Source: Deltaproteobacteria bacterium
GTDB lineage: Bacteria; Desulfobacterota; Syntrophobacteria; Syntrophobacterales; Thermodesulforhabdaceae
Direction: 5' to 3'
Assembly (NCBI GenBank): GCA_019309115.1
Contig: JAFDGW010000017.1
Coordinates: forward strand, 1 to 64,000
Length of the DNA: 64,000 bases
Below are positions 1 through 64,000 of this stretch, piece by piece. A program made the translations under genes and the position numbers. Within the stretch, counting starts at the first letter, position 1. Each line of letters opens with the position of its first letter. The notes below the pieces were generated by a model that was not told the origin of the DNA, ran no database searches, and saw only the letters and a list, made by a program, of their open reading frames with translations.

Positions 1-37
1 TTAAAGCTGAAACTTGTGGATTTAATTTACAAAGTAT

Positions 38-86
38 TCCCCAAGTCCTTATGGATAGGGGATAGTAAGCAGGATTTATATCCTGC
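38..86. other. two serial stem-loops with identical TTAT loops
   Basis: Two hairpins stand in series. The first pairs TCCCC (38-42) with GGGGA (58-62) around an inner TCC/GGA stem. The second pairs GCAGGAT (69-75) with ATCCTGC (80-86). Both have the loop TTAT on the plus strand. A third, longer hairpin follows at 98-142. The set could be the 3' part of a structured RNA or the untranslated tail of a gene lying left of the window. I do not recognise an RNA family. Confidence 0.35.
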
Positions 87-97
87 AGGGTGGACGG

Positions 98-145
98 AAA
101 TACTACTTCAGATGCATACATTTGAAAACTGAAGTAGTATTTTTA
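98..145. terminator. intrinsic terminator, possibly bidirectional
   Basis: A perfect 14-bp stem (98-111 with 129-142, arm AAATACTACTTCAG) surrounds a 17-nt loop. On the plus strand it is followed by five T, the shape of a Rho-independent terminator for a gene entering from the left. On the minus strand it lies about 30 nt past the stop of the UPF0182 gene but has a shorter T-run, so it may serve both directions. Confidence 0.65.
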
Positions 146-173
146 CGAACCTAATGAAACACCTGCTCTCTGG

Positions 174-2783
174 TTATGGTGTCTTCTTTCCAGAGAATTT
201 TTCTATCCTTTTGCGAAACATTTCTTCTCTGGTGCGCAACCTTTCGGACAACTTGGATATTGCCAGCTCCAGGTTTACGTCCATAACGACCGTGTCTTCG
301 TAAGCCACTATAAGGCGCTTTAGTTCTGGAATTTTGAGCCGAGTTGATGCCTTGAGATAGACTGGTTGAATGTACAGGACAGAACCACCGTGAGGTAAGA
401 TTATCATCTTACCTCGTTCAACTTCCGAACCTATCTGATTCCAGAGTGTGAACTGCTGGGACACATAGGTGTCCTGATCAATGAGCGCGTTTATCTGCGA
501 AGGACCGTAAACCTGGATGTCTTTGGGAAAAGCAAATACTACGATCTTTCCATAACGGGAGCCATCGCACGATACGGTGGCTATTGCCCTTAAAGTATCC
601 AGCCCTCTGGGGCTGAAAGGTTGAACAAGTAGGAATTCGAATTCTGCTGGATTCAGCAGGTTCAGTGTAAGGTAATAAGGCGTTATGATCTGCTCTTTGT
701 CGCCCTTGAAAATTCTAGCAAACCTCCATGCATCTTCCTGTTTATAAAAGGTTTCCGGGTTCTTTTGATGGTAGCGTGCAAATACTCGCATCTGAATTTC
801 AAACAAATCCTTCGGATAACGAACATGCTGCTTCAACTGGGGATCCATTTGGTCTCTATTCTTAAAAAGTCCTGGATAAGCCCTGGCATAAGCCCTAATG
901 ATGGGATCCTTTTCGTCCCAGATGTAATAGTCAACCGTGCCGTTGTAGGCATCAACGACTATTTTCACGCTATTTCTGACATAATTAAAGCCACCTTTGC
1001 CGTATGGCTTTGCGTTCGGGTAAAATTTCGAAACCGTGTAGGCGTCCTGAATCCAGAATATGCCTTTTGGTGTCACAACCACGTAAGGATCACGATCGAG
1101 AATAAGGAAAGGTGTAATTGTCGCAATTCTGTCGATAATATTGCGCCTGAAAAGCACCCTGGATTCCTTGTTAGTCTTGGTTGTGAAGAAGATATTGCGG
1201 TCCTTAAAGTAGATCGAAAAGATAATCTTTCTGAAAAGTGAGGAAACGGATACGCCGCCTCTACCAGAATAGTTTTCCGGTATTACCTTTTCCCCCTGAG
1301 GGTATCCCATTTCTCCCAGATCGTTAGGGGCAATGATATAGGTGTACTTGCCGGTGCCGTAGTAAATTGCTGGTCGTTTTGTCCGGATTCCGTAGTCCGA
1401 CTTTGGTGGGATATCTTTCAGAAACCAGGTTATCGGTTCTTCTCCACCCTGTACAGCAGGTGTCATAACTGCTCCGTGACCGTGAGTATACTTCATGTGC
1501 AGATTCACCCAGTTACGGGCATTTTCAGGAAGCTGACTCAGTACGAGTTCCCTTGCACCCACGAAGACCTGCTGATAAAGGCCGTTTATCGTGTATCTAT
1601 CAACGTCCACGTCCGTGAAGTCATAGTATGGCCTTATGCCCTGAAGCTGTTTGTAAACATCGTGCAACATTTCTTTATCCCAGACGGGCACGTTACGGAC
1701 AACGTTTTCGAGTTCTTCAGACAGGGTGAACAGTGCCTTACTGGATGGTCTGTATTCGCGGATTTTTACACCAGTCAGCCCATAAGCCTGAAGGGTAGCC
1801 TTTATGGAACGCTCTATGTACTTGCTTTCCCTAGATATCTCATTTGGCTTCACCACATATTTTTGAACCCTGGTTTCCAGGAAGTGCGTAGATTTTATTC
1901 CGTAAACGAGCAGGAAAAGCACCGCTGAAGCCAAAGTGTATTTCCACCCGCGACCGGTATTTACGAAGACTAGCAAGGCAATTAATGTCACCAGCAGCAG
2001 GAAAACACTGAGCCATATCAACGGCGCGGTTACATTCATTTCCACGAACCCCGGCCCGTAAAAGGCTTTATGGGCTTTATAAACGAGTTCGTAACGCTCC
2101 AGCAGAAAATTTCCAATGGCCAATAAGAATAACACCGTTGTCAATACGCTCAAATGTAGCTTTACCATTCGAGGTATTTGAAAATTTTCTGTTTGTTTTT
2201 TTAGCAGAGCGATTTCCATCCCGTACAATACGAAGGTGGCCCCAAAAAGAACGGCAAAGCTGATAAAAAGCCGCATTTGGATCATGCGGAAAACGGGCAA
2301 AGTGAAGAGGAAAAAGCTGACATCTTTGCCGTAAATCGGATCGAGCAGACCGGCCTTTGGCGCAAAGATAAAAAGCAGTGTCGTTTCCCACTGACGGAAG
2401 AGCGGATATGCCAGGATGAGAGCAAGTACAATGGATAGAGGGGTGTATATTCTCATAGAACCCCTACGAAAATTCGTGATCAGTGAAGCAATCTTGTGAT
2501 CCGATTCCGATTTGCCCGCTGCTGACTGCGGTCTTTTTAAGAAACGGGAAGCAATCCAGAAGTTGCAGAAGAATATGACAAAGAACACCAGGGAGAAGCC
2601 TCCGAGAATCACGTATTTGTACAATGCCCTTTGCCAAAAGTAAGTTCCATAACCGAGTGATTTGAACCACCAGGAGTCAACAACAAAATCCAAAAACAAG
2701 AAGTGGAACGCGACATAAAGTGCAGCAAGAAGAAGCAGGGACGTTAAGCCAAACCCAAGTTTTTGCTTGATCCTTTTGATCAT
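174..2783 (-). CDS. UPF0182 family integral membrane protein
   Basis: This 869-residue protein has about seven hydrophobic segments in its first 300 residues, including one at residues 13-32, and a large, mostly soluble C-terminal part. That is the layout of the UPF0182 family (COG1615), whose function is unknown. Members are typically about 900 residues, so it is near full length. The ATG start is preceded by AAGGAGT at good spacing. It is transcribed divergently from cbiC and stands alone, with a terminator-like hairpin just past its stop. Family assignment is confident; no role can be inferred from the neighbours. Confidence 0.85.
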   Translation of the reverse strand: MIKRIKQKLGFGLTSLLLLAALYVAFHFLFLDFVVDSWWFKSLGYGTYFWQRALYKYVILGGFSLVFFVIFFCNFWIASRFLKRPQSAAGKSESDHKIASLITNFRRGSMRIYTPLSIVLALILAYPLFRQWETTLLFIFAPKAGLLDPIYGKDVSFFLFTLPVFRMIQMRLFISFAVLFGATFVLYGMEIALLKKQTENFQIPRMVKLHLSVLTTVLFLLAIGNFLLERYELVYKAHKAFYGPGFVEMNVTAPLIWLSVFLLLVTLIALLVFVNTGRGWKYTLASAVLFLLVYGIKSTHFLETRVQKYVVKPNEISRESKYIERSIKATLQAYGLTGVKIREYRPSSKALFTLSEELENVVRNVPVWDKEMLHDVYKQLQGIRPYYDFTDVDVDRYTINGLYQQVFVGARELVLSQLPENARNWVNLHMKYTHGHGAVMTPAVQGGEEPITWFLKDIPPKSDYGIRTKRPAIYYGTGKYTYIIAPNDLGEMGYPQGEKVIPENYSGRGGVSVSSLFRKIIFSIYFKDRNIFFTTKTNKESRVLFRRNIIDRIATITPFLILDRDPYVVVTPKGIFWIQDAYTVSKFYPNAKPYGKGGFNYVRNSVKIVVDAYNGTVDYYIWDEKDPIIRAYARAYPGLFKNRDQMDPQLKQHVRYPKDLFEIQMRVFARYHQKNPETFYKQEDAWRFARIFKGDKEQIITPYYLTLNLLNPAEFEFLLVQPFSPRGLDTLRAIATVSCDGSRYGKIVVFAFPKDIQVYGPSQINALIDQDTYVSQQFTLWNQIGSEVERGKMIILPHGGSVLYIQPVYLKASTRLKIPELKRLIVAYEDTVVMDVNLELAISKLSERLRTREEMFRKRIEKFSGKKTP

Positions 2784-2880
2784 AGGTTTTACTCCTTAGC
2801 TAGTAAGTTTTACACCGAAAGTAACTGTTTACGATATATGTAAAAGATGGAAAAAGCAATGTTGGCGACGAAAGAGGAAG

Positions 2881-2997
2881 ATGTCCAAGAAGGCCAATGA
2901 AATGAATGATGCGGTAGCACATGCGTCGGCGCACGGTGAGTTTTCTAACCCAGTTGCTGTAAGGAGGCAAGATGGTAGTAAGTATGAAGGAAGGTGA
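2881..2997 (+). CDS. possible 38-residue leader ORF upstream of cbiC
   Basis: An ATG-started ORF of 38 codons begins directly after AGAGGAAG, overlaps the first 26 nt of cbiC in another frame and ends at TGA 2995-2997. The translation begins MSKKANEMND and has no similarity I recognise. It might be a translationally coupled leader peptide or simply chance. The Shine-Dalgarno-like string is very close to the ATG, which argues against it. Confidence 0.2.
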   Translation: MSKKANEMNDAVAHASAHGEFSNPVAVRRQDGSKYEGR

Positions 2998-3643
2998 AAT
3001 AACCGACGAAGTCAGGGTTGGGCTTGTTGCTAGAGGACAGTCTATTGAAGAAGATAGCTTTCGCATAATTGAACAGGAAGTTGGAAATCACGGTTTTTCT
3101 CCGGACGAATGGCTTATCGTGCGGAGAGTTATTCACACGACGGGCGATCTAGAATACGCCGAAATAATAAAATTATCGTCGCATGCGGTTAAGGTTGGAA
3201 TCAGGGCGCTGAAGGGTGGAGCTTCAATTTTTACCGATACTCGCATGGTGGAGGTTGGTCTTTCTCCGTGGAGACTTGAATGGTTTGGGAATAAAGTAAT
3301 AACGCCGATCAGGGATCCTTTGTCCCAGCAAAAGGCCGAGCTTTGGGGCACTACTCGCACAGCGGCAGCTTTCCGAATGGTCGCCGAAAAGTTGAATGGG
3401 GCAATTGTTGCCATCGGCAATGCACCAACGGCGCTCATTGAAGTGCTGAGGCTTATTGAAGAAGGTCTGAGGCCTGCTTTAATAATCGGTGTGCCTGTCG
3501 GCTTTGTTCAGGCCTTTGAATCCAAGGAGCTTCTGGCCAATCAGGAAATGGTGCCGTACATAACTACTTTGAGCAGAAAAGGAGGTAGCGCCGTAGCAGT
3601 GGCAATCCTTCACGGATTGATGGAATGCGCCAGATCCGCCTAA
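2972..3643 (+). CDS. cbiC: precorrin-8X / cobalt-precorrin-8 methylmutase
   Basis: The 223-residue protein matches the CbiC/CobH family, which moves a methyl group from C-11 to C-12 in corrin ring synthesis, forming (cobyrinate) hydrogenobyrinate-type products. The catalytic histidine is in RVIHTTGD (His55), and the Gly/Ala-rich C-terminal half fits the family. A GGAGG sits 5-9 nt before the ATG. Its stop lies inside the start of the next gene, an importer permease (19-bp overlap), so the three genes form one coupled transcript. That links a B12 synthesis step to a metal-chelate or corrinoid importer. No other cobalamin genes are in the window. Confidence 0.88.
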   Translation: MVVSMKEGEITDEVRVGLVARGQSIEEDSFRIIEQEVGNHGFSPDEWLIVRRVIHTTGDLEYAEIIKLSSHAVKVGIRALKGGASIFTDTRMVEVGLSPWRLEWFGNKVITPIRDPLSQQKAELWGTTRTAAAFRMVAEKLNGAIVAIGNAPTALIEVLRLIEEGLRPALIIGVPVGFVQAFESKELLANQEMVPYITTLSRKGGSAVAVAILHGLMECARSA

Positions 3644-4683
3644 ACAGGTTTTCAAACAGGGATTTGGCAATTGGCGTTGCCCTGACTCTTTTGTTGCTGG
3701 TCACTGCGGTCTTTTCTCTCACTGTTGGTGCCGTTTCTATACCGCTTTCCACAATTGTTAAGATTGTACTGCCTCATCATCGAGGCGATGTTAAGGTCGA
3801 TGAGGGACTTTATTACATCGTTGTTAATCTCAGGCTGGCCAGAATAGTTCTTGCCATGGTTGTAGGAGCATCTCTTGCCCTTGCCGGTGTCGTGTATCAG
3901 GGCATTTTGCTAAATCCCCTGGCCGACCCATACACCCTTGGCGTGTCAACCGGTGCGGCTTTTGGTGCTTCTCTGGCAATACTTTTCGGATCCGGCAACT
4001 GGACCTTTTTGGGATTCGGCATTTTGCCTCTTGCTGCTTTTGTAGGTGCCCTTTTTGCTCTCATCGTCGTCTATGGCCTCGGCCACATTGATGGTCGCCT
4101 GCACCCTACCACTCTGATTTTAGCCGGAATCATCGTTTCTACATTCCTCTCGGCGGGGATCAGTCTCCTGAAAAGCCTGCACGAAGAGTCCGTTTCAGCT
4201 ATTGTATTCTGGATTATGGGGTCACTTTCCGGCAAAGGATGGAATCACTGCCTGGTAATGCTACCCTATTTTGTGGTTTGTTCCATCATTGTCTTTTTTT
4301 ATTCTAGGGAGCTGGATCTTTTAGCCCTCGGTGACGTTCATGCTCATCACCTCGGGGTTTCCGTTGGCAGAGTTAGAATAATATTGCTTTCCACTGCTTC
4401 TCTCATCACGGCAGCGGCCGTTTCCCTTACCGGTATTATTGGCTTTGTGGGGCTAGTTGTGCCCCACATTGTAAGGTTCATGGTGGGCCCAAGGCATCAT
4501 AAACTACTTTTTTACTCCTTTTTTGCCGGCGCGGTTTTGCTTGTCGGTGCGGACACGGTGGCCAGAACCATACTTGGGCAAGGGCAGGAACTTCCCGTTG
4601 GTGTGGTTACAGCTCTGATAGGAGGTCCCTTCTTTTGCGTGATCCTATTTACAAGAAAAAAGCAGATGGGAATATCGTCCTGA
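3625..4683 (+). CDS. FecCD/BtuC-type ABC importer permease
   Basis: A 352-residue polytopic membrane protein of the FecCD family, with the usual run of about ten hydrophobic helices and the family signature GIIGFVGLVVPH near residue 270. Such permeases work as dimers and pass siderophores, haem or vitamin B12 across the inner membrane. It overlaps cbiC by 19 bp and the ATPase gene by 49 bp. No substrate-binding protein is encoded nearby, so this importer must use one from elsewhere. The cbiC neighbour suggests a corrinoid or cobalt-chelate substrate, but iron-siderophore is not excluded. Confidence 0.88.
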   Translation: MRQIRLNRFSNRDLAIGVALTLLLLVTAVFSLTVGAVSIPLSTIVKIVLPHHRGDVKVDEGLYYIVVNLRLARIVLAMVVGASLALAGVVYQGILLNPLADPYTLGVSTGAAFGASLAILFGSGNWTFLGFGILPLAAFVGALFALIVVYGLGHIDGRLHPTTLILAGIIVSTFLSAGISLLKSLHEESVSAIVFWIMGSLSGKGWNHCLVMLPYFVVCSIIVFFYSRELDLLALGDVHAHHLGVSVGRVRIILLSTASLITAAAVSLTGIIGFVGLVVPHIVRFMVGPRHHKLLFYSFFAGAVLLVGADTVARTILGQGQELPVGVVTALIGGPFFCVILFTRKKQMGISS

Positions 4684-5498
4684 GTCTTCAATATGTCTGC
4701 GCAGGATATGGAAATCGGTTTCGGCTGCGAAATATAACCTTTTCTCTGCAGAGAGGTTGCTTCCTCGGAATTCTAGGACCCAACGGCTCGGGAAAGACGA
4801 CGCTTTTAAATACCCTGTGCGGTGTGGTTCCCCTGCAATCCGGAAAGATTGAGCTTTTCGGGAAGCCTCTGCAAACTTATTCTGGAAAGAAGCGCGCCGC
4901 CCTAATGGCCGTTCTTGCTCAGGACACAGCCATACACTTTCCCTTTAGATGTTCTGATGTTGTGTGGATGGGCAGGTTTCCGCACAGAAAAAGGTTTCAA
5001 CCTCCTGGGGAAGATGACATCCGGGCAGTTAATTGGGCCATGAAGGTTACAGAAACAGAGACGCTGGCGGAGCGGCTGATAACAGAGGTAAGTGGAGGGG
5101 AAAGGCAAAGGGTAATGCTGGCAAGGGTGTTGGCGCAGAAGACCCCAATCCTCTTACTTGATGAGCCGACATCTGCCATGGATGTACGATGGACATTGAG
5201 AACCTTCGGGCTTCTTAAAGAACTTTGTCAAAAGGACGGCGCTACCGTAATAGCAATAATGCACGACATTAACATGGCTGCCCTGTTTTGTGATTTGCTT
5301 CTGTTTCTGAAAAATGGTGAGATGCTGGGTATGGGCGCTGTTCAGGATGTTCTAAGTGTTGATGTGCTTGAAGAAGTTTACGGAACGAAGGCTTTTGTTT
5401 ATCAGCCCGATGGGCTAGGGCGTCCTCAGGTGATCTTTCCGCCTGAGCCTGATCCGTACTATTTCGGGGCTGGCTCCGAATCGAGTGAAAATACTTGA
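4635..5498 (+). CDS. ABC importer ATP-binding protein (BtuD/FepC type)
   Basis: A 287-residue ABC ATPase. It has Walker A GPNGSGKTT (48-56), signature SGGERQ (from about 153), Walker B ILLLDEP (172-178) and the H-loop His210. The start is a TTG, chosen because AGGAGG lies 9 nt upstream and no in-frame ATG follows before the conserved domain. It would energise the FecCD permease it overlaps. Its last 84 bp overlap, tail to tail, the end of the metallophosphoesterase fusion gene on the other strand. Confidence 0.88.
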   Translation: MRDPIYKKKADGNIVLSLQYVCAGYGNRFRLRNITFSLQRGCFLGILGPNGSGKTTLLNTLCGVVPLQSGKIELFGKPLQTYSGKKRAALMAVLAQDTAIHFPFRCSDVVWMGRFPHRKRFQPPGEDDIRAVNWAMKVTETETLAERLITEVSGGERQRVMLARVLAQKTPILLLDEPTSAMDVRWTLRTFGLLKELCQKDGATVIAIMHDINMAALFCDLLLFLKNGEMLGMGAVQDVLSVDVLEEVYGTKAFVYQPDGLGRPQVIFPPEPDPYYFGAGSESSENT

Positions 5499-6842
5499 CG
5501 AGCCAACACCTGAGCTTGTGTATCCTACCATGTTGTCGTATTTCCAGAGTCCGTGAGCAAAACGTCTGCCGGTACGGCTATGAGTAAAAACGGGTCCAAT
5601 GCGAGGAATTTGAATCTGGCCCGCATGGGTATGCCCGCAAATGTAGAGGTCAATTCCCATCCGTGCAGCTTCTCTGTATACTTCTGGCGAATGGGAAACT
5701 AGTATTGTGAAAGTGCCTTTCGGTATTCCTTGAATAGCCTTAGCTATGTCGTGGCATTTGTAATAATGAGGATCGTCAATTCCAGCGATGGCAATTTTTG
5801 ATGCTCCTCGAGAAATTATACTATGATCGTTTATAAGAAAAATAATTCCGTGGGCTTCCAGTTCAAAGGCCATTTCAATGCAGTCGTGGTTTCCAAGCAC
5901 GGCTAATACGCCATTTTTGCTTCGAGACTTTAAAACTGGAGCAAGCTTGACCATTCTGGAAAGTGCCTCCCAGGGAGTGCCAACAGTGTCGAAGCGGTAA
6001 TCGCCGCCTAGTACAACCAGATCGGCGGGAGTAGTTTTCCGCAGTACTTCTGCAAGCCGGCTGGACAATGCTTCGTGAGCGTCTATGTGCAGGTCAGACA
6101 TGAATAGGATTTCGTAGCCGTCAAAATCCGCTGGCAGGTGGGGAAACCAGACTTCTACTACCCGTTCCTTAATTACAAGAGCATTTCGTATGCCAATTTC
6201 GTACAAGCCCGTCACGCGAAGTATGCCATAAAGAACAAGGTGATAGTATATTGCATCTTCGAAGTTTAATAGTCTGCTAAAGGCATTATGATAAGGTTGG
6301 CAGGATTTCCATTCTCTCAGTCGTGTCCGTGGCGTCAACGGCCGTGGATATTTGGGAGATGGTGGGTTAAGTATTGTTTTTTTGAAAAATATGGAACCCT
6401 GGTATGCGCCAGCAATAAAGAAAACCGTTGCACATATGAGCCATTTCCAGCTCATTTGCTCCAGGTGTTTCCAGTACAGCAAGGGAAGGAAGGACTCAAA
6501 AAACTGATCAATTCCGAAAACAACGGTTCCGCTAGGTAGATTCAAGCGCCTTTTAAAAAAACTGGTTATGAGATCCCCAAACATGGCCAGGCTACCCATT
6601 ATGGTGCCTTCAATTGTGGAAAAGCTAAACATAGGTGCACTAACAGCTGCACCACATAGGGCACCTATTACGCCCCTGATGGTTTTGTGGTTTCCCAACC
6701 AAGGTTTTCCGTCCGGAAATGTTCTGTGTTTGTCAAGCGGTGTGTCCCACCGGTTATTTAGGAGCACTGCTAGGAAGGGCGGAATGAAGTTGATAAGCCA
6801 CAGAAAGACCACGATGTTCAGTGTTGCGATGAGGTTCTTCAT
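5415..6842 (-). CDS. fusion of CDP-archaeol-synthase-like membrane domain and metallophosphoesterase
   Basis: This 475-residue protein has two parts. Residues 1-160 are hydrophobic and carry the motifs of the CarS/DUF46 (CDP-archaeol synthase-like) family: DKHRTFPDGKPWLGNHKTIRG-type sequence at 38-58 and GDLITSFFKRR at 89-99 with a following DQFFE. Residues 240-475 are a calcineurin-like metallophosphoesterase of the YkuE type, with SDLH (249-252), GGDY (279-282), GNHD (317-320), a SHSPE motif and CGHTHAGQ. The first domain is known for transferring CMP to a lipid alcohol, the second for hydrolysing phosphoesters, for example in lipid A synthesis (LpxG/LpxH-like). A membrane-lipid role is inferred. 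It starts 7 nt after the exchanger gene, in one operon. Confidence 0.82.
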   Translation of the reverse strand: MKNLIATLNIVVFLWLINFIPPFLAVLLNNRWDTPLDKHRTFPDGKPWLGNHKTIRGVIGALCGAAVSAPMFSFSTIEGTIMGSLAMFGDLITSFFKRRLNLPSGTVVFGIDQFFESFLPLLYWKHLEQMSWKWLICATVFFIAGAYQGSIFFKKTILNPPSPKYPRPLTPRTRLREWKSCQPYHNAFSRLLNFEDAIYYHLVLYGILRVTGLYEIGIRNALVIKERVVEVWFPHLPADFDGYEILFMSDLHIDAHEALSSRLAEVLRKTTPADLVVLGGDYRFDTVGTPWEALSRMVKLAPVLKSRSKNGVLAVLGNHDCIEMAFELEAHGIIFLINDHSIISRGASKIAIAGIDDPHYYKCHDIAKAIQGIPKGTFTILVSHSPEVYREAARMGIDLYICGHTHAGQIQIPRIGPVFTHSRTGRRFAHGLWKYDNMVGYTSSGVGSSSIFTRFGASPEIVRIRLRRKDHLRTP

Positions 6843-6849
6843 GGTACCG

Positions 6850-7827
6850 TTAGAATCCCAGTTTCCCTCCCGCGAAAATAAAGATCATGTAAGCGCAGTA
6901 AATAAACAATAGGACACCAGCTTTCCAGCGGGTAATCAAACCTGTTTCATTGTGTTTTGGACGGGCAATGGGCCAGAGCATAAGCGTAATAAGCACCATT
7001 ATCGGAAGGTCTCGGCTCAACGCTTCGGCCGTAACCGGGATAGGACGTGCAAGGGCAGGTATACCCAAAATGGCAAGGCTGTTGAATAAGTTGGATCCAA
7101 CCACGTTTCCAACGGCGATATCGTCTTCCTTTTTTATTATTCCCGCTATGGATGCAGCAAGTTCTGGAAGACTTGTACCAAGAGCCACCAGCGAGAGTCC
7201 AATTATGAGTTCGTTCACCCCGATCCACCGGGCGATCCCAACTCCACCCCACACAAGGGCTCGGCTGCCCCCAGTCAAAACAGCAAGTCCCAGAGCGAGC
7301 TTTATTATTATCCCCCAGATCCCGTCGGCCGCATTTTCCAAAGGAATGTCTTTTAGGAAAGATTTTGCAATTTCGGAGTCTCTGGCACTTTTGATCATCC
7401 AGCCGATAAAAGCCACAAGCCCTCCGCAGAGAAGCCCACCCTCAATTCTGCCAAATTTGCCGTTCAGCGCCATAAGCCACACTATAATAGAAACCGCCAC
7501 CAAAAACGGATATTCACGACGCATCATGGACACGTTGGTTGTGAGTGGTTTGAAAAGAGCGGCTATTCCCAGAATAAGGCAGATGTTGGCTATGTTACTA
7601 CCGACCACGTTTCCTACGGCAACCGACGGATGACCAGTAAGACTTGCCATAAGCGTTGTGACCAGTTCTGGCATTGATGTGCCGAAGGATACAACCGTAA
7701 GTCCAATGATCAATGGCGATATGTTAAATCGTCTGGCAAGCCGAACCGCGCTTTCAATAAAGCGATCTGCTCCCCATACAAGCCCGACAATACCTGTTGC
7801 GACCGCGGCAAAGTATCCCACTACCAT
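6850..7827 (-). CDS. Na+/Ca2+ exchanger family cation antiporter
   Basis: A 325-residue membrane protein made of two inverted Na_Ca_ex repeats. Each carries the ion-binding alpha repeat: GTSMPEL followed by GNVVGSNIAN in the first half, and GTSLPEL followed by GNVVGSNLFNS in the second. This is the bacterial YrbG/CaxA-like family that exchanges calcium for sodium or protons at the inner membrane. It is the first gene of a two-gene minus-strand operon with the lipid-enzyme fusion. Its start is about 105 bp from the divergent radical SAM gene, so that gap must hold both promoters. Confidence 0.9.
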   Translation of the reverse strand: MVVGYFAAVATGIVGLVWGADRFIESAVRLARRFNISPLIIGLTVVSFGTSMPELVTTLMASLTGHPSVAVGNVVGSNIANICLILGIAALFKPLTTNVSMMRREYPFLVAVSIIVWLMALNGKFGRIEGGLLCGGLVAFIGWMIKSARDSEIAKSFLKDIPLENAADGIWGIIIKLALGLAVLTGGSRALVWGGVGIARWIGVNELIIGLSLVALGTSLPELAASIAGIIKKEDDIAVGNVVGSNLFNSLAILGIPALARPIPVTAEALSRDLPIMVLITLMLWPIARPKHNETGLITRWKAGVLLFIYCAYMIFIFAGGKLGF

Positions 7828-7932
7828 AAAATTTCACTCCATCGATTTATCTTGAAAACCTGCTTACTATGGCACAGGATTTTCGCGATTACAAAATCTT
7901 TAGGGTAGCGGGCAACCTGAAAGGGATAGAAA

Positions 7933-9186
7933 GTGAAGGTTTACATTTTGTTCCGAAGCTACCGGTACAATCGCTACAGCATTAACGCTCTGGTAGCAGG
8001 GCTGGAATACCATAACGCGCCGTTTAATGGAATTTGCGAATTCGACAGTCCCGCAGGTATTGCTCAGATGGTGGCAAAACTTTCTGGAAAAAAGATTATC
8101 GCTTATTCTTTTATGTCCCCTCAATGGCGAGAGGTTTCGAAAGAATGGCACTTATTGCAGCGCATTTTGAAAAAACACGATTGCGTCCTCGTGGCAGGAG
8201 GACCTCATCCTTCCGGAGCAGTCAAGAAAGTACTACAAGAGGGGGCAGATTTCGTGTGTGCCGGAACAGGTGAAGGCGCTCTCAGTTACTTTGTAAAACA
8301 CCTTTGTGATGATGGTACTCTTCCAAAAAATTTTTTCTTTCTGGAAAACGATAAGGTGAAGTCAGGCATAGAAAGTGTAGCCGATGATTGGGAATTTATA
8401 CCTCCTTTCTCGAAGCTTTATGGACGATTCGGGCCGATTGAAATAACAAGGGGCTGTCCGTTTCGATGTTCCTATTGTGAAACGCCCGTGCTGAAAGGAA
8501 CCAAAGTTCGCCACAAGGCTCTTGATGTCTTGTTTGATTCCATCAGGCTGATGGTCCAAAAAGGCAAAACCGATGTGCGTTTTATTTCGCCTAATGCCCT
8601 GTCTTATGGTTCTCCTGACGGTCGCATCGTGAACATGGATGCCCTCTATAGCCTGCTTGAAGGCGTGAAGAGAATCCTGCCACCTGAAGGAAGGATTTTT
8701 TTCGGTAGTTTTCCTTCCGAGGTGCGCCCTGAGTTTGTCAATGCCAGCACGGTGCAATTAATGAAGGAATTTTGCAGCAACAGTCAGGTGGTTGTAGGTG
8801 CTCAGAGTGGCAGCGAACGCATGTTGAAAAAAATGCGTCGAGGACACAGTGTTGACGATGTTGTCAAGGCCTGTGAGGAGCTAGTATCGGCTGGTTTCAA
8901 ACCGTCCGTTGATTTCATATTCGGCCTTCCCTATGAAAGCGATGAAGACATGATGGCGAGCCTCAGGCTTATAGAGAAACTGGTTTCTATGGGCGCTAGG
9001 ATTCATGCCCACGCTTTTTTGCCGCTTCCTGGGTCCAGATGGGGAGGCAGAAAGCCGACGTCTATACCATCTTTTGTAAGAAGGCGTCTTGAAAGTCTTA
9101 TAGCCAGTGGTAAACTATTCGGGCAGTGGATGCATCAGGAGCGTATTGGAATGGAGCTAGCTGAACGGGAGGGAGTTGGAAGATGA
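7933..9186 (+). CDS. B12-binding-type radical SAM protein (TIGR04013-like)
   Basis: A 417-residue protein with an N-terminal cobalamin-binding-like Rossmann region (about 1-140, with LVAGGPHPSG near 87-95) and a radical SAM barrel with the 4Fe-4S motif C175-x3-C179-x2-C182. It resembles the TIGR04013/MJ1487 subfamily, whose reaction is not known. I see no canonical DxHxxG cobalamin-ligand motif, so B12 binding is doubtful. The start is GTG with AAGGGA upstream. The stop overlaps the ATG of the flavodoxin gene (ATGA), suggesting the flavodoxin supplies electrons to reduce the cluster; that is an inference. Confidence 0.82.
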   Translation: MKVYILFRSYRYNRYSINALVAGLEYHNAPFNGICEFDSPAGIAQMVAKLSGKKIIAYSFMSPQWREVSKEWHLLQRILKKHDCVLVAGGPHPSGAVKKVLQEGADFVCAGTGEGALSYFVKHLCDDGTLPKNFFFLENDKVKSGIESVADDWEFIPPFSKLYGRFGPIEITRGCPFRCSYCETPVLKGTKVRHKALDVLFDSIRLMVQKGKTDVRFISPNALSYGSPDGRIVNMDALYSLLEGVKRILPPEGRIFFGSFPSEVRPEFVNASTVQLMKEFCSNSQVVVGAQSGSERMLKKMRRGHSVDDVVKACEELVSAGFKPSVDFIFGLPYESDEDMMASLRLIEKLVSMGARIHAHAFLPLPGSRWGGRKPTSIPSFVRRRLESLIASGKLFGQWMHQERIGMELAEREGVGR

Positions 9187-9665
9187 AGGTTTTGGTTTTG
9201 TACTACTCAAAGGGTGGTAACACGAGAAAGCTTGCTGAGTACGTAGCAGAAGGAGTAAATCAGGTTTCTGGAGTCGAAGCTGTTTTGAAAAGCACAAAAG
9301 AGGTTACGAAGGAGGATTTTGTTGAAGCTGCTGGGGTAATTGCTGGTTCGCCGGTGTATTTTGGGAGTATGGCAGCAGAACTCAAAAAGGTTTTTGATGA
9401 TTTCGTAGGTGTGCGTAAAAAGATGGAAAACAAGGTTGGAGCCGCTTTTACCACTTCTGGAGATCCAACGGGTGGCAAGGAAACCACCATGATGTCAATC
9501 ATTCAGTGTATGCTTATTTACGGGATGATAATAGTCGGAGATCCTATGGACGCAACCGGCCATTATGGTGTGGCCTGTGTTGGAGAGCCCGACGACAAGA
9601 CTGCAGAAAACGCACGAAAACTTGGCAAACGGGTTGCCGAGCTGTGCTTGAAGCTGAACGCTTAA
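9183..9665 (+). CDS. flavodoxin / NAD(P)H:quinone oxidoreductase (WrbA-like)
   Basis: A 160-residue flavodoxin-fold protein. The FMN phosphate loop is YYSKGGNTRKLAE (residues 7-19), and the isoalloxazine-binding loops are around GSPVYFGSMAAELK and TTSGDPTGGKETT, as in the WrbA/flavodoxin family. It is translationally coupled (4-bp overlap) to the radical SAM gene and could act as its electron donor. No separate ribosome site is needed. Confidence 0.85.
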   Translation: MKVLVLYYSKGGNTRKLAEYVAEGVNQVSGVEAVLKSTKEVTKEDFVEAAGVIAGSPVYFGSMAAELKKVFDDFVGVRKKMENKVGAAFTTSGDPTGGKETTMMSIIQCMLIYGMIIVGDPMDATGHYGVACVGEPDDKTAENARKLGKRVAELCLKLNA

Positions 9666-9680
9666 TTGAGGTGAATTGCA

Positions 9681-9702
9681 GCGGCACGACATGTCGTGTC
9701 GC
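9681..9702. repeat. REP-like palindrome after the flavodoxin gene
   Basis: A near-perfect 22-bp palindrome whose core is CACGACATGTCGTG (9685-9698), flanked by GCGG and TCGC. It is followed by an A-run, not a T-run, on the plus strand, so it is a poor intrinsic terminator for the upstream gene. Its pattern (GGCAC, purines, CATG, pyrimidines, GTGYC) resembles the palindrome after kdsB at 47912-47935, suggesting members of one dispersed family. Confidence 0.5.
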
Positions 9703-9760
9703 AATAAAAAAAGCTTATTATGTTTCCCGGTTGATTTTTTGGACAGCCGGCCAAAATACC

Positions 9761-9790
9761 TTGACTTGGTGATGAACATTCCTCTATCTT
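9761..9790 (+). promoter_or_regulatory. predicted sigma-70 promoter of the EF-G paralogue
   Basis: TTGACT (9761-9766) and TATCTT (9785-9790) are separated by 18 nt and lie about 65 nt before the start of the EF-G-like gene. No other feature occupies this gap. Confidence 0.5.
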
Positions 9791-9855
9791 CACGGATTGT
9801 CTGGTAATTTCTGAAAAGTAAGAGTCCACAAAATTAGCAAGGGATGGGGAGCGCG

Positions 9856-11937
9856 ATGAAAGACGACCTCAGTAAAGTAAGAACTTTTGCGCTGGTTGCT
9901 CATACTGGAGCTGGAAAAACATCACTTGGCGAGGCAATGCTGTTTACTGCGGGTGCTACGACGCGGTTGAACAAAGTTGATCAGGGCAATTCTGTGCTTG
10001 ATTTCGAGCCCGAAGAGGTAAAACGGAAGATCACGATTAGCTCGGCTTTCTACACCTTTGAATGGAATAAATACACCTTTAATTTAATTGATACCCCTGG
10101 CGACTTTAACTTTATTGCCGAAACCCAAACAGCCCTTCACGGGGCGGACGGCGTGATAGTACTGGTTGATGCGGTTGATGGCGTGAAAGTCCAGACGGAA
10201 AAGGTCTGGGAAATCTCAGATGCTCTCGAGCATCCCAGATTTATTTTCGTTAGCAAGGTTGACAGGGAAAGGGCGGATTTTCAAAAGACAGTGGAAGACA
10301 TTCAGAGCAATTTTGGAGATATTTGTGTTCCTTTTTTGATTCCAATAGGAAGCGGGGAAGATTTCAAGGGCGTGGTTGATGTTTTGCACGGTTATGGATA
10401 CGCGTATCCACAGGAAGAAACGGGCAAGTTTGACAAGATAGATGTTCCGGACGATCTGGCCGATTTGGTTGAACAGTACAAGGAGCAGATAGTTGAAAGG
10501 GTTGCTGAAGCAGACGATGCCCTGCTTGAAAAATATCTCGAAGGAGAAGAGCTTTCTCCAGAGGAAATAGAAAACGGGATACGCAAAGCTGTGGCTTCTC
10601 ACAAGCTTGTTCCCATCGCCTGTGGTTCCGGCGTGGCCAACAAGGGTATTGCTCAATTTCTTGACATGATAGTTCGATACTTTCCGTCTCCGGTAGATCG
10701 TGGTCCTAGGAAGGGTATTGATGCTGAAGGGAACGAAGTGGAAAGGCAACCTTCACCGGATGAGCCTTTGAGCGCACTGGTTGTTAAGACCTTGAGTGAC
10801 CCTTACGCTGGCCGGTTAACCATTATGCGAGTGTTTTCCGGGACAATTGCTCCTGACTCTACGGTTTATAACGCCAGCAAAAAAACCAAGGAGCGGTTCG
10901 GCAACTTACTCGTGCTTCAAGGCAAGGTTCAGAAGCAGGTTAAAAGTGCAGGTCCGGGATCGATAGTTGCGGTGGCCAAATTGAAAGAAACTGCCACAGG
11001 AGATACACTCTGCGATGAGAAGAATCCGATAACTTACCGGATGCTACCTCTCCCGCCTGTTGTTTATTCCCTTGCTGTGGAGCCCAAAAGCCGCGGCGAT
11101 GAAGAAAAAATCTTTTCGTCTCTGGCAAGGCTTATGGAAGAGGACATGGCGTTGAAGCTCGAGCGGAACGATGAGACAAAAGAGATGATACTTTCGGGCA
11201 TGGGGGAGATTCACATCGAGGCTACTGTTGAAAAGCTCCAGAGGAAGTTCGGCGTTGAGGTTAATTTGCGGCTACCCAAGGTTCCGTACAAAGAGACCAT
11301 TAAAGGGAAAGCTAGAGTTCAGGGTAAGTATAAAAAGCAGACGGGTGGTCGAGGCCAATATGGAGATTGCTGGATTGAGATGGAACCACTTCCACGAGGA
11401 GAAGGATTCCAATTCGTGGACAAGATTGTGGGCGGCGTGATCCCCAAACAGTTTATTCCTGCAGTTGAAAAGGGCATTGTAGAAGCTGCTCAGGAAGGCG
11501 TGCTTGCCGGTTATCCCGTTGTGGATTTCAAGGTGGATTTGGTAGATGGTTCATATCACTCTGTTGATTCGTCGGAACTTGCCTTTAAGATAGCCGGTTC
11601 TATGGCTTTCAAGAAAGCAGCGGCCGAGGCCAAACCCACTCTGCTTGAACCCATAATGTATATGGAAATAACAGTACCTGACGATTGCATGGGCGATGTG
11701 ATTGGCGATCTAAACGGGCGCCGCGGTAAAGTGCTCGGAATGGAAAGCAAGGGTAAGAAGCAAATAATCAAGGCTTATGTGCCTCTAGCGGAGGTGCTTC
11801 GCTATGCTCCGGATCTTCGGTCGATGACTGCTGGCCGAGGAATGTTTACCATGAGGTTCGACCACTACGAAGAAGTACCCGCTCAGTTGCAGGAAAAGAT
11901 AATAGAACAGGCAAAGGCCGAAAAGGAAGCTAAGTAA
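9856..11937 (+). CDS. elongation factor G-like GTPase (EF-G2 type)
   Basis: A 693-residue translational GTPase with the five-domain layout of EF-G, ending in the domain IV/V sequences GRRGKVLGM and RSMTAGRGMFTM. The G domain is atypical: G1 is AHTGAGKT rather than AHIDAGKT, and G3 is DTPGDFNF where canonical EF-G has DTPGHVDF, so the catalytic switch-II histidine is replaced by Asp. That is the mark of the EF-G2/FusA2 paralogues, some of which bind GTP but hydrolyse it poorly; their role is unsettled. The ATG at 9856 is preferred over 9844 because GGGGAG precedes it at usable spacing. A promoter and a terminator frame it as a single-gene unit. Confidence 0.88.
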   Translation: MKDDLSKVRTFALVAHTGAGKTSLGEAMLFTAGATTRLNKVDQGNSVLDFEPEEVKRKITISSAFYTFEWNKYTFNLIDTPGDFNFIAETQTALHGADGVIVLVDAVDGVKVQTEKVWEISDALEHPRFIFVSKVDRERADFQKTVEDIQSNFGDICVPFLIPIGSGEDFKGVVDVLHGYGYAYPQEETGKFDKIDVPDDLADLVEQYKEQIVERVAEADDALLEKYLEGEELSPEEIENGIRKAVASHKLVPIACGSGVANKGIAQFLDMIVRYFPSPVDRGPRKGIDAEGNEVERQPSPDEPLSALVVKTLSDPYAGRLTIMRVFSGTIAPDSTVYNASKKTKERFGNLLVLQGKVQKQVKSAGPGSIVAVAKLKETATGDTLCDEKNPITYRMLPLPPVVYSLAVEPKSRGDEEKIFSSLARLMEEDMALKLERNDETKEMILSGMGEIHIEATVEKLQRKFGVEVNLRLPKVPYKETIKGKARVQGKYKKQTGGRGQYGDCWIEMEPLPRGEGFQFVDKIVGGVIPKQFIPAVEKGIVEAAQEGVLAGYPVVDFKVDLVDGSYHSVDSSELAFKIAGSMAFKKAAAEAKPTLLEPIMYMEITVPDDCMGDVIGDLNGRRGKVLGMESKGKKQIIKAYVPLAEVLRYAPDLRSMTAGRGMFTMRFDHYEEVPAQLQEKIIEQAKAEKEAK

Positions 11938-11948
11938 AGACGGAAGTG

Positions 11949-11982
11949 GCAGGATAAGGCATCTTGCTTTATCCTGCTTTTT
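11949..11982 (+). terminator. intrinsic terminator of the EF-G-like gene
   Basis: The arm GCAGGATAA (11949-11957) pairs with TTATCCTGC (11969-11977), followed by TTTTT. It begins 11 nt past the stop of the EF-G-like gene. Confidence 0.85.
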
Positions 11983-12022
11983 GTTACCCTATACACTAGG
12001 AGCACGAGGTCATCGGTGTTTT

Positions 12023-12471
12023 ATGAAAGCAGCCATTATCACGGTTAGTGATAGGTGTTCCGCCGGTTTGAGGGAGGACCTCACGGGGGCGAGGCTCAGA
12101 GAACTGCTCATCGAAGATGGCTATGAGGTTTTGGGAATTGCAATTGTTCCCGACGAGATTAACAGAATATCGAGAGAGCTAATTAGGTGGTGTGACGAAA
12201 CAGGTTGTGATCTCGTACTTACGAATGGCGGGACGGGGGTTAGTCCCAGGGATGTCACGCCGGAAGCTACCAAAGCGGTTATTGAACGAGAAATTCCCGG
12301 CATGGCAGAAGCGATGCGCATGGAAAGCCTAAAGATTACACCTTATGCTATGATTTCACGAGCTTGCCTGGCAGTCCTAGAGGGGCCGAAGAAAACTATA
12401 ATGTAATCCGTCGTGCCCTGGTTCATGCCATAGAAAAAATCCAGGGCGACCCGACCGAGTGCGGGAAATAA
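12023..12471 (+). pseudogene. mogA: mogA-like molybdopterin adenylyltransferase, broken by internal deletion and frameshift
   Basis: The frame from ATG 12023 gives a clear MogA/MoaB protein (MKAAIITVSDRCSAG, then TNGGTGVSPRDVTPEAT) up to YAMISRA. It then runs into unrelated sequence and stops at 12404-12406. The missing C-terminus is present in another frame from TTG 12364 as LPGSPRGAEEN and continues to TAA 12469-12471. Family members carry roughly a dozen extra residues between SRA and the LPGSP motif, so about 40 bp has been lost, shifting the frame. MogA adenylates molybdopterin before MoeA inserts Mo or W. The protein made here would lack the conserved substrate loop. A sequencing or assembly error is possible but would have to be a multi-base deletion. 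Confidence 0.82.
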
Positions 12472-12498
12472 AAAAGGACATCCCTTTTGGGGATGTCC
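12470..12498 (-). terminator. intrinsic terminator for the minus-strand operon 12597-16016
   Basis: GGACATCCC (12476-12484) pairs with GGGATGTCC (12490-12498). Read on the minus strand, the hairpin is followed by six T. It lies about 100 nt past the stop of the coiled-coil gene. Confidence 0.85.
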
Positions 12499-12596
12499 CG
12501 GTATTGCACAGCTAACGATAGAATTCCGCCGGTGGGTAACACCACCTGCTGAAATGGATTGTTGTCTGAATTTTCCCTTGAAATTGCATACTTTTT

Positions 12597-13070
12597 CTAC
12601 TGCTCACCCTGGTGTTCTTCTGTTTTTTGTGCTTGCTCCTGTTGGGTAAGATTATCATCGGGTCCTGCATGTTCCTGCTCTGCTACGCCTTCTTTGCCCG
12701 TTTGGTTTCTCATGGCCGCATATTTTTCTTTCAACTCCTGTTTTTTGTCTTCATACTGCTTATTTATTTCCTCAATTATCTGATCAAACTGTTCAACGTT
12801 TGCTTCAGCCAGTTTTACACCATCTAGTTTTTCCCGAACTTCAGGCACATCCTGCCATTCGGCTTTACCTTCCTTGTAAAGTCCATACACTACTTTACCA
12901 AATTCACTATAGGCTTTGGCAAGCTTCCTTTCAGCCACTTTTTGCATCGCTTTTTGGCGTTGAATTTTTGCCAGTTTAATGCCCCAGTGCATGGCAATAA
13001 AGGCGCACTGGCGGGCATACAACATCAGTGAATTTCCAATAGATTGAACCTTCTCCAGAATTCCGTTCAT
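12597..13070 (-). CDS. hypothetical coiled-coil protein
   Basis: A 157-residue charged protein I do not recognise. The middle (about residues 35-120) is rich in Lys, Glu and Ala with heptad-like spacing, consistent with a coiled coil. The tail (about 125-157) is Gln/Glu-rich and probably disordered. There is no signal peptide, although residues 12-32 are mildly hydrophobic. Its ATG overlaps the stop of the Mut7-C gene by 4 bp, and a strong terminator follows, so it is the last gene of a four-gene unit. Confidence 0.7.
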   Translation of the reverse strand: MNGILEKVQSIGNSLMLYARQCAFIAMHWGIKLAKIQRQKAMQKVAERKLAKAYSEFGKVVYGLYKEGKAEWQDVPEVREKLDGVKLAEANVEQFDQIIEEINKQYEDKKQELKEKYAAMRNQTGKEGVAEQEHAGPDDNLTQQEQAQKTEEHQGEQ

Positions 13071-13588
13071 GTTTCTACCTCCTCTTTGTTCTTAAACATT
13101 TTGCTCAACCTGCATGCTTTCTCTACCATCCTCCCCACATGACTTCCTTCCCAGAATATTTTCAAACACGACGGACACATTGAAAACTCATCCATCGAAT
13201 TCCAGACATATTCAGGCACTTTGCCTTTTATTGAATGCTTGTCAACCCCAACAAGAATCTCGTTACAGGTGACACATCGAGAAAACCAAAATTCTTCCGG
13301 AAATTTTGTGCGAATTTTCTGGGCCAGTTCTGCAAACTGCTCGTCTAGCCTGTTAGCTTCGAGACAGACAATTCCCTCTATCTTTTCCCACTTTCGATTT
13401 TTGGTGATAACAATTCTCCCGCTGGCCATGAACCTTCTTATTTCTTCAGCACTTTTCAATCTGGTATACAGAGTGTCTGCGCCGAGCACACGAAGCCATT
13501 TTGCCATTTTCCCAAGCATTGCATCAACAACGAATCGGTTTGGCACCGTATCCTGACTGTCGGGCTTATAAATCAACGCGCTTGACAT
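13067..13588 (-). CDS. Mut7-C (DUF82) PIN-like RNase domain protein with zinc ribbon
   Basis: A 173-residue protein. Residues 20-90 match the Mut7-C PIN-like fold, with FVVDAMLGKMAKWLRVLG and a later ITKNR motif. Residues 100-150 hold a Cys4 zinc ribbon, C-x2-C in SRCVTCNE and C-x2-C in MCPSCLK. The family is predicted to be a nuclease, by analogy to the C-terminus of C. elegans MUT-7; its bacterial targets are not known. The gene overlaps its upstream lipoprotein gene by 23 bp and its downstream partner by 4 bp. Confidence 0.85.
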   Translation of the reverse strand: MSSALIYKPDSQDTVPNRFVVDAMLGKMAKWLRVLGADTLYTRLKSAEEIRRFMASGRIVITKNRKWEKIEGIVCLEANRLDEQFAELAQKIRTKFPEEFWFSRCVTCNEILVGVDKHSIKGKVPEYVWNSMDEFSMCPSCLKIFWEGSHVGRMVEKACRLSKMFKNKEEVET

Positions 13589-14252
13589 TTTTGGGTATCC
13601 TTAGTTGAAAAATGTCTCTTGATATCCGGTCAAAACAGTGGACCGATACAATGTTCAGTTTGACTGTTTGATTCCCAATTTTGATTGTAATGTTTTCAGG
13701 AAGTTTTTTGTATTCGGCAATTTCAAAAGGTGGGCTGTATGTGATAGAAACCTTTCGGTAGTTGACATGGGAAATTTCAAGCTGGCCTGTGGAAGATGTG
13801 CTGGTGACAATCGTTGCTTCTTTGAAGGCCGGATCAGAATAGCATCCGGTTACGACATCTACGATGCAGATAGGGGTTATAGAAAGATTAAGTACCTGCT
13901 TGAGCAATACTTCCGGTAGGTTTGCCGTGTACAATAAGTTTTCGGTTGGTAGCCAAAGTAGGCTTTTACTGTCATGATGAAAAATCCCGATTGCGATGCT
14001 CTGTCCCGTTGAGGTCATCAGATCCATTCTCACGGAGTTTTTCTCCTTCCATAGACTAAGTAAAAATCTTTTCTTGATCATGCCTTTCGCAAGTTTAATC
14101 CTGAGGTGCATTTCAAAACTTTCCCAGGTATGGCATCTGTCAGAAATATAGGAGACTACTTCTTTACTTAAAGAGGGCGGTTTGTAAACATGAGCGCATC
14201 CATAGATTATGAACAGTAAGAAAAGGCAGAAAACGTGGGCTATCCTTTGCAT
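13566..14252 (-). CDS. predicted outer-membrane lipoprotein (DUF4292/LolB-like)
   Basis: A 228-residue protein with a short signal peptide and lipobox IIYGC, the lipidated Cys at about residue 19. The rest is predicted beta-rich, with sequence such as RMDLMTSTGQSIAIGIFH and an LLW segment, as in the DUF4292 and LolB-like lipoproteins of deltaproteobacteria, often found beside a TPR lipoprotein. It follows the TPR lipoprotein gene by 21 bp. An outer-membrane assembly role is inferred. Confidence 0.7.
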   Translation of the reverse strand: MQRIAHVFCLFLLFIIYGCAHVYKPPSLSKEVVSYISDRCHTWESFEMHLRIKLAKGMIKKRFLLSLWKEKNSVRMDLMTSTGQSIAIGIFHHDSKSLLWLPTENLLYTANLPEVLLKQVLNLSITPICIVDVVTGCYSDPAFKEATIVTSTSSTGQLEISHVNYRKVSITYSPPFEIAEYKKLPENITIKIGNQTVKLNIVSVHCFDRISRDIFQLRIPKNVKRVDL

Positions 14253-14273
14253 GACCCAGCAAGCTTAAAGCTT

Positions 14274-15983
14274 TCAATGGTTCGTGGAAAATTTAAGCTC
14301 TTTTATTTTTTCCTCAATCAATTCTGGTTTTTGAGGATGAAGAAGTAACGCTCGTTTGTAATATTTGATCGCTTCCTTCGTTTTGCCTACTGCTTTATAT
14401 ATATCGCCAGCATGTTCTGTTATGATGGGATCGTCGGAAACGAATTCTAAAGCCTTTTGAATATAGTCGAGTGCTTTACTGTAATTTCCCATTCGGTAAT
14501 AAACCCAGGCCATGCTGTCGAGGATGTAACCGTCCTTCGGTCTGCTTTCGAGAGCTTCCTTAATTAACTGCTCGGCCTCTTTAAGGTGAATGTTCATATC
14601 GGCATAGGTGTAGCCTATGTAGTTCAAAGCCTCTGGATTGGCCGGCTCTATTTTCAAAATCTTTTTCATAACTTTTATGGCTTCCTCTTTTCTATCCAGG
14701 GAATCCAGGACCAGACCCGTTCGATACAGCAAATCCACATTATCCGGAAATTTGCTCAACCCTTCCTTAAGAACTTCCAGGGCTTTTTCCTTTTTGTTAT
14801 CATCTTGATAAAAAATGCCCATGTACAGGTATAATTCAGGCTGAGGTTTTCCCACTTTTAAAGCGTCTTGAAGTACTCTTATTGCGGTAGCATATTCGTC
14901 ACGTCTGGCGAATATCAGTGCAAGTCTGAGTTGTGCCGTTTTCCATAGCGAACTACCTGGTTTGATGAGCCTGTACTGAACTATTGCTTTATCGACATCT
15001 CCTTGTTGCTCATAAGTCCTTGCTAGATAATACAGAGCTTGGTCATATTCTGGTTTATCCTTGAGGAGGTCAGAGAAATCCTGAATTGCCCTGCTAAAAT
15101 TTCTTTGCTTGAGGTGGATAATGCCAATTTTCAGACGGTTTTTCAGGTCCTCTCGGTGCAGTTTGGAGTAGCGCTCGAATACTGACAAAGCAGATTCCAG
15201 CTTGCCCTGGCGCATGTAAAGATTACCAAGTCGTTCTAAAGCTATTTTGTTATCATAATCGAGCATAAGAATTTTATTATAACATTCCTCCGCCTTTTTA
15301 GGTTTGTTCTGGACTTCATAAAGGTAGGCTAAGTCAAACAAAGCATCGAAAAAGAAAGGATTAATTCCCAGGGCTTTGTAATACATCTTTTCTGCCTCTT
15401 TCATGAGGCGCATATCCAAAAAGATCCTTGCTTTGTAATAGTAAGCTAAAGGATTGTTGGGCAGCAATTTTGTGAGAAGATCCAGTTTTTCAATTGCTTT
15501 GCTGTACGCCCCGGACTGCGCGTAAAGAGTGCCAAGAAGTAAGCAGATTTCGGGGTTATCTGGTTTTATTGAGAAGGCTTTCTGGAATACTTCAATGGCT
15601 TTTCCTGTTTTCCCGAGGTTCGCATAGATTCGTCCGAGAAGAACGAGAAGCGATACGTTTTTTGGATCTAGCTTGCACGCTTTTTCAATATACTGGACCG
15701 CATCACCGGCATGACCTGACCTGACCAATAGCACGGCGATTTCTTTAAGCAGAGGCAAACAATCGGGGCACAACTTCAAGGCCTCTTTGTAGGCTTCAAT
15801 AGCTTCCGAAATCTGTTCTTGTTGAACAAGCAGGTGGGCTTTTAGGTACGCATAGTAAATTGGGGAGTTGTGGAAGGCGATTTGTTCTTCCGGGAGCGAA
15901 ACACGGTGTGTCTGCTTTAGAATCGTGCAACCAGTGAAAACAGTAACCAAAAGACAAATTGTCAGAAATAGCGACTTTTTCAT
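14274..15983 (-). CDS. TPR-repeat lipoprotein
   Basis: With the start at 15983 the protein has 569 residues. It opens with signal peptide MKKSLFLTICLLVTVFTGC, ending in a lipobox, so it should be a lipoprotein. Almost all of the remainder is tandem tetratricopeptide repeats, about fifteen 34-residue units with the usual A/Y/P positions (for example NPEALNYIGYTYADMN and DGYILDSMAWVYYRMGNYSKAL). An alternative ATG at 15995 sits only 2 nt after GGAGG, while 15983 is 14 nt from it; neither is ideal. TPR lipoproteins act as protein-binding scaffolds in the periplasm. It leads the four-gene operon. Confidence 0.82.
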   Translation of the reverse strand: MKKSLFLTICLLVTVFTGCTILKQTHRVSLPEEQIAFHNSPIYYAYLKAHLLVQQEQISEAIEAYKEALKLCPDCLPLLKEIAVLLVRSGHAGDAVQYIEKACKLDPKNVSLLVLLGRIYANLGKTGKAIEVFQKAFSIKPDNPEICLLLGTLYAQSGAYSKAIEKLDLLTKLLPNNPLAYYYKARIFLDMRLMKEAEKMYYKALGINPFFFDALFDLAYLYEVQNKPKKAEECYNKILMLDYDNKIALERLGNLYMRQGKLESALSVFERYSKLHREDLKNRLKIGIIHLKQRNFSRAIQDFSDLLKDKPEYDQALYYLARTYEQQGDVDKAIVQYRLIKPGSSLWKTAQLRLALIFARRDEYATAIRVLQDALKVGKPQPELYLYMGIFYQDDNKKEKALEVLKEGLSKFPDNVDLLYRTGLVLDSLDRKEEAIKVMKKILKIEPANPEALNYIGYTYADMNIHLKEAEQLIKEALESRPKDGYILDSMAWVYYRMGNYSKALDYIQKALEFVSDDPIITEHAGDIYKAVGKTKEAIKYYKRALLLHPQKPELIEEKIKELKFSTNH

Positions 15984-16242
15984 TATATCGTTCATTACCT
16001 CCGGTTTCGAGCACAATGTTGTTGCTGTTCTTCTTCCACAACAGCAGGTTTTGTTCGCTGTGGGGTTTATTATTCATCAAACGGTGTGAAAAGGGAAGAA
16101 CTCTTGAGGAGTAAGCCGAAAAATGCTTCAGCAAAAGCATAAAGTATGAAGAGGTTAAGTTTATCTTCTTGCAGACGAGAGGACTCTTCAGCAAGAGGTC
16201 CGCTAACCACCTCAGAAACTCTGTCCGTAACGGTGGAGTAAT

Positions 16243-17568
16243 TCACATTCTGTCAATAGGTTCGATCATGTAAGTTATTCTTAAGGGTGGATTGAGGTAA
16301 GTGAGGATGTCATCGGGTAAGTCAGCTGGTCGCAGGGATTTTTCAATCTTGAGGTCTGGTTCGTCCCACAGCGAAATAATAGGCGCTCTGGATGGTGGCT
16401 CGTCCGGATCATAGAGCATTACAAGAGGTTCTGTTGGTGAAGCCGGACTTTTCCCAACCACTATTCCAACGGCCCCATTGTTTAATTGCACGATCGTTCC
16501 AGGCGGATATATTCCAAGTAACTTAATAAATTGAGCCAGAATTTTAACATCTATTTTTGAAGCAAGCTTTTTAGACATGTGAACGAGTGCCTTATGTGGG
16601 GTCAGAGCTTTTTCCGGGTTTCTTGGATTGCAGTAATTGTCATACAGGTTCGCAATTGTCACTATTCTTACTATCGTTGGAATTTGATCTTCTTTTAACC
16701 CTTTGGGATAACCACTTCCGTCAAGCATCTCATGGTGGGAATAGATAATGTTGATTGAGGCTTCAGGAAAAGTTTTTATGCGTTGCGCTATTTCCGCTCC
16801 GTATTGAGGGTGTAGCTTAAGAAACTCTTTTTCGGTCTTCGAAAGAGGCTTATCTTTTAGCAGGATAGCTTTAGGTATCCTTATTTTGCCAATGTCATGG
16901 AAAATGCTTCCCATACCTAGGAAAAGCAGTTCTTCTGCGGATAGACCGAACTCTTTGCCAATAAGCAGACTCAGGATGCATACGTTAATGGCGTGATGGA
17001 ATAAGACTTCACTCTTCTTTTTAGCATTTATCAGAAAAAGCGAGCTAGTTGGATTCTGTAGCAGGACCTCTATCATTGATTTCATTATAGCTTCTGTTTC
17101 TCCAACAGCATCCTCTGAAAAAGCAAGGACACCCTTGATCAGGCGTTTTACTTCGGTGACAGTCTGATCGTACTTTTTCTGTGTTGCCTGTATTTTTCTA
17201 TGATGGATCGTGGCGGGTATTTTAGTTTTATATGCCTTCCGGTAACTCTTAGTGGATACTGTTTCGGTAGGTTCCTGGGTTTTCGTATCAGCTTCTTCGA
17301 TTTCTTGGGTGTATTCGGTGAGTTCCTGCCCCTCGGCAAGTTTACCTGCGTCGTTCGTATCTTCCATGATCTGATAAAGAAACGGCAGATTAAGCGCCAT
17401 TATCTTCTCTATCTGGGAAGCGTCCCTTATGCGAAATCTAGATTTCCAGAAGGGATGACGAAGCCAGCTCACAGGAAGTTCTATGACCATTCCTATCTTT
17501 AATTCCGACGGGTGTATGCTACGTTTATTTTCGGGTGCCGATTTTTTCTTTATAAAAGGTAGCCACAC
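16243..17568 (-). CDS. HD-GYP domain protein, probable cyclic-di-GMP phosphodiesterase
   Basis: A 441-residue cytoplasmic protein. Residues 20-75 match the DUF3391 region often found before HD-GYP domains. The HD-GYP domain follows a linker and has the metal ligands FHDIGK, the HPQYGAEI motif and HHEMLDGSGYPKGLK. These residues suit c-di-GMP hydrolysis. A small C-terminal region (about 340-441) has no domain I recognise. There is no receiver domain, so its input is unclear. It stands alone between the TPR operon and tRNA-Leu. Confidence 0.85.
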   Translation of the reverse strand: MWLPFIKKKSAPENKRSIHPSELKIGMVIELPVSWLRHPFWKSRFRIRDASQIEKIMALNLPFLYQIMEDTNDAGKLAEGQELTEYTQEIEEADTKTQEPTETVSTKSYRKAYKTKIPATIHHRKIQATQKKYDQTVTEVKRLIKGVLAFSEDAVGETEAIMKSMIEVLLQNPTSSLFLINAKKKSEVLFHHAINVCILSLLIGKEFGLSAEELLFLGMGSIFHDIGKIRIPKAILLKDKPLSKTEKEFLKLHPQYGAEIAQRIKTFPEASINIIYSHHEMLDGSGYPKGLKEDQIPTIVRIVTIANLYDNYCNPRNPEKALTPHKALVHMSKKLASKIDVKILAQFIKLLGIYPPGTIVQLNNGAVGIVVGKSPASPTEPLVMLYDPDEPPSRAPIISLWDEPDLKIEKSLRPADLPDDILTYLNPPLRITYMIEPIDRM

Positions 17569-17662
17569 ATCCCAACCTCGGATTTATGGATTTCCATTTT
17601 CTTGCTATTTTTGTAAAAGAACTTCTTCTAGCATATCGGTTGTTCATAAAGCATAGTGAAAT

Positions 17663-17696
17663 TTGACTTGAAAAAGTCAACAGGTTGTGATTAAAA
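17663..17696 (+). promoter_or_regulatory. predicted tRNA-Leu promoter with an overlapping dyad
   Basis: TTGAAA (17668-17673) lies 17 nt before a weak TTAAAA (17691-17696), just upstream of tRNA-Leu. The same place holds a perfect inverted repeat TTGACTT/AAGTCAA with a 4-nt spacer (17663-17680). The gap also lies before the divergent HD-GYP gene, so the dyad could serve either direction. Confidence 0.4.
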
Positions 17697-17707
17697 AATA
17701 GTGTGTT

Positions 17708-17794
17708 GCCGAAGTGGTGGAATTGGTAGACACGCCATCTTGAGGGGGTGGTGGGAGCAATCCCGTGCCGGTTCGAGTCCGGCCTTCGGCACCA
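17708..17794 (+). tRNA. tRNA-Leu(GAG)
   Basis: An 87-nt class II tRNA with acceptor GCCGAAG/CTTCGGC, a T arm containing GGTTCGAGTCC, and an encoded CCA. The anticodon stem CCATC/GGTGG encloses the loop TTGAGGG, giving anticodon GAG. The long variable arm is as expected for Leu. Its 3' end is the integration site of the island. Confidence 0.95.
17778..17794 (+). repeat. attL core (17-bp direct repeat, tRNA-Leu 3' end)
   Basis: TCCGGCCTTCGGCACCA within the tRNA-Leu T arm, acceptor stem and CCA. The identical sequence at 24382-24398 is the partner. Extending upstream, GA(G/A) also agrees at two of three positions. Confidence 0.85.
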
Positions 17795-17827
17795 TAGTTG
17801 AAATCATTAGGAAAATCCCCCAAAACT

Positions 17828-18680
17828 TTAAAATCCGCCAAACTTTTCGCCAAACTTTTGATTAGTACCTTTGGAATCGACCATAACTAGCCGCATTCTT
17901 CGTTTGGCGTTTGGCGTTTGTGACCGCCAAACACTATCGGCTTGGTCTCTACCTTCTCCCGGAATCCAATGACCGTAGGTATCGACAGTCATTGTTATGC
18001 TGTGATGGCCGAGCTGCTTTTGAACATAAGCAGGGCTTACGTGCTCCATCAGCATGATGGTGGCATACGTAGCACACCCGCTCCAGCGCTCTCTGGATCA
18101 TGCGCTCCGTAACACCTTCAAACAAATAGCCTACAACCCCGCCCTTTTTCATGGCTTCCTTTCTAAGCCTCAGAACATAGCGTTCAAGCTCACCAACCAG
18201 GTTGCCCGGCACATCCACCAGCCGTCTGCCGGTTTTTGGAAGCCCAAAACGTCCCTTTCGGACCGTCTCGGTTATCATGTATTGGGCTCCGGATATGTCG
18301 AGATTGTCCAGATGCATAGCAAGCGTTTCTCCAAGCCGCATTCCCGTTTGTGCCATTACCGCAATTGGCAGATACAGCCTATCAGGCAGTACCCTTTTTG
18401 CCGTACTGAGAACCAGTTCAAGCTCCTGCTTCGTGAATGGATCAGGCTTCTGTGTTTCCCTTTTGCGTTTTGGCGGCAGAACTTTCTTTAAAATCCCGGT
18501 GCAGGGATTTTCATTGGTAAATCCGTTGTCTATGGCTTCAGCAAAAACTCCGCTCACAACAGCATAAACAAGTTCTGTCGTTTTGGCTGACCGAATGCGA
18601 TAAATCTCCGAAATCAGCCGTTTCACGTCTGACCTTGTGACCCGGCAAAGCGGTTTGTGCCCCAGAGCCGGTAGTCGGAG
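17828..18680 (-). pseudogene. tyrosine recombinase (phage integrase), broken by deletion and frameshift
   Basis: The upstream frame covers the core-binding domain and the first half of the catalytic domain, with the first catalytic Arg in MAQTGMRLGETLAM and a KTGRR(L)VDVP segment. After RALERV it loses the frame near 18060. The rest continues in a second frame as YATIMLMEHVSPAYVQKQLGH and TVDTYGHW, which includes the nucleophilic Tyr. The HxLRH box that should sit between them is missing, so the lesion is a deletion as well as a frameshift. The protein also lacks its normal N-terminus, which is replaced by a radC fragment. It would be inactive. Confidence 0.85.
17836..17932. repeat. five CGCCAAAC octamers, possible integrase arm-type sites
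   Basis: CGCCAAAC occurs at 17836-17843 and 17848-17855, both followed by TTTT as a tandem 12-mer. It occurs as its complement GTTTGGCG at 17902-17909 and 17909-17916, and again direct at 17925-17932. All lie 42-138 bp inside attL and partly encode the integrase tail. Short repeats in both orientations near an att core resemble arm-type integrase or excisionase sites. Confidence 0.5.
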
Positions 18681-18833
18681 GAGTGCTTTGGCTTCGGGCT
18701 TCACATCCCGGCGTGGAATGGCGAGAGTCAGCAAAAGTTCCACAACCTCGTGCGGAGCGAAGCCGGCAAAACCGGCCTTCAGAAACCGATCCCTCAGCCG
18801 TTGTCGGTGGCCGTGGTAAGGTTTCCTTTCCAT
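18681..18833 (-). pseudogene. radC N-terminal fragment fused to the integrase frame
   Basis: The first 51 residues of the open frame that runs into the integrase match the N-terminal helical domain of RadC (HGHRQRLRDRFLKAGF, then PRRDVKPEAKALL). The RadC JAB-like catalytic domain is absent. The frame passes directly into integrase sequence (PLCRVTRSDVKRLI), so an ancient recombination joined two unrelated genes. Confidence 0.75.
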
Positions 18834-18863
18834 GGCACATAACGAAAAGCTCAGCGGCGGCGA

Positions 18864-19382
18864 TCAGTCGTCGGCTGGAACTACATGTTGGGCTTTATTC
18901 CATGTTTGGTTTGCCAAAACCACAGATGCTTCCACTTGTCGCTCTGGAATCGACCAATACTTTCTAAGAAGGCGATTCTTTTCTTCCTTTGACACGAGGA
19001 TATATCCGTTCTTTTCATAAAATGAGATTGCCCATGAAGCAGCTGCCCAAGTTCCAATAAGGATGGGTTTCTCTGTAAGGCCTTCCAGATGCTGGAGCAA
19101 CTTTGTTCCGATTCCCAGTCTTTGAGCTTGTGTCCAGACGTAAGCATGACGGATGAGCGTAACCTCGCCTTTGTCCTGAATTCCCATGACCCCAAGAAGC
19201 TGTCCATCACGTTCCAAGCCCCAGAAAACAACACCATTCTTGATTTCCTTCCTGAGTTCTTCCAATGGCATGTACGGCTCATGCCAAAGATCTTTCGGGA
19301 TAATTCCTTTATATGCTTGAGCAGCATTATTGATGATCTCAAATATCCTGTTGAAATCTGATTCCGTACATTTCCGTATCAT
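18864..19382 (-). CDS. GNAT family N-acetyltransferase
   Basis: A 172-residue acetyltransferase. Acetyl-CoA binding is indicated by the RLGIGTKLLQHLE segment (motif A, R/Q-x-x-G-x-G/A) near residues 88-100, followed by FYEKNGYI (motif B), the standard GNAT ending. The substrate cannot be told. It is one of the few apparently intact island genes. Its start, ATGATACGG, is followed by a typical GNAT opening (IRKCTESDFNRIFEI). Confidence 0.82.
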   Translation of the reverse strand: MIRKCTESDFNRIFEIINNAAQAYKGIIPKDLWHEPYMPLEELRKEIKNGVVFWGLERDGQLLGVMGIQDKGEVTLIRHAYVWTQAQRLGIGTKLLQHLEGLTEKPILIGTWAAASWAISFYEKNGYILVSKEEKNRLLRKYWSIPERQVEASVVLANQTWNKAQHVVPADD

Positions 19383-19539
19383 CTTTACCTCCTGCCCAAC
19401 GAAGTTGCTGGTGAGTATTTTAACAAATTGCTTGTAATGTAATGTTACACTATGTAATAAGTAAAGTCACAATTTGAAACATGAGTAGATCGATCTGGCT
19501 CCGCGGGAAGCCTGCTGGGGAGGTATAGTTCTATAGTGA

Positions 19540-20059
19540 TTGACCTTTGCCATGGCACGCATGAACACCGTCATCCACGACATGGAGGCTGACATCCGCC
19601 TGGGTGACACCATGCGCAACCCGGCCTTTAAAGACAAAGCCGGTAAGCTGCAGCAGTTTGACCTGGTGACGGCCAATCCCATGTGGAATCAGAACTTTCC
19701 CACCAAGCTCTACGAGAACGACCCTTACGAGCGTTTCATTTACGGTATTCCGCCCGAATCGAGTGCAGACTGGAGCTGGCTGCAGCACATGCTCGCATCG
19801 CTCAACGACCGGGGGCGCATGGCCGTGGTGCTGGATACTGGAGCGGTTTCACGCGGCAGCGGTAACCAGGCTTCGAAACGACTACAACCTTTCGCCCAGC
19901 CGCTATGTAGCGACCAACGACCACGAGGAGGTCCTGTCCCTGGAAGACGCGGTGGTGTTGTTGCAGGAAGCAGAAGAGGAACGGGTTGAGGCGGACTGCG
20001 AGCTGCGGAAAGTGTTGCGGGTATTGGGCTTGGGAGGACTCAATGCCAAAGATTCGTGA
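19540..20059 (+). pseudogene. hsdM: type I restriction DNA methyltransferase (hsdM) remnant
   Basis: Only the later part of an N6-adenine methylase is left. The first segment (ALARMN-like ARMNTVIHDME, then IRLGDTMRNP and the catalytic motif ANPMWNQ in place of NPPF/Y) runs to DTGAVSRGSGNQ at about 19870. A second frame resumes with NDYNLSPSRYVATND and an LQEAEEER coiled-coil end, to TGA 20057-20059. About 230 N-terminal residues and a large internal block are missing, and the frame is shifted at the junction. Confidence 0.8.
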
Positions 20060-21313
20060 AAGCGAAAGCGAAACCTTGGAGTTCAAGCGCCAGTGGACGG
20101 ACAAAGCCTTGGAAGACCTGGCCGCTTTTGCCAATACCGATGGAGGGACGCTTCTCATAGGCATTCGTGAAGATGGCGAAATTGTCGGAACGCAGTCGGA
20201 CGATAAGGAGCTGCAGCGCATTGCGAATCTAATTGCTTCTCATCTAGGTATAACACCCTCGTCGTGTGGGCACCACTAATCGAGACTTTGCCCCGAATGA
20301 GCTTGCCCGTCACATTCTGAACCGTTCCGGTCGTCATTGGGATGACCTTCCCAGTGAATGGGGCCTGAAGGAAGCGAATAAAGAGACCGTGGCCTATTTT
20401 GCCCGCCTTGCCCGGAACAGGCTTCCACAGATTGATCCAGCTCAACCAGAGCGTGTACTGGAAAACCTTGGTCTTCTCAGCGAAGGTCGGCTTAAAAATG
20501 CAGGGGTCTTGCTCTTTGCCAAGCACCCCCAGCGCTTATTTCCTCTGGCGCAAGTACGGATCGGTATCTTTCGAGGGGATTATATTCTGGATAGTCACGA
20601 TTTTCAGGGTACGCTGTGGCAACAACTGGATGGTGCCGTTGATCGCTTCAGGCAGATACTCAAAGTGCGCTTTGACATTCAGGTGGAGAAACCTTCACTG
20701 GAGGGGTTTCAACGCCGGGAAGTCTGGGAATACCCATTAGAAGCCCTACGGGAAGCTGTGGCAAACGCGCTAATCCATCGCGACTACACTTATCCGGCAG
20801 ACATTCAGATTCGGATAGAAGAAGACCACCTTGAGGTTTGGAGCCCGGGTGAACTACCTCCACCTCTTACGCCAGAAGCCCTTTACAGACCTCATCCCTC
20901 GGTACTGCGCAACCCCCTCATCGCACAGGCCTTCTACTTTGCTGGCATCATTGAACGCTGGGGAACGGGCACCACGCGCATCATTGATGTAGGGGCGGGT
21001 TCTGAACCCGCCCCTACCACCAAACGCCACGGTCTGTATCCAGCCTTCAACAACTGGCAGGGCGGAGCAACTGCGCAAGATAGGACTGAATGAACGGCAG
21101 ATCAAGGCAGTTCTGTATGTAAAGGAACACGGGCAAATCGGCAACAAAGAGTACCAGGAACTCACAGGTGTTAAAGAGCGCACGGCTACATCAGAGCTTG
21201 GGGATCTTGTTAAAAAAGGAATTCTGATAAGGGTAGGAACGACGGGACGAGGGACCCGTTATGCCGCAAGAAAGGCGCAAAAGCCGCAAGAAAGGCGCAG
21301 TAATGGAGCATAA
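20043..21313 (+). pseudogene. AlbA_2/RecG-like ATP-binding regulator, broken at two points
   Basis: The gene encodes an AlbA_2 domain (LEFKRQWTDKALEDLAAFANTDGGTLLIGI) followed by a GHKL-like ATPase_c_4 region (ALREAVANALIHRDY, ERWGTGTTRII) and a winged helix (GLNERQIKAVLYVKEHG). It is split near 20260, where the sequence stops at SSCGHH and resumes in another frame as VGTTNRDF, losing about 25 residues. It is split again near 21065, where WQGG leads to a stop while the winged helix continues in another frame to TAA 21311-21313. A palindromic repeat is also inserted in-frame. Such genes often accompany type I restriction systems. Confidence 0.75.
20989..21017. repeat. 29-bp palindromic element, copy 1, inside a coding frame
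   Basis: A perfect palindrome beginning GTAGGGGCGGGTTC and mirrored after the central T. Within the host gene it reads as VGAGSEPAPT. The same element with one changed base lies in trpF at 26712-26740 and gives the same peptide. Confidence 0.85.
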
Positions 21314-21397
21314 GGCGCATGAAAGGGCTCAAGAAGGGCTCGGAGACGGCTCAAAGGCGCCAGAATGGGACCATAAAGGGGCCAAAGGGGAATGACC

Positions 21398-22144
21398 ATG
21401 CCTGAGAAGCGTGGTGTGAGCACGCGAAATGCCACGGACCTCCCCGAAGGTTTCAAGACGACCGAACTCGGCCCTTTGCCGGAGGAGTGGCGGGTGGTGC
21501 GGTTGGGAGAAGTAGCAAACGTAAAAGGCGGTAAGCGCTTACCCAAAGGTCATAAATTTTCTAGGAAACCTACACCTTACCCATATATTCGCGTTGTAGA
21601 TTTTCGGAATGGTGCTATTAACAAAGCCAACCTTAAGTTCCTTACACCTGAGGATTATCAATTGCTCAAACGATATACAATCTCCTCAAAGGACGTGTAC
21701 ATATCCGTCGCAGGTACAATTGGCTTAGTAGGAGTTGTTCCTCCAGACCTAGATGGTGCAAACCTTACAGAAAACGCGGCAAAAATCGTTCTCAATGATA
21801 AAAGGCTCGATCAGCTTTTTCTCGTCTATGCGCTTAGCAGTGAACGAGGGCAAGAGCAAATTCATCAACGTGCCACTAAAACTTCTCAACCTAAGTTGGC
21901 TTTAACACGTATTAGACAGATTCCTATTCCCCTTCCACCCATCCTCGAACAGCGCGAAATCGCCCGCATCCTGATGACCGTGGACCGCAAGATCGAGGTC
22001 GAGGAGAACCGCAAGCGGGCCCTGGAGGGGCTGTTTAAATCCTTGCTCCATCACCTTATGACGGCTAAGGTCCGAATGCCGAAGGAGGTAGTAGAGCAGT
22101 TCGAAGGTCCTGGCGAGACCCATGCCGGAGAGGAGGGGCTATAA
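21398..22144 (+). CDS. hsdS: type I restriction specificity subunit, half-size
   Basis: A 248-residue HsdS with one target-recognition domain (about 25-165, opening TTELGPLPEEWRVVRLGEVA) and one conserved helical spacer (ILEQREIARILMTVDRKIEVEENRKRALEGLFKSLLHHLMT). Standard HsdS proteins have two such halves in about 400 residues, so this is a half-size form that would have to dimerise, or a remnant. The ATG at 21398 follows AGGGGA at good spacing. Since its hsdM and hsdR partners are broken, it is probably an orphan. Confidence 0.75.
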   Translation: MPEKRGVSTRNATDLPEGFKTTELGPLPEEWRVVRLGEVANVKGGKRLPKGHKFSRKPTPYPYIRVVDFRNGAINKANLKFLTPEDYQLLKRYTISSKDVYISVAGTIGLVGVVPPDLDGANLTENAAKIVLNDKRLDQLFLVYALSSERGQEQIHQRATKTSQPKLALTRIRQIPIPLPPILEQREIARILMTVDRKIEVEENRKRALEGLFKSLLHHLMTAKVRMPKEVVEQFEGPGETHAGEEGL

Positions 22145-22172
22145 TGGATATCCCGATCCTGGAGGAGGAACC

Positions 22173-22601
22173 TTGAGGCTTGGCGGTGAACGCCACACGG
22201 TGCAGGAGCCTCTTATCCGCTACGCCCAGGAAGCGGGCTGGACTTACCTGCCCCCACAAGAGGCCCTGCGCCTTCGCGGTGGTGAAGATAGCCCCATCCT
22301 GAAAATGGTGCTGGTGAAACAGCTCCAGCGCCTCAACCACGGCGTGGTGGACTCGGTGGCCAAGGCCGAAGAAGTCATTGCGCGTCTGGTGCGGGTTCGG
22401 CCCAACATTGAAGGGAACTTTAAGGCCTGGGAATATCTCAAAGGGCTAAAAACCGTCTTTGTGGAGGCCGAGCGCCGGGAGAAGAATCTTTGCCTGCTCG
22501 ACCCCTATCATCCCGAAGTAAACGCCTTTCACATCGCCGACGAGTTCCGTTTCATTTCGGGTCCCACCGTCATCCGCGCTGACGTGGTGCTTTTGACGTA
22601 A
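22173..22601 (+). pseudogene. hsdR: type I restriction endonuclease (hsdR), N-terminal fragment
   Basis: The TTG start follows GGAGGAGG and gives 142 residues matching the HsdR N-terminal nuclease region (GGERHTVQEPLIRYAQEAGW, then RVRPNIEGNFKAWEYLKGLKTVFVE). It ends at IRADVVLLT where family members go on with the catalytic PVLVVETK segment. The last residues and the stop are supplied by the heptamer repeat at 22595. More than 800 residues, including the helicase motor, are missing, so it cannot restrict DNA. Confidence 0.8.
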
Positions 22602-22648
22602 GACGTAAGACGTGAGACGTAAGACGCATCACGCATCACGTATCACGT
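22595..22648. repeat. 7-bp tandem repeat array
   Basis: Eight imperfect heptamers in a row: three GACGTAA and one GACGTGA (22595-22622), GACGCAT (22623-22629), then CACGCAT, CACGTAT and the start of CACGTTT. The array lies between two facing genes and supplies the stop codon of each: TAA for the hsdR fragment and TGA (22636-22638, minus strand) for the DUF5615 gene. Confidence 0.85.
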
Positions 22649-22884
22649 TTTGAGGGTCTCAGGAGCAGAACGCCACCGTGAGAACCCGAAGGGTAACGAT
22701 GGATATTTGCAAAGCCTTTATCTGCCGTAATCAAAAACATTCCTTCTCTCTGGACCGCTTCCCAGAGGTCCTCATCCTTCCAGCCGCTCATGTTTTCTTC
22801 CGTCACAGTCTCTGCGTGGTAACCCCGTTTACGCAGTAGCTCAGCAATGCTCCGGGGAAGATTTTCATCAACCTTGATTTTCAT
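22636..22884 (-). CDS. DUF5615 PIN-like toxin, 3'-truncated
   Basis: An 82-residue PIN-like protein of the DUF5615/Mut7-C-like toxin group. It has MKIKVDENLP (acidic residue at the active-site start), the GWKDEDLWEAVQREG segment and ITADKGFAN. Relatives usually have about 110 residues; here the end (RPSKRDT) is encoded by the heptamer array, so the C-terminus has been replaced. It overlaps the upstream DUF433 gene by 4 bp, the standard toxin-antitoxin arrangement. Activity is doubtful. Confidence 0.75.
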   Translation of the reverse strand: MKIKVDENLPRSIAELLRKRGYHAETVTEENMSGWKDEDLWEAVQREGMFLITADKGFANIHRYPSGSHGGVLLLRPSKRDT

Positions 22885-23120
22885 GTGGTGTCCTCTTCGG
22901 TCAGAGGAAGCAGAATATCGTCCCGAAGAACCTCCGCCGCATAGGCCAGAGCGGCTTTCACATCGTCAACGGTCACGGGGTACTCGCGGGTTATTTCCTC
23001 GTAACTCAGACCCTCCGCCACAGCACCGACCAGAGCTGATACGGTCACTCTGGTGCCTCTTATTGACGGCTCCCCGTGGTTAACTTCTGGATTGACAACG
23101 ATTCTTTTTCTCCAATCCAT
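22881..23120 (-). CDS. DUF433 antitoxin
   Basis: A 79-residue protein with the DUF433 winged-helix pattern (IVVNPEVNHGEPSIRGTRVTVSALVGAVAEGLSYEEI, then VTVDDVKAALAYAAEVL). DUF433 genes usually precede DUF5615-type PIN-like genes, as here with a 4-bp overlap, and act as DNA-binding antitoxins. It appears complete. Confidence 0.82.
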   Translation of the reverse strand: MDWRKRIVVNPEVNHGEPSIRGTRVTVSALVGAVAEGLSYEEITREYPVTVDDVKAALAYAAEVLRDDILLPLTEEDTT

Positions 23121-23363
23121 TATCGCTCCCTGTGTCGAAATTCCGCCGGGGACATCTGAAGCCCTCCGCGGCTCCAGAACCCGGCTTTATCCCGCGTGCC
23201 TTTTTCTGTGCTTCTTCCAGCAACTCACAATACCGGCCTTTTCGGCACATGTAAACAACCGCAAGGCGGGAGTACACAAAAAATTGTGTCTTTTTATCGG
23301 TTGTTTTAGTTCGTTGAATTATAAAGGGTGAAAAGCATATTTTGCATGGAGGTAGATGTAACA

Positions 23364-23766
23364 ATGAGGAACTCAGATGTAAATAAGCTTTTGGAGGAAT
23401 TGAGGAAGCTTGTTTTGACGGAAGAGGGTTTGAAGCAGGTGACAGAAGTTCTTCTTAATTGGATTATGCAAAAAGAAATTGGGAATCTGGATTTGAGTGT
23501 TCCCAGAGATAGGAATGGATTATTTAGGCCAGCAATTCTTCCCGAACACTGGAAAAGGGCTGATGGAGCTTTTCAGGATTTGGAGCTATTCTCCATCGAG
23601 GCTTAAGGCCTTGCTTCGGTCTCTCAATTTGCCTTATTCGCCTCAGCAGATAGATGAGCTTAAGGATGAGCTTTACCGGAAGGCTCGAGAACTTCGAAGC
23701 AGGGAACTTCCAGAGGAAGTATTTGCTCTTTTTATTGATCCTGAATCCGTGAGGAAAATGCAGTAA
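23364..23766 (+). pseudogene. IS256-type (mutator) transposase remnant
   Basis: The first frame (MRNSDVNKLLEELRKLVLTE, later LDLSVPRDRNGLFRPAILP) fits the N-terminus of an IS256-like transposase, with an internal stretch missing before LDLSVPRDR. It shifts frame near 23580. A second frame resumes as YSPSRLKALLRSLNLPYSPQQID and EVFALFID, then stops at TAA 23764-23766. The DDE catalytic domain is largely absent, and no terminal inverted repeats are visible. The family call is by motif order only. Confidence 0.6.
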
Positions 23767-23907
23767 ATGCGCCTCAACCTCACCCGAGGCATTTATGCCC
23801 TCCTCTGTTGCGTTTTTACTCCAGATTGGTCATATTCCTTCTGTGGCTGGAAGTATGTTACATTGAGCGATAAAGGATGCATGATATGCTGCAAAACGAG
23901 GCATTGG

Positions 23908-24276
23908 ATGCCAAAAAAAATTTTGGAGCGGATGAAGCAAGCTGTTGGTGCTAAAACAGACGAACAGCTTGCTCGTGGGCTTGGTACGCGACGGAGCACC
24001 ATTACGAACTGGCGTTCGAGGAGAAGTATTCCGTTTGAGAAGGTGGTTTTGTTCTGTCGAAAGTACAGCGTCAGTCCCACATGGCTTATTTTTGGAGTGG
24101 GTCCCCGTGATCTGCGGGATCTCCGAAAGGTCACGGAAGAAAGACTGAAACTGCTTGAGCTCATGGAAGATCTGGACGAGGCAGACATTCAGCAGGTTAT
24201 GATTTATGTTGGTGATAAGGTGCGAATCAGGGATTTGGAAAAAGAATTGCGAGAGCTTCGAAAATATCTTGAATAG
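23908..24276 (+). CDS. phage CI-type helix-turn-helix repressor
   Basis: A 122-residue DNA-binding protein resembling the N-terminal domain of phage CI-like repressors: ILERMKQAVGAKTDEQLARGLGTRRSTITNWRSRRSIPFEKVVLFC, then WLIFG. A charged helical tail (residues 80-122) probably dimerises. The ATG at 23908 follows GAGG by 6 nt; an upstream in-frame ATG at 23881 is possible. There is no peptidase domain, so it would not be cleaved by RecA-type induction. It sits at the attR end of the island and may be its former regulator. Confidence 0.72.
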   Translation: MPKKILERMKQAVGAKTDEQLARGLGTRRSTITNWRSRRSIPFEKVVLFCRKYSVSPTWLIFGVGPRDLRDLRKVTEERLKLLELMEDLDEADIQQVMIYVGDKVRIRDLEKELRELRKYLE

Positions 24277-24381
24277 GGCGCAGTTTTGTTGTATAGTGCG
24301 GCTGTATACGTATAAAAGATTATGTAAGAAGGTTCGGCAGTTCTGTGGGTGAAGGTCGTGAATTTCGATGCCTGCATGGAA

Positions 24382-24398
24382 TCCGGCCTTCGGCACCA
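24382..24398 (+). repeat. attR core (17-bp direct repeat of tRNA-Leu 3' end)
   Basis: TCCGGCCTTCGGCACCA, identical to the end of tRNA-Leu. It has no tRNA body around it, so it is the right-hand junction of the island. Ten bp later the tRNA-Gly gene begins, so the two tRNA genes were adjacent before insertion. Confidence 0.85.
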
Positions 24399-24408
24399 CA
24401 GAAGGGAA

Positions 24409-24485
24409 GCGGGAGTAGCTCAGCTGGCTAGAGCATCAGCCTTCCAAGCTGAGGGTCGCGGGTTCGAAGCCCGTCTCCCGCTCCA
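24409..24485 (+). tRNA. tRNA-Gly(UCC)
   Basis: A 77-nt tRNA with acceptor GCGGGAG/CTCCCGC, D arm AGCTCAGCTGGCTAGAGC, anticodon stem TCAGC/GCTGA with loop CTTCCAA (anticodon TCC), T arm GCGGGTTCGAAGCCCGT and encoded CCA. Its end is 4 nt from the stop of trpA on the other strand. Confidence 0.95.
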
Positions 24486-24489
24486 TTTT

Positions 24490-25299
24490 TTAGCGATGTT
24501 GTGCTTGCTTGTAGGCTTTAACCTGTTTTTCTAGTTGTTCCAGGAGCTCATCGGATTTTCCAAATTTTTCTATGGTCCTCACAAAGGCACTTCCGATGAC
24601 TATTCCATCTGCAATAGCCGAAATCTTTCTCACCTGCTCTGGTTCAGATATTCCAAAACCCACACAAACGGGAAGATTAGTATAAACTTTGACCGACTGA
24701 ACCATTGAAGATATTTCATCATAATCAAGACCTTTACTGCCAGTAACTCCCGTTTTTGAAATGAGGTAAATGAAACCAGAAGCATCTCTCACGATGGCTT
24801 CTATACGTTCCGGTGGAGTCGTTGGCGCAATCAACCTGATGAAGTCAATTTCGTTGCCGCTCCACTGTACCAGAAACTCATGTGCTTCTTCGGGCGGAAG
24901 ATCTACGACAAGAATGCCATCAACACCGGCATCTACCAAAGATTCGTACAGTTTTCCTGCACCGAACCTGAATAGTGGATTGTAATAACTAAACAAAACC
25001 AGAGGAATATTTGTTTGTTTTTTTACGGATCGAGCCAGCTGAATAACATCTCTAAGGGTGGTTCCGCTCCGTAATGACCTCATAGATGCCCGCTGTATTA
25101 CCGGTCCATCGGCTGTTGGATCCGAAAATGGAACTCCCAGTTCAATTATGTCAACGCCGGCTCTTGCCAGCGTGAGAACTATTTCCAAAGAAAATTCCAG
25201 ATCAGGATCACCGGCGGTAACGAAACCAACCAGTGCTTTCTCGGTTTTGTTGTTCCTTAGTTTTTCGAATTTTCGACCTATTTCACTCATCCTTTCCAT
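24490..25299 (-). CDS. trpA: tryptophan synthase alpha subunit
   Basis: A 269-residue TIM barrel that cleaves indole-3-glycerol phosphate to indole and glyceraldehyde-3-phosphate, feeding the beta subunit through the shared tunnel. Visible motifs are [18 protein letters not shown] (catalytic Glu and Asp loop) and the phosphate-binding [11 protein letters not shown]. It is the last gene of the operon and overlaps trpB by 17 bp. The ATG at 25290 (GATGAGTG) may be the true start since AAGGGAG is better spaced from it. Confidence 0.93.
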
Positions 25300-26497
25300 C
25301 TCCCTTTAAGTGCTGCAACACAATTTCAAGATCCTTATCACCCCGACCGGAAAGATTAACAATTATGATAGTGTCTGCACTCCTGTTGGCTGCTTCTTTA
25401 ATGGCATGCGCAAGGGCGTGTGAACTTTCTAGGGCAGGAAGTATCCCCTCCTGCCGTGATAAAGTGTGGAAAGCATCAAGTGCTTCAAAGTCCGTTACTG
25501 CGACATAGCGCACCCTGCCTATGTCTTTCAGATAAGCATGTTCAGGCCCAACCCCCGGGTAATCCAGCCCGGCCGAAACGGAGTGGGCTTCGAGTATCTG
25601 TCCATCGTCGGTTTGGAGTACGTAGGATTTGGACCCATGCAAGACTCCAATAGCCCCCGCGCCAAGGGTAGCGGCATGTTTTCCAGTCTTTACCCCCCTT
25701 CCGGCCGCTTCAACGCCGATCATTTCAACAGGATCACTGAGAAACTCGTAAAAAAGCCCCATTGAGTTGCTTCCTCCACCAACGCAGGCAATCAAAACAT
25801 CGGGCAGCCGTTCTTCCTTCTCGAGTATTTGCTTCTTTGCTTCCTTTCCAATGACTCTCTGAAATTCTCGTACCATGACCGGGTACGGATGAGGGCCGGC
25901 AACAGATCCGATGACGTAAAAGGTATCTCTAACAGTTGAGACCCAATGCCTCATGGCTTCGTTCATCGCATCTTTGAGTGTTCCCGTGCCGGTTTCAACC
26001 GGTATAACCTCGGCGCCGAGAAGTTCCATACGTTTCACATTCGGTGCCTGACGTTTTATATCTTCTACTCCCATGAAGATTTTGCATTCGAGTCCAAGCA
26101 GAGCTGCGGCCGTAGCAGTCGCTACACCGTGCTGACCGGCACCCGTTTCTGCTATGACCTTGCTCTTGCCCATGCGCTTAGTCAGTAAAGCCTGACCAAT
26201 GGTGTTGTTAATCTTGTGTGCTCCCGTGTGTGCCAGGTCCTCACGCTTCAGATATATCTTAGCTCCGCCGATATGATCGGATAGATTTTGGGCATAGTAG
26301 AGCGGTGTCGGCCTTCCGACATAATACCTGAGGTATTTTTCCATTTCCTTGGAAAAACTTGGGTCTCCAAGGACTATTTCGCGAAAAGCCTCTTCAAGTT
26401 CCAGAAGGGCTGGCATGAGAGACTCCGCTACGTACCTTCCTCCATAGGGACCAAAATGACCGCGGTTATCAGGTTGCAAATACGCTGTGTTACTCAT
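25283..26497 (-). CDS. trpB: tryptophan synthase beta subunit
   Basis: A 404-residue PLP enzyme joining indole and serine. The PLP lysine is in [13 protein letters not shown], the substrate loop in [13 protein letters not shown], and the glycine-rich phosphate cup in [10 protein letters not shown]. It is a TrpB1-type protein that partners TrpA. It follows trpF by 12 nt with AGGAG at 8 nt from the ATG. Confidence 0.95.
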
Positions 26498-26509
26498 GGA
26501 TGTCTCCTT

Positions 26510-27193
26510 TTATTTTTGCTTTTCAAGTTCTTTAAGGCTTTCTAACAAGAGCCTTACTTTTTCGAGGTCTTTTTTCCCAGGTTCTTTTTCCACACCACTG
26601 CTCAAATCTATACCGTCCGGTCTGGCGGAGCGAACGGCTTCGACCACATTGTCAGGGGTCAGTCCACCGGCAAGTATAATGGGAACAGAAGCAGGGTTGT
26701 GAACCTTGTTAGTAGGGGCGGGTTCTGAACCTGCCCCTACTTCTGCCACTTCACCCCAGTTCCAGATTCTACCGGTTCCGCCGTAGCCGTGTTTTCCGCT
26801 TTCAAAAAGCGCCATGGAACAACTATAGCGGGGCAAGTCGGCAAATGAAGGCTTCTTTCGGGCAAAAAAAGCCTTGCAGACGGTAAGAGCTTCTTTTTCC
26901 AGCCGTTGAGTCCAGTCCGGAGGTTCATTACCATGAAGCTGAGCCACATGTATGCCGGTGCTATCTCGAATACGCAGTATTTCTTCAGGCGTCAGGTTCA
27001 CGAAGACGCCAAAGCACCTAACATGATCGTTAATTTCCCGTATTATTTCTGCTGCTCGACCTGGAGTAATATACCTCGGGCTTTTTTCGTAAAAGACGAA
27101 GCCTATGGCATCGACTCCCAGCTTTGCGCAGCCCAGTGCGTCGTCCATGTTTGTTATGCCGCAAATCTTTACGAATAGACTATTTGCCGCCAT
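26510..27193 (-). CDS. trpF: phosphoribosylanthranilate isomerase with in-frame palindromic insertion
   Basis: A 227-residue TIM barrel for the Amadori step of tryptophan synthesis. The catalytic Cys is in VKICGIT (residue 11); the family motifs LHGNE, GGTGRIWNW and ILAGGLTPDNV are all present, as is VDLSSGVE-like GIDLSSGVEKEPGKKD. Usual length is about 205-215; the extra residues are about 151-168, where a 29-bp palindrome encodes VGAGSEPAPT just before the ILAGGL strand. The frame is kept, so the enzyme may still work. It overlaps trpC by 14 bp. Confidence 0.93.
   Translation of the reverse strand: MAANSLFVKICGITNMDDALGCAKLGVDAIGFVFYEKSPRYITPGRAAEIIREINDHVRCFGVFVNLTPEEILRIRDSTGIHVAQLHGNEPPDWTQRLEKEALTVCKAFFARKKPSFADLPRYSCSMALFESGKHGYGGTGRIWNWGEVAEVGAGSEPAPTNKVHNPASVPIILAGGLTPDNVVEAVRSARPDGIDLSSGVEKEPGKKDLEKVRLLLESLKELEKQK
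26712..26740. repeat. 29-bp palindromic element, copy 2, inside trpF
   Basis: Begins GTAGGGGCGGGTTC and ends GAACCTGCCCCTAC: one base differs from the perfect copy at 20989-21017. On the coding strand of trpF it gives VGAGSEPAPT, the same peptide as the other copy although the two host genes lie on opposite strands. That is expected of a palindrome in matching frame. Confidence 0.88.
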
Positions 27194-28013
27194 TTCGCCC
27201 AGCCTCCAGGAGGGTTTTTAGTGTTAGCGCAGGGTCTTCACTTTTGACCAGATGTTCACCAATGAGGAATGCCCTGACACCTGTTTTCATTATTCTTCGA
27301 ATATCATCCGGTCCCGTTATTCCGCTTTCGCACACGACAACATGCTTATCCATGTCAATGTACCCTGCTAAATCTTCGGTTCGCGTAAGGGATACCTCGA
27401 ATGTGTCCAGATCCCGGTTGTTTATTCCTATCACGCTGCATTGAGCTTCCAGGGCATGATCCAGTTCTCTTTTGTTGTGCACTTCAACGAGGGTACTCAT
27501 TCCAAGGGAGTGGGCAGTTTCAACGAAATCAAAGAGTTGATCCGGTTCTAGTATGCGCACAATGAGGAGCACAGCGTCGCTCCCCATCACTTTTGACTGA
27601 AAGATCTGGTATGGATCGAGAATAAAATCCTTTCTAAGAACGGGCAAAAAGGTGGAAGCTTTTACCTTTTCGAAGTCATTTTCAGCGGCGAAGAAGAAGT
27701 TTTTTTCCGTTATTACAGATATTGCCGCAGCGCCAGCTTTCTCGTAAATACGCGCTTGTTTTTCCGGGTTAAGATCTGGAGAAAAAAGACCTTTGGACGG
27801 TGAACCTCGCTTTATTTCTGCAATGATTCTTGGAGTGGTGCCTTCGGCCAGCGCATCTCTGAAATGAAACCTTCCATCCCATTCCTTTGCCCTCTCTTCT
27901 GCCAACCGGCGAATCGCCTGAAAAGACACCCTCTTTCGCTCTACCTGCAATTCATTCAATTTTGCTTCAATTATGGGTCTCAACTGACCCGGTATTTTAC
28001 CACGTTTGTCCAT
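27180..28013 (-). CDS. trpC: indole-3-glycerol phosphate synthase
   Basis: A 277-residue TIM barrel for ring closure to indole-3-glycerol phosphate. The catalytic Lys is in IAEIKRGSPSKG, and the phosphate and substrate motifs VLRKDFILDPYQI, GINNRDLDTFEV and CESGI are visible. The start at 28013 was chosen because AAGGAG lies 8 nt upstream and upstream in-frame codons show no family similarity. It sits between trpD and trpF in the operon. Confidence 0.94.
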   Translation of the reverse strand: MDKRGKIPGQLRPIIEAKLNELQVERKRVSFQAIRRLAEERAKEWDGRFHFRDALAEGTTPRIIAEIKRGSPSKGLFSPDLNPEKQARIYEKAGAAAISVITEKNFFFAAENDFEKVKASTFLPVLRKDFILDPYQIFQSKVMGSDAVLLIVRILEPDQLFDFVETAHSLGMSTLVEVHNKRELDHALEAQCSVIGINNRDLDTFEVSLTRTEDLAGYIDMDKHVVVCESGITGPDDIRRIMKTGVRAFLIGEHLVKSEDPALTLKTLLEAGRNGGK

Positions 28014-28026
28014 GCACCTGCTCCTT

Positions 28027-29046
28027 TCAAACAGCCGATCGCGTGAAGTCGATAAGCGCTTCCAGTTTTTGCAATGCTGCCCCGCCATCTATGCTTTTTC
28101 GCGCCAACTCTATGCCTTCCTTTATGTTTTCCACTTTCCCCGCGGCGACCAGAGCTGCAGCGCTGTTTATGAGCACAACGTTTCGCTTTGGGCCTTGCTC
28201 TTTGCCTCCCAGCACAGCCTTCAATATTGCCGCGTTGACCTCCGGATCGCCTCCTTTCATTTCGTCCTCCGAAGCTGTTTCCCCGAAGTACTGCTCGGGA
28301 TAGAAGTCATAGGTTTTAACGCCCGTTGAGTTCACTTCGGAAATGCGTGTAGGAGCGCAGACGGAGATTTCATCGAGGCCGTCATGTCCGTGAACCACAA
28401 AAGCCCTTTTCACACCCAAGAGTCTCAGGGCTTCGGCGAACATTTCCGTCAATTCCGGTGCGAAAACTCCCAGCACCTGACAGTTGGCTCCTGCCGGGTT
28501 GGTGAGTGGTCCAAGCATGTTAAAGATGGTACGGATGCCCAACTCCTTCCTCGGGCCGGCCACGTGTTTCATGGCAGTGTGATACATGGGGGCAAAAAGA
28601 AAGCCGATGCCGATCTCATGTACCGCCTCTTCAACTACTTCCGGATGCACGTCTATTCTAATGCCAAGTGCTTCAAGAACGTCCGCACTACCACACCTGC
28701 TCGATACTGACCTATTTCCGTGCTTTGCAACGGTAACCCCTGCCCCGGCAACTACGAAAGCAGACGTAGTGGATATATTGAAGGTTTCAGCTCCATCTCC
28801 ACCGGTTCCACAGGTGTCAACTACTACTGGAGCCGTCACCTGAATCTTGCGGGCCAGTCGGCGCATGGTGCGAGCTGCCGCTGCAAGCTCTTCAAATGTT
28901 TCGCCTTTGGTGGCCAGTGCCGCGAGGAAAGCTCCAGCCTGTGCGGGTGTGAGGTTTCCCGCAAAGAGTTCTTCCATCACGGCTGTCATCTCATCCTCTG
29001 ACAGGTTTTCACCAGCCGTAAGACGGCTAAGCACATCTCTGATCAT
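28027..29046 (-). CDS. trpD: anthranilate phosphoribosyltransferase
   Basis: A 339-residue enzyme attaching phosphoribose to anthranilate. The PRPP-binding motif VDTCGTGGDGAETFNIST, KHGNRSVSSRCGSADVLEALG and GPLTNPAG are all intact. Its ATG overlaps the end of trpG by 20 bp, so translation is coupled. It is a separate protein, not fused to TrpG as in enterobacteria. Confidence 0.95.
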   Translation of the reverse strand: MIRDVLSRLTAGENLSEDEMTAVMEELFAGNLTPAQAGAFLAALATKGETFEELAAAARTMRRLARKIQVTAPVVVDTCGTGGDGAETFNISTTSAFVVAGAGVTVAKHGNRSVSSRCGSADVLEALGIRIDVHPEVVEEAVHEIGIGFLFAPMYHTAMKHVAGPRKELGIRTIFNMLGPLTNPAGANCQVLGVFAPELTEMFAEALRLLGVKRAFVVHGHDGLDEISVCAPTRISEVNSTGVKTYDFYPEQYFGETASEDEMKGGDPEVNAAILKAVLGGKEQGPKRNVVLINSAAALVAAGKVENIKEGIELARKSIDGGAALQKLEALIDFTRSAV

Positions 29047-29626
29047 TTTCCTTCCTCCTTTCCATCAAGCTTATGAAATTTCTGAGAATTCTCTTGCCCA
29101 CCGGTGTTCCAATAGACTCTGGGTGAAATTGTATGCCTTCGGTAGGGTGGTCCTTGTGCCGTATTCCCATTATTTCGCCGTCATCGCTTTGAGCGCTGAT
29201 TTCAATACATGGCGGCACACTTTCCCTGTCAACGGCAAGTGAGTGATACCTCATTGCCGCAAATGGTCTTTTCAGTCCCGTGAAAATGGTTCTGCCATCT
29301 GCCCGTACCATGGATGTTTTACCGTGCATAATACGCTTTGCGTGCACGATTCGCGCTCCGAAAGCTCTGGCAATCGCCTGATGCCCGAGACATACTCCCA
29401 GGATTGGAATTTTCCCCGAAAACAGTCTAATAGCATCTAAGGTTATCCCGGCTCCTTCAGGCCTGCCTGGCCCGGGCGATATAACCAGTCCTTCCGGTTC
29501 CATGGAAACCAGGTCCGCCACTGAAATCTCATCGTTTCTGATGACCTCAACAGTGCACCCCAGCTCGCCAAGGTATTGTGCGAGGTTGTAGGTGAAAGAG
29601 TCGTAATTATCTATTAACACAACCAT
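29027..29626 (-). CDS. trpG: anthranilate synthase glutamine amidotransferase component
   Basis: A 199-residue class I amidotransferase. The triad is visible: Cys in LGVCLGHQ, His and Glu in QFHPES. It gives ammonia from glutamine to TrpE. It may also serve para-aminobenzoate synthase, since no other copy is in the window. It is 32 nt downstream of trpE. Confidence 0.94.
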   Translation of the reverse strand: MVVLIDNYDSFTYNLAQYLGELGCTVEVIRNDEISVADLVSMEPEGLVISPGPGRPEGAGITLDAIRLFSGKIPILGVCLGHQAIARAFGARIVHAKRIMHGKTSMVRADGRTIFTGLKRPFAAMRYHSLAVDRESVPPCIEISAQSDDGEIMGIRHKDHPTEGIQFHPESIGTPVGKRILRNFISLMERRKENDQRCA

Positions 29627-29658
29627 TTTCCCCTCCTAAAATACACCGCCCAAAGAAA

Positions 29659-31140
29659 TTACCCTTTCCGCCCTGTAAGCATCTTTATTGCTTGTTCCAT
29701 TGCCTTTGCCTTGTGGAGTGTCTCAAGCCGTTCCCGATGAGGATCCGAGTCCGCGACTATGCCAGCTCCAGCCTGGACCGCCACAGTGCCGTTTTCCACC
29801 ACAGCGGTTCGTATGGTGATAGCCATATCGAGATTGCCTTGGAACGAAACGTAACCCACGCATCCCCCGTATGGGCCTCTAGGCCTTCTCTCCAGCTCTG
29901 CAATAATCTGCATGGCACGGACCTTGGGCGCCCCGGTCAGGGTTCCCGCGGGAAATGTGGCTCTGATGACGTCCCAGGCGTCCAGTCCCTTCCTTAAGTG
30001 TGCCTGCACGTGGGAGACCAGGTGCATTACATGCGAGTAACGTTCGATGGTCATGTATTCCGTAACCTGCACGGAACCAACTTCTGCAACGCGCCCAAGA
30101 TCGTTCCTTCCCAGATCAACCAGCATTATGTGTTCGGCCCGTTCTTTTTCGTCTTTCAAGAGCTCGTTGGCCCTTTTTCTGTCTTCCTGCTCCGTAAATC
30201 CACGAGGTCTAGTGCCTGCTATAGGCCGAAGGGATACTATTCCGTTTTCGAGCCTCACCATGGTTTCCGGAGATGACCCCACAAGCGTTAACGTTCCCAG
30301 TTTACAGAAGAAAAGGTAGGGAGATGGATTTATGTATCGCTGTATCCTGTAAAGCGCCCAGGGATCAAGATTACAACCGGCCCGAAAAGGCTGAGACAGT
30401 ACTATTTGAATAGCCTCTCCATCGCGTATGTACTCTTTTGCCTTCCGGACCATGTCTTCAAAATCATCTGGAGAAACTGCTGGCTGCAACAAAATTTCAT
30501 TATGGGATTGCCAGTTAAACAGGATGATGTCAGGCTTCGGGGCGTTCAGAAGTTCTTCCAGGTTATCAAGCCTTCTTTGCACCTCGTCGAATGTACAGGG
30601 CGATTCCTGATAGGCTATGGAAAGAAGCGTTACGGTGTGGTTCCGATGATCGAAAATCATTGTATCGCGTGGAATTACGAACCTGGCCAGGGGATTTTCC
30701 TGAGGCAAAAGATTCGGAATAGGCTCGAAAAATGAGGCCATTTCGTAGCACATGTAACCCACAAGTCCTCCCCAGAAACGTGGAAGTCTCTGCACACTAG
30801 GAGCTACGTAACGGGACATGATTTTCCGTAGAATGCCCAGAGGATTTCCGTCGTGATGATAGATTTCCCGAGGTTTTCTGTCGGTAAAGTCTATTTCCAC
30901 CCTGTTTCTAAACACCGTTACATGGGCGTATGGTGATATTCCCAGAAAACTGTACCTGCCCCATCGCTCACCCCCTTCCACACTTTCCAGAAGAAATATG
31001 CCTTCCTGTTCCTTTATTTTTCCAAGCACTGAAACGGGGCTTTCCAGATCGTAAAGCACCGTTCGAAAGCAGGGAATAACGCTATAACTGTTTGATAATT
31101 CAGAAAATAAACTTCTGTCTGGAAATCCGCTTATAAGCAT
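29659..31140 (-). CDS. trpE: anthranilate synthase component I
   Basis: A 493-residue chorismate-using enzyme. The N-terminal LLESVEGGE element is part of the tryptophan feedback-binding site. The catalytic half has SSPETMVRLENG, RPIAGTRPRG, LVDLGRNDLGRVAEVGSV and TLTGAPKVRAMQII. So the pathway is likely to be inhibited by tryptophan at the protein level as well as by attenuation. It overlaps the DAHP synthase gene by 10 bp. Confidence 0.95.
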   Translation of the reverse strand: MLISGFPDRSLFSELSNSYSVIPCFRTVLYDLESPVSVLGKIKEQEGIFLLESVEGGERWGRYSFLGISPYAHVTVFRNRVEIDFTDRKPREIYHHDGNPLGILRKIMSRYVAPSVQRLPRFWGGLVGYMCYEMASFFEPIPNLLPQENPLARFVIPRDTMIFDHRNHTVTLLSIAYQESPCTFDEVQRRLDNLEELLNAPKPDIILFNWQSHNEILLQPAVSPDDFEDMVRKAKEYIRDGEAIQIVLSQPFRAGCNLDPWALYRIQRYINPSPYLFFCKLGTLTLVGSSPETMVRLENGIVSLRPIAGTRPRGFTEQEDRKRANELLKDEKERAEHIMLVDLGRNDLGRVAEVGSVQVTEYMTIERYSHVMHLVSHVQAHLRKGLDAWDVIRATFPAGTLTGAPKVRAMQIIAELERRPRGPYGGCVGYVSFQGNLDMAITIRTAVVENGTVAVQAGAGIVADSDPHRERLETLHKAKAMEQAIKMLTGRKG

Positions 31141-32156
31141 TTTCCAAGCTCCTTCACGATATTTGCTATGTGTTTCACTTCGTAAGCGAGTTGGCCAAAT
31201 TCTTCGGGCGTAATGGACTGTTGCCCGTCACTCAGGGCCTTTTCCGGTTTAGAGTGAACTTCCACCATTATGCCGTTGGCTCCGACTGCACATGCAGCTT
31301 TGCTGAGGGGAATTACCTGCTCGCGTCTGCCCGATGCGTGACTCGGATCCACGATAACCGGTAAATGAGTCTCCTGCAGGAGGAACAGAACGGCTGACAG
31401 ATCAAGTGTATTTCTACTGTGGTTGCAAAAGGTTCGAATACCTCGTTCGCAAAGTATTACCTTTGGGTTTCCTTCATTTACTATGTATTCTGCTGACATG
31501 AGCCATTCTTCGACGGTTGCCGCCATGCCTCTTTTGAGAATAACTGGTTTGGTCGAACGCCCGGCACGCCTCAGGAGCGAAAAATTCTGCATATTTCGTG
31601 TGCCTATCTGAACAATATCGCAGTATTCTTCGACGATGTCATAAACGGTGTGGTCAATAGCTTCTGAGACAATAGGTAGGCCGACTTTTTCGCGAACCCT
31701 AGCGAGTATCTTCAGCCCTTTTTCTCCTAGCCCTTGGAAAGAATATGGTGAGGTTCGAGGTTTGTAAGCTCCGCCACGAAACATGTGAGCACCTGCGGCT
31801 CGAACCTTTTCTGCAATATCCAGCGTTAGCGCTTCATCTTCAACGGCACAGGGACCGGCGATTATTGCAAATGTGTCGTCACCAATTTTGATGTCTTCTG
31901 AAATGGGTATAACGCTGCTTTCGGATTGAAATTCTCTGCTTACCAGTTTGTAAGGCCTGGTAACAGGAATCGCCTCTTTTACACCAGGCATGGCAATAAA
32001 AGGAGATGGATCAAGGGCGCCTTCGTTCCCGACTATTCCTATGGCTGTTCTGTCGCTGCCTGGGACCGGGCGAGCTTCGTAACCGAGTTCATGAATCCTG
32101 GCTACGACCTGTTCGATTTGGTCGTCGGTGGCATCGTTTTTCATGACCACTAACAT
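31131..32156 (-). CDS. aroF: 3-deoxy-7-phosphoheptulonate synthase, type I-beta
   Basis: A 341-residue DAHP synthase that joins phosphoenolpyruvate and erythrose-4-phosphate. It has an N-terminal ferredoxin-like regulatory domain (about 1-70, MLVVMKNDATDDQIEQV) and a KDO8P-like barrel with IAGPCAVE, RGGAYKPRTSPYSFQG, QIGTRNMQNF and DPSHASGRR. Being first in the trp operon, this isozyme is probably tied to tryptophan demand. It begins after two terminators and the leader peptide gene. Confidence 0.93.
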   Translation of the reverse strand: MLVVMKNDATDDQIEQVVARIHELGYEARPVPGSDRTAIGIVGNEGALDPSPFIAMPGVKEAIPVTRPYKLVSREFQSESSVIPISEDIKIGDDTFAIIAGPCAVEDEALTLDIAEKVRAAGAHMFRGGAYKPRTSPYSFQGLGEKGLKILARVREKVGLPIVSEAIDHTVYDIVEEYCDIVQIGTRNMQNFSLLRRAGRSTKPVILKRGMAATVEEWLMSAEYIVNEGNPKVILCERGIRTFCNHSRNTLDLSAVLFLLQETHLPVIVDPSHASGRREQVIPLSKAACAVGANGIMVEVHSKPEKALSDGQQSITPEEFGQLAYEVKHIANIVKELGKCL

Positions 32157-32193
32157 TTTTTCCCTCTCCTATACCCGAATGTTTCATAAAAGC

Positions 32194-32225
32194 AAAAAGG
32201 CCGTGGACTTATGCCCACGGCCTTT
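32194..32225 (-). terminator. trp leader terminator 2
   Basis: On the minus strand GGCCGTGGGC, loop ATAA, GTCCACGGCC, then TTTTT, about 40 nt before aroF. The stem reaches 11 bp with its AAA/TTT ends and one internal mismatch. Its 5' arm can also pair with the 3' arm of terminator 1 (8 bp, GCCGTGGG with CCCACGGC). Confidence 0.85.
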
Positions 32226-32235
32226 GCATGCAAAC

Positions 32236-32271
32236 AAAAAAGCCGTGGGAACCTGCCTGGGCTCCCACGGC
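32236..32271 (-). terminator. trp leader terminator 1
   Basis: On the minus strand GCCGTGGGA (32271 to 32263), a 12-nt loop, TCCCACGGC (32250 to 32242), then six T. Its 5' arm and loop contain GTGGGAGCCC, which is perfectly complementary over 10 bp to GGGCTCCCAC at the end of the leader peptide gene, the expected antiterminator. Confidence 0.88.
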
Positions 32272-32299
32272 CTTTAGTTTTTTATCTACTGGAGGCTAA

Positions 32300-32386
32300 T
32301 CACAGCCAGTGGGAGCCCCCTTTCCAGGCCCACCACCAGCACCAGTTTCTCATTGGCTTTGTGGGATTAAAATTTTCAAACTTCAT
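32300..32386 (-). CDS. trpL: trp operon leader peptide
   Basis: A 28-codon ORF with AGGAAA about 6 nt before its ATG. It contains six Trp codons, five clustered in NWCWWWAW (residues 14-21) and one just before the final Leu. It lies directly upstream of two terminators and the aroF-trpEGDCFBA operon. Ribosome stalling at the Trp run would leave codons 23-26 (GGGCTCCCAC) free to pair with the 5' arm of terminator 1 and allow read-through. When Trp-tRNA is plentiful, the ribosome reaches the stop, covers that segment, and terminator 1 forms. Too short for routine gene calling but very well supported. Confidence 0.93.
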   Translation of the reverse strand: MKFENFNPTKPMRNWCWWWAWKGGSHWL

Positions 32387-32430
32387 TTTTGCTTTCCTGT
32401 TTGTCTCGTGTTTGTTTCAAAGCAATCAAA

Positions 32431-32459
32431 AATAAACCATACCAACAGAGGCTTTGCAA
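32431..32459 (-). promoter_or_regulatory. possible trp operon promoter
   Basis: On the minus strand TTGCAA (32459 to 32454) and TTTATT (32436 to 32431) with a 17-nt spacer, about 40 nt upstream of the leader ATG. The -10 match is weak. No TrpR-type operator is evident. Confidence 0.35.
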
Positions 32460-32560
32460 GCATTTTATTGAGGGTGTTTCAAAAAACGGTGCATGTTTCC
32501 GCCATCACTGCCCGACGCAAAGAAGCACCCCCCAAAAGGTTACCGTTGCCTTTTTCCTAC

Positions 32561-35296
32561 TCACAGCTTCCTATTTCTGCTCAGATGAACATCCACTTCA
32601 ATGAGCTGTGGAGTCAGACGTAACGGCTTATGTTGCCTGACACCATCGGAGACAAGCCCCTTGCTCAACCTCGTGGCACTGAATTTCTCCCAACCGGAGC
32701 AATCGTCATCGTAACAAAATCTCCACCTTCCATGCATTTCGGATTTTCCAAGGGATGTAACTTCGTATTCGTAGTTAATTCCCTGCTCCGTAAACTCGAT
32801 TCGGTACAATAGACTCTTGCCATCGCCGATGGTGGCATTTACAAGCGTGCCAGTTCCCCATGTTCCGCTATAGCTAATACCATCGGCATTACGATTTAGA
32901 ACCAGCAGTCTGTCGGAACCATAAGTATAGGATTCTCCTTGATACTCTTCCGACACAAGCCAGGTTCCTTCCAGAGTGTATATATTAACCTGAACCTGCT
33001 GGACTTCCCTTGTAGAGTTTATGGAACTTCCGACCCTGACATTAACAAAAAGCTGTCCGTAAAGCCCTGCAAGCTGCATGGGACCAAAGTCGGCTTCAGG
33101 AATAGGGCCGACGCTGAAGAATGGGTCAAGAGAATTAACATCAGGGTTCAGAACACCGTTAGAGTAAACCAGCATAAACTGTTCGGGAACGACCGGTGTG
33201 TAGGCATAAACCTTACCTGGAGCCTTGGCCGGTGCGCTTAGCAGAACGTAAACCTTTTCGCTGGCACTGCAATAGGGGAGGCCATATCCGCTGGCGTTTC
33301 CTCCCGTGAATGGATCTATCCAGGTGCCTCCGGCGGTTAGACATGCTTCCTCACTGGAATAAGTGGTTACGTCATCTACATGCAAAAGCATGTGTAGCCA
33401 GTTAGCTTCGGTGGCCTCGACAAGAACAAAGCCCGGAGTCATTTGCAAAAGTCTTGGTGGATTGACCGGTAGAGATATCGGCTCTCCATGTCTTCGGATT
33501 TCCACCGTAACAGGTATTTCACGATAAAATTCGGTTCCCCTGTCAATTACCTGTATGGTGCCTTCGTATCTTCCAGGGCCGTACGCCCACAATAATGTTG
33601 CGTCAGGCGTCACCTCAAAGATGCCCTCCGATTCGTTCGTGGAAAGGCATTCGGGGCATTCCGAATCTCCGTTAACAAGAGTAATACTTAGCCATGGCAC
33701 GTTGTAGTTCAGAGAAAATCCGTAAGGCCCTGCGTACACATGGAGAACCTGAGTGGTGAAATCAGGAAGTGTATAATCTTCCGGCACATCTTCAGGAAGC
33801 TCCACACTCCAGAAGAGATACGATGGAAAAACACTCAGTTCGTTGGGGGCTTCGATTACCAGCCTGATCGTCAGAGTAGCTTCTGCATCTTCTGAGTTTT
33901 CTGTGGGAAGATTACTTCTAAAAGTAATAACACCGGCGTTGAATTCACACTCATCTGAGTTGCAATATTTACCGGCCGGGAGTGCCGACGGATCCACTGT
34001 TACAGTCACCGATGTCTTTCCAACTCCTGTCGAAGGGGATATTGTAATCCACGGTTCCGTAACCTCGGCACTCCATTTAAAGTCGTCCCTCGTGTAATTA
34101 GCATTGGCAACTTCTACGGTGAAGCTTCTTTGAATCAGATTAGCTCTTGTAAAGTACAGTGTAACCGAGCTTGGGGTTACCGTGAGTTTATCACGAATGG
34201 CGTGAATTACGGTAACGGTGACCGTAACAACAGCTTCGGTGTTGGTTATATCTCCTGTTTCTTTGATAACAACTTCCCCTGTGTAAACACCATCTTCCGG
34301 GAAAAACTCGTTGGAAACTGTGACTTTAAGCGTAAAGGAGCAAGGAAGTTGAGTAGCTTGACCCTCCTCGACGCCCTCAACTGATAACCAGGGTTGACTT
34401 GTGGAAATTACGGCGCTATCCCCACCGTCAACACTAATATTAAACGAATAGTCTCTGCTTTCCTGACCAGGGTAAAGGTAAGCTGTGAAAGAAATCTCGC
34501 TGGGACTTACCTCTAAGGCTCTCGTTCTTCCGGTGACACGCACAGTGACCGTAACAGTAGCTTCATTGGCTTCCTCGTTGTTTATGTTTCCTACTTCCCT
34601 AATAGTGAGCTTTCCTGTGTAAACTTTATCTTCCAGAAAAAACTCCTTGGAAACTGTGACCTTAAGGGTAAGAGAACAAGGAATTTGAATAGGCTGCCCT
34701 TCATCAACACCTTCAACTGATAACCAGGATTGATCAGTAGAGACTATAACATTGCTTCCTTCAGTACCAGTAACACTAACGTTAAATAAGTAATCTTTGC
34801 TTTCCTGACCAGGATACAGGTAAGCTGTGAAAGAAATCTCGCTGGGGTCTACTTCTAAAGCCTCTCCTCTTCCTGTAACATTCACAGTAATCGTAACAGT
34901 AGCTTCGTTGTCTTCATCTTCTCTGATAGTAAGCCTTCCTGTGTAAACCCCATCTTCTGGGAAAAATTCCTCGGAGACTATTACATTTAGGGTGAAGAAT
35001 TGGGGAATATTAATGACTCGTGTACCATCGGTACTGATTGTAAAATCACCTCCGAGTGATAACCAAGCCTCATCAGTGTAAACCACGGCTCTATTTTCCC
35101 CTTCCTCATCGCTGGTAACACTGATATTAAACGAATAAGTTCTACTCTCCTGGCCGGGATACAAATAGGCCGTGAAGGAAATCTCACTGGGGTTTACTTC
35201 TAAAGTTGCCGTTGCCTTTCCAGCAGCAACAAACACTGTTGCAAGGCAAACTATCAATCCCAGACCAACAACCGACAGCTTGTTCCTGGGTTTCAT
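32561..35296 (-). CDS. large secreted protein with tandem Ig-like (BACON-type) repeats
   Basis: A 911-residue protein with signal peptide (1-30, ending AGKATA). Three close repeats of about 110 residues follow (about 32-146, 147-260, 261-370), each opening LEVxPSEISFTAYLYPGQES and containing a WLS and a VYTG motif. A more divergent fourth unit (370-480) opens LTVTPSSVTLYF. This pattern is typical of BACON/Big-type beta-sandwich domains. The C-terminal 400 residues are not recognised; they hold two Cys-pair segments (ECPEC and CYDDDC). No anchor or sorting signal is visible. A surface or secreted adhesin/binding role is plausible only by analogy. It lies 25 bp downstream of the Dabb gene. Confidence 0.72.
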   Translation of the reverse strand: MKPRNKLSVVGLGLIVCLATVFVAAGKATATLEVNPSEISFTAYLYPGQESRTYSFNISVTSDEEGENRAVVYTDEAWLSLGGDFTISTDGTRVINIPQFFTLNVIVSEEFFPEDGVYTGRLTIREDEDNEATVTITVNVTGRGEALEVDPSEISFTAYLYPGQESKDYLFNVSVTGTEGSNVIVSTDQSWLSVEGVDEGQPIQIPCSLTLKVTVSKEFFLEDKVYTGKLTIREVGNINNEEANEATVTVTVRVTGRTRALEVSPSEISFTAYLYPGQESRDYSFNISVDGGDSAVISTSQPWLSVEGVEEGQATQLPCSFTLKVTVSNEFFPEDGVYTGEVVIKETGDITNTEAVVTVTVTVIHAIRDKLTVTPSSVTLYFTRANLIQRSFTVEVANANYTRDDFKWSAEVTEPWITISPSTGVGKTSVTVTVDPSALPAGKYCNSDECEFNAGVITFRSNLPTENSEDAEATLTIRLVIEAPNELSVFPSYLFWSVELPEDVPEDYTLPDFTTQVLHVYAGPYGFSLNYNVPWLSITLVNGDSECPECLSTNESEGIFEVTPDATLLWAYGPGRYEGTIQVIDRGTEFYREIPVTVEIRRHGEPISLPVNPPRLLQMTPGFVLVEATEANWLHMLLHVDDVTTYSSEEACLTAGGTWIDPFTGGNASGYGLPYCSASEKVYVLLSAPAKAPGKVYAYTPVVPEQFMLVYSNGVLNPDVNSLDPFFSVGPIPEADFGPMQLAGLYGQLFVNVRVGSSINSTREVQQVQVNIYTLEGTWLVSEEYQGESYTYGSDRLLVLNRNADGISYSGTWGTGTLVNATIGDGKSLLYRIEFTEQGINYEYEVTSLGKSEMHGRWRFCYDDDCSGWEKFSATRLSKGLVSDGVRQHKPLRLTPQLIEVDVHLSRNRKL

Positions 35297-35321
35297 AGGG
35301 ATTCCTCCCTTTGCTCATTCA

Positions 35322-35612
35322 TTACACTTCAAAATCGGTAGTTATTACATTCAAAGTTATTTCTTTAACAAGCTGTAGTACCTTCACATGCTCAGGATGT
35401 TTTTGATACCGTTCAAGGGCAGCAAGGTCGTCAAAGCTGGAGCTGAGGCCGAAGTCATAAGAGCGTTCAGAGCGAACGATGTCTCGTCCGAATTGATATT
35501 CTCGAATCTCAGAAATCACATCAGGTAACTTGGATAACATGGCCTCGAGCCTAGAAATTTCATCTTCCGTAACGCCATCTTTAAACTTAAGGAGCACCAA
35601 ATGCTTTACCAT
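35322..35612 (-). CDS. Dabb (stress-responsive alpha/beta barrel) domain protein
   Basis: A 96-residue protein matching the Dabb family: MVKHLVLLKFKDGVTEDEI, YDFGLSSSFDDLAALERYQKHPEHV and a short C-terminal strand. Members are dimeric ferredoxin-like barrels of varied or unknown function. It follows its own probable promoter and precedes the secreted repeat protein by 25 bp. Confidence 0.88.
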   Translation of the reverse strand: MVKHLVLLKFKDGVTEDEISRLEAMLSKLPDVISEIREYQFGRDIVRSERSYDFGLSSSFDDLAALERYQKHPEHVKVLQLVKEITLNVITTDFEV

Positions 35613-35680
35613 TTTTAGCCCCCTGTGACTTGCTTACAATTTTTAGGTTGATACTTTCACCAGCCCCAAGATTTTTAAAA

Positions 35681-35710
35681 AAGCTATCACGTATGACAGC
35701 TAACGGTCAA
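35681..35710 (-). promoter_or_regulatory. possible promoter of the Dabb gene
   Basis: On the minus strand TTGACC (35710 to 35705) and TAGCTT (35686 to 35681) with an 18-nt spacer, about 70 nt before the Dabb start, in the 251-bp gap after selB. The gap also contains an imperfect dyad GTAGGGATAGTCCCTTAC (about 35784-35801) of unknown meaning; nothing else is seen in it. Confidence 0.35.
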
Positions 35711-35863
35711 TTACAAAAAGACTCGAAGTTGAAGTATGGTATGCGTTCACCACAAAGTCCATTCTTTGCTAAGACCATTTCTTGTAGGGATAGTCCCTTA
35801 CCTCCCCAATAATGGAAAAGAGCAATCCCGGGGAACTTCCCTTATGGGTCTTCTCTTCGGGTT

Positions 35864-37804
35864 TTAATCACTTGCACTCGTGCTTTTTGCCGTTTCTCTC
35901 AAAACTCTGACGTCTCCAACACGCAGTGTTATTTTTTCACGGTCCAGGTATTCGAGAAGCGGTATGGCATATTTCCGGCTGACTCCCGTCAGCTCCTTGA
36001 ATTGTGATGGTGTTAGCTCTCCGTTTTGTTTCAGATGATTTACTACAAGAGTTTTTAGCGCTACCAGAGCTTCACTATGAAATATCAAATCTTCTTTGAC
36101 CCGAATAAGGATTCCTTCGTCCAGCATCCATTGCAGAATGCTACGGCGCTGGTCCGAGCTTCCGGGTACAGTGTCTTCCACGTCTTTGAAATACGGTGGC
36201 TGGAGGCGAGCATCAAGATATATCCTTTCGATTGCGTTTCGTATTTTTACTTCATCCGGCTTCAAAACAGCCTTGTGATCCGGTAGCCGGACGATTTCTT
36301 GTTCCACACATACCTTTCCCGAGTTTTCCAGACTTTCAAGAGCTGCCTGGAACATCCTTGCCGAAATCTTACTGGAAAGGCTTGTAGCCAGCAGTTCTCT
36401 GGAGATTCCTCGCTTCAGCGGATGTGACCGGTGGTATTCAGCAACTTTCTTCATTATCAAATCCTGCACTTTTTTGAAATGTACGGTATGCACGAAAGCA
36501 ATCGGATCCCCCGGAACTCTATGAATCTGTCCCTCATTTTCGAGTTCATTCAAAATCGCTTCCAACTGACATCCGTAGATGGCTGTTTTTACTTGTAGTT
36601 CTTTGATGCCGATCCCCCGCGTCTGTTTTTCTTCTATGTGCCAGAGAATGGCTTCTCGGTCGGCCAGTTTTCTGAGGCGATTCAGGGCTTCCGCTGCCTT
36701 AATTTTACCCTTGCGCCTGTGCTTTCTCGGTAAAGGATCCAGGATTTTTCCTCCGCCAATTGTAACGATCGGCGAATAAGATCTTACTACAAAGCGATCA
36801 TTTGCCAGAACAGCAGTTGGATTGTCTAAAACAAGCTGTACCACCGCTGTTTCACCCGGGTTGATTGATTCGCGATCGAGGGCTACCACTGTAGCAAGTA
36901 ATTCCGCTGTGCCTGTATGGAATCGTACCTTTGTGCCATGTTTTAACGGGCGAGATGCGGATGGTAAAAGTGTCAACTCAACATCCATTAGTGTGCTGGG
37001 AATCAGACTATTCGGCGGAGCAACAACATCTCCGCGGCAAACATCCTCCCTTTCCACGCCCTGCAGGTTTATAGCTGTTCTCATCCCAGGGACGGCTTCT
37101 GATACCGGTTGTCCATGAACGTGGATGGTTCTTGCCCTTGTGGAAACGCCTCGAGGATACACCACAAGGGGATCTCCCGTTCGAATTATTCCCGACCTTG
37201 CCGTGCCTGTCACCACCGTTCCAAACCCTTTAAGAGTGAATACGCGATCCACCGGCAACCTGAAGGGTCCGTGGGCCGGTTTTTCCTGAATATTTCTGGC
37301 AATCCTGTCCAGGGCTTTTACGAATTCATCTATGCCTTCACCAGTTACTGAAGATACTTCAATCACCGGGGCGCCTTCCAGAAAGGTTCCTGCTGTTGCT
37401 TCACGAATGTCTTCCTTGACAAGCTCAATCCATTCCGGGTCTTCCACCAGGTCTATTTTTGTCAGTACTACTAGTCCCTGGGGTATGTTGAGCAAGCGGC
37501 AGATGTCCAGGTGCTCTCTGGTCTGAGGCATCACTCCTTCGTCTGCAGCAACGAAAAGCGCCACCACGTCCATGCCGGTGGCCCCGGATACCATGTGATG
37601 AACGAAGCGTTCATGCCCCGGAACGTCAACAATTCCTACCAGGATTCCACTCGGAAGCTGAAAATGGGCAAAACCCAGCTCTATGGTAATGCCCCTTTCT
37701 TTCTCCTCTTTTAACCTGTCCGTATCGATTCCTGTAAGTGCTCGAATAAAAGATGTCTTGCCGTGATCAATATGCCCTGCCGTACCGAGGATTATTCGCT
37801 TCAT
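35864..37804 (-). CDS. selB: selenocysteine-specific translation elongation factor
   Basis: A 646-residue SelB. The EF-Tu-like GTPase opens GTAGHIDHGKTSFIRALTG and has DVPGHERFVHHMVSGA and LTKIDL. Beta-barrel domains follow, then C-terminal winged helices (about 390-640) that bind the SECIS hairpin. So the organism should insert selenocysteine at UGA codons. No selA, selC or selD is in the window, and I found no gene here interrupted by an in-frame UGA that looks like Sec. Confidence 0.93.
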   Translation of the reverse strand: MKRIILGTAGHIDHGKTSFIRALTGIDTDRLKEEKERGITIELGFAHFQLPSGILVGIVDVPGHERFVHHMVSGATGMDVVALFVAADEGVMPQTREHLDICRLLNIPQGLVVLTKIDLVEDPEWIELVKEDIREATAGTFLEGAPVIEVSSVTGEGIDEFVKALDRIARNIQEKPAHGPFRLPVDRVFTLKGFGTVVTGTARSGIIRTGDPLVVYPRGVSTRARTIHVHGQPVSEAVPGMRTAINLQGVEREDVCRGDVVAPPNSLIPSTLMDVELTLLPSASRPLKHGTKVRFHTGTAELLATVVALDRESINPGETAVVQLVLDNPTAVLANDRFVVRSYSPIVTIGGGKILDPLPRKHRRKGKIKAAEALNRLRKLADREAILWHIEEKQTRGIGIKELQVKTAIYGCQLEAILNELENEGQIHRVPGDPIAFVHTVHFKKVQDLIMKKVAEYHRSHPLKRGISRELLATSLSSKISARMFQAALESLENSGKVCVEQEIVRLPDHKAVLKPDEVKIRNAIERIYLDARLQPPYFKDVEDTVPGSSDQRRSILQWMLDEGILIRVKEDLIFHSEALVALKTLVVNHLKQNGELTPSQFKELTGVSRKYAIPLLEYLDREKITLRVGDVRVLRETAKSTSASD

Positions 37805-37902
37805 GGTCCTTCACTCCCTCTGCGTGATTGCCCTGTATAAAGTATGCGATTTTTTCTGCTTGTGAAAGGAGATGTTATCAAAGGATCTCTCTCGCTTGAA
37901 AT

Positions 37903-37931
37903 TTGACATCCAATAACCGCTGAGATATGCT
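37903..37931 (+). promoter_or_regulatory. sigma-70 promoter of the alaC-hom operon
   Basis: A perfect TTGACA (37903-37908), 17-nt spacer and TATGCT (37926-37931), 32 nt before the start of the aminotransferase gene. Confidence 0.72.
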
Positions 37932-37963
37932 CTCAACCCTGTACAATCAGGGAGGTATGCACT

Positions 37964-39163
37964 ATGGATTGGAATGTAGCCGACATTGTGATGCAAGGCA
38001 GGATGAAACGTCTGCCGCCTTATGTTTTTGCTCAGGTCAATGATCTTAAGATGAAGCTTAGGCGTGAAGGGCGGGATATTATAGACTTGGGTATGGGAAA
38101 TCCCGACCTGCGTACGCCAGAACATATAGTCAGCAAGCTGGTTGAGGCATCTCAAAAACCGCACAACCACAGGTATTCTGCATCCAGGGGTATTACCAAG
38201 TTACGATACGCCATAGCCGACTGGTACAAGCGGCGGTATGATGTTGATATTGATCCCGAAGCAGAAGCTGTTGTGACAATTGGAGCCAAGGAGGGTCTGT
38301 CTCACCTTGTACTTGCTATGATTTCTCCCGGGGATGTGGTACTTGTACCCAATCCTACATATCCCATCCATCCCTATTCTGTGGTTATTTCAGGAGGCGA
38401 TGTGAGGTCCGTTCCTATCGGCCCAGGTAGGGATTTTCTGGAAGATCTGGAAAACGCCGTGCGTCAAACGTGGCCCAGACCCAAGATGCTTATAATATCC
38501 TTTCCTCATAATCCTACCACAATGGTGGTCGACAGGGGATTTTTCGAGAAAATTGTGGATTTTGCGAAAGATAACAGGCTGATAGTAGTCCACGACTTTG
38601 CTTATGCTGATCTTACATTTGACGGTTACAAGGCTCCGAGTTTTCTTGAAGTGCCAGGCGCTAAAGACATTGGTGTTGAATTTTTCAGCATGTCCAAAAG
38701 TTACAGCATGGCAGGATGGCGCGTCGGATTCTGTGTTGGGAACAGGCACATAATACACGCCTTGACCAGGATTAAGAGTTATCTGGATTATGGAATATTT
38801 CAGCCCATTCAGATTGCGGCAATAATTGCTTTGAACGGTAATCAGTCCTGTGTTCAGGAGATTGTGAACACATATCGCTCCAGACGGGATGCTCTTGTGC
38901 AGGGACTGAATCGTATAGGCTGGCAAGTTGAGTCGCCCAAAGGGACCATGTTTGTATGGGCGAGGATTCCTGAAAGATACAGAGACATGGGCTCGGTTAA
39001 CTTTTCAAAGTTTTTGATAGAAAGGGCTGAGGTGGCCGTGTCGCCTGGACTGGGCTTTGGTGAGTATGGGGACGAATACGTCAGGTTTGCACTTGTAGAA
39101 AACGAACATCGCATAAAGCAGGCTATTCGTAATATGCGAAGGCTTTTCAACAGCGGATCATGA
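37964..39163 (+). CDS. alaC: class I/II aminotransferase (AlaC-like)
   Basis: A 399-residue PLP aminotransferase. The PLP lysine is Lys245 in [27 protein letters not shown] and a C-terminal arginine region ([13 protein letters not shown]) also fit. It resembles the AlaC/YfdZ group of glutamate-pyruvate transaminases. Here it leads an operon with homoserine dehydrogenase and a proposed homoserine kinase, so it may work in aspartate-family amino acid metabolism. GGGAGG precedes the ATG. Confidence 0.87.
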
Positions 39164-39182
39164 CAGTTACGGGAGCCGAGAT

Positions 39183-40496
39183 ATGGAGCCATTGAAGATT
39201 GGACTTCTGGGTTGGGGTACGGTAGGTTGTGGAGTTATTAAAATTCTGGCGGAAAACCGTGAACTGATAAAGAACCGACTGGGTGTTGATATCGTTTTGA
39301 AGCGGGTTGCAGATATAGACCTGGAGCGGGAGCGTCCCGTTGAAGTTGGCCGGGACGTTTTGACGACAAATGTTGATGATGTGCTGGAAAATCCGGAAAT
39401 TGACATCGTGGTGGAACTCATAGGCGGCATAGAACCGGCAATGAGTTTCATAAAAAAAGCCCTTGAGCACGGAAAGCATGTAGTTACGGCTAACAAAGCA
39501 TTGTTAGCCCAGCATGGTAATGAACTCTTTGAATTTGCAAGGCGCAAAGAGCGCATCATTGCTTATGAGGCTTCCGTTGCCGGAGGAATTCCCTTTATAA
39601 AGTCGCTTCGGGAAGGGCTGGCTGCAAATCGCATAACCACGGTGTTCGGAATATTGAACGGGACGGCAAACTTTATCCTTACCCGCATGAAGGAATCCGG
39701 ATTGTCCTTTCATGAGGCTTTGAAAGAAGCTCAGGACAGAGGATATGCCGAAGCCGATCCAACGCTGGACATAGAAGGAATTGACACGGCGCATAAGCTG
39801 GCCATTACGTCCGCTATTGCTTTTAACACGCCTATTGCGTTTGATAAAATCTACGTGGAAGGCATTTCAGCGCTGGATCCTTTGGACATTCAATTCGGAG
39901 GAGAATTCGGTTATAGTTTAAAGTTGCTGGCAATAGGACGGGCGACCGAAGAAGGGCTGGAGTTGAGAGTTCATCCAACCTTTATCCCGTCGGATCACGT
40001 ACTGGCGGGTGTTCGAGGTGCCTACAATGCGGTGCATATTCATGGAGATGCTGTAGGGCATGTGATGCTGTACGGTCTTGGAGCAGGTATGATGCCTACG
40101 GGTAGTGCCGTAGTTGCCGACATTATGGATCTTGCTCGGGACATCCTGAATGGCGTCCATGTGAGGCTTCCTTATCTTGGTAGTTATGAACTTAAGCAGT
40201 TACCTGTAAAACCCATGGAAAAGGTTATTACCACTTACTACTTCAGATTCAGTGCTGTTGACCAGCCCGGGGTTTTGTCGAAAATATCCGGTATTCTTGG
40301 CAAAAACAATATCAGCATTGCAGCGGTGATTCAGAAGGGAAGGAGAGTAGGAGGAGCCGTTCCGATTGTTATGCTTACCCATGAAGCTCTTGAGGAATCG
40401 GTGCAAAAGGCTCTTGACGAGATTGATAAGCTTGATGTGGTAAAAGCCAAAACGCAGATAATCCGCATTGAAAACCTCTCAACGGATAGAAAATAG
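39183..40496 (+). CDS. hom: homoserine dehydrogenase
   Basis: A 437-residue enzyme reducing aspartate semialdehyde to homoserine. It has an N-terminal NAD(P) loop GLLGWGTVGCGV, the catalytic core (ANKALLAQHG, EASVAGGIPF, GILNGTANFILT, GYAEADPTLDIEG) and a C-terminal ACT domain (about 350-430, SAVDQPGVLSKISGILGKNNISIAAV). The ACT domain suggests feedback by threonine. It is 20 nt downstream of alaC. Confidence 0.95.
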   Translation: MEPLKIGLLGWGTVGCGVIKILAENRELIKNRLGVDIVLKRVADIDLERERPVEVGRDVLTTNVDDVLENPEIDIVVELIGGIEPAMSFIKKALEHGKHVVTANKALLAQHGNELFEFARRKERIIAYEASVAGGIPFIKSLREGLAANRITTVFGILNGTANFILTRMKESGLSFHEALKEAQDRGYAEADPTLDIEGIDTAHKLAITSAIAFNTPIAFDKIYVEGISALDPLDIQFGGEFGYSLKLLAIGRATEEGLELRVHPTFIPSDHVLAGVRGAYNAVHIHGDAVGHVMLYGLGAGMMPTGSAVVADIMDLARDILNGVHVRLPYLGSYELKQLPVKPMEKVITTYYFRFSAVDQPGVLSKISGILGKNNISIAAVIQKGRRVGGAVPIVMLTHEALEESVQKALDEIDKLDVVKAKTQIIRIENLSTDRK

Positions 40497-40513
40497 ACCG
40501 CGGGGTTATTTGC

Positions 40514-41761
40514 ATGTCTGAAGGTAGAAAATACATAATTTTAGTTGGCGATGGGATGGGTGATTATCCTATTGAATCGCTAGGAGGCAAAACTCCGCTT
40601 GAAGTTGCCAGGACGCCAAACATTGACAGGCTGTGCCTGTACGGGGAAATCGGACTTGTCAGGACAATACCCGATGGAATGGAGCCGGGAAGTGATGTGG
40701 CCAATATGAGCCTGTTAGGCTACGATCCTGTGAAGTGTCATACGGGCAGAGGGCCTTTAGAAGCGGCAAGCATAGGCGTAAAGCTCGGTGAAACCGACGT
40801 TGCTTTCAGGTGTAATCTTGTTACCGTTGAGGAAAGAGACGGCGTAAGGATCATGGCCGATTATTCGGCCGGGCATATAAGCACGGAAGAAGCCAGAAAA
40901 ATCGTTGCTGACCTTCAAGGCGCCACGGCTGATTTACCACTCCGGTTGTATCCGGGTGTGAGCTATAGACATTTGCTTGTGTGGAACGGCGGAGCGGATG
41001 ATATCGGCACAACGCCGCCTCATGACATTACAGGACAGCCCGTAGAACAATACGAAAAGGTGTATGAAGAAACGCCCATCTTGAGAGAGTTCAGACAAAG
41101 GGCTGAAGAGATTTTGAGGCATCACCCTGTTAATTTGGCACGACTTAATAAAGGAGAAAGAGCCGCTACGGCCGTGTGGCCCTGGGGGCAAGGTAAAGCA
41201 CCTCGCATGGAAACCCTTCGTGAAAGGTGCGGAATTGATGGTGTCATGATCAGCGCCGTTGATCTCCTAAAGGGCATAGGTGTTTATGCCGGGTTTGAAA
41301 CCCCGGACGTTCCTGGAGCCACCGGTTATCTTGACACCAACTACGAGGGAAAAGTCGAAACTGCTATAAGGATTCTGGAGCGCGTGGATCTTGCTTATAT
41401 TCACATCGAAGCTCCTGATGAAACCGGCCATGAAGGCAGTTTGGATAAGAAGATTCAGGCCATAGAAGAGTTCGACACAAGGGTGGTCGGGCCCGTTCTG
41501 GAGATGTCTTTGCGCTTTCCGGAAGTGGACGTAATGGTAGTGACCGATCATTACACCCCCATATCGGTGCGTACTCATGTTTCTGATCCTGTACCGTTTC
41601 TGATTGTTCGAGATGTATCGGTCCGAAAGAGGGGTGGAAATCCGGTAAGTGATAGTAACAGGCGTTTTACTGAAAAGGATGCACTTTTGAGCAATTTAAA
41701 GTTTGATTCCGGCCCTGAGCTTTTTGATTATTTTGTGAGGTGTTCAAATGAGCGAGGATGA
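40514..41761 (+). CDS. ApgM-type phosphoglycerate mutase family, proposed homoserine kinase
   Basis: A 415-residue alkaline-phosphatase-fold protein of the archaeal cofactor-independent phosphoglycerate mutase group. The metal/Ser motif is VGDGMGDYP and GSDVANMSLLGYDP; the later metal ligands are in HIEAPDETGHEG and VVTDHYTPISVRTH. A subgroup next to homoserine dehydrogenase genes has been proposed as a homoserine kinase (TIGR02535). That is the context here, 18 nt after hom, and no ordinary ThrB is present in the window. Assignment to homoserine kinase is inference; phosphoglycerate mutase is the alternative. Confidence 0.82.
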   Translation: MSEGRKYIILVGDGMGDYPIESLGGKTPLEVARTPNIDRLCLYGEIGLVRTIPDGMEPGSDVANMSLLGYDPVKCHTGRGPLEAASIGVKLGETDVAFRCNLVTVEERDGVRIMADYSAGHISTEEARKIVADLQGATADLPLRLYPGVSYRHLLVWNGGADDIGTTPPHDITGQPVEQYEKVYEETPILREFRQRAEEILRHHPVNLARLNKGERAATAVWPWGQGKAPRMETLRERCGIDGVMISAVDLLKGIGVYAGFETPDVPGATGYLDTNYEGKVETAIRILERVDLAYIHIEAPDETGHEGSLDKKIQAIEEFDTRVVGPVLEMSLRFPEVDVMVVTDHYTPISVRTHVSDPVPFLIVRDVSVRKRGGNPVSDSNRRFTEKDALLSNLKFDSGPELFDYFVRCSNERG

Positions 41762-42176
41762 TTGCTGGATTCCTGCAAGGGTCAAAGTGTATTATGCCGA
41801 TACCGACAAGATGGGATTTGCCTATTACGGGAATTATATGAAGTGGTTTGAGGCAGGAAGGAATGAGTGGTTCAGGAATTCTGGGAAGGCTTACAGAGAA
41901 CTCGAAGAAGATGGCTGTTTCCTCCCTGTGGTAGAAGCTTACTGTCGGTATCACAGACCGGCTTTTTACGATGACACTCTGATTGTAAAAACTAAGCTTA
42001 CATTTCCATCCCCGGCACGACTCAAATTTGAATATCGCATCTTCAGAGAAAACGGCTCGGGTGAGGATGATGAGCTACTAGCGGAAGGGTTTACCATACA
42101 CGCCTGCGTTGGCCAAGATCACAAGCCTCGGAAGCCACCGATTCTTTTGAGACGACTGGTGAACAAGAGGGAGTAA
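41748..42176 (+). CDS. YbgC/4-hydroxybenzoyl-CoA-type thioesterase
   Basis: A 142-residue hot-dog fold protein with YYADTDKMGFAYYGNYMKWFE, which holds the family Asp (YADTD). Such enzymes hydrolyse acyl-CoA or acyl-ACP thioesters; YbgC is linked to the Tol-Pal system, but no tol genes are here. It overlaps the preceding gene by 14 bp. Confidence 0.87.
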   Translation: MSEDDCWIPARVKVYYADTDKMGFAYYGNYMKWFEAGRNEWFRNSGKAYRELEEDGCFLPVVEAYCRYHRPAFYDDTLIVKTKLTFPSPARLKFEYRIFRENGSGEDDELLAEGFTIHACVGQDHKPRKPPILLRRLVNKRE

Positions 42177-42182
42177 TTGCTG

Positions 42183-42944
42183 ATGATCATTTACCCTGCT
42201 ATTGATTTGAGACACGGAAGGTGCGTTCGATTATATCAAGGCGATCCTGATAAAGAAACGGTGTACTTTGAAGATCCTGTCGAGGTAGCACTGCTGTGGG
42301 AGAGTCAAGGAGCTAGATGGCTTCACCTGGTTGATCTGGACGGAGCTTTTTCGGGAAGACCTGAGCAGATTGAGTTGATAGAGCGGATTGTTTCGGCTGT
42401 TGGTATTCCGGTGCAGGTTGGAGGGGGAATACGAACCCTAGAGGACGTTGAAAGATATATTTCTATTGGGGTCAGGCGTGTGATTATCGGCACAGTGGCT
42501 CTGAAAGAACCCGAGCGTTTTGCCAGGATTTGTGAGGCTTTTCCGGGTTTTGTTGCCGTTGGTGTAGATGCAAAAGACGGCATCGTTGCCGTGAAGGGAT
42601 GGAAAGAACAGAGCGGGCACAAGATCGAATACTGCCTGGATTTTTGGAAAAATCTGCCTTTGGCGGCCATAATTTACACAGACATTTCTCGTGACGGAAC
42701 CCGTCGGGGAGTTAACGTAGAGGAGACAGAACGGCTTTTGCGGATATCCAGTGTTCCGGTTATTGCTTCCGGGGGAGTGGCATCCCTTGACGACATTCAG
42801 AGGCTGTTGCCTCTAGCGAAAAAGGGCCTCAACGGAGTTATTGTCGGCAGAGCTCTTTATACGGGTGATCTGAAGCTTACCGATGCTCTAGCACTGGTGA
42901 AGTCAAAAAAGGAGGGAAAAAGTGGAGCTGAAGGAACGGATTGA
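42183..42944 (+). CDS. hisA: ProFAR isomerase of histidine synthesis
   Basis: A 253-residue TIM barrel with catalytic Asp in YPAIDLRHGRCVRLYQGD, VQVGGGIRTLEDV and the second half IYTDISRDGTRRGVNVEET, ASGGVASLDDI. It rearranges ProFAR to PRFAR. It is separated from other his genes and sits in the threonine-pathway operon. The ATG at 42183 follows GAGGGAG. Confidence 0.92.
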   Translation: MIIYPAIDLRHGRCVRLYQGDPDKETVYFEDPVEVALLWESQGARWLHLVDLDGAFSGRPEQIELIERIVSAVGIPVQVGGGIRTLEDVERYISIGVRRVIIGTVALKEPERFARICEAFPGFVAVGVDAKDGIVAVKGWKEQSGHKIEYCLDFWKNLPLAAIIYTDISRDGTRRGVNVEETERLLRISSVPVIASGGVASLDDIQRLLPLAKKGLNGVIVGRALYTGDLKLTDALALVKSKKEGKSGAEGTD

Positions 42945-43371
42945 ATCGGCGCTGAAGGAAGCCATTAGAAGTAAGGACAGTGTTGCAAAAAATGCTTTGC
43001 GAGGGCTTCTCACGGCATTGAAGAATAAAGAAAAGGAACTGCGCAGGGAGTTGGATGAACAAGAGGTGCTTCGAGTTATCTCGTCACAGGTTAAGCAACG
43101 CAAGGATTCGATAGAACAATTCAAATCGGGCGGTCGTGAGGATTTGGCCGAAAAAGAGCAAGCAGAAATTGCGGTACTTGAACAATTTCTGCCAAAGGCG
43201 CTAAGTGATGACGAACTGCTGGCCCTTGTCGACGAATGTATAAAAGAAGCCGGAGCCATAACAGTCAAGGATCTCGGCAAAGTCATGAAAATCATTATGC
43301 CGAAAGTTGCTGGCAGGGCCGACGGTAAAAGGGTTAACGAACTGGTGAGAACTCGTCTTCAGGGAAGTTAA
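42922..43371 (+). CDS. yqeY: GatB/YqeY domain protein
   Basis: A 149-residue helical protein of the YqeY family: LRGLLTALKNKEKELRREL, then QRKDSIEQFKSGGREDLAEKEQAEIAVLEQFLPKALS. The family resembles the tail domain of GatB and may assist tRNA amidation. The start is GTG with GGAGGG upstream, and it overlaps hisA by 23 bp. It ends the operon; I see no clear terminator. Confidence 0.9.
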   Translation: MELKERIESALKEAIRSKDSVAKNALRGLLTALKNKEKELRRELDEQEVLRVISSQVKQRKDSIEQFKSGGREDLAEKEQAEIAVLEQFLPKALSDDELLALVDECIKEAGAITVKDLGKVMKIIMPKVAGRADGKRVNELVRTRLQGS

Positions 43372-43408
43372 TGGCTGTTCGTAGCTGGCTTTTTCTCAGA
43401 CAAGTCAC

Positions 43409-44344
43409 TCATCGGCCATTTTCTCTGTTCTTCATATCAACCATTTTAAGGAGCCTATAAAGAGTTTCTATGTGAGGTATAGCTACTCCCAGTTCTTTTC
43501 CTTTACGCACCGCATTTCCCAGTATGGCCTCAACCTCCATGGGTCTTTTGCTTTCAAAGTCCAAAAGCATGCTGGTTTTGTAAGGTGTCATCGTTTCTGT
43601 AAAGGATATGTTCTCATCGATCACGGAAGAGGGTAGCGGATGTCCGTCTTTTTCTGCAAGCCTGCAAACTTCGTCCATTATCGCCCTTATCAGGCTTTTC
43701 ATTCCCGTATCGCTGAGCATTTCGTCCGTTGTTACTCCACCTGCAAGCACAGATATTGGATTAAACGGAGCGTTCCAGACGAGCTTTTGCCACCTTGCCC
43801 CCACAACGTCATCAGTGGTGGTGCAAGGAATTCCTGCATGCCTGAAGATATCTGCAAGCTTTTCCGTTGTTTTGGATGTGCCTTTGGGATAGTTTCCTAG
43901 GACCAGCCGTCCATAATCCAGGTGTTCAATCTGTCCTGGAGCAGTTCTGTGACAGCATACGAAGGCAAGGCCACTTATGATTTCGTTGGAGGGAAAGGCT
44001 TTCTGCACAGGGGGTTCAATGTCAATGCCGTTTTGAATTAGGCAAATGGCCGTGTTGTCTCCCACCGCAGGACGAATTATGGATGGAACATCTATCTGAG
44101 GCAGTACTTTGAGACAAACGAGTATGTAATCGGGGTAAAAATTCAGTTCTTCTGCATTCTTTACAACTCGGGCAGGCGTTGCTCTAAAATCCCCCCAGAC
44201 ACTCTTTATAAAAAGCCCCTCCGATTTGACAACCTCATAATCAGATCGGCACAGAAATGATACATCAAGGCCAATAGCGGCCAACTTCCCACCGTACAAC
44301 CCTCCAATAGCCCCAGAGCCAACCACAAAAATACGCTCATCCAT
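43409..44344 (-). CDS. panE: 2-dehydropantoate 2-reductase (ketopantoate reductase)
   Basis: A 311-residue ApbA/PanE-type protein. The NADPH loop is VVGSGAIGGLYGGKLA, with the later QNGID and a catalytic Lys/Glu-bearing C-terminal helix (NAPFNPISVLAGG). It reduces ketopantoate in pantothenate and CoA synthesis, although paralogues with other 2-keto acid substrates exist. Its start overlaps the glnE stop by 1 bp. Confidence 0.88.
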   Translation of the reverse strand: MDERIFVVGSGAIGGLYGGKLAAIGLDVSFLCRSDYEVVKSEGLFIKSVWGDFRATPARVVKNAEELNFYPDYILVCLKVLPQIDVPSIIRPAVGDNTAICLIQNGIDIEPPVQKAFPSNEIISGLAFVCCHRTAPGQIEHLDYGRLVLGNYPKGTSKTTEKLADIFRHAGIPCTTTDDVVGARWQKLVWNAPFNPISVLAGGVTTDEMLSDTGMKSLIRAIMDEVCRLAEKDGHPLPSSVIDENISFTETMTPYKTSMLLDFESKRPMEVEAILGNAVRKGKELGVAIPHIETLYRLLKMVDMKNRENGR

Positions 44345-47082
44345 CAGAAAACACTCCTTTTTTCAGAGCAAACCTTTTGCCACCAATTGCCAATCCTTGT
44401 CGTAAAATAAATCAGGTCGTTCCATTCCAATTCACCATTTTTTAGATGTTTCGACGTCAGTAAACTGAAATTCCTCAGTCTTTCCAGATCTTGTGGTCTA
44501 AACCTGTCGATCTTAATTCCACCCAGACAGGCGCGTCGTAGCAAACACCGAAAGATTTCGAATCCTTCTATTATTGTCCTGGCTTCATACGCTGGTACGT
44601 TCCACAGAGCTATTACAGGTTTAAGTAGCTTTCTTATGGAACAGGGGGTTGCCGACCGTTTTTCAATTTTTTCTTTGGGAAAAATGTCGTTGAAGCGCGT
44701 GATGGCCGTGCCCTGGCACCACATGTCCAGATCCATTAGGCCGCCCGCACCGAGTTTTATGTCTAAGCCCATTTTTTTCGTATCCTCACGAACCCGCTCT
44801 GTTTCGACCCGTCTTTTCAGTTCGCATAGCCTGTTCCAAATCTTCTGAGGATCTCTATCTCTGAAACAGACGTGATGAACCTTTTGAAGTGCCCATTCCA
44901 TCAAGGACGGATTTCCACAGACGGGACGAAACTTGAGAAGAGATGCTACTTCCCAGATGTCTGCCTGTGCTTCGTAGTATTCCTCCCAGCTTTGCTTTGT
45001 GACTATAAGAGGGCCAAAGTTTCCGCTTGGCCTGAGCCTCATGTCAACTTGGTAACCCGATCCCTCTTCCAGCGGGAGCGATAAGAGCCGAACAAAACGC
45101 TGCACAAACCGCACAACCTGCTCCGGTATGATGCCTGTTCTGTCATCAGATGCCGGTTCGTAAATAAAAACTAGGTCGAGATCTGATGAATAATCCATTT
45201 CACCGCTTCCATAACGTCCCATGGCGCCAACGCAAAGGGGGAATTCTCGTTCGTTTACATTAAGTTTTTCACAGATAAGGCTGTAGGTTTGAACGACAAA
45301 AAAGTCTGCAAGTTCATTAAGATAAGATTCGACCACTTGTCCTGCAGGATCTTTCATCATGTCATGGATGGCGATGGCAATGAACCTTTCGTTTTTTATG
45401 CGCCTGAGCCAGTGAAGTTTTTCTTCAAAACTTTCAACACCCTGTAGCAGATTTGTGGCTCGATCCGTCCAGTTAGATTGCATTGCATCAGTCAATCCTT
45501 CGGAAATGGCGGGATTGTGGATCAAAATGTCCGATACGAGCTCACTTGCGGCAATGCTTTTTAAACACAAATTCAGCACAGATGGTTCATGTTCAAAAAA
45601 AGACACCAGCCCTGGCCGTCGAACAACGGCGTCGATAAAGCTTTCACAGCGAGTTACAGCAGTAGCTTTTTCTTCCTTTTCTTTTAAATGAACCACTGCG
45701 TTCTGCAAAGCTTTTGTAATAAAATCTTTATCCCTTCGACGGCTTAAGCACTTAGTCTTCCGGGTTTTTTCAATTTCCGACTCGTCGTAAGAATCGCTGG
45801 CCTTTGTGCTGAATAGCTCCATAAATCTGTCGTGCACGAACTCTGTGTGTGCCCTTAGAGATTCCAGGAACTCGCTTACCGACGCGGACGTTCTCATAAC
45901 GGCCATTGCCACTTTTTCAATGGCCGGCAAGGCTGTAGGAATTCGTTGAGTTTGGTGGTTTTCAAGGAGCTGGATCCAGTGTTCCGCGCGACGAAGGAAT
46001 ACGTAAGCATCGATGAGTCTCGAAGACACATCAGGTTTCAAAAGTCCCGCAGTGTCCCGCAACTTCTGGATACACCTTATTGTGTTTGGTTCCCTTAGTT
46101 CCGGGTTGCGTCCCCCGTATATTAGTTGGAATGCCTGAACGATGAATTCGATTTCTCTGATGCCGCCTTTTCCGAATTTCACGTCAAATCCTGGTCCGGG
46201 AGAGAGGGGCCGGGTTTCCGCCGCTATCCTATCCCGCATTGCTCTGATCTCGTCGAGTGCCTGGAAGTCCAAGAATCTTCTGTATACAAAAGGGCGGATT
46301 TCCTTGATGAACTGATTTCCTAGGGAAAGATCGCCCGCAACGGACCTGGCTTTCAGTAGCACCAGCCGTTCCCAGCTTTGTCCTTCCACCAAGTAATGGT
46401 GAACGGCATAACTGATGGGGCTTATCAATTCACCATCTTTGCCATCCGGTCTTAGCCTCAGGTCTACCTTAAAAACCCTGTCACCATCCACAGAATCTTC
46501 CATAAGCCGGGTTAGGGTCGTGCATAACTTCGGAAAGAGTGTCTGTGCCAGTCCTGAAAGCTCCTTTCTCCTGGTTTCGTTTAGCTCCGGTTTCACTTCA
46601 TAAAGGAAAAGCAAGTCTATGTCCGAGACGAAATTGAGTTCCAGGCCCCCCAACTTTCCAAGCCCGATGACTGTAAAGGATGCATGGCGACTGAGATCAT
46701 TCCAGGCGGTGCAGCTCTCGGGGTTGAGCCACCATTTAGGATGGTTCCACAAAATCCTGATCAGCGCCTGTAGAATGGCTATGGCGAGGTCAGACACTTG
46801 GGCAACCGTTTCATTGAAGTTATCTATCTCGAAAAGATCCCTAGCTGCAATTCTCAGAAAGTGTTTTTGTTTGAACTTTCTGAGTGAAAGGCTAAGCTCC
46901 CGAATGGATGAGCATGCTTCGCAACATTTCAATACATCTCCATGCAGTTCGGTCAAGCTGAAACGGCGATGTAGCTGGTGTTGCTCCCACAACCAGTTGG
47001 AATATTCAGGAAAGCGACGAAGCAAAATGGCGAAATAGTTTGAAATAGTTTGCAGTAGTTGCCTTTGTGAATTTGGGTCCAT
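44344..47082 (-). CDS. glnE: glutamine synthetase adenylyltransferase/deadenylylase
   Basis: With the ATG at 47082 (GAGG 8 nt upstream) the protein has 912 residues. Two nucleotidyltransferase domains are visible: GLGKLGGLELNFVSDIDLLFLY in the first half (deadenylylation) and AMGRYGSGEMDYSSDLDLVFIYEP in the second (adenylylation). The helical PII-responsive region lies between. It switches glutamine synthetase activity with nitrogen status. A TTG at 47112 is a possible alternative start. It is divergent from kdsB, with only 45 bp between. Confidence 0.94.
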   Translation of the reverse strand: MDPNSQRQLLQTISNYFAILLRRFPEYSNWLWEQHQLHRRFSLTELHGDVLKCCEACSSIRELSLSLRKFKQKHFLRIAARDLFEIDNFNETVAQVSDLAIAILQALIRILWNHPKWWLNPESCTAWNDLSRHASFTVIGLGKLGGLELNFVSDIDLLFLYEVKPELNETRRKELSGLAQTLFPKLCTTLTRLMEDSVDGDRVFKVDLRLRPDGKDGELISPISYAVHHYLVEGQSWERLVLLKARSVAGDLSLGNQFIKEIRPFVYRRFLDFQALDEIRAMRDRIAAETRPLSPGPGFDVKFGKGGIREIEFIVQAFQLIYGGRNPELREPNTIRCIQKLRDTAGLLKPDVSSRLIDAYVFLRRAEHWIQLLENHQTQRIPTALPAIEKVAMAVMRTSASVSEFLESLRAHTEFVHDRFMELFSTKASDSYDESEIEKTRKTKCLSRRRDKDFITKALQNAVVHLKEKEEKATAVTRCESFIDAVVRRPGLVSFFEHEPSVLNLCLKSIAASELVSDILIHNPAISEGLTDAMQSNWTDRATNLLQGVESFEEKLHWLRRIKNERFIAIAIHDMMKDPAGQVVESYLNELADFFVVQTYSLICEKLNVNEREFPLCVGAMGRYGSGEMDYSSDLDLVFIYEPASDDRTGIIPEQVVRFVQRFVRLLSLPLEEGSGYQVDMRLRPSGNFGPLIVTKQSWEEYYEAQADIWEVASLLKFRPVCGNPSLMEWALQKVHHVCFRDRDPQKIWNRLCELKRRVETERVREDTKKMGLDIKLGAGGLMDLDMWCQGTAITRFNDIFPKEKIEKRSATPCSIRKLLKPVIALWNVPAYEARTIIEGFEIFRCLLRRACLGGIKIDRFRPQDLERLRNFSLLTSKHLKNGELEWNDLIYFTTRIGNWWQKVCSEKRSVF

Positions 47083-47127
47083 AGTATTGGCCTCGTTTTT
47101 CAACACAGCCAACGGAGGTTTAGCGTT

Positions 47128-47913
47128 ATGGGCGTCTTTGTGTTTATACCAGCACGTTTGAAATCTACAAGGCTTTCAGAAAAACCATTGAAGCTCATTG
47201 GAGGAAAACCGTTAATACAATGGGTTTACGAAGGGTGCCTCGATTCACTGAAGGCCGATCGGGTTTTCATTGCTACCGACAGTGAGAAGATTCAAATGAT
47301 TGCAAATGGATTCGGCGCTGAAGTGGTGCTAACGTCACCAGAGCACAAAAGTGGTACAGATAGGATAGCCGAGGCATGTGAAAAGGTTAACTGTGGTGAT
47401 AACGACATAATAGTCAACGTGCAGGGGGATGAACCTCAGGTTACCGGTGAGCTAATAGACATCCTTGCGGAGTGTCTGGTTTCAGACAGCGGGGCCGATA
47501 TGGTCACACTTGCTTACGAAAAGAGGGATTTACAATCCTTTATCGATCCCAATGTTGTTAAGGTGGTGATGGATTCAGAGGGTTATGCTCTATACTTTTC
47601 ACGTTCGCCCGTTCCTTATTTTAGGGACTTCATGGGTTATAGGAATTTACCTAATCCACTGAGGAACGGTAATCTTCAGTTTCCCTTCTGGAAGCACCTG
47701 GGGTTTTACGCCTACAAATTCAGGTTCTTAAAAAAATTTGTGAAGCTTCCTCAGGGTGCTCTAGAAAAAGCCGAGAAGCTTGAACAGCTCAGGGCTCTGG
47801 AACACGGATATCGCATCCGAGTGGTTTCATCACCCTTTGACACAAAGGGCATAGATACGAAGCAAGATTTGGAGGAATTTGAGAGGGCAATTTTACAGAG
47901 TAAAAGCGTCTGA
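47128..47913 (+). CDS. kdsB: 3-deoxy-manno-octulosonate cytidylyltransferase
   Basis: A 261-residue CMP-KDO synthetase that activates KDO for LPS inner core synthesis. Motifs are IPARLKSTRLSEKPL, VNVQGDEPQV and YFSRSPVPY (family: SRxxIPY), plus LEQLRALEHGYRI. This indicates a Gram-negative envelope. GGAGG lies before the ATG. Confidence 0.95.
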   Translation: MGVFVFIPARLKSTRLSEKPLKLIGGKPLIQWVYEGCLDSLKADRVFIATDSEKIQMIANGFGAEVVLTSPEHKSGTDRIAEACEKVNCGDNDIIVNVQGDEPQVTGELIDILAECLVSDSGADMVTLAYEKRDLQSFIDPNVVKVVMDSEGYALYFSRSPVPYFRDFMGYRNLPNPLRNGNLQFPFWKHLGFYAYKFRFLKKFVKLPQGALEKAEKLEQLRALEHGYRIRVVSSPFDTKGIDTKQDLEEFERAILQSKSV

Positions 47914-47935
47914 GGGCACAGCATGCTGTGCCCTC
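47912..47935. repeat. 24-bp perfect palindrome at the kdsB stop
   Basis: GAGGGCACAGCA followed by its exact mirror, beginning inside the TGA stop of kdsB. A short T-run comes 12 nt later, so it may help termination, but the spacing is poor. It resembles the palindrome at 9681-9702. Confidence 0.65.
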
Positions 47936-47975
47936 GAAGCGTCGATTTTTGGAGGCCATCTTAAAGTGTTCTTTG

Positions 47976-48710
47976 TTATTCCATTATGGTAAACTTCCAG
48001 GCGCACCACCAGTCGTCAGGGTGTTCATCCGGCGGACATCCTATACATTCGGTTTTAATGCGCGGATCGATGGTTTCCGCAAAGGTCGTGTATTCTACTA
48101 TGCCCACGGATTTGCAGGGATAATCCGGAAGCCCTTTTCGTTTTCTGGCAAGCTGAACACGGCATTCATTCATTCGAAAGATGAAAGACTTTTCATCGAT
48201 TTCCTCAATCGATTGTTTATTTATGCGGGCATAAAGCCTAAAGAACAAAGCTTTTTTCAATCCTTCAATCCCTGGATAGGTTGGAAGTTTCAGAAGTTTT
48301 TTTATCCTGATAGCTTCAAACGGGGAAAAGCGAGTCCAGCACGTATCGTTGCAACGTTTGGCGTAGTCCATACCGTAAGCTTTTTCAACGGTCTGAAACC
48401 ACACACCATCGTTAGCAAGCCAATTAACGCAAACAGCGTTGAGGAGTTTCTCAAGTTCCTCTTCTGATTTTTGTTTTAGAACGACAGGTACGCCATCTTC
48501 AACTTCGAAACCAAGCACTTTGGCAAGCCTGTTAATGATGATGTTCCATGAAGAATCTCCCGCCGAGTTTTCTATTTCGCAGGCTCTCAGAGTACCTAGC
48601 TGGTAATCTACTTCCCTGAACCAGCAGCCGTAGTGCACAATAGTACGACGTACCCCGTCCATGATCCATTTAATCAGCATGTCCTTGTCCAGTTTGATCT
48701 CATCGTGCAT
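47976..48710 (-). CDS. DUF6125-type protein of unknown function
   Basis: A 244-residue cytosolic protein. It has VNWLANDGVWFQTVEKAYGMD, a central LKKALFFRLYARINKQ helix, FRMNECRVQLARKRKGLPDYPC, and the ending CIGCPPDEHPDDWWCAWKF. Six cysteines in the second half could bind metal. I recognise it as the DUF6125 group seen in anaerobic bacteria; no function is known. The ATG at 48710 follows AAGGAGG by 6 nt. It is a single gene between kdsB and the epimerase. The 289-bp stretch 48711-48999 shows no gene or clear signal. Confidence 0.72.
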   Translation of the reverse strand: MHDEIKLDKDMLIKWIMDGVRRTIVHYGCWFREVDYQLGTLRACEIENSAGDSSWNIIINRLAKVLGFEVEDGVPVVLKQKSEEELEKLLNAVCVNWLANDGVWFQTVEKAYGMDYAKRCNDTCWTRFSPFEAIRIKKLLKLPTYPGIEGLKKALFFRLYARINKQSIEEIDEKSFIFRMNECRVQLARKRKGLPDYPCKSVGIVEYTTFAETIDPRIKTECIGCPPDEHPDDWWCAWKFTIME

Positions 48711-48999
48711 AAAACCCTCCTTTTTACCGTGGTGAGAAGATTGGCAATTAAAGATTAGCAAACAATTTTTATGCACTTGAAAGCTATGAAATTCTTTACG
48801 GGAAAGCTTACCAAGGTGTCAAGGAGGATAGGGACTTCATAAGGGCTAAGATGGTGCCGTATTTTTTTATTTTCCCTCAAATTCGCAAATTCCTGCGCTT
48901 ACGATTGCAGTCATCCCGGTGGCGAATTATGATTCTCACCGGTGCTTCGTTTTTCATTCGTTGAATTCACCGGGGCATTTTTGAGAATTTTCGAAGAGA

Positions 49000-49983
49000 T
49001 CACAAGTTGGTTTTTATGTCCCTCGTCCAGTGACGGTTTTCCGTGTACCATCTGACGGCAATGGCAAGTCCATCTTCAAGATTCACTCGTGGTTTCCAGC
49101 CGAGCAATCTCTCTGCCTTTGATATATCCGCCCAGGTGGATCGAACGTCGGCCGGATGTTCAGTTTTGTGGACGATGCGGGCTTTTTTGCCGATCAGATC
49201 TTCTAGTAATTCTATCATATGTTTAAGTGAGATTGGATGGTTGCTTCCGAGATTTATTATTTCGTAACCAAGTGGTTTTAAAGCTCTAATGGTTCCGTCA
49301 GCTATGTCGTCAACGAACGTAAAGTCTCGCTTTTGTTCGCCGTCTCCAAATACTGTGAGTGGCTTCTCTTCGGCAATCCACTGTATGAAGCGAAAATAGC
49401 TCATATCCGGGCGTCCTGCCGGCCCGAAGACAGTAAAATATCGAAGTACAGAAATGTCCAGATGATATAAGTAGTGGTACGTGTAACAAAGGACTTCGGC
49501 CGCCTTTTTGGATGCAGCATAAGGAGATAAAACATTATCAGTCTTGGCGTCTTCACGGAATGGTTGCTCGATACCGACCCCGTAAAGGCTTGATGTGGAC
49601 GCCTGGACAAATTTGCCGATTCCATACCGCGTGCATAAATCTAACAGATTTAAAACTCCTGTTACGTTTGTCGCATAATAAATATGGGGATTTTTTACGC
49701 TTTGGCGAACGCCAGCTCGTGCTGCGAGGTTAATAACAGCATCCAGCCCGTGTTCCTTTCTAAATATATTTTCAAGGGCTGTAAGGTCAGATATATCGGC
49801 ATGGTAGAATGCAAAATGGCCTTGATCCGAGTTTGACAGTTGTTCTAGTCGCCACTTTTTAAGTCTCACATCGTAGGAGTCACATAAATTGTCGACGCCA
49901 ACAACAGTGTGTCCGTCATTCAGGGCTCGTTCCGCCACTTTCCATCCGATAAAACCGGCACTTCCGGTGATGAGAATTTTCAT
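49000..49983 (-). CDS. NAD-dependent sugar-nucleotide epimerase (UDP-glucuronate 4-epimerase-like)
   Basis: A 327-residue extended SDR. The NAD loop is GSAGFIGWKV, the catalytic residues are in STSSLYG and YAASKKA (Tyr-x3-Lys), and RYFTVFGPAGRPDM is the usual substrate-loop. The sequence looks most like UDP-glucuronate/galacturonate 4-epimerases used for surface polysaccharides. It stands alone near kdsB. Confidence 0.87.
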   Translation of the reverse strand: MKILITGSAGFIGWKVAERALNDGHTVVGVDNLCDSYDVRLKKWRLEQLSNSDQGHFAFYHADISDLTALENIFRKEHGLDAVINLAARAGVRQSVKNPHIYYATNVTGVLNLLDLCTRYGIGKFVQASTSSLYGVGIEQPFREDAKTDNVLSPYAASKKAAEVLCYTYHYLYHLDISVLRYFTVFGPAGRPDMSYFRFIQWIAEEKPLTVFGDGEQKRDFTFVDDIADGTIRALKPLGYEIINLGSNHPISLKHMIELLEDLIGKKARIVHKTEHPADVRSTWADISKAERLLGWKPRVNLEDGLAIAVRWYTENRHWTRDIKTNL

Positions 49984-50135
49984 GCTCCATTGTTCTCCTT
50001 TTAGATTCCCGGTTTGTTACTTGTCGGTCAAATCCTAGGCTACATCTCTTTTTTGTTGCAGGCAATGGCAATAATCAACGTAAGCATCGTGTGGTGTCAT
50101 GTTTCATATTCTGGTGACGAGACCCTTTGATTCTC

Positions 50136-50165
50136 TTGACCTTGACATTGTTTTAATGTTATACA
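50136..50165 (+). promoter_or_regulatory. predicted iclR promoter
   Basis: TTGACC (50136-50141) and TATACA (50160-50165), 18-nt spacer, upstream of the IclR-type gene. A nearby TTGACA at 50142 has no -10 at usable spacing. Confidence 0.55.
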
Positions 50166-50192
50166 AATTTCGTGTTGAATAATGTAATGCTG

Positions 50193-50207
50193 TTCCATAA
50201 TGTGGAA
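50193..50207. promoter_or_regulatory. possible IclR-type operator
   Basis: Inverted repeat TTCCA-TAATG-TGGAA just downstream of the predicted promoter and before the start of the IclR gene. Many IclR-family sites have TTCCA/TGGAA-like arms, so autoregulation is plausible. Confidence 0.5.
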
Positions 50208-50229
50208 TATATGTGATTGGAAGGTGCAA

Positions 50230-51045
50230 TTGTCGTTGCTCGATAAGGCTTTGATTGTCCTAAAGAGTTTTTCTGAAGAAAACCCGGAGTGGGGTGTGAG
50301 AAAGCTTGCAGCCGATTTGGGCATGAGTCCGCCTACGGTGCAGAGAATATTGAAAACACTAAAAAAACACGGTTTTCTCGAACAGAATGAACAGAGTAAG
50401 CGTTATCGCTTGGGCACGATTTACTTCAGGTTTGTTGAAATTCTTCAGTCTCGATATCCCCTAGTTCAGGTTGCCTTGCCTTTTATGAGACGGCTTTGTT
50501 CAAAGACCGGTGAGACCACCCATCTTAATGTGATTGACGGCTTCGAACGACTGTGTGTTAGCAGTATTGAGTCTGCCCAAAGTCTTAAAGCCGGCATGCC
50601 TATAGGAAATCGTTCTCCTCTGTATGCCGGCGCTTCATCAAAGTGTTTACTGGCTTTCAGTGACGCTGAGTTCATTTCAGAGTATCTGGATCGAACCAGT
50701 CTAGTGCCTCTTACGGAAAATACCAATACTGACAGGGACAAGCTTATGCAGGAAATAGATATCATAAGAAAGCAGGGATTTGCTCTAAGCCATGGTGAGA
50801 GAACTCCGGGGCTTGGTTCTCTGAGTGTACCTATTTTCGGGCATGGTGGTAGCCTTCTTGGGGCCTTGAGTCTTGCAATTCCAGAGCTGCGTTTTCTTGA
50901 CGATGAGCACAGACGGTTTTGTCTATCCAGTTTGACGAAAACTGGTGAAGCCATATCTCGGGCCATGGGGTACGGGGGTGAGTATCCGCCTTCGGTGATA
51001 AGATATGATTGTGGTTTTTCGTTGAATAAAGATGGTGAGGTGTAA
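50230..51045 (+). CDS. IclR family transcriptional regulator
   Basis: A protein of about 271 residues with an N-terminal winged helix (LDKALIVLKSFSEENPEWGVRKLAADLGMSPPTVQRILKTL) and a GAF-like effector domain (about 80-255). The TTG at 50230 is preferred because GGAAGG is 5-6 nt upstream; ATG 50200 and GTG 50224 are alternatives, and ATG 50200 falls within the putative operator. It directly precedes the catabolic operon (2-nt gap) and probably controls it in response to a carboxylic acid or CoA intermediate. Confidence 0.85.
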   Translation: MSLLDKALIVLKSFSEENPEWGVRKLAADLGMSPPTVQRILKTLKKHGFLEQNEQSKRYRLGTIYFRFVEILQSRYPLVQVALPFMRRLCSKTGETTHLNVIDGFERLCVSSIESAQSLKAGMPIGNRSPLYAGASSKCLLAFSDAEFISEYLDRTSLVPLTENTNTDRDKLMQEIDIIRKQGFALSHGERTPGLGSLSVPIFGHGGSLLGALSLAIPELRFLDDEHRRFCLSSLTKTGEAISRAMGYGGEYPPSVIRYDCGFSLNKDGEV

Positions 51046-51047
51046 GT

Positions 51048-52247
51048 ATGAACAGTACTGCAAAACCGCTTGCGGGTGTAAAGGTTCTTGATCTTAGCAG
51101 GGTTTTAGCCGGCCCTTATTGCAGCATGATGCTGGGAGATCTCGGGGCTGACGTCATCAAGGTGGAAAGACCAAAGGTTGGTGATGAAACGAGGGAATGG
51201 GGACCACCTGAAGCTGGCGGTGAATCTGCGTATTACCTTTGTGTCAACCGCAATAAGCGAAGCATAACGGTGGATTTGAAAAGCCCAGAAGGGCAGGAGA
51301 TTATCCGCCGTCTTGCGAAGCGGTCTGATATAGTTCTTGAAAATTACAAGGTTGGAACTCTCCAAAGGTTTGGTCTTGGTTACGAGGATCTTAAAAGGGT
51401 CAATCCCAGTATTATTTATTGCTCTATAACGGGCTTTGGCCAAAATGGTCCGTACAAAGATCGTCCCGGCTACGATTTTATCATCCAAGGCATGGGCGGT
51501 ATCATGAGTATAACGGGGGAACCGGATGGACCTCCGATGAAGGTTGGTGTTGCTATAGTGGATATAACTGCCGGCTTGTTTGCCTGTTCGGCCATCCTAG
51601 CTGCACTTTACCACAGGGAAAAAACCGGGAAGGGACAGTATATAGATATAGCACTTCTTGACGCTATGGTTGCATGGCTTGCCAATGTGGGTAGCAATTA
51701 TCTAGTTTCCGGTGAAATTCCAAAGCGTTATGGCAATGCTCATCCAAACATAGTGCCCTATGAACCGTTTAAGACGAAGGATGGCACGTACATCAACATC
51801 GGAGTTGGAAATGACAGGCAGTGGAAGAAGTTCTGTGAAATAGCGGGACTTGAGCATTTAGCTGATGACCCACGTTTTGCCACGAATCCTCAGCGTGTGA
51901 TTCATCGGAAGGAGTTGATTCCTATTATTGCCGAGAAAATGCTTGAACGAACTGCGGATGAATGGCTTAGCGAGCTTGAGAAAAATAAAATTCCCTGCGG
52001 GCCCATAAATACTCTAGATCGCGTTTTTAGCGATCCTCAGGTGCTGGCTCGACAGATGGTCGTTGAAGTGCCCCATCCTACTGCCAGTTCTGTTAAGCTT
52101 GTAGCAAGCCCCATGAAGTTGTCTGAAACACCATGCACAGTGGAACGACATCCACCGCTTCTAGGGGAACACACGGACGAGGTGCTGAAGGAGATTGGTT
52201 ACTCTGATGATGATATCCGCCAGTTACGAGAAAAGGGGGTTATATGA
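51048..52247 (+). CDS. class III (CaiB/BaiF) CoA-transferase
   Basis: A 399-residue family III CoA-transferase. It opens LAGVKVLDLSRVLAGPYCSMMLGDLGADVIKVERP and has the catalytic Asp in RPGYDFIIQGMGG, then GKGQYIDIALLD. It shuttles CoA between carboxylic acids without a covalent enzyme-CoA intermediate of type I. The mammalian relative SUGCT uses glutarate and succinyl-CoA; together with its neighbours, a dicarboxylate such as glutarate is the likely acceptor. That substrate is inference. Confidence 0.9.
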   Translation: MNSTAKPLAGVKVLDLSRVLAGPYCSMMLGDLGADVIKVERPKVGDETREWGPPEAGGESAYYLCVNRNKRSITVDLKSPEGQEIIRRLAKRSDIVLENYKVGTLQRFGLGYEDLKRVNPSIIYCSITGFGQNGPYKDRPGYDFIIQGMGGIMSITGEPDGPPMKVGVAIVDITAGLFACSAILAALYHREKTGKGQYIDIALLDAMVAWLANVGSNYLVSGEIPKRYGNAHPNIVPYEPFKTKDGTYINIGVGNDRQWKKFCEIAGLEHLADDPRFATNPQRVIHRKELIPIIAEKMLERTADEWLSELEKNKIPCGPINTLDRVFSDPQVLARQMVVEVPHPTASSVKLVASPMKLSETPCTVERHPPLLGEHTDEVLKEIGYSDDDIRQLREKGVI

Positions 52248-52372
52248 GCGAAGCGGTACTAATCTTTCTGAATGGGGTTATCGGAGTTTTCGCTGTTATG
52301 TGTGTTCTTTATGGTGCGCTGAAACTCCTAGGCGTCGTGGTCAATCTTGAGCAGAAGGAGACGGAACAGTGA
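52244..52372 (+). CDS. very small OadG-like decarboxylase subunit
   Basis: A 42-residue ORF with AAGGGGG 6 nt before its ATG. It overlaps the CoA-transferase stop (ATGA) and the GTG start of the beta subunit. It is a single membrane helix ([22 protein letters not shown]) followed by a short charged tail. OadG/GcdD-type subunits occupy this place in Na+-pump decarboxylases and have a single N-terminal helix, but are usually about twice this length or more. The spacing on both sides makes it a real gene. Confidence 0.78.
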
Positions 52373-53481
52373 TAGGTTCTTCCTTCATGCAGGGTCTAGG
52401 TTTATTGCACCTATCGATTGGTGAAGTTGTCATGTTTGTTGTTGCTTTTGTCTTAATATATCTGGCCATTGCAAAGCAGTTTGAACCTCTTTTGCTGTTA
52501 CCAATAGGTTTTGGCATTCTACTTGCCAATCTCCCTCTTACGGATCTCATGAAGCCCAATGAAGGCTTACTCTGGCGGTTTTATCATTATGGAATTCAAT
52601 GGGAAGTCATACCGCCACTTATTTTCCTGGGGCTTGGTGCCATGACCGATTTCGGGCCGCTTCTGTCTAGGCCGTCTCTTATTTTTCTTGGGGCAGGAGC
52701 GCAGGTTGGTGTTTACATCACCTTTTTTTGTGCAAAGCTCTTTGGCTTCACTCTTCCTGAAGCAGCGACCATTGGCATCATCGGTGGTGCCGACGGTCCT
52801 ACCACGATTTATCTAGCCAGCAAGCTGGCTCCGGGGCTTTTGGGAAGTTGTGCCGTGGCAGCCTATTCGTACATGGCTCTAGTTCCGATCATACAGCCTC
52901 CGGTGATAAAGCTCCTGACATCAGAAAAAGAACGGTCCATAGTGATGAAAAAAAGCCGTAAGGTAAGCGGCCTTGAGCGAATCCTTTTTCCACTGGTGAC
53001 GACGGTGGTGGTTATATTGCTCGTGCCGGCTTCTGCGCCTCTTATGGCAATGTTTATGCTTGGAAATCTTTTCAGGGAATCGGGAGTTGTTGAAAGGCTT
53101 TCCAGTGCTGCCCAGAATGAACTCATGAATATTGTCACCATTTTTCTGGGCATATCCGTTGGCGCCACCATGAATGCCGCAACTTTCCTTAAGCCTCAGG
53201 TTTTATTTGTCTTTTTCCTAGGTCTTTTTGCTTTTGCCATCAGTACAGCTACTGGGGTTTTGCTCGCGAAAGCCATGAACATTTTTCTTTCTGAAAAGAT
53301 AAATCCCATGATTGGTGCGGCCGGAGTGTCGGCCGTTCCGATGTCAGCTCGGGTTGTACATAAGATGGGTCAGGAAGCTAACAGGAAGAACTACCTTTTG
53401 ATGCATGCAATGGGGCCAAACATTGCTGGTGTTATAGGCACGATAGTAGCTGCTGGAATATTTTTAACATTTCTCAAATAG
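52369..53481 (+). CDS. Na+-translocating decarboxylase beta subunit
   Basis: A 370-residue integral membrane protein of the OadB/GcdB/MmdB family, which couples carboxybiotin decarboxylation to sodium export. The conserved [10 protein letters not shown] (136-145, functional Asp142) and the C-terminal [11 protein letters not shown] and [17 protein letters not shown] are intact. The start is GTG. It lies between the small subunit and the biotin carrier. Confidence 0.93.
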
Positions 53482-53491
53482 GAGGATAGCT

Positions 53492-53707
53492 ATGGCAGAG
53501 CAGGTACTTGCTCCAATGGTAGGCAAGATTGTCAAAATTCTTGTTAAACCGGGAGACCAGGTAGAAGAGGATCAGGAGATCATGGTCATGGAGTCCATGA
53601 AGCTTGAGAGTAGTATTTTTGCACCCTGCAGTGGAGTGATTAAGGAGATCAAGGTATCCGAGGGTGATCGTGTTGAAGAGGATGATGTGCTAGCCATTAT
53701 TGAATGA
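53492..53707 (+). CDS. biotin carboxyl carrier protein of the decarboxylase
   Basis: A 71-residue biotinyl domain with the biotinylation site in MESMKLE (Lys37) and a symmetric second half. It carries CO2 from the carboxyltransferase to the membrane pump. There is no Pro/Ala-rich linker of the kind often fused to GcdC. GGAGG lies 6-7 nt before the ATG. Confidence 0.92.
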   Translation: MAEQVLAPMVGKIVKILVKPGDQVEEDQEIMVMESMKLESSIFAPCSGVIKEIKVSEGDRVEEDDVLAIIE

Positions 53708-53733
53708 GAAGCAAATGTTTAGGAGGTTTAGTG

Positions 53734-54891
53734 ATGAATTTCGAACTGACCGAAGAACAACGAATGGTGCAAGAGCAGGCAAGGCGGTTTGCCGAGCAGG
53801 AGATCCTTCCTACGCTGGAAGAAGAAGAACAAAATCATGAGTTCGTCCGCGATCGAGTACGCAAGATGGGTGAACTTGGCTTCTTTGGATGCTGTATCCC
53901 AGAAGAATATGGTGGGAATGGGATGGGATTTCTTGAGTCTGTTCTCATGACCGAACAGATTGCCAAGGTATCCCCGTCTTGGAGATTGCCTTTTAACATG
54001 CAGAACATAGGGCCAGCGATTACGGTTAATCGGTTCGGCACCGAAGAGCAGAAGAAAAAATATATTCCCGGCTGGGTGTCGGGTGAAAAGATCGGTTTTT
54101 TTGCCATAACCGAGCCGAATGCAGGGTCTGACGTAGCCGGTATGAGAACGACGGCGCGCGATGATGGGGATGCGTGGGTTTTGAACGGTCAGAAGATGTG
54201 GATTACTAATGCTCCGGTAGGTGATGTAGGGCTTGTGTACGCTTACACGGACAAGGAAAAGAAGTACAAGGGCATGACTTGCTTCATCGTTGATGTGAGG
54301 AATACTCCGGGGATAGAGACTAGGGCTATAGAGACCAAGTTCGGACTTCCCTGCTCTCCCACGGGTGAGATCGTCTTCGACGAAGCACGCATTCCCAAGG
54401 ATGCCGTACTGGGCCAGGTGGGGGAAGGATTCAAGATTTGCATGTGGATGTTGAACAATACGAGGCTCAGTTGTGCTGCTGGTGCTCTCGGTGTTGCTGG
54501 TGCCTGTCTTGAGCATGCAATAAAGTACGCAAACGAGAGAACACAGTTCGGGCAGCCCATATCCAAATTCCAGATGATTCAGGCTCAGATTGCGGAAATG
54601 GTAGCGGAACATGAGGCAGCAAAGCTTCTTGTCTATCAAGCAGCTTTTCTGAAGGATCAGGGCAAGCCAAATCAGCTTCAGACATCCATTGCCAAGTATT
54701 ACGCTTCTGAGATTGCAGTGAAGGCCGCTAACGAAGCTATGAAAATCTTTGGTTCTTATGGATTTTCCACCGAATATCCAATAACTCGCTTCTTTAGGGA
54801 TGTGAAGTCTTACCAGATTGTCGAAGGCACATCTAACATTCAGAAACTCATTATCGCGGGCATTGCCCTTGGACATCAACCGAATCGTTAA
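53734..54891 (+). CDS. acyl-CoA dehydrogenase, probably non-decarboxylating glutaryl-CoA dehydrogenase
   Basis: A 385-residue flavoenzyme with the acyl-CoA dehydrogenase signatures ITEPNAGSDVAGM and NERTQFGQPI. The catalytic Glu is in QIVEGTSNIQ. Arg84 in PSWRLPFNMQ aligns, by eye, with the arginine that binds the distal carboxylate in glutaryl-CoA dehydrogenases. Its position between the biotin carrier and the carboxyltransferase suggests that it only oxidises and leaves decarboxylation to the sodium pump, as in Desulfococcus multivorans. Other substrates are possible. The ATG at 53734 follows AGGAGG. Confidence 0.85.
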   Translation: MNFELTEEQRMVQEQARRFAEQEILPTLEEEEQNHEFVRDRVRKMGELGFFGCCIPEEYGGNGMGFLESVLMTEQIAKVSPSWRLPFNMQNIGPAITVNRFGTEEQKKKYIPGWVSGEKIGFFAITEPNAGSDVAGMRTTARDDGDAWVLNGQKMWITNAPVGDVGLVYAYTDKEKKYKGMTCFIVDVRNTPGIETRAIETKFGLPCSPTGEIVFDEARIPKDAVLGQVGEGFKICMWMLNNTRLSCAAGALGVAGACLEHAIKYANERTQFGQPISKFQMIQAQIAEMVAEHEAAKLLVYQAAFLKDQGKPNQLQTSIAKYYASEIAVKAANEAMKIFGSYGFSTEYPITRFFRDVKSYQIVEGTSNIQKLIIAGIALGHQPNR

Positions 54892-54903
54892 CAGGGGGCT
54901 GAA

Positions 54904-56460
54904 ATGGCGAAGGAATGGAAAGAGTTAGTTGAAGAGCTTGAAGCCCGGAAGGAACACCTGAAACAAGGAGGGGGAAAGGCCCTCCAAGAGAAAGAGCACG
55001 CCAAGGGGAAATTGACAGCACGGGAGCGAATCGATCTCCTGTGTGATCCAGGAACATTTGAAGAATACGACCTCTTTGCAAAACACATTGGGCGTGATTA
55101 TGGACTAGACAAAAAAGAGCTTCCCGCCGATGGTGTCATAATCGGTTTTGGTAAAGTCAATGGCCGTGGCTGCATGCTCTACGTGGAAGATTTCACAGTA
55201 GTTGCCGGAACCTTTGGTGAGCGCCATGGTAAGAAGATCTGCAAGATCATTGACATGGCGAGGACCTATGGCTATCCGGTGGTTGGAATAAATGATTCGG
55301 GTGGGGCTCGAGTAACCGAGCAAATGGGCGCTTTATCCCAGTACGGTCAGCTCTTTTACCGTCATGTTCAGGCGTCAGGCGTGGTTCCACAAATTGCGCT
55401 TATCATGGGGCCTGTAGCCGGCGGGCAGGCCTATTCACCGGCCTTAATGGATTTCATATTCATGGTGGATAAGACCAGCTCCATGTTTATTGCCGGCCCC
55501 CCACTGGTGGAAGCGGTGGTTTACGAAAAGACCGACGAACAGTCGCTCGGAGGCCCTGCTGTACATGCTCGCATAACGGGTGTTTCAGATGGTACCTGGG
55601 CGGACGACAAAGAGTGCCTTGAAATGACCAGGAAGTTGTTAAGCTACCTCCCTCTGAATAACAAGGATAAACCGCCTTACGTTAAGCCAGATGATTCCCC
55701 TGACAGAAGAACTCCGGAATTGGAAGAGATAATTCCGACAGATCAGAAGAAACTCTATAACATGCGCAAAGTCATAGAAATTATTGTAGATAAGGGATCC
55801 TTCTTCGAGTTGAAGAAAGAGTTTGCCAAGAACCTCATAATTGGCTTCGCAAGGTTAAATGGTCATGTTGTGGGCATTGTTGCTAACAATCCAGTGAAGT
55901 ACAACGGTGCTCTTGATTACAACGCCGCAGATAAAGGATCCAGATTCATTCGCTTTTGTAACGCCTTCAACATACCTTTGATAAACCTTCAGGATGTTCC
56001 GGGCTTTCTGATCGGTACCAAGTCTGAGCACAACGCAATTATTCGGCATGGTGCGAAGATGCTCTATGCCTACAGCGAAGCGACGGTTCCGAAGATAACT
56101 TGTGTTGTCAGGAAGGCTTACGCTGGCGGCTATCTTGCCATGTGCAGTAAGGATCTTGGAGCCGATGTGGTATATGCACTTCCCACTGCTGAGATCTGCT
56201 TGATGGGACCCCAGGGAGCGGTGAATATCCTGTTTAGAAAGGAGATTGCCGCTGCTGAGAATCCCGACGAAGTTAGGGCAATGAAGGAAAAAGAGTTCAT
56301 GGAAAAGTACGTGAATCCAACCTATGCTGCGAGCCTTCAGCACATTGATGATATTATAAGCCCGGCGGAACTTCGTATAAAATTGATAAAGGCTCTTGAA
56401 ATGACCATGAATAAAGTGGAAAAATCTCCCGACAGGAAGCATGGAATTACGCCTGTGTGA
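54904..56460 (+). CDS. acyl-CoA carboxyltransferase (decarboxylase alpha) subunit
   Basis: A 518-residue PccB/MmdA-type crotonase-fold protein. It has INDSGGARVTEQ, GPVAGGQAYSPALMDFIFM, and in the second half DVPGFLIGTKSEHNAI and RKAYAGGYLAM. With no biotin carboxylase gene nearby and with OadB, OadG-like and carrier genes in the same operon, it should run in the decarboxylation direction, moving CO2 from glutaconyl-CoA, methylmalonyl-CoA or a similar ester to biotin. Confidence 0.91.
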   Translation: MAKEWKELVEELEARKEHLKQGGGKALQEKEHAKGKLTARERIDLLCDPGTFEEYDLFAKHIGRDYGLDKKELPADGVIIGFGKVNGRGCMLYVEDFTVVAGTFGERHGKKICKIIDMARTYGYPVVGINDSGGARVTEQMGALSQYGQLFYRHVQASGVVPQIALIMGPVAGGQAYSPALMDFIFMVDKTSSMFIAGPPLVEAVVYEKTDEQSLGGPAVHARITGVSDGTWADDKECLEMTRKLLSYLPLNNKDKPPYVKPDDSPDRRTPELEEIIPTDQKKLYNMRKVIEIIVDKGSFFELKKEFAKNLIIGFARLNGHVVGIVANNPVKYNGALDYNAADKGSRFIRFCNAFNIPLINLQDVPGFLIGTKSEHNAIIRHGAKMLYAYSEATVPKITCVVRKAYAGGYLAMCSKDLGADVVYALPTAEICLMGPQGAVNILFRKEIAAAENPDEVRAMKEKEFMEKYVNPTYAASLQHIDDIISPAELRIKLIKALEMTMNKVEKSPDRKHGITPV

Positions 56461-56525
56461 TTAGCGTCTTTCGGTGCTTTGGTTTTGTTTGGGGTTATGG
56501 TGTGAACTTCAACGGGGAGGGAACT

Positions 56526-56960
56526 ATGAGGGCTGAGCGATGGAAGAGGTTGTCGGGCATTTTGGTTTGCCTGATGATCACAACATTCGTGTGGGGATGT
56601 GCAACCACACAAAGGGCAAAAAGTGTCTCGGAGAACGCCGTGCAGTGTCCTGCAAAGATCGTGTGGGATGTGACCGATGCCGTCACCGTGACGGGCTTTC
56701 AATGCTTTGTTAAGCCTTACAAGGGTAAGGAAATGTTGCAGTACAAAATCTCGTTCAAAAATGTAGCGGGCAAGCCCTATCGTTTTCGAGTGCACATAAT
56801 CGATCCTGAAGGGAAGTCAGTAGGAGGTCTTGTGCCTAGAAAGGGGAAGCCGCCTGTGGTTCAGCCCGGTAAAGAGGTGAGTTTTGTTTATCCCGTACCT
56901 GCTTACACAAATGTTCCAAAAAGGTTGGAGGTTAGCATTTATGAACTGAGCAATAAGTAA
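56526..56960 (+). CDS. predicted lipoprotein of unknown function
   Basis: A 144-residue protein with a signal peptide and lipobox VWGC (Cys about 25). The mature part is predicted beta-rich (CPAKIVWDVTDAVTVTG, then KPYRFRVHIIDPEG) and resembles small periplasmic beta-sandwich proteins. I do not recognise the family. GGGGAGG lies before the ATG. Its place between the decarboxylase and the TRAP importer suggests an envelope role linked to uptake, without direct evidence. Confidence 0.75.
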   Translation: MRAERWKRLSGILVCLMITTFVWGCATTQRAKSVSENAVQCPAKIVWDVTDAVTVTGFQCFVKPYKGKEMLQYKISFKNVAGKPYRFRVHIIDPEGKSVGGLVPRKGKPPVVQPGKEVSFVYPVPAYTNVPKRLEVSIYELSNK

Positions 56961-56983
56961 TGAAAGCAAGCAGGAGGGAAGCC

Positions 56984-57961
56984 ATGAAAAGATTAAGATT
57001 TATGGTGGTTCTGGTTGTTGGACTGGTGTTTTGTTTGGCCACCGGTCGTGTTGAAGCCCGGAAACAATTCATTTCCATAGGCACGGGTGGAACCGGTGGG
57101 GTTTACTATCCTTATGGTGGGGCTCTTGCAGAAATTTGGACAAGGCACATTAAGAACGTTCAGGCCGTGGCGGAAGTTACCGGTGCATCGGTAGAAAATG
57201 TCAAGCTGGCACATCGTGGTGAAACTGTTATCGGGGAAGTCATGGGCGATGTGGCTTATGAGGCTTATCACGGCCTTGGCCGTTTTGAGGGTAAACCTCA
57301 GAAGATAGCTGCTATGTTTATGATGTATCCCAATGTTTATCATGTTGTTGCTCTTCAGAAGTCCGGTATAACCAAAATTTCTGATCTCAAAGGCAAACGT
57401 GTATCCGTAGGCAGTCCTGGAAGCGGTACTGAGTATATGAGTAGCATTGTTCTCAATGCCGTTGGAGTTCCCTATTCTTCATTCGATGTTAAGAGACTTT
57501 CTTTCGTTGAAAATGCAAATGCCCTGAGGGATGGAACAATTGACGTGGGCGTATGGTGTGTTGGTCCTCCCACTTCGTCTATCATGGACCTTGCTACGAC
57601 TCACAAAATACGCATTATTCCTTTCAGCCAAGAAGAAGTTCAAAAGGTCGCTTCAAAATACAAATACTATGCCCCTTATGTTTTGAAGGCTGGAACATAC
57701 AGAGGCGTAGACGAAGATGTTCTGACCTTGTCGGTATGGAATGTGGCGATATGTTACAGAGACCTACCTGACGACTTGGTGTACAGGTTGACGAAGGCGG
57801 TTTTCGAAAACACCGATTATCTCATTAAGGTATATCCTGGAGCTAAAGAGACCACGCCTGAAAATGCGGTAAAGTATACTCCTATTCCTTTGCACCCCGG
57901 TGCTGTGAAGTACTACAAAGAGCTAGGACTGAACGTACCTGACGATCTGATTGCGAAGTAG
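56984..57961 (+). CDS. TAXI family TRAP transporter substrate-binding protein
   Basis: A 325-residue periplasmic protein with a signal peptide (about 1-24, ending RVEA). TAXI features are ISIGTGGTGGVYYPYGGALAEIW, VVALQKSGITKISDLKGKRVSVGSPGSGTE and DVGVWCVGPPTSS. It delivers a carboxylate to the fused permease downstream. The ATG at 56984 follows GGAGGG. Confidence 0.92.
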   Translation: MKRLRFMVVLVVGLVFCLATGRVEARKQFISIGTGGTGGVYYPYGGALAEIWTRHIKNVQAVAEVTGASVENVKLAHRGETVIGEVMGDVAYEAYHGLGRFEGKPQKIAAMFMMYPNVYHVVALQKSGITKISDLKGKRVSVGSPGSGTEYMSSIVLNAVGVPYSSFDVKRLSFVENANALRDGTIDVGVWCVGPPTSSIMDLATTHKIRIIPFSQEEVQKVASKYKYYAPYVLKAGTYRGVDEDVLTLSVWNVAICYRDLPDDLVYRLTKAVFENTDYLIKVYPGAKETTPENAVKYTPIPLHPGAVKYYKELGLNVPDDLIAK

Positions 57962-58110
57962 GCTGTAATTGCTTTTTTATTGTAACCCTTGATTAAGCGG
58001 CGGGTGGGTGATTGGATTTGGGTCAAAGGAATATGTTTTTCCCTGTTTTCGTGAAGAAACCTTGGTGATAGGGGGGGTTAATTTTTTAGAGAGTTCACAG
58101 GAGGGCGGGG

Positions 58111-58620
58111 GTGTTCCCGTACTGGAGGCGGCAAAGTGCATATTTTATTTTTGTGGTTTTCTCTTTTGTTGTCGGTTTTGTCGGGTATGTGAGGAGTGAG
58201 GATTGTTTGGAGCCCTATAGGCTTGAGTTGAGGTTGTTTCCATCGAATGAAAGCGTTCTTGTGATGCCGCTGTCTGAGCACGAAATCTTCGGCATTCGTT
58301 ACATTCATTCTGTGGACATTAAACCAGTTTTTGAAATCTTTGAGACTGATCCGTCAAAAGGACTGGTTTTGAAGGAAACCTACTTCAAAATGTTCGGTGC
58401 TGGAATGGGTTACATATCGAGACGTGGCAAGCTTGGTGGAAATCATAACTGGATCTGGATTTCTGACATAAATGAAAAGGTAAATGGTTTCATTCTTAGG
58501 GTTGGGTCCCGACGTGTGGCTCACACCCTGTTATATCGTGGCAGGGAGATCAACCTGAGTAATTGGTGGTCGGGTAAAATGGTTCGTTTTGTTTTAAAGC
58601 GTAATGAGTGGTGCAGATGA
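58111..58620 (+). CDS. DUF1850 protein of the TAXI-TRAP system
   Basis: A 169-residue protein with an N-terminal membrane segment (about 10-28) and the DUF1850 motifs FGIRYIHSVDIKPVFEIFE and GAGMGYISRRGK. DUF1850 genes nearly always stand beside fused TAXI-TRAP permeases, and their role is unknown. The start is GTG with GGAGG upstream. The 149-bp gap before it holds nothing I recognise. Confidence 0.85.
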   Translation: MFPYWRRQSAYFIFVVFSFVVGFVGYVRSEDCLEPYRLELRLFPSNESVLVMPLSEHEIFGIRYIHSVDIKPVFEIFETDPSKGLVLKETYFKMFGAGMGYISRRGKLGGNHNWIWISDINEKVNGFILRVGSRRVAHTLLYRGREINLSNWWSGKMVRFVLKRNEWCR

Positions 58621-58645
58621 TTAATAACCAGAAGAGGTCTTAAAA

Positions 58646-60592
58646 ATGGCATCCGAAAAATCTCAATCGCTTTCTGTTGTGGAAATTACAAAAATCATAA
58701 TACAGGTTGTTGGTGTTTTTCTATGTCTTTTTCAGCTTTACACGGCGGGTCTTGGTGCTATGACGGCTATGCGCCAGAGATGTGTGCATCTAGGTGCCAT
58801 ACTCACACTGGTTTTTCTCAGTTATCCGCTTTGCAAAAAAATAGATAAGTCTAGATTCCACTGGAGTTACATTATTGACTACCTCTTGGTTGCCCTTGCT
58901 CTCACTGTGAGTTGCTACATCTATTTTGATCTTGACGGTATTTTCATGAGGCAAGGTGATTGGAGCAGGTGGGACGTCATTATCGGAATCGTCTGCGTTC
59001 TGCTGGTTCTAGAAGCGACCCGCCGGGTGATTGGTACAATGATGATGACCATTGCAATGTTCTTTATTCTCTATGGATATTTTGGTCCCTACATGCCGGA
59101 TCTACTGATACACAGGGGTTACTCGATAGAACGTATGGCAACAACCTTGTCGCTTACCACAGAAGGCGTATTCGGTTTGCCCCTTGGTGTAGCAGCGACC
59201 TTCGTTTTCATCTTTGTTCTGTTCGGTGCCTTTTTGGACAAGACAGGTGCGGGTAACTTTTTCATTAACCTGGCCTATTCGATTGCGGGGCGATATTCGG
59301 GAGGGCCTGCCAAAACGGCAGTGCTTGCCAGCGGTTTTATGGGGTCCATTTCCGGCAGTGCGGTGGCGAATGTGGTTACCACCGGCAGCTTTACCATACC
59401 GATGATGAAGAAAATAGGTTACAAACCTCACGTAGCTGGCGGTATAGAAGCTGCAGCGTCCACTGGAGGACAGTTGATGCCTCCGATCATGGGGGCCGGG
59501 GCTTTTCTCATGGCAGAATTTACTGACACTTCGTATCTTTACATTGTAAAAATAGCTATCATTCCGGCTGTTTTGTATTATCTCACCACATTGCTCTTTG
59601 TACACATTGAGGCAAAGAAAGAGGGTTTAAAAGGGTTACCCAAGGATCAACTTCCAAAATTTTTTGAAACTTTAAAAAACGGATTACATTTTTTGGTTCC
59701 CTTGGTGATCCTCGTGATTGCGCTTCTCATGAATTACAGCCCTATGATGGCGGGTTTTGTAGCAGTTGTTTCCGTTTACTTGGCTTCTATGATACGCAAA
59801 GAATCACGGTTATCTCTGAGCAAGCTGTTGGATACCTTTGAACATGGAGCTCGCAATGCGGTTATGGTTTCCGTTGCCTGTGCTGCCGCAGGCGTAATAG
59901 TGGGAATTACAAATCTGACAGGGTTGGGTTTGAGGTTCTCGTCCATGGTTGTCTCGCTTTCCCACGGGATTCCGCTCGTAGCCCTCTTCCTCATAGCTCT
60001 TGCATCTCTGGTTTTGGGCATGGGACTTCCTGTTACAGCTTCTTACATCGTTCTGGTCATTCTTGCCGGCCCTGCCCTTACCGACATGGGCATCCCATTA
60101 ATAGTCGCACACATGATCGTTTTTTGGTACAGCCAAGATGCCAATGTAACACCACCAGTATCTCTGGCATCGTTTGCTGCTGCCGGAGTCGCCGGTGCTC
60201 CGCCAATGCGCACAGCTTTGACTTCGTGGAAATTAGCAAAGGGGCTTTACATACTGCCCGCAGTTATGGCTTATCATCCGCTTCTACTCAATGGCCCCGT
60301 CGTGGGAGTGTTGAAAACAATATTCTACACGCTTTTCGCACTCGTTGCTTTTGTAGCGGCGATGGAGCGGTATTTGCTCGCACCTGTGAGCTGGGTTGAA
60401 GCGATCCTCTATGCAGCAAGTGCAGTAGCACTGTTGTGGAAGGATCCGACGGAACAGCACGTAGGGTTTGCTTTATTTGCTGTGCTTTTCATTTTTCACT
60501 ATTTTAAGACAAGGCGTCGAGGGACTGTTGAGAGTGTGGTTGAACACGAAGGAAACAGCGGGGAAGTTACTTCAAGCGAGGTTCAGGCGTGA
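58646..60592 (+). CDS. TRAP transporter 4TM/12TM fused permease
   Basis: A 648-residue membrane protein that combines the small (QctQ/DctQ-like, about 1-160) and large (DctM-like) permease parts. DctM features are FGLPLGVAATFVFIFVLFGAFLDKTGAG, GFMGSISGSAVANVVTTGSFTIPMM, ASTGGQLMPPIMGAGAF and LGMGLPVTASYIVL. It imports carboxylates using a sodium gradient, which the decarboxylase pump in the same operon would produce. Confidence 0.93.
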   Translation: MASEKSQSLSVVEITKIIIQVVGVFLCLFQLYTAGLGAMTAMRQRCVHLGAILTLVFLSYPLCKKIDKSRFHWSYIIDYLLVALALTVSCYIYFDLDGIFMRQGDWSRWDVIIGIVCVLLVLEATRRVIGTMMMTIAMFFILYGYFGPYMPDLLIHRGYSIERMATTLSLTTEGVFGLPLGVAATFVFIFVLFGAFLDKTGAGNFFINLAYSIAGRYSGGPAKTAVLASGFMGSISGSAVANVVTTGSFTIPMMKKIGYKPHVAGGIEAAASTGGQLMPPIMGAGAFLMAEFTDTSYLYIVKIAIIPAVLYYLTTLLFVHIEAKKEGLKGLPKDQLPKFFETLKNGLHFLVPLVILVIALLMNYSPMMAGFVAVVSVYLASMIRKESRLSLSKLLDTFEHGARNAVMVSVACAAAGVIVGITNLTGLGLRFSSMVVSLSHGIPLVALFLIALASLVLGMGLPVTASYIVLVILAGPALTDMGIPLIVAHMIVFWYSQDANVTPPVSLASFAAAGVAGAPPMRTALTSWKLAKGLYILPAVMAYHPLLLNGPVVGVLKTIFYTLFALVAFVAAMERYLLAPVSWVEAILYAASAVALLWKDPTEQHVGFALFAVLFIFHYFKTRRRGTVESVVEHEGNSGEVTSSEVQA

Positions 60593-61824
60593 CATCGCGT
60601 GAATTTTTGAAAGTTCGTCCTGTTAAAGATGTGCAAGATTTCATTGCTGCGCTTGAACCTTTGGGTACAGAAGTGATCTCGCTTGAAAATGCCCATGGAC
60701 GAGTTGTTGCTGAGACTGTTATAGCTCGTGATCCAGTCCCTCATTTTCGCCGAGCCACGATGGACGGTTATGCAGTAAGATCCAGAGACGTTTTCGGTGC
60801 TTCTGAATCACTGCCGGCTTTTCTCTCTATTGTAGGGAGTGTCGAAATGGGAAAACCCTCTGCCTGTACTGTCGGAACCAATGAAGCTTGCGCAATTCCT
60901 ACTGGTGGGGCTTTGCCGGATGGAGCCGATGCGGTCGTCATGGTAGAACATACGGAGCGATTAGACGAAACAACGATAGAGGTGTACAAACCCGTGGCAC
61001 CCGGGGAAAATGTTCTTGGTGTAGGAGATGACATTCCAGAAGGAGAGCAGATTCTTCAGCCAGGCAGAGCGCTGAAGCCTCAGGACCTGGGGGTGTTGGC
61101 GGCTGTGGGGGTTACCGAGGTTGAAGTGTATAAACGACCAAAAGTAGCGATTATATCAACAGGAGACGAGATAGTACCTTCTAAAACGCCCTCTCCTCTT
61201 CCGCCGGGGCTGATCAGAGATATAAATACCCATGTGTTGGCTTCAATGGTTTCAGAGGCAGGAGCCGTCGTTGGCAGGAAAGAGTTGATAAAAGATGATC
61301 CAGATGCGCTGATAGATATCTCCAGGAAGTGTCTTGAGGATCACGATGTTGTGTTGCTTTCGGGTGGTAGTTCGGTAGGTTCTAGGGATTACACCCTCGA
61401 TGTTCTGGAACAACTTCCAGATGCCGAGGTCCTGGTCCATGGAGTGGCCATGAGGCCGGGGAAACCAACGATACTCGGGCGAAGTGGTAAAAGATATGTA
61501 TGGGGTTTACCTGGGCAGCCGTCGTCTGCGTCTATGGTTATGGTTGCTATGGTCTGTCCGTTTTTGAGGGCGTTACAGGGTGAGCGACCGACGTTTCCTT
61601 ATGCTGCTGGTACAATTATTGGGCGCCTCTGTAAACCCATTCCATCAGTTCATGGACGGGAGGATTATATACCGGTAAGAGTCTTGGACGAAGACCAGGT
61701 TGAGCCTATCTTCGGTAAGTCAGGAATGATAAAGACTCTGGCGATGGCAGACGGTTACATAATCGTGCCAGAACATGCCGAAGGCATGGATACCGGTGAA
61801 GAAGTGAAGGTGTATCTATTTTAA
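60589..61824 (+). CDS. moeA: molybdopterin molybdenumtransferase
   Basis: A 411-residue MoeA. It has FRRATMDGYAVRS, AIPTGGALPDGADAVVMVEHTE, ISTGDEIVPS and LSGGSSVGSRDYT, and a C-terminal MoeA_C domain. It inserts Mo or W into adenylated molybdopterin made by MogA. The GTG start overlaps the permease stop by 4 bp, so it is translated from the catabolic operon. The mogA gene at 12023 is broken, so adenylated substrate must come from another protein. Confidence 0.92.
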   Translation: MTSREFLKVRPVKDVQDFIAALEPLGTEVISLENAHGRVVAETVIARDPVPHFRRATMDGYAVRSRDVFGASESLPAFLSIVGSVEMGKPSACTVGTNEACAIPTGGALPDGADAVVMVEHTERLDETTIEVYKPVAPGENVLGVGDDIPEGEQILQPGRALKPQDLGVLAAVGVTEVEVYKRPKVAIISTGDEIVPSKTPSPLPPGLIRDINTHVLASMVSEAGAVVGRKELIKDDPDALIDISRKCLEDHDVVLLSGGSSVGSRDYTLDVLEQLPDAEVLVHGVAMRPGKPTILGRSGKRYVWGLPGQPSSASMVMVAMVCPFLRALQGERPTFPYAAGTIIGRLCKPIPSVHGREDYIPVRVLDEDQVEPIFGKSGMIKTLAMADGYIIVPEHAEGMDTGEEVKVYLF

Positions 61825-61835
61825 GGGAAACGGAG

Positions 61836-62696
61836 CTAATTTGTGAATTCTATGCTGTGGCGAAACCTACGGTGTATCCAATACCATTGAATTGGATCTT
61901 TTCTTACGATTGCTTCAAAAAGAGCATTGAAATCAGTCGTCATTTTATACACACGTGCTTTAACGTCTCCGTATTCTTTAGGAGGTGGGTAAATAGGCCG
62001 TGCCACGTAGATTTTGTAGTCGCCCCATTTTTGTCGGTGATTATAGACTGGTAAAACGGGCCGATTCATTTTTATGGCCAACAATGCCAGTCCTTTGTGA
62101 GTCAGCACTTTACGATTAAAGAAAGGTACATATATACCCTCATTGTGGCTAGACTTCTGGTCCATAAGCATTGCCACAATTCGGCCGTTTTTTATGGATT
62201 GCCGTATTTTCTTTGTAGCTAGCTTTTTCGGAATCATTCTGTTTCCCGTCTTTGTACGTATGCTGGTGACGAGGTTGTTTAACCACGGATTGTCCAGAGG
62301 ACGGATTATTACATCCAGGGAAACGTTGAAGAGTACAGGAGAAGCGTAAGCCATAAGTTCCCAATTTCCGATGTGGCCGGTCATAATGAAGAAGCCTCGG
62401 TGCCTTTTCGCAGTTTCCAGAAAGAAATCCGGTCCATCTAGTGATAGCATTCCGAGAAGGTTGTGTTCATTGCAATGTGGTAGCAACGGAAATTCCAGGA
62501 AAACCCTGGCAAGGTGAGTGAAATTTGCGAGGGCTACTTTTTCAGCTTTTTCCTTCGGGAATTTCATGGCCAGCATTAAGTTGTCAACAGCAATACGGCG
62601 CCTGTTGTTATGAACTTTATACCATAATCTGCCGAGTATTTTTGCAGCTTGAGGAATTATGGAGGTCCAGTATATCCGAAAGGTCGAATCTTTCAT
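61836..62696 (-). CDS. LpxL/HtrB-type lipid A acyltransferase
   Basis: A 286-residue membrane-associated acyltransferase with the catalytic HIGNWE (H-x4-E) and [18 protein letters not shown]. It adds a secondary acyl chain to lipid A or a related lipid. It overlaps the end of uvrB by 4 bp and is convergent with moeA, only 11 bp away. Confidence 0.88.
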
Positions 62697-64000
62697 TGAA
62701 CCATCAACTGTAGTTCTTTCAATGCTTTTATCTGATCCCTTAGCAGTGCAGCTTTTTCAAATTCTAGCTTCTCAGCCGCGTCCTTCATTTCCTTTTCCAG
62801 CATTTGGATTCGTTTTTCTATGTCTTCGTTGGAACGGAAGGTTTCAATGTCCGAACCCGCATCATAGATTGGTCGGACTTCTGTCAAGTCAAAGTCATGA
62901 TCACCGATGGTCTTGTGTGTTTCTTGAATGTCGACACGGTATGCTGCCAGTATGTCATCGATGTTTTTCTGTACAGTTTGTGGGGTTATATTATAGCGTT
63001 TGTTGTATTCGAGCTGAATTGCCCTGCGTCGTTCCGTTTCTTTCACAGCTTTGGCTATGGATCGTGTTACATTGTTGGCATAAAGGATAACCGTTCCGTC
63101 GGCGTTTCTGGCAGCCCTTCCCGCCATCTGAATCAATGCCCTTTCAGAGCGTAAAAAACCTTCGTTGTCTGCGTCTAGTACTGCCACGAGAGACACTTCC
63201 GGTATGTCTAGACCTTCGCGTAACAAGTTAATGCCAACAAGCACATCATAGCTTCCAAGCCTGAGTTCGCGGATTAGGTCAATTCGTTCAATTGTTTCGA
63301 CATCGGCGTGCATGTATCTAACCTTGATGCCCATATCTTCTAGGTAATCCGTCAGATCTTCTGCCATTTGCTTGGTCAACGTTGTTACCAGAACCCTTTG
63401 TCCCCGTTTTACCCGTTTGTTTATTTCGCCAATAAGATCATCAATCTGGTGGGTGGCCGGGCGGATTTCAATTTTGGGATCAACCAGTCCCGTTGGGCGT
63501 ATGAGTTGTTCGACAACGTGTTGTCCCGACTTTTCAAGCTCGTAAGGTCCCGGTGTTGCCGACACGAAAATTACTTGGTTTATACGTTCTTCAAATTCTT
63601 CAAAAGAAAGGGGTCTATTATCCAGGGCTGACGGTAGCCTGAATCCATACTCTACAAGAGTTTCCTTCCTGGAACGATCACCCCTGTACATACCTCTCAG
63701 TTGTGGAATGGTTATATGGCTTTCGTCGATAAAAAGTAGCCAATCTTCCGGGAAATAATCCAGCAGGGTAGGAGGTGGCTCACCCTGTTTCCTCCCCGAC
63801 AGGTGCCTTGAGTAATTTTCTATTCCTGAACAGTATCCCAATTCGAGCAACATCTCCATGTCAAAACGTGTACGCTCTTCAATCCTCTGGGCTTCGACTA
63901 GTTTGTTCTGAGTCCTGAAAAATTCTATACGCTCTTCCAATTCCTGAGCTATGGCTTTAGCAGCTCGCTCTAGTCGATCACGCCGCGTTACATAATGACT
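62693..64000 (-). CDS. uvrB: excinuclease ABC subunit B, 3' part (cut by the window edge)
   Basis: The gene runs off the right edge; about 435 C-terminal residues are visible. They include SHYVT (beta-hairpin region), LLFIDESH (helicase Walker B, DESH), [13 protein letters not shown], helicase motifs V/VI ([29 protein letters not shown] and QMAGRAARN) and the C-terminal UVR domain ([27 protein letters not shown]) that binds UvrC. The ATG near 63940 is internal, not the start. Confidence 0.95.

Follow-up and report, generated by a model that had tools for sequence, protein, structure and literature searches.

A Trp leader peptide, two terminators and a pairing between them upstream of an aroF-trp operon in Desulfobacterota

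The leader region of the aroF-trp operon

The window, by which we mean the whole 64,000-nucleotide stretch analysed, carries on its minus strand a complete operon in the order aroF-trpEGDCFBA. The first gene, aroF (31131..32156), encodes 3-deoxy-7-phosphoheptulonate (DAHP) synthase (NCBIfam NF006421, TIGR01361), and trpE, trpG, trpD, trpC, trpF, trpB and trpA follow on the same strand, tightly spaced or overlapping, from 31140 to the end of the operon at 24490. The assignment of trpF is by Pfam PRAI, while trpB and trpA were assigned from sequence alone. Within trpF, a 29-bp palindrome, GTAGGGGC(A/G)GGTTCAGAACCCGCCCCTAC, lies in frame (26712-26740) and adds VGAGSEPAPTNK before the conserved ILAGG stretch; a second copy is found at 20989-21017, in the ORF 20266-21093, and there are three copies genome-wide. 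The palindrome is evidently a small mobile element that tolerates insertion into coding sequence. On the other side of the operon, the gene upstream of the trp leader (32561-35296, minus strand) encodes a repeat protein of 911 residues, whose BACON-like matches are weak. The attenuator region itself (32386-32194, minus strand) consists of a leader peptide and then two intrinsic terminators, T1 and T2, before aroF.

A ribosome-binding site, AGGAAAG (32392..32398, minus strand), stands 5' of the leader ORF (32300..32386, minus strand), which encodes the 28-codon peptide MKFENFNPTKPMRNWCWWWAWKGGSHWL. Six of its codons specify Trp (15, 17, 18, 19, 21 and 27), five of them within NWCWWWAW, and the coordinates confirm exactly what the initial annotation had given for this peptide. 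The region thus combines a ribosome-binding site with a short ORF in which codons for the amino acid that the operon makes are clustered, and a Trp-rich leader with such a run occupies the same position in 32 relatives. Trp27 lies 3' of segment A (described below), so that stalling at this codon would close the switch. In the minimum-energy fold, Trp codons 17-19 and the codon that follows (TGGTGGTGGGCC, 32327..32338, minus strand) pair with segment A, and we suggest that in an untranslated leader they could act as the 1:2 protector.

Five segments, all on the minus strand, make up the alternative pairings. Segment A (GGGCTCCCAC, 32309..32318) spans leader codons 23-26, directly 3' of the Trp run but ahead of the leader stop, and is the 5' arm of antiterminator 1. 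It is a perfect 10-bp complement of segment B (GTGGGAGCCC, 32259..32268), whose partner would be A in an open state or segment C in a closed one. C (CCCACGGC, 32242..32249) is the 3' arm of T1 and could pair with B (closed) or D (open); D (GCCGTGGG, 32214..32221) is the 5' arm of T2 and could pair with C (open) or with E (closed), the T2 3' arm (32196..32208). The C:D match is a perfect 8-bp complement, and extends to 11 contiguous pairs when one neighbouring U.G pair and two U-A pairs are counted too. A, B, C and D lie exactly where they had been placed before, with the same lengths of complementarity. The T1 hairpin, with arms B and C, has 16 pairs (32238..32275) and a U-tract at 32236..32241; the T2 hairpin, with arms D and E, has 13 pairs (32196..32225) and a U-tract at 32194..32198. 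An intrinsic terminator therefore sits between the leader and the first gene, and T1 and T2 are the sole terminator-like sites on the minus strand in 32100-32600, where shuffled versions of this region average 0.8 such sites on both strands together. An Rfam scan of the attenuator matched no named family, the Trp leader included (the best score, 26.6 bits to ar35 against a gathering threshold of 45, is at chance level); the T-box covariance model gave no match there, and the leaders of six relatives likewise matched no Rfam family. The eight letters GCCGTGGG occur twice, in D and in the 5' arm of T1 itself, so the complementarity of C and D could be a by-product of stem-sharing and had to be tested.

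Conservation of the pairings in relatives

The comparison set was chosen by protein, without using the RNA: AroF was searched in 98 relatives and the upstream DNA then examined. In 32 genomes a trp-type aroF is preceded by a leader with a Trp run (for example WWCWWW or WRWWW), and both T1 and T2 are present in 31 of them, G088 having one terminator. A scan of named genomes gave mostly distant AroF proteins; the one useful hit and closest named relative is Desulfosoma (L017; 68% identity), whose leader is identical to that of genome G011; this places the window in the order Syntrophobacterales or close to it.

A:B can be drawn in all 31 leaders, between the final leader codons and the T1 5' arm plus loop. 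The two sides change together (GGGTG/CACCC, GGCGC/GCGCC, GGAGTG/CACTCC, GGGACTC/GAGTCCC), and A fits its own B better than the B of other genomes in 30 of 31 cases, so that the covariation proposed earlier as a check on A:B is present. When A was shuffled 300 times, no duplex with the B arm was as good as the best one formed by the leader codons downstream of the Trp run (p=0.003); taken leader by leader, the same test is significant in 21 of 31. Together with the presence of both terminators in nearly all Trp-leader relatives, this supports the initial reading of the region as a Trp attenuator with two terminators, and judged on the sequences, ribosome-sensing Trp attenuation of aroF-trpEGDCFBA is almost certain.

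The C:D check that had been proposed also came out in favour of the pairing. Across 30 distinct leaders, C:D is paired in 97.0% of 330 cells, with changes on both sides at four columns (C-G/U.G/U-A and G-C/G.U/A-U are examples). Its covariation score exceeds that of all 500 shuffles, and sliding the helix lowers pairing to 36-60%; the outermost pair is lost in one clade. As a mirror control we used B:E, since stems that were merely copied should give a B:E fit equal to that of C:D. B:E is paired in 85.5% of cells. The T2 stem itself, D:E, is paired in 94.8%, with both-side changes at seven pairs. In 22 cells D is mismatched with E, and in 21 of these it is still paired with C. When events are counted on the AroF tree with both own stems intact, C:D is kept while B:E is broken 12 times and the reverse occurs three times (p=0.035); without the intact-stem restriction the count is 24 to 3. 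From these tree events and the 21 cells we conclude that D is evidently held to C by something besides T2. The pairing of the T1 3' arm with the T2 5' arm is thus conserved beyond the needs of two hairpins, and in the compared sequences the leader, the two terminators, A:B and C:D are all seen to be conserved.

Folding order and rival explanations

The ribosome positions and the order of folding that we infer for the cell are as follows. With Trp-tRNA plentiful, the ribosome would reach the leader stop and mask A; B:C (T1) would form and most polymerases would halt. For polymerases that escape T1, C would be locked in T1, so that D:E (T2) would form and stop them there. With Trp-tRNA scarce, the ribosome would stall in NWCWWWAW, A:B would pair as it emerges, and C would be freed; the freed C would pair with D before E is transcribed, holding T2 open, and the polymerase would pass both sites.

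Folding values, all from a 37 C model with an assumed base rate and direct paths, bear on whether such an order is feasible. In the window, T1 has an energy of about -28.4 to -28.9 kcal/mol, the C:D hairpin -21.0 kcal/mol and T2 -23.9 kcal/mol; the means over the leaders are -27.7, -20.8 and -22.9 kcal/mol, respectively. With a ribosome on the WWW codons, A:B (-29.4 kcal/mol) is about equal to T1 (-28.9 kcal/mol), the barrier between them being 15.6 kcal/mol, and the three states of this leader lie within 3.2 kcal/mol of one another (A:B plus C:D, -50.1; A:B plus T2, -53.3; T1 plus T2, -52.8 kcal/mol). In the full-length transcript, however, the equilibrium prefers T1 plus T2 in every genome, whatever the ribosome position. 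The open state is consequently not an equilibrium state and depends on folding order, and we dropped equilibrium folding as proof of switching. As C:D and T2 are similar in energy, an opening of T2 would have to be kinetic. C:D in the window is 2.9 kcal/mol weaker than T2 but is formed before E exists; in the same way, A:B is available before C is transcribed. The barrier from C:D to T2 is 8.3 kcal/mol in the window (7.9-17.7 kcal/mol in relatives), which on the assumed base rate at 37 C and direct paths gives an exit rate from C:D of about 0.6 per s, near the time scale of the polymerase. For a transcript that reaches only to D, the model prefers A:B plus C:D in 19 of 31 genomes with the ribosome stalled versus 2 of 31 with the ribosome at the stop. 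The fold check suggested with the initial annotation is thus less clear-cut than the covariation: the modelled barriers make a kinetic open state (A:B plus C:D) plausible, but equilibrium never favours the open state at full length.

An alternative is that plain trp attenuation takes place at T1, that T2 is an independent back-up, and that C:D is a by-product of the shared GCCGTGGG stem, whether through copying or through a convergent preference. D does consist of the same eight letters as the 5' arm of T1, and C pairs fairly well with the D of other loci (-16.5 versus -18.4 for its own), such that the shared motif explains much. A by-product should nevertheless leave B:E as good as C:D, which the difference between 85.5% and 97.0% contradicts, and it should not make D follow C where it departs from E, as D does in 21 of 22 cells. 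A T2 that is permanently closed would, moreover, limit expression at any Trp supply, and GCCGTGGG hairpins are rare elsewhere in the genome (two perfect-stem sites). We therefore regard this explanation as unlikely. Still less probable, and in our judgement improbable by a wide measure, is that C:D serves mainly to keep T1 antiterminated by drawing C away from B, with "T2" a weak terminator. Before E is made, C:D does let A:B plus C:D beat T1 in 19 of 31 genomes, and the T2 U-tract is weak in G034 and G037; but by the time D is transcribed the decision at T1 has already been made, and a T2 stem that is so well paired (94.8%), with both-side changes at seven pairs and a U-tract in most relatives, does not look like a weak terminator.

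T1 and T2 might, finally, terminate transcription of the gene upstream (32561-35296), or work in both directions, without regulation. On the strand they share, the interval from that gene to the trp leader has no further terminator-like site, and the hairpins are nearly palindromic, a covariance model of T1 plus T2 weakly matching the plus strand too. Since T1 and T2 follow a Trp leader peptide in 31 relatives, and no plus-strand gene runs into them, we give this idea hardly any credence. We suggest instead that T1 and T2 are functionally coupled through C:D as terminators in series, a reading to which, from the sequences and the folding model, we assign a probability of roughly 0.7. The cascade by which one stalled ribosome would unlock both terminators, as originally proposed, is thus backed by the comparison (C:D against B:E) and is kinetically plausible, while the equilibrium folds, which favour T1 plus T2, speak against it.

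Should the coupling prove real, a single sensing event would set two terminators, with leakage in the closed state multiplied down (two 90% stops would leave 1%); no second sensor would be needed, and the open state would come without cost. Attenuation by RNA alone could then approach a repressor-like range, and synthetic control would gain a cascade element that is ready for use.

Other operons and known attenuators

The covariance model of T1 plus T2 was run over the class and over 247 genomes of the phylum, 85 of which had matches with E values no higher than 1e-5. For two sets of matches, 40 and 19 in number, the neighbouring DNA was inspected, and almost every match follows a short ORF dominated by a single kind of residue; gene names at these wider loci were read from N-terminal sequences, apart from the loci that the AroF search had found. 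The layout with T1 and T2 is seen before trpE (leader NWYWWWC), trpB (MWWWQAW), trpD (RWWWW), a gene whose sequence resembles phenylacetate-CoA ligase (FSFFFFSSFSF) and, in one case, an ilvB-like gene (VLIVV). Relatives also have a second DAHP synthase (L118-L124), with a Phe/Tyr-rich leader, GFYFYYGWY, and tandem terminators with perfect C:D. Substrate-binding genes of ABC transporters of the branched-chain amino-acid type (L125-L128, L138, L141, L142, L147, L148, L150) follow a Tyr-rich leader, YYYYGYLRRSAL, and tandem terminators, which suggests that these transporters may take up aromatic amino acids.

As the model itself carries the stem sequence, its matches were not counted as independent proof of C:D, for which we used the contrast of C:D with B:E and the set found through AroF. 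Over 90 loci, other operons included, C:D is the stronger duplex in 70 and B:E in 19 (Wilcoxon p=1.3e-9, relatedness uncorrected), and fits its own partner better than those of other loci in 68 of 90 (p=1.3e-8, relatedness again uncorrected). In the trpE group alone, C:D prevails over B:E by 13 to 0. There is little C:D in L161 and L163, and most trpB leaders have one mismatch.

The same genome (G000) holds GCCGTGGG hairpins with a perfect stem at two sites outside the trp leader, one of which is another amino-acid leader. On contig C65, at about 6400-6700 (L085 1380-1530), a short ORF, MNIKPAGKALKSDCFCFFR, is followed by hairpins, a GCCGTGGG terminator and an ABC substrate-binding gene. The ORF ends in DCFCFFR and looks like a Phe leader, and the element is probably a second aromatic attenuator of this genome. 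Contig C36 (38207-38232) carries a hairpin (GCCGTGGGAACCTCGGCTCCCACGGC) that is almost the same as T1, between response-regulator and potassium-transporter-like genes, where no leader peptide was noted. The idea that GCCGTGGG is the habitual terminator stem of the genome was rejected; few such hairpins exist genome-wide, and the one on C65 belongs to an amino-acid leader.

We lean slightly towards the view that chain attenuators of this kind are an RNA architecture found throughout the phylum Desulfobacterota (Thermodesulfobacteriota) and employed repeatedly, ahead of many amino-acid operons, with Trp, Phe/Tyr, Tyr and possibly branched-chain leaders, one stalled ribosome opening both terminators and so multiplying the range of control. 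A real coupling would also allow a regulon for aromatic amino-acid genes to be annotated in the phylum. The literature that we could search, with subscription papers, older proteobacterial attenuator surveys among them, outside its scope, yielded no account of tandem or coupled terminators behind leader peptides, none of terminators linked through the T1 3' arm and the T2 5' arm, and no description of leader-peptide control of aromatic amino-acid genes in this phylum. Two terminators coupled through C:D therefore appear to be new within that literature. The layout had been called less usual, which holds in so far as none is described there, but not within the phylum, where the chained two-terminator layout is the common form.

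Leader-peptide attenuation is a textbook mechanism. The E. coli trp leader resembles the present one in its Trp-rich peptide, its 1:2, 2:3 and 3:4 segments and the freeing of segment 2 by a stalled ribosome, the classic account of which is restated in PMC10989985. It differs in having a single terminator, whereas here the T1 3' arm doubles as the 5' strand of a second antiterminator that would control T2, and aroF comes first. The enteric his leader alternates hairpins AB, CD and EF with BC and DE, of which only EF is a terminator (PMC10989985). As here, a chain of mutually exclusive hairpins with every-other pairing relays the position of the ribosome down the RNA; unlike there, two hairpins of the present chain are U-tailed terminators. 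In some Gammaproteobacteria, the rimP-leader has a second terminator in tandem and a potential antiterminator at the upstream one, as in our case, but in the accessible part of that report neither an amino-acid leader peptide nor pairing between the terminators is described (PMC2965389). The mgtCBR leader of Salmonella contains two successive attenuating elements and short ORFs that sense ATP and proline independently and additively (PMC3641672); it therefore has two ORFs and two signals, compared to one ORF, one signal and, as we propose, coupled elements here. Tandem THI riboswitches in Desulfovibrio, each with its own terminator (PMC545781), likewise place two serial terminators before one operon in related bacteria. 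Each of those terminators, however, has its own ligand sensor, whereas in the aroF-trp leader only T1 would be sensed and T2 would follow.
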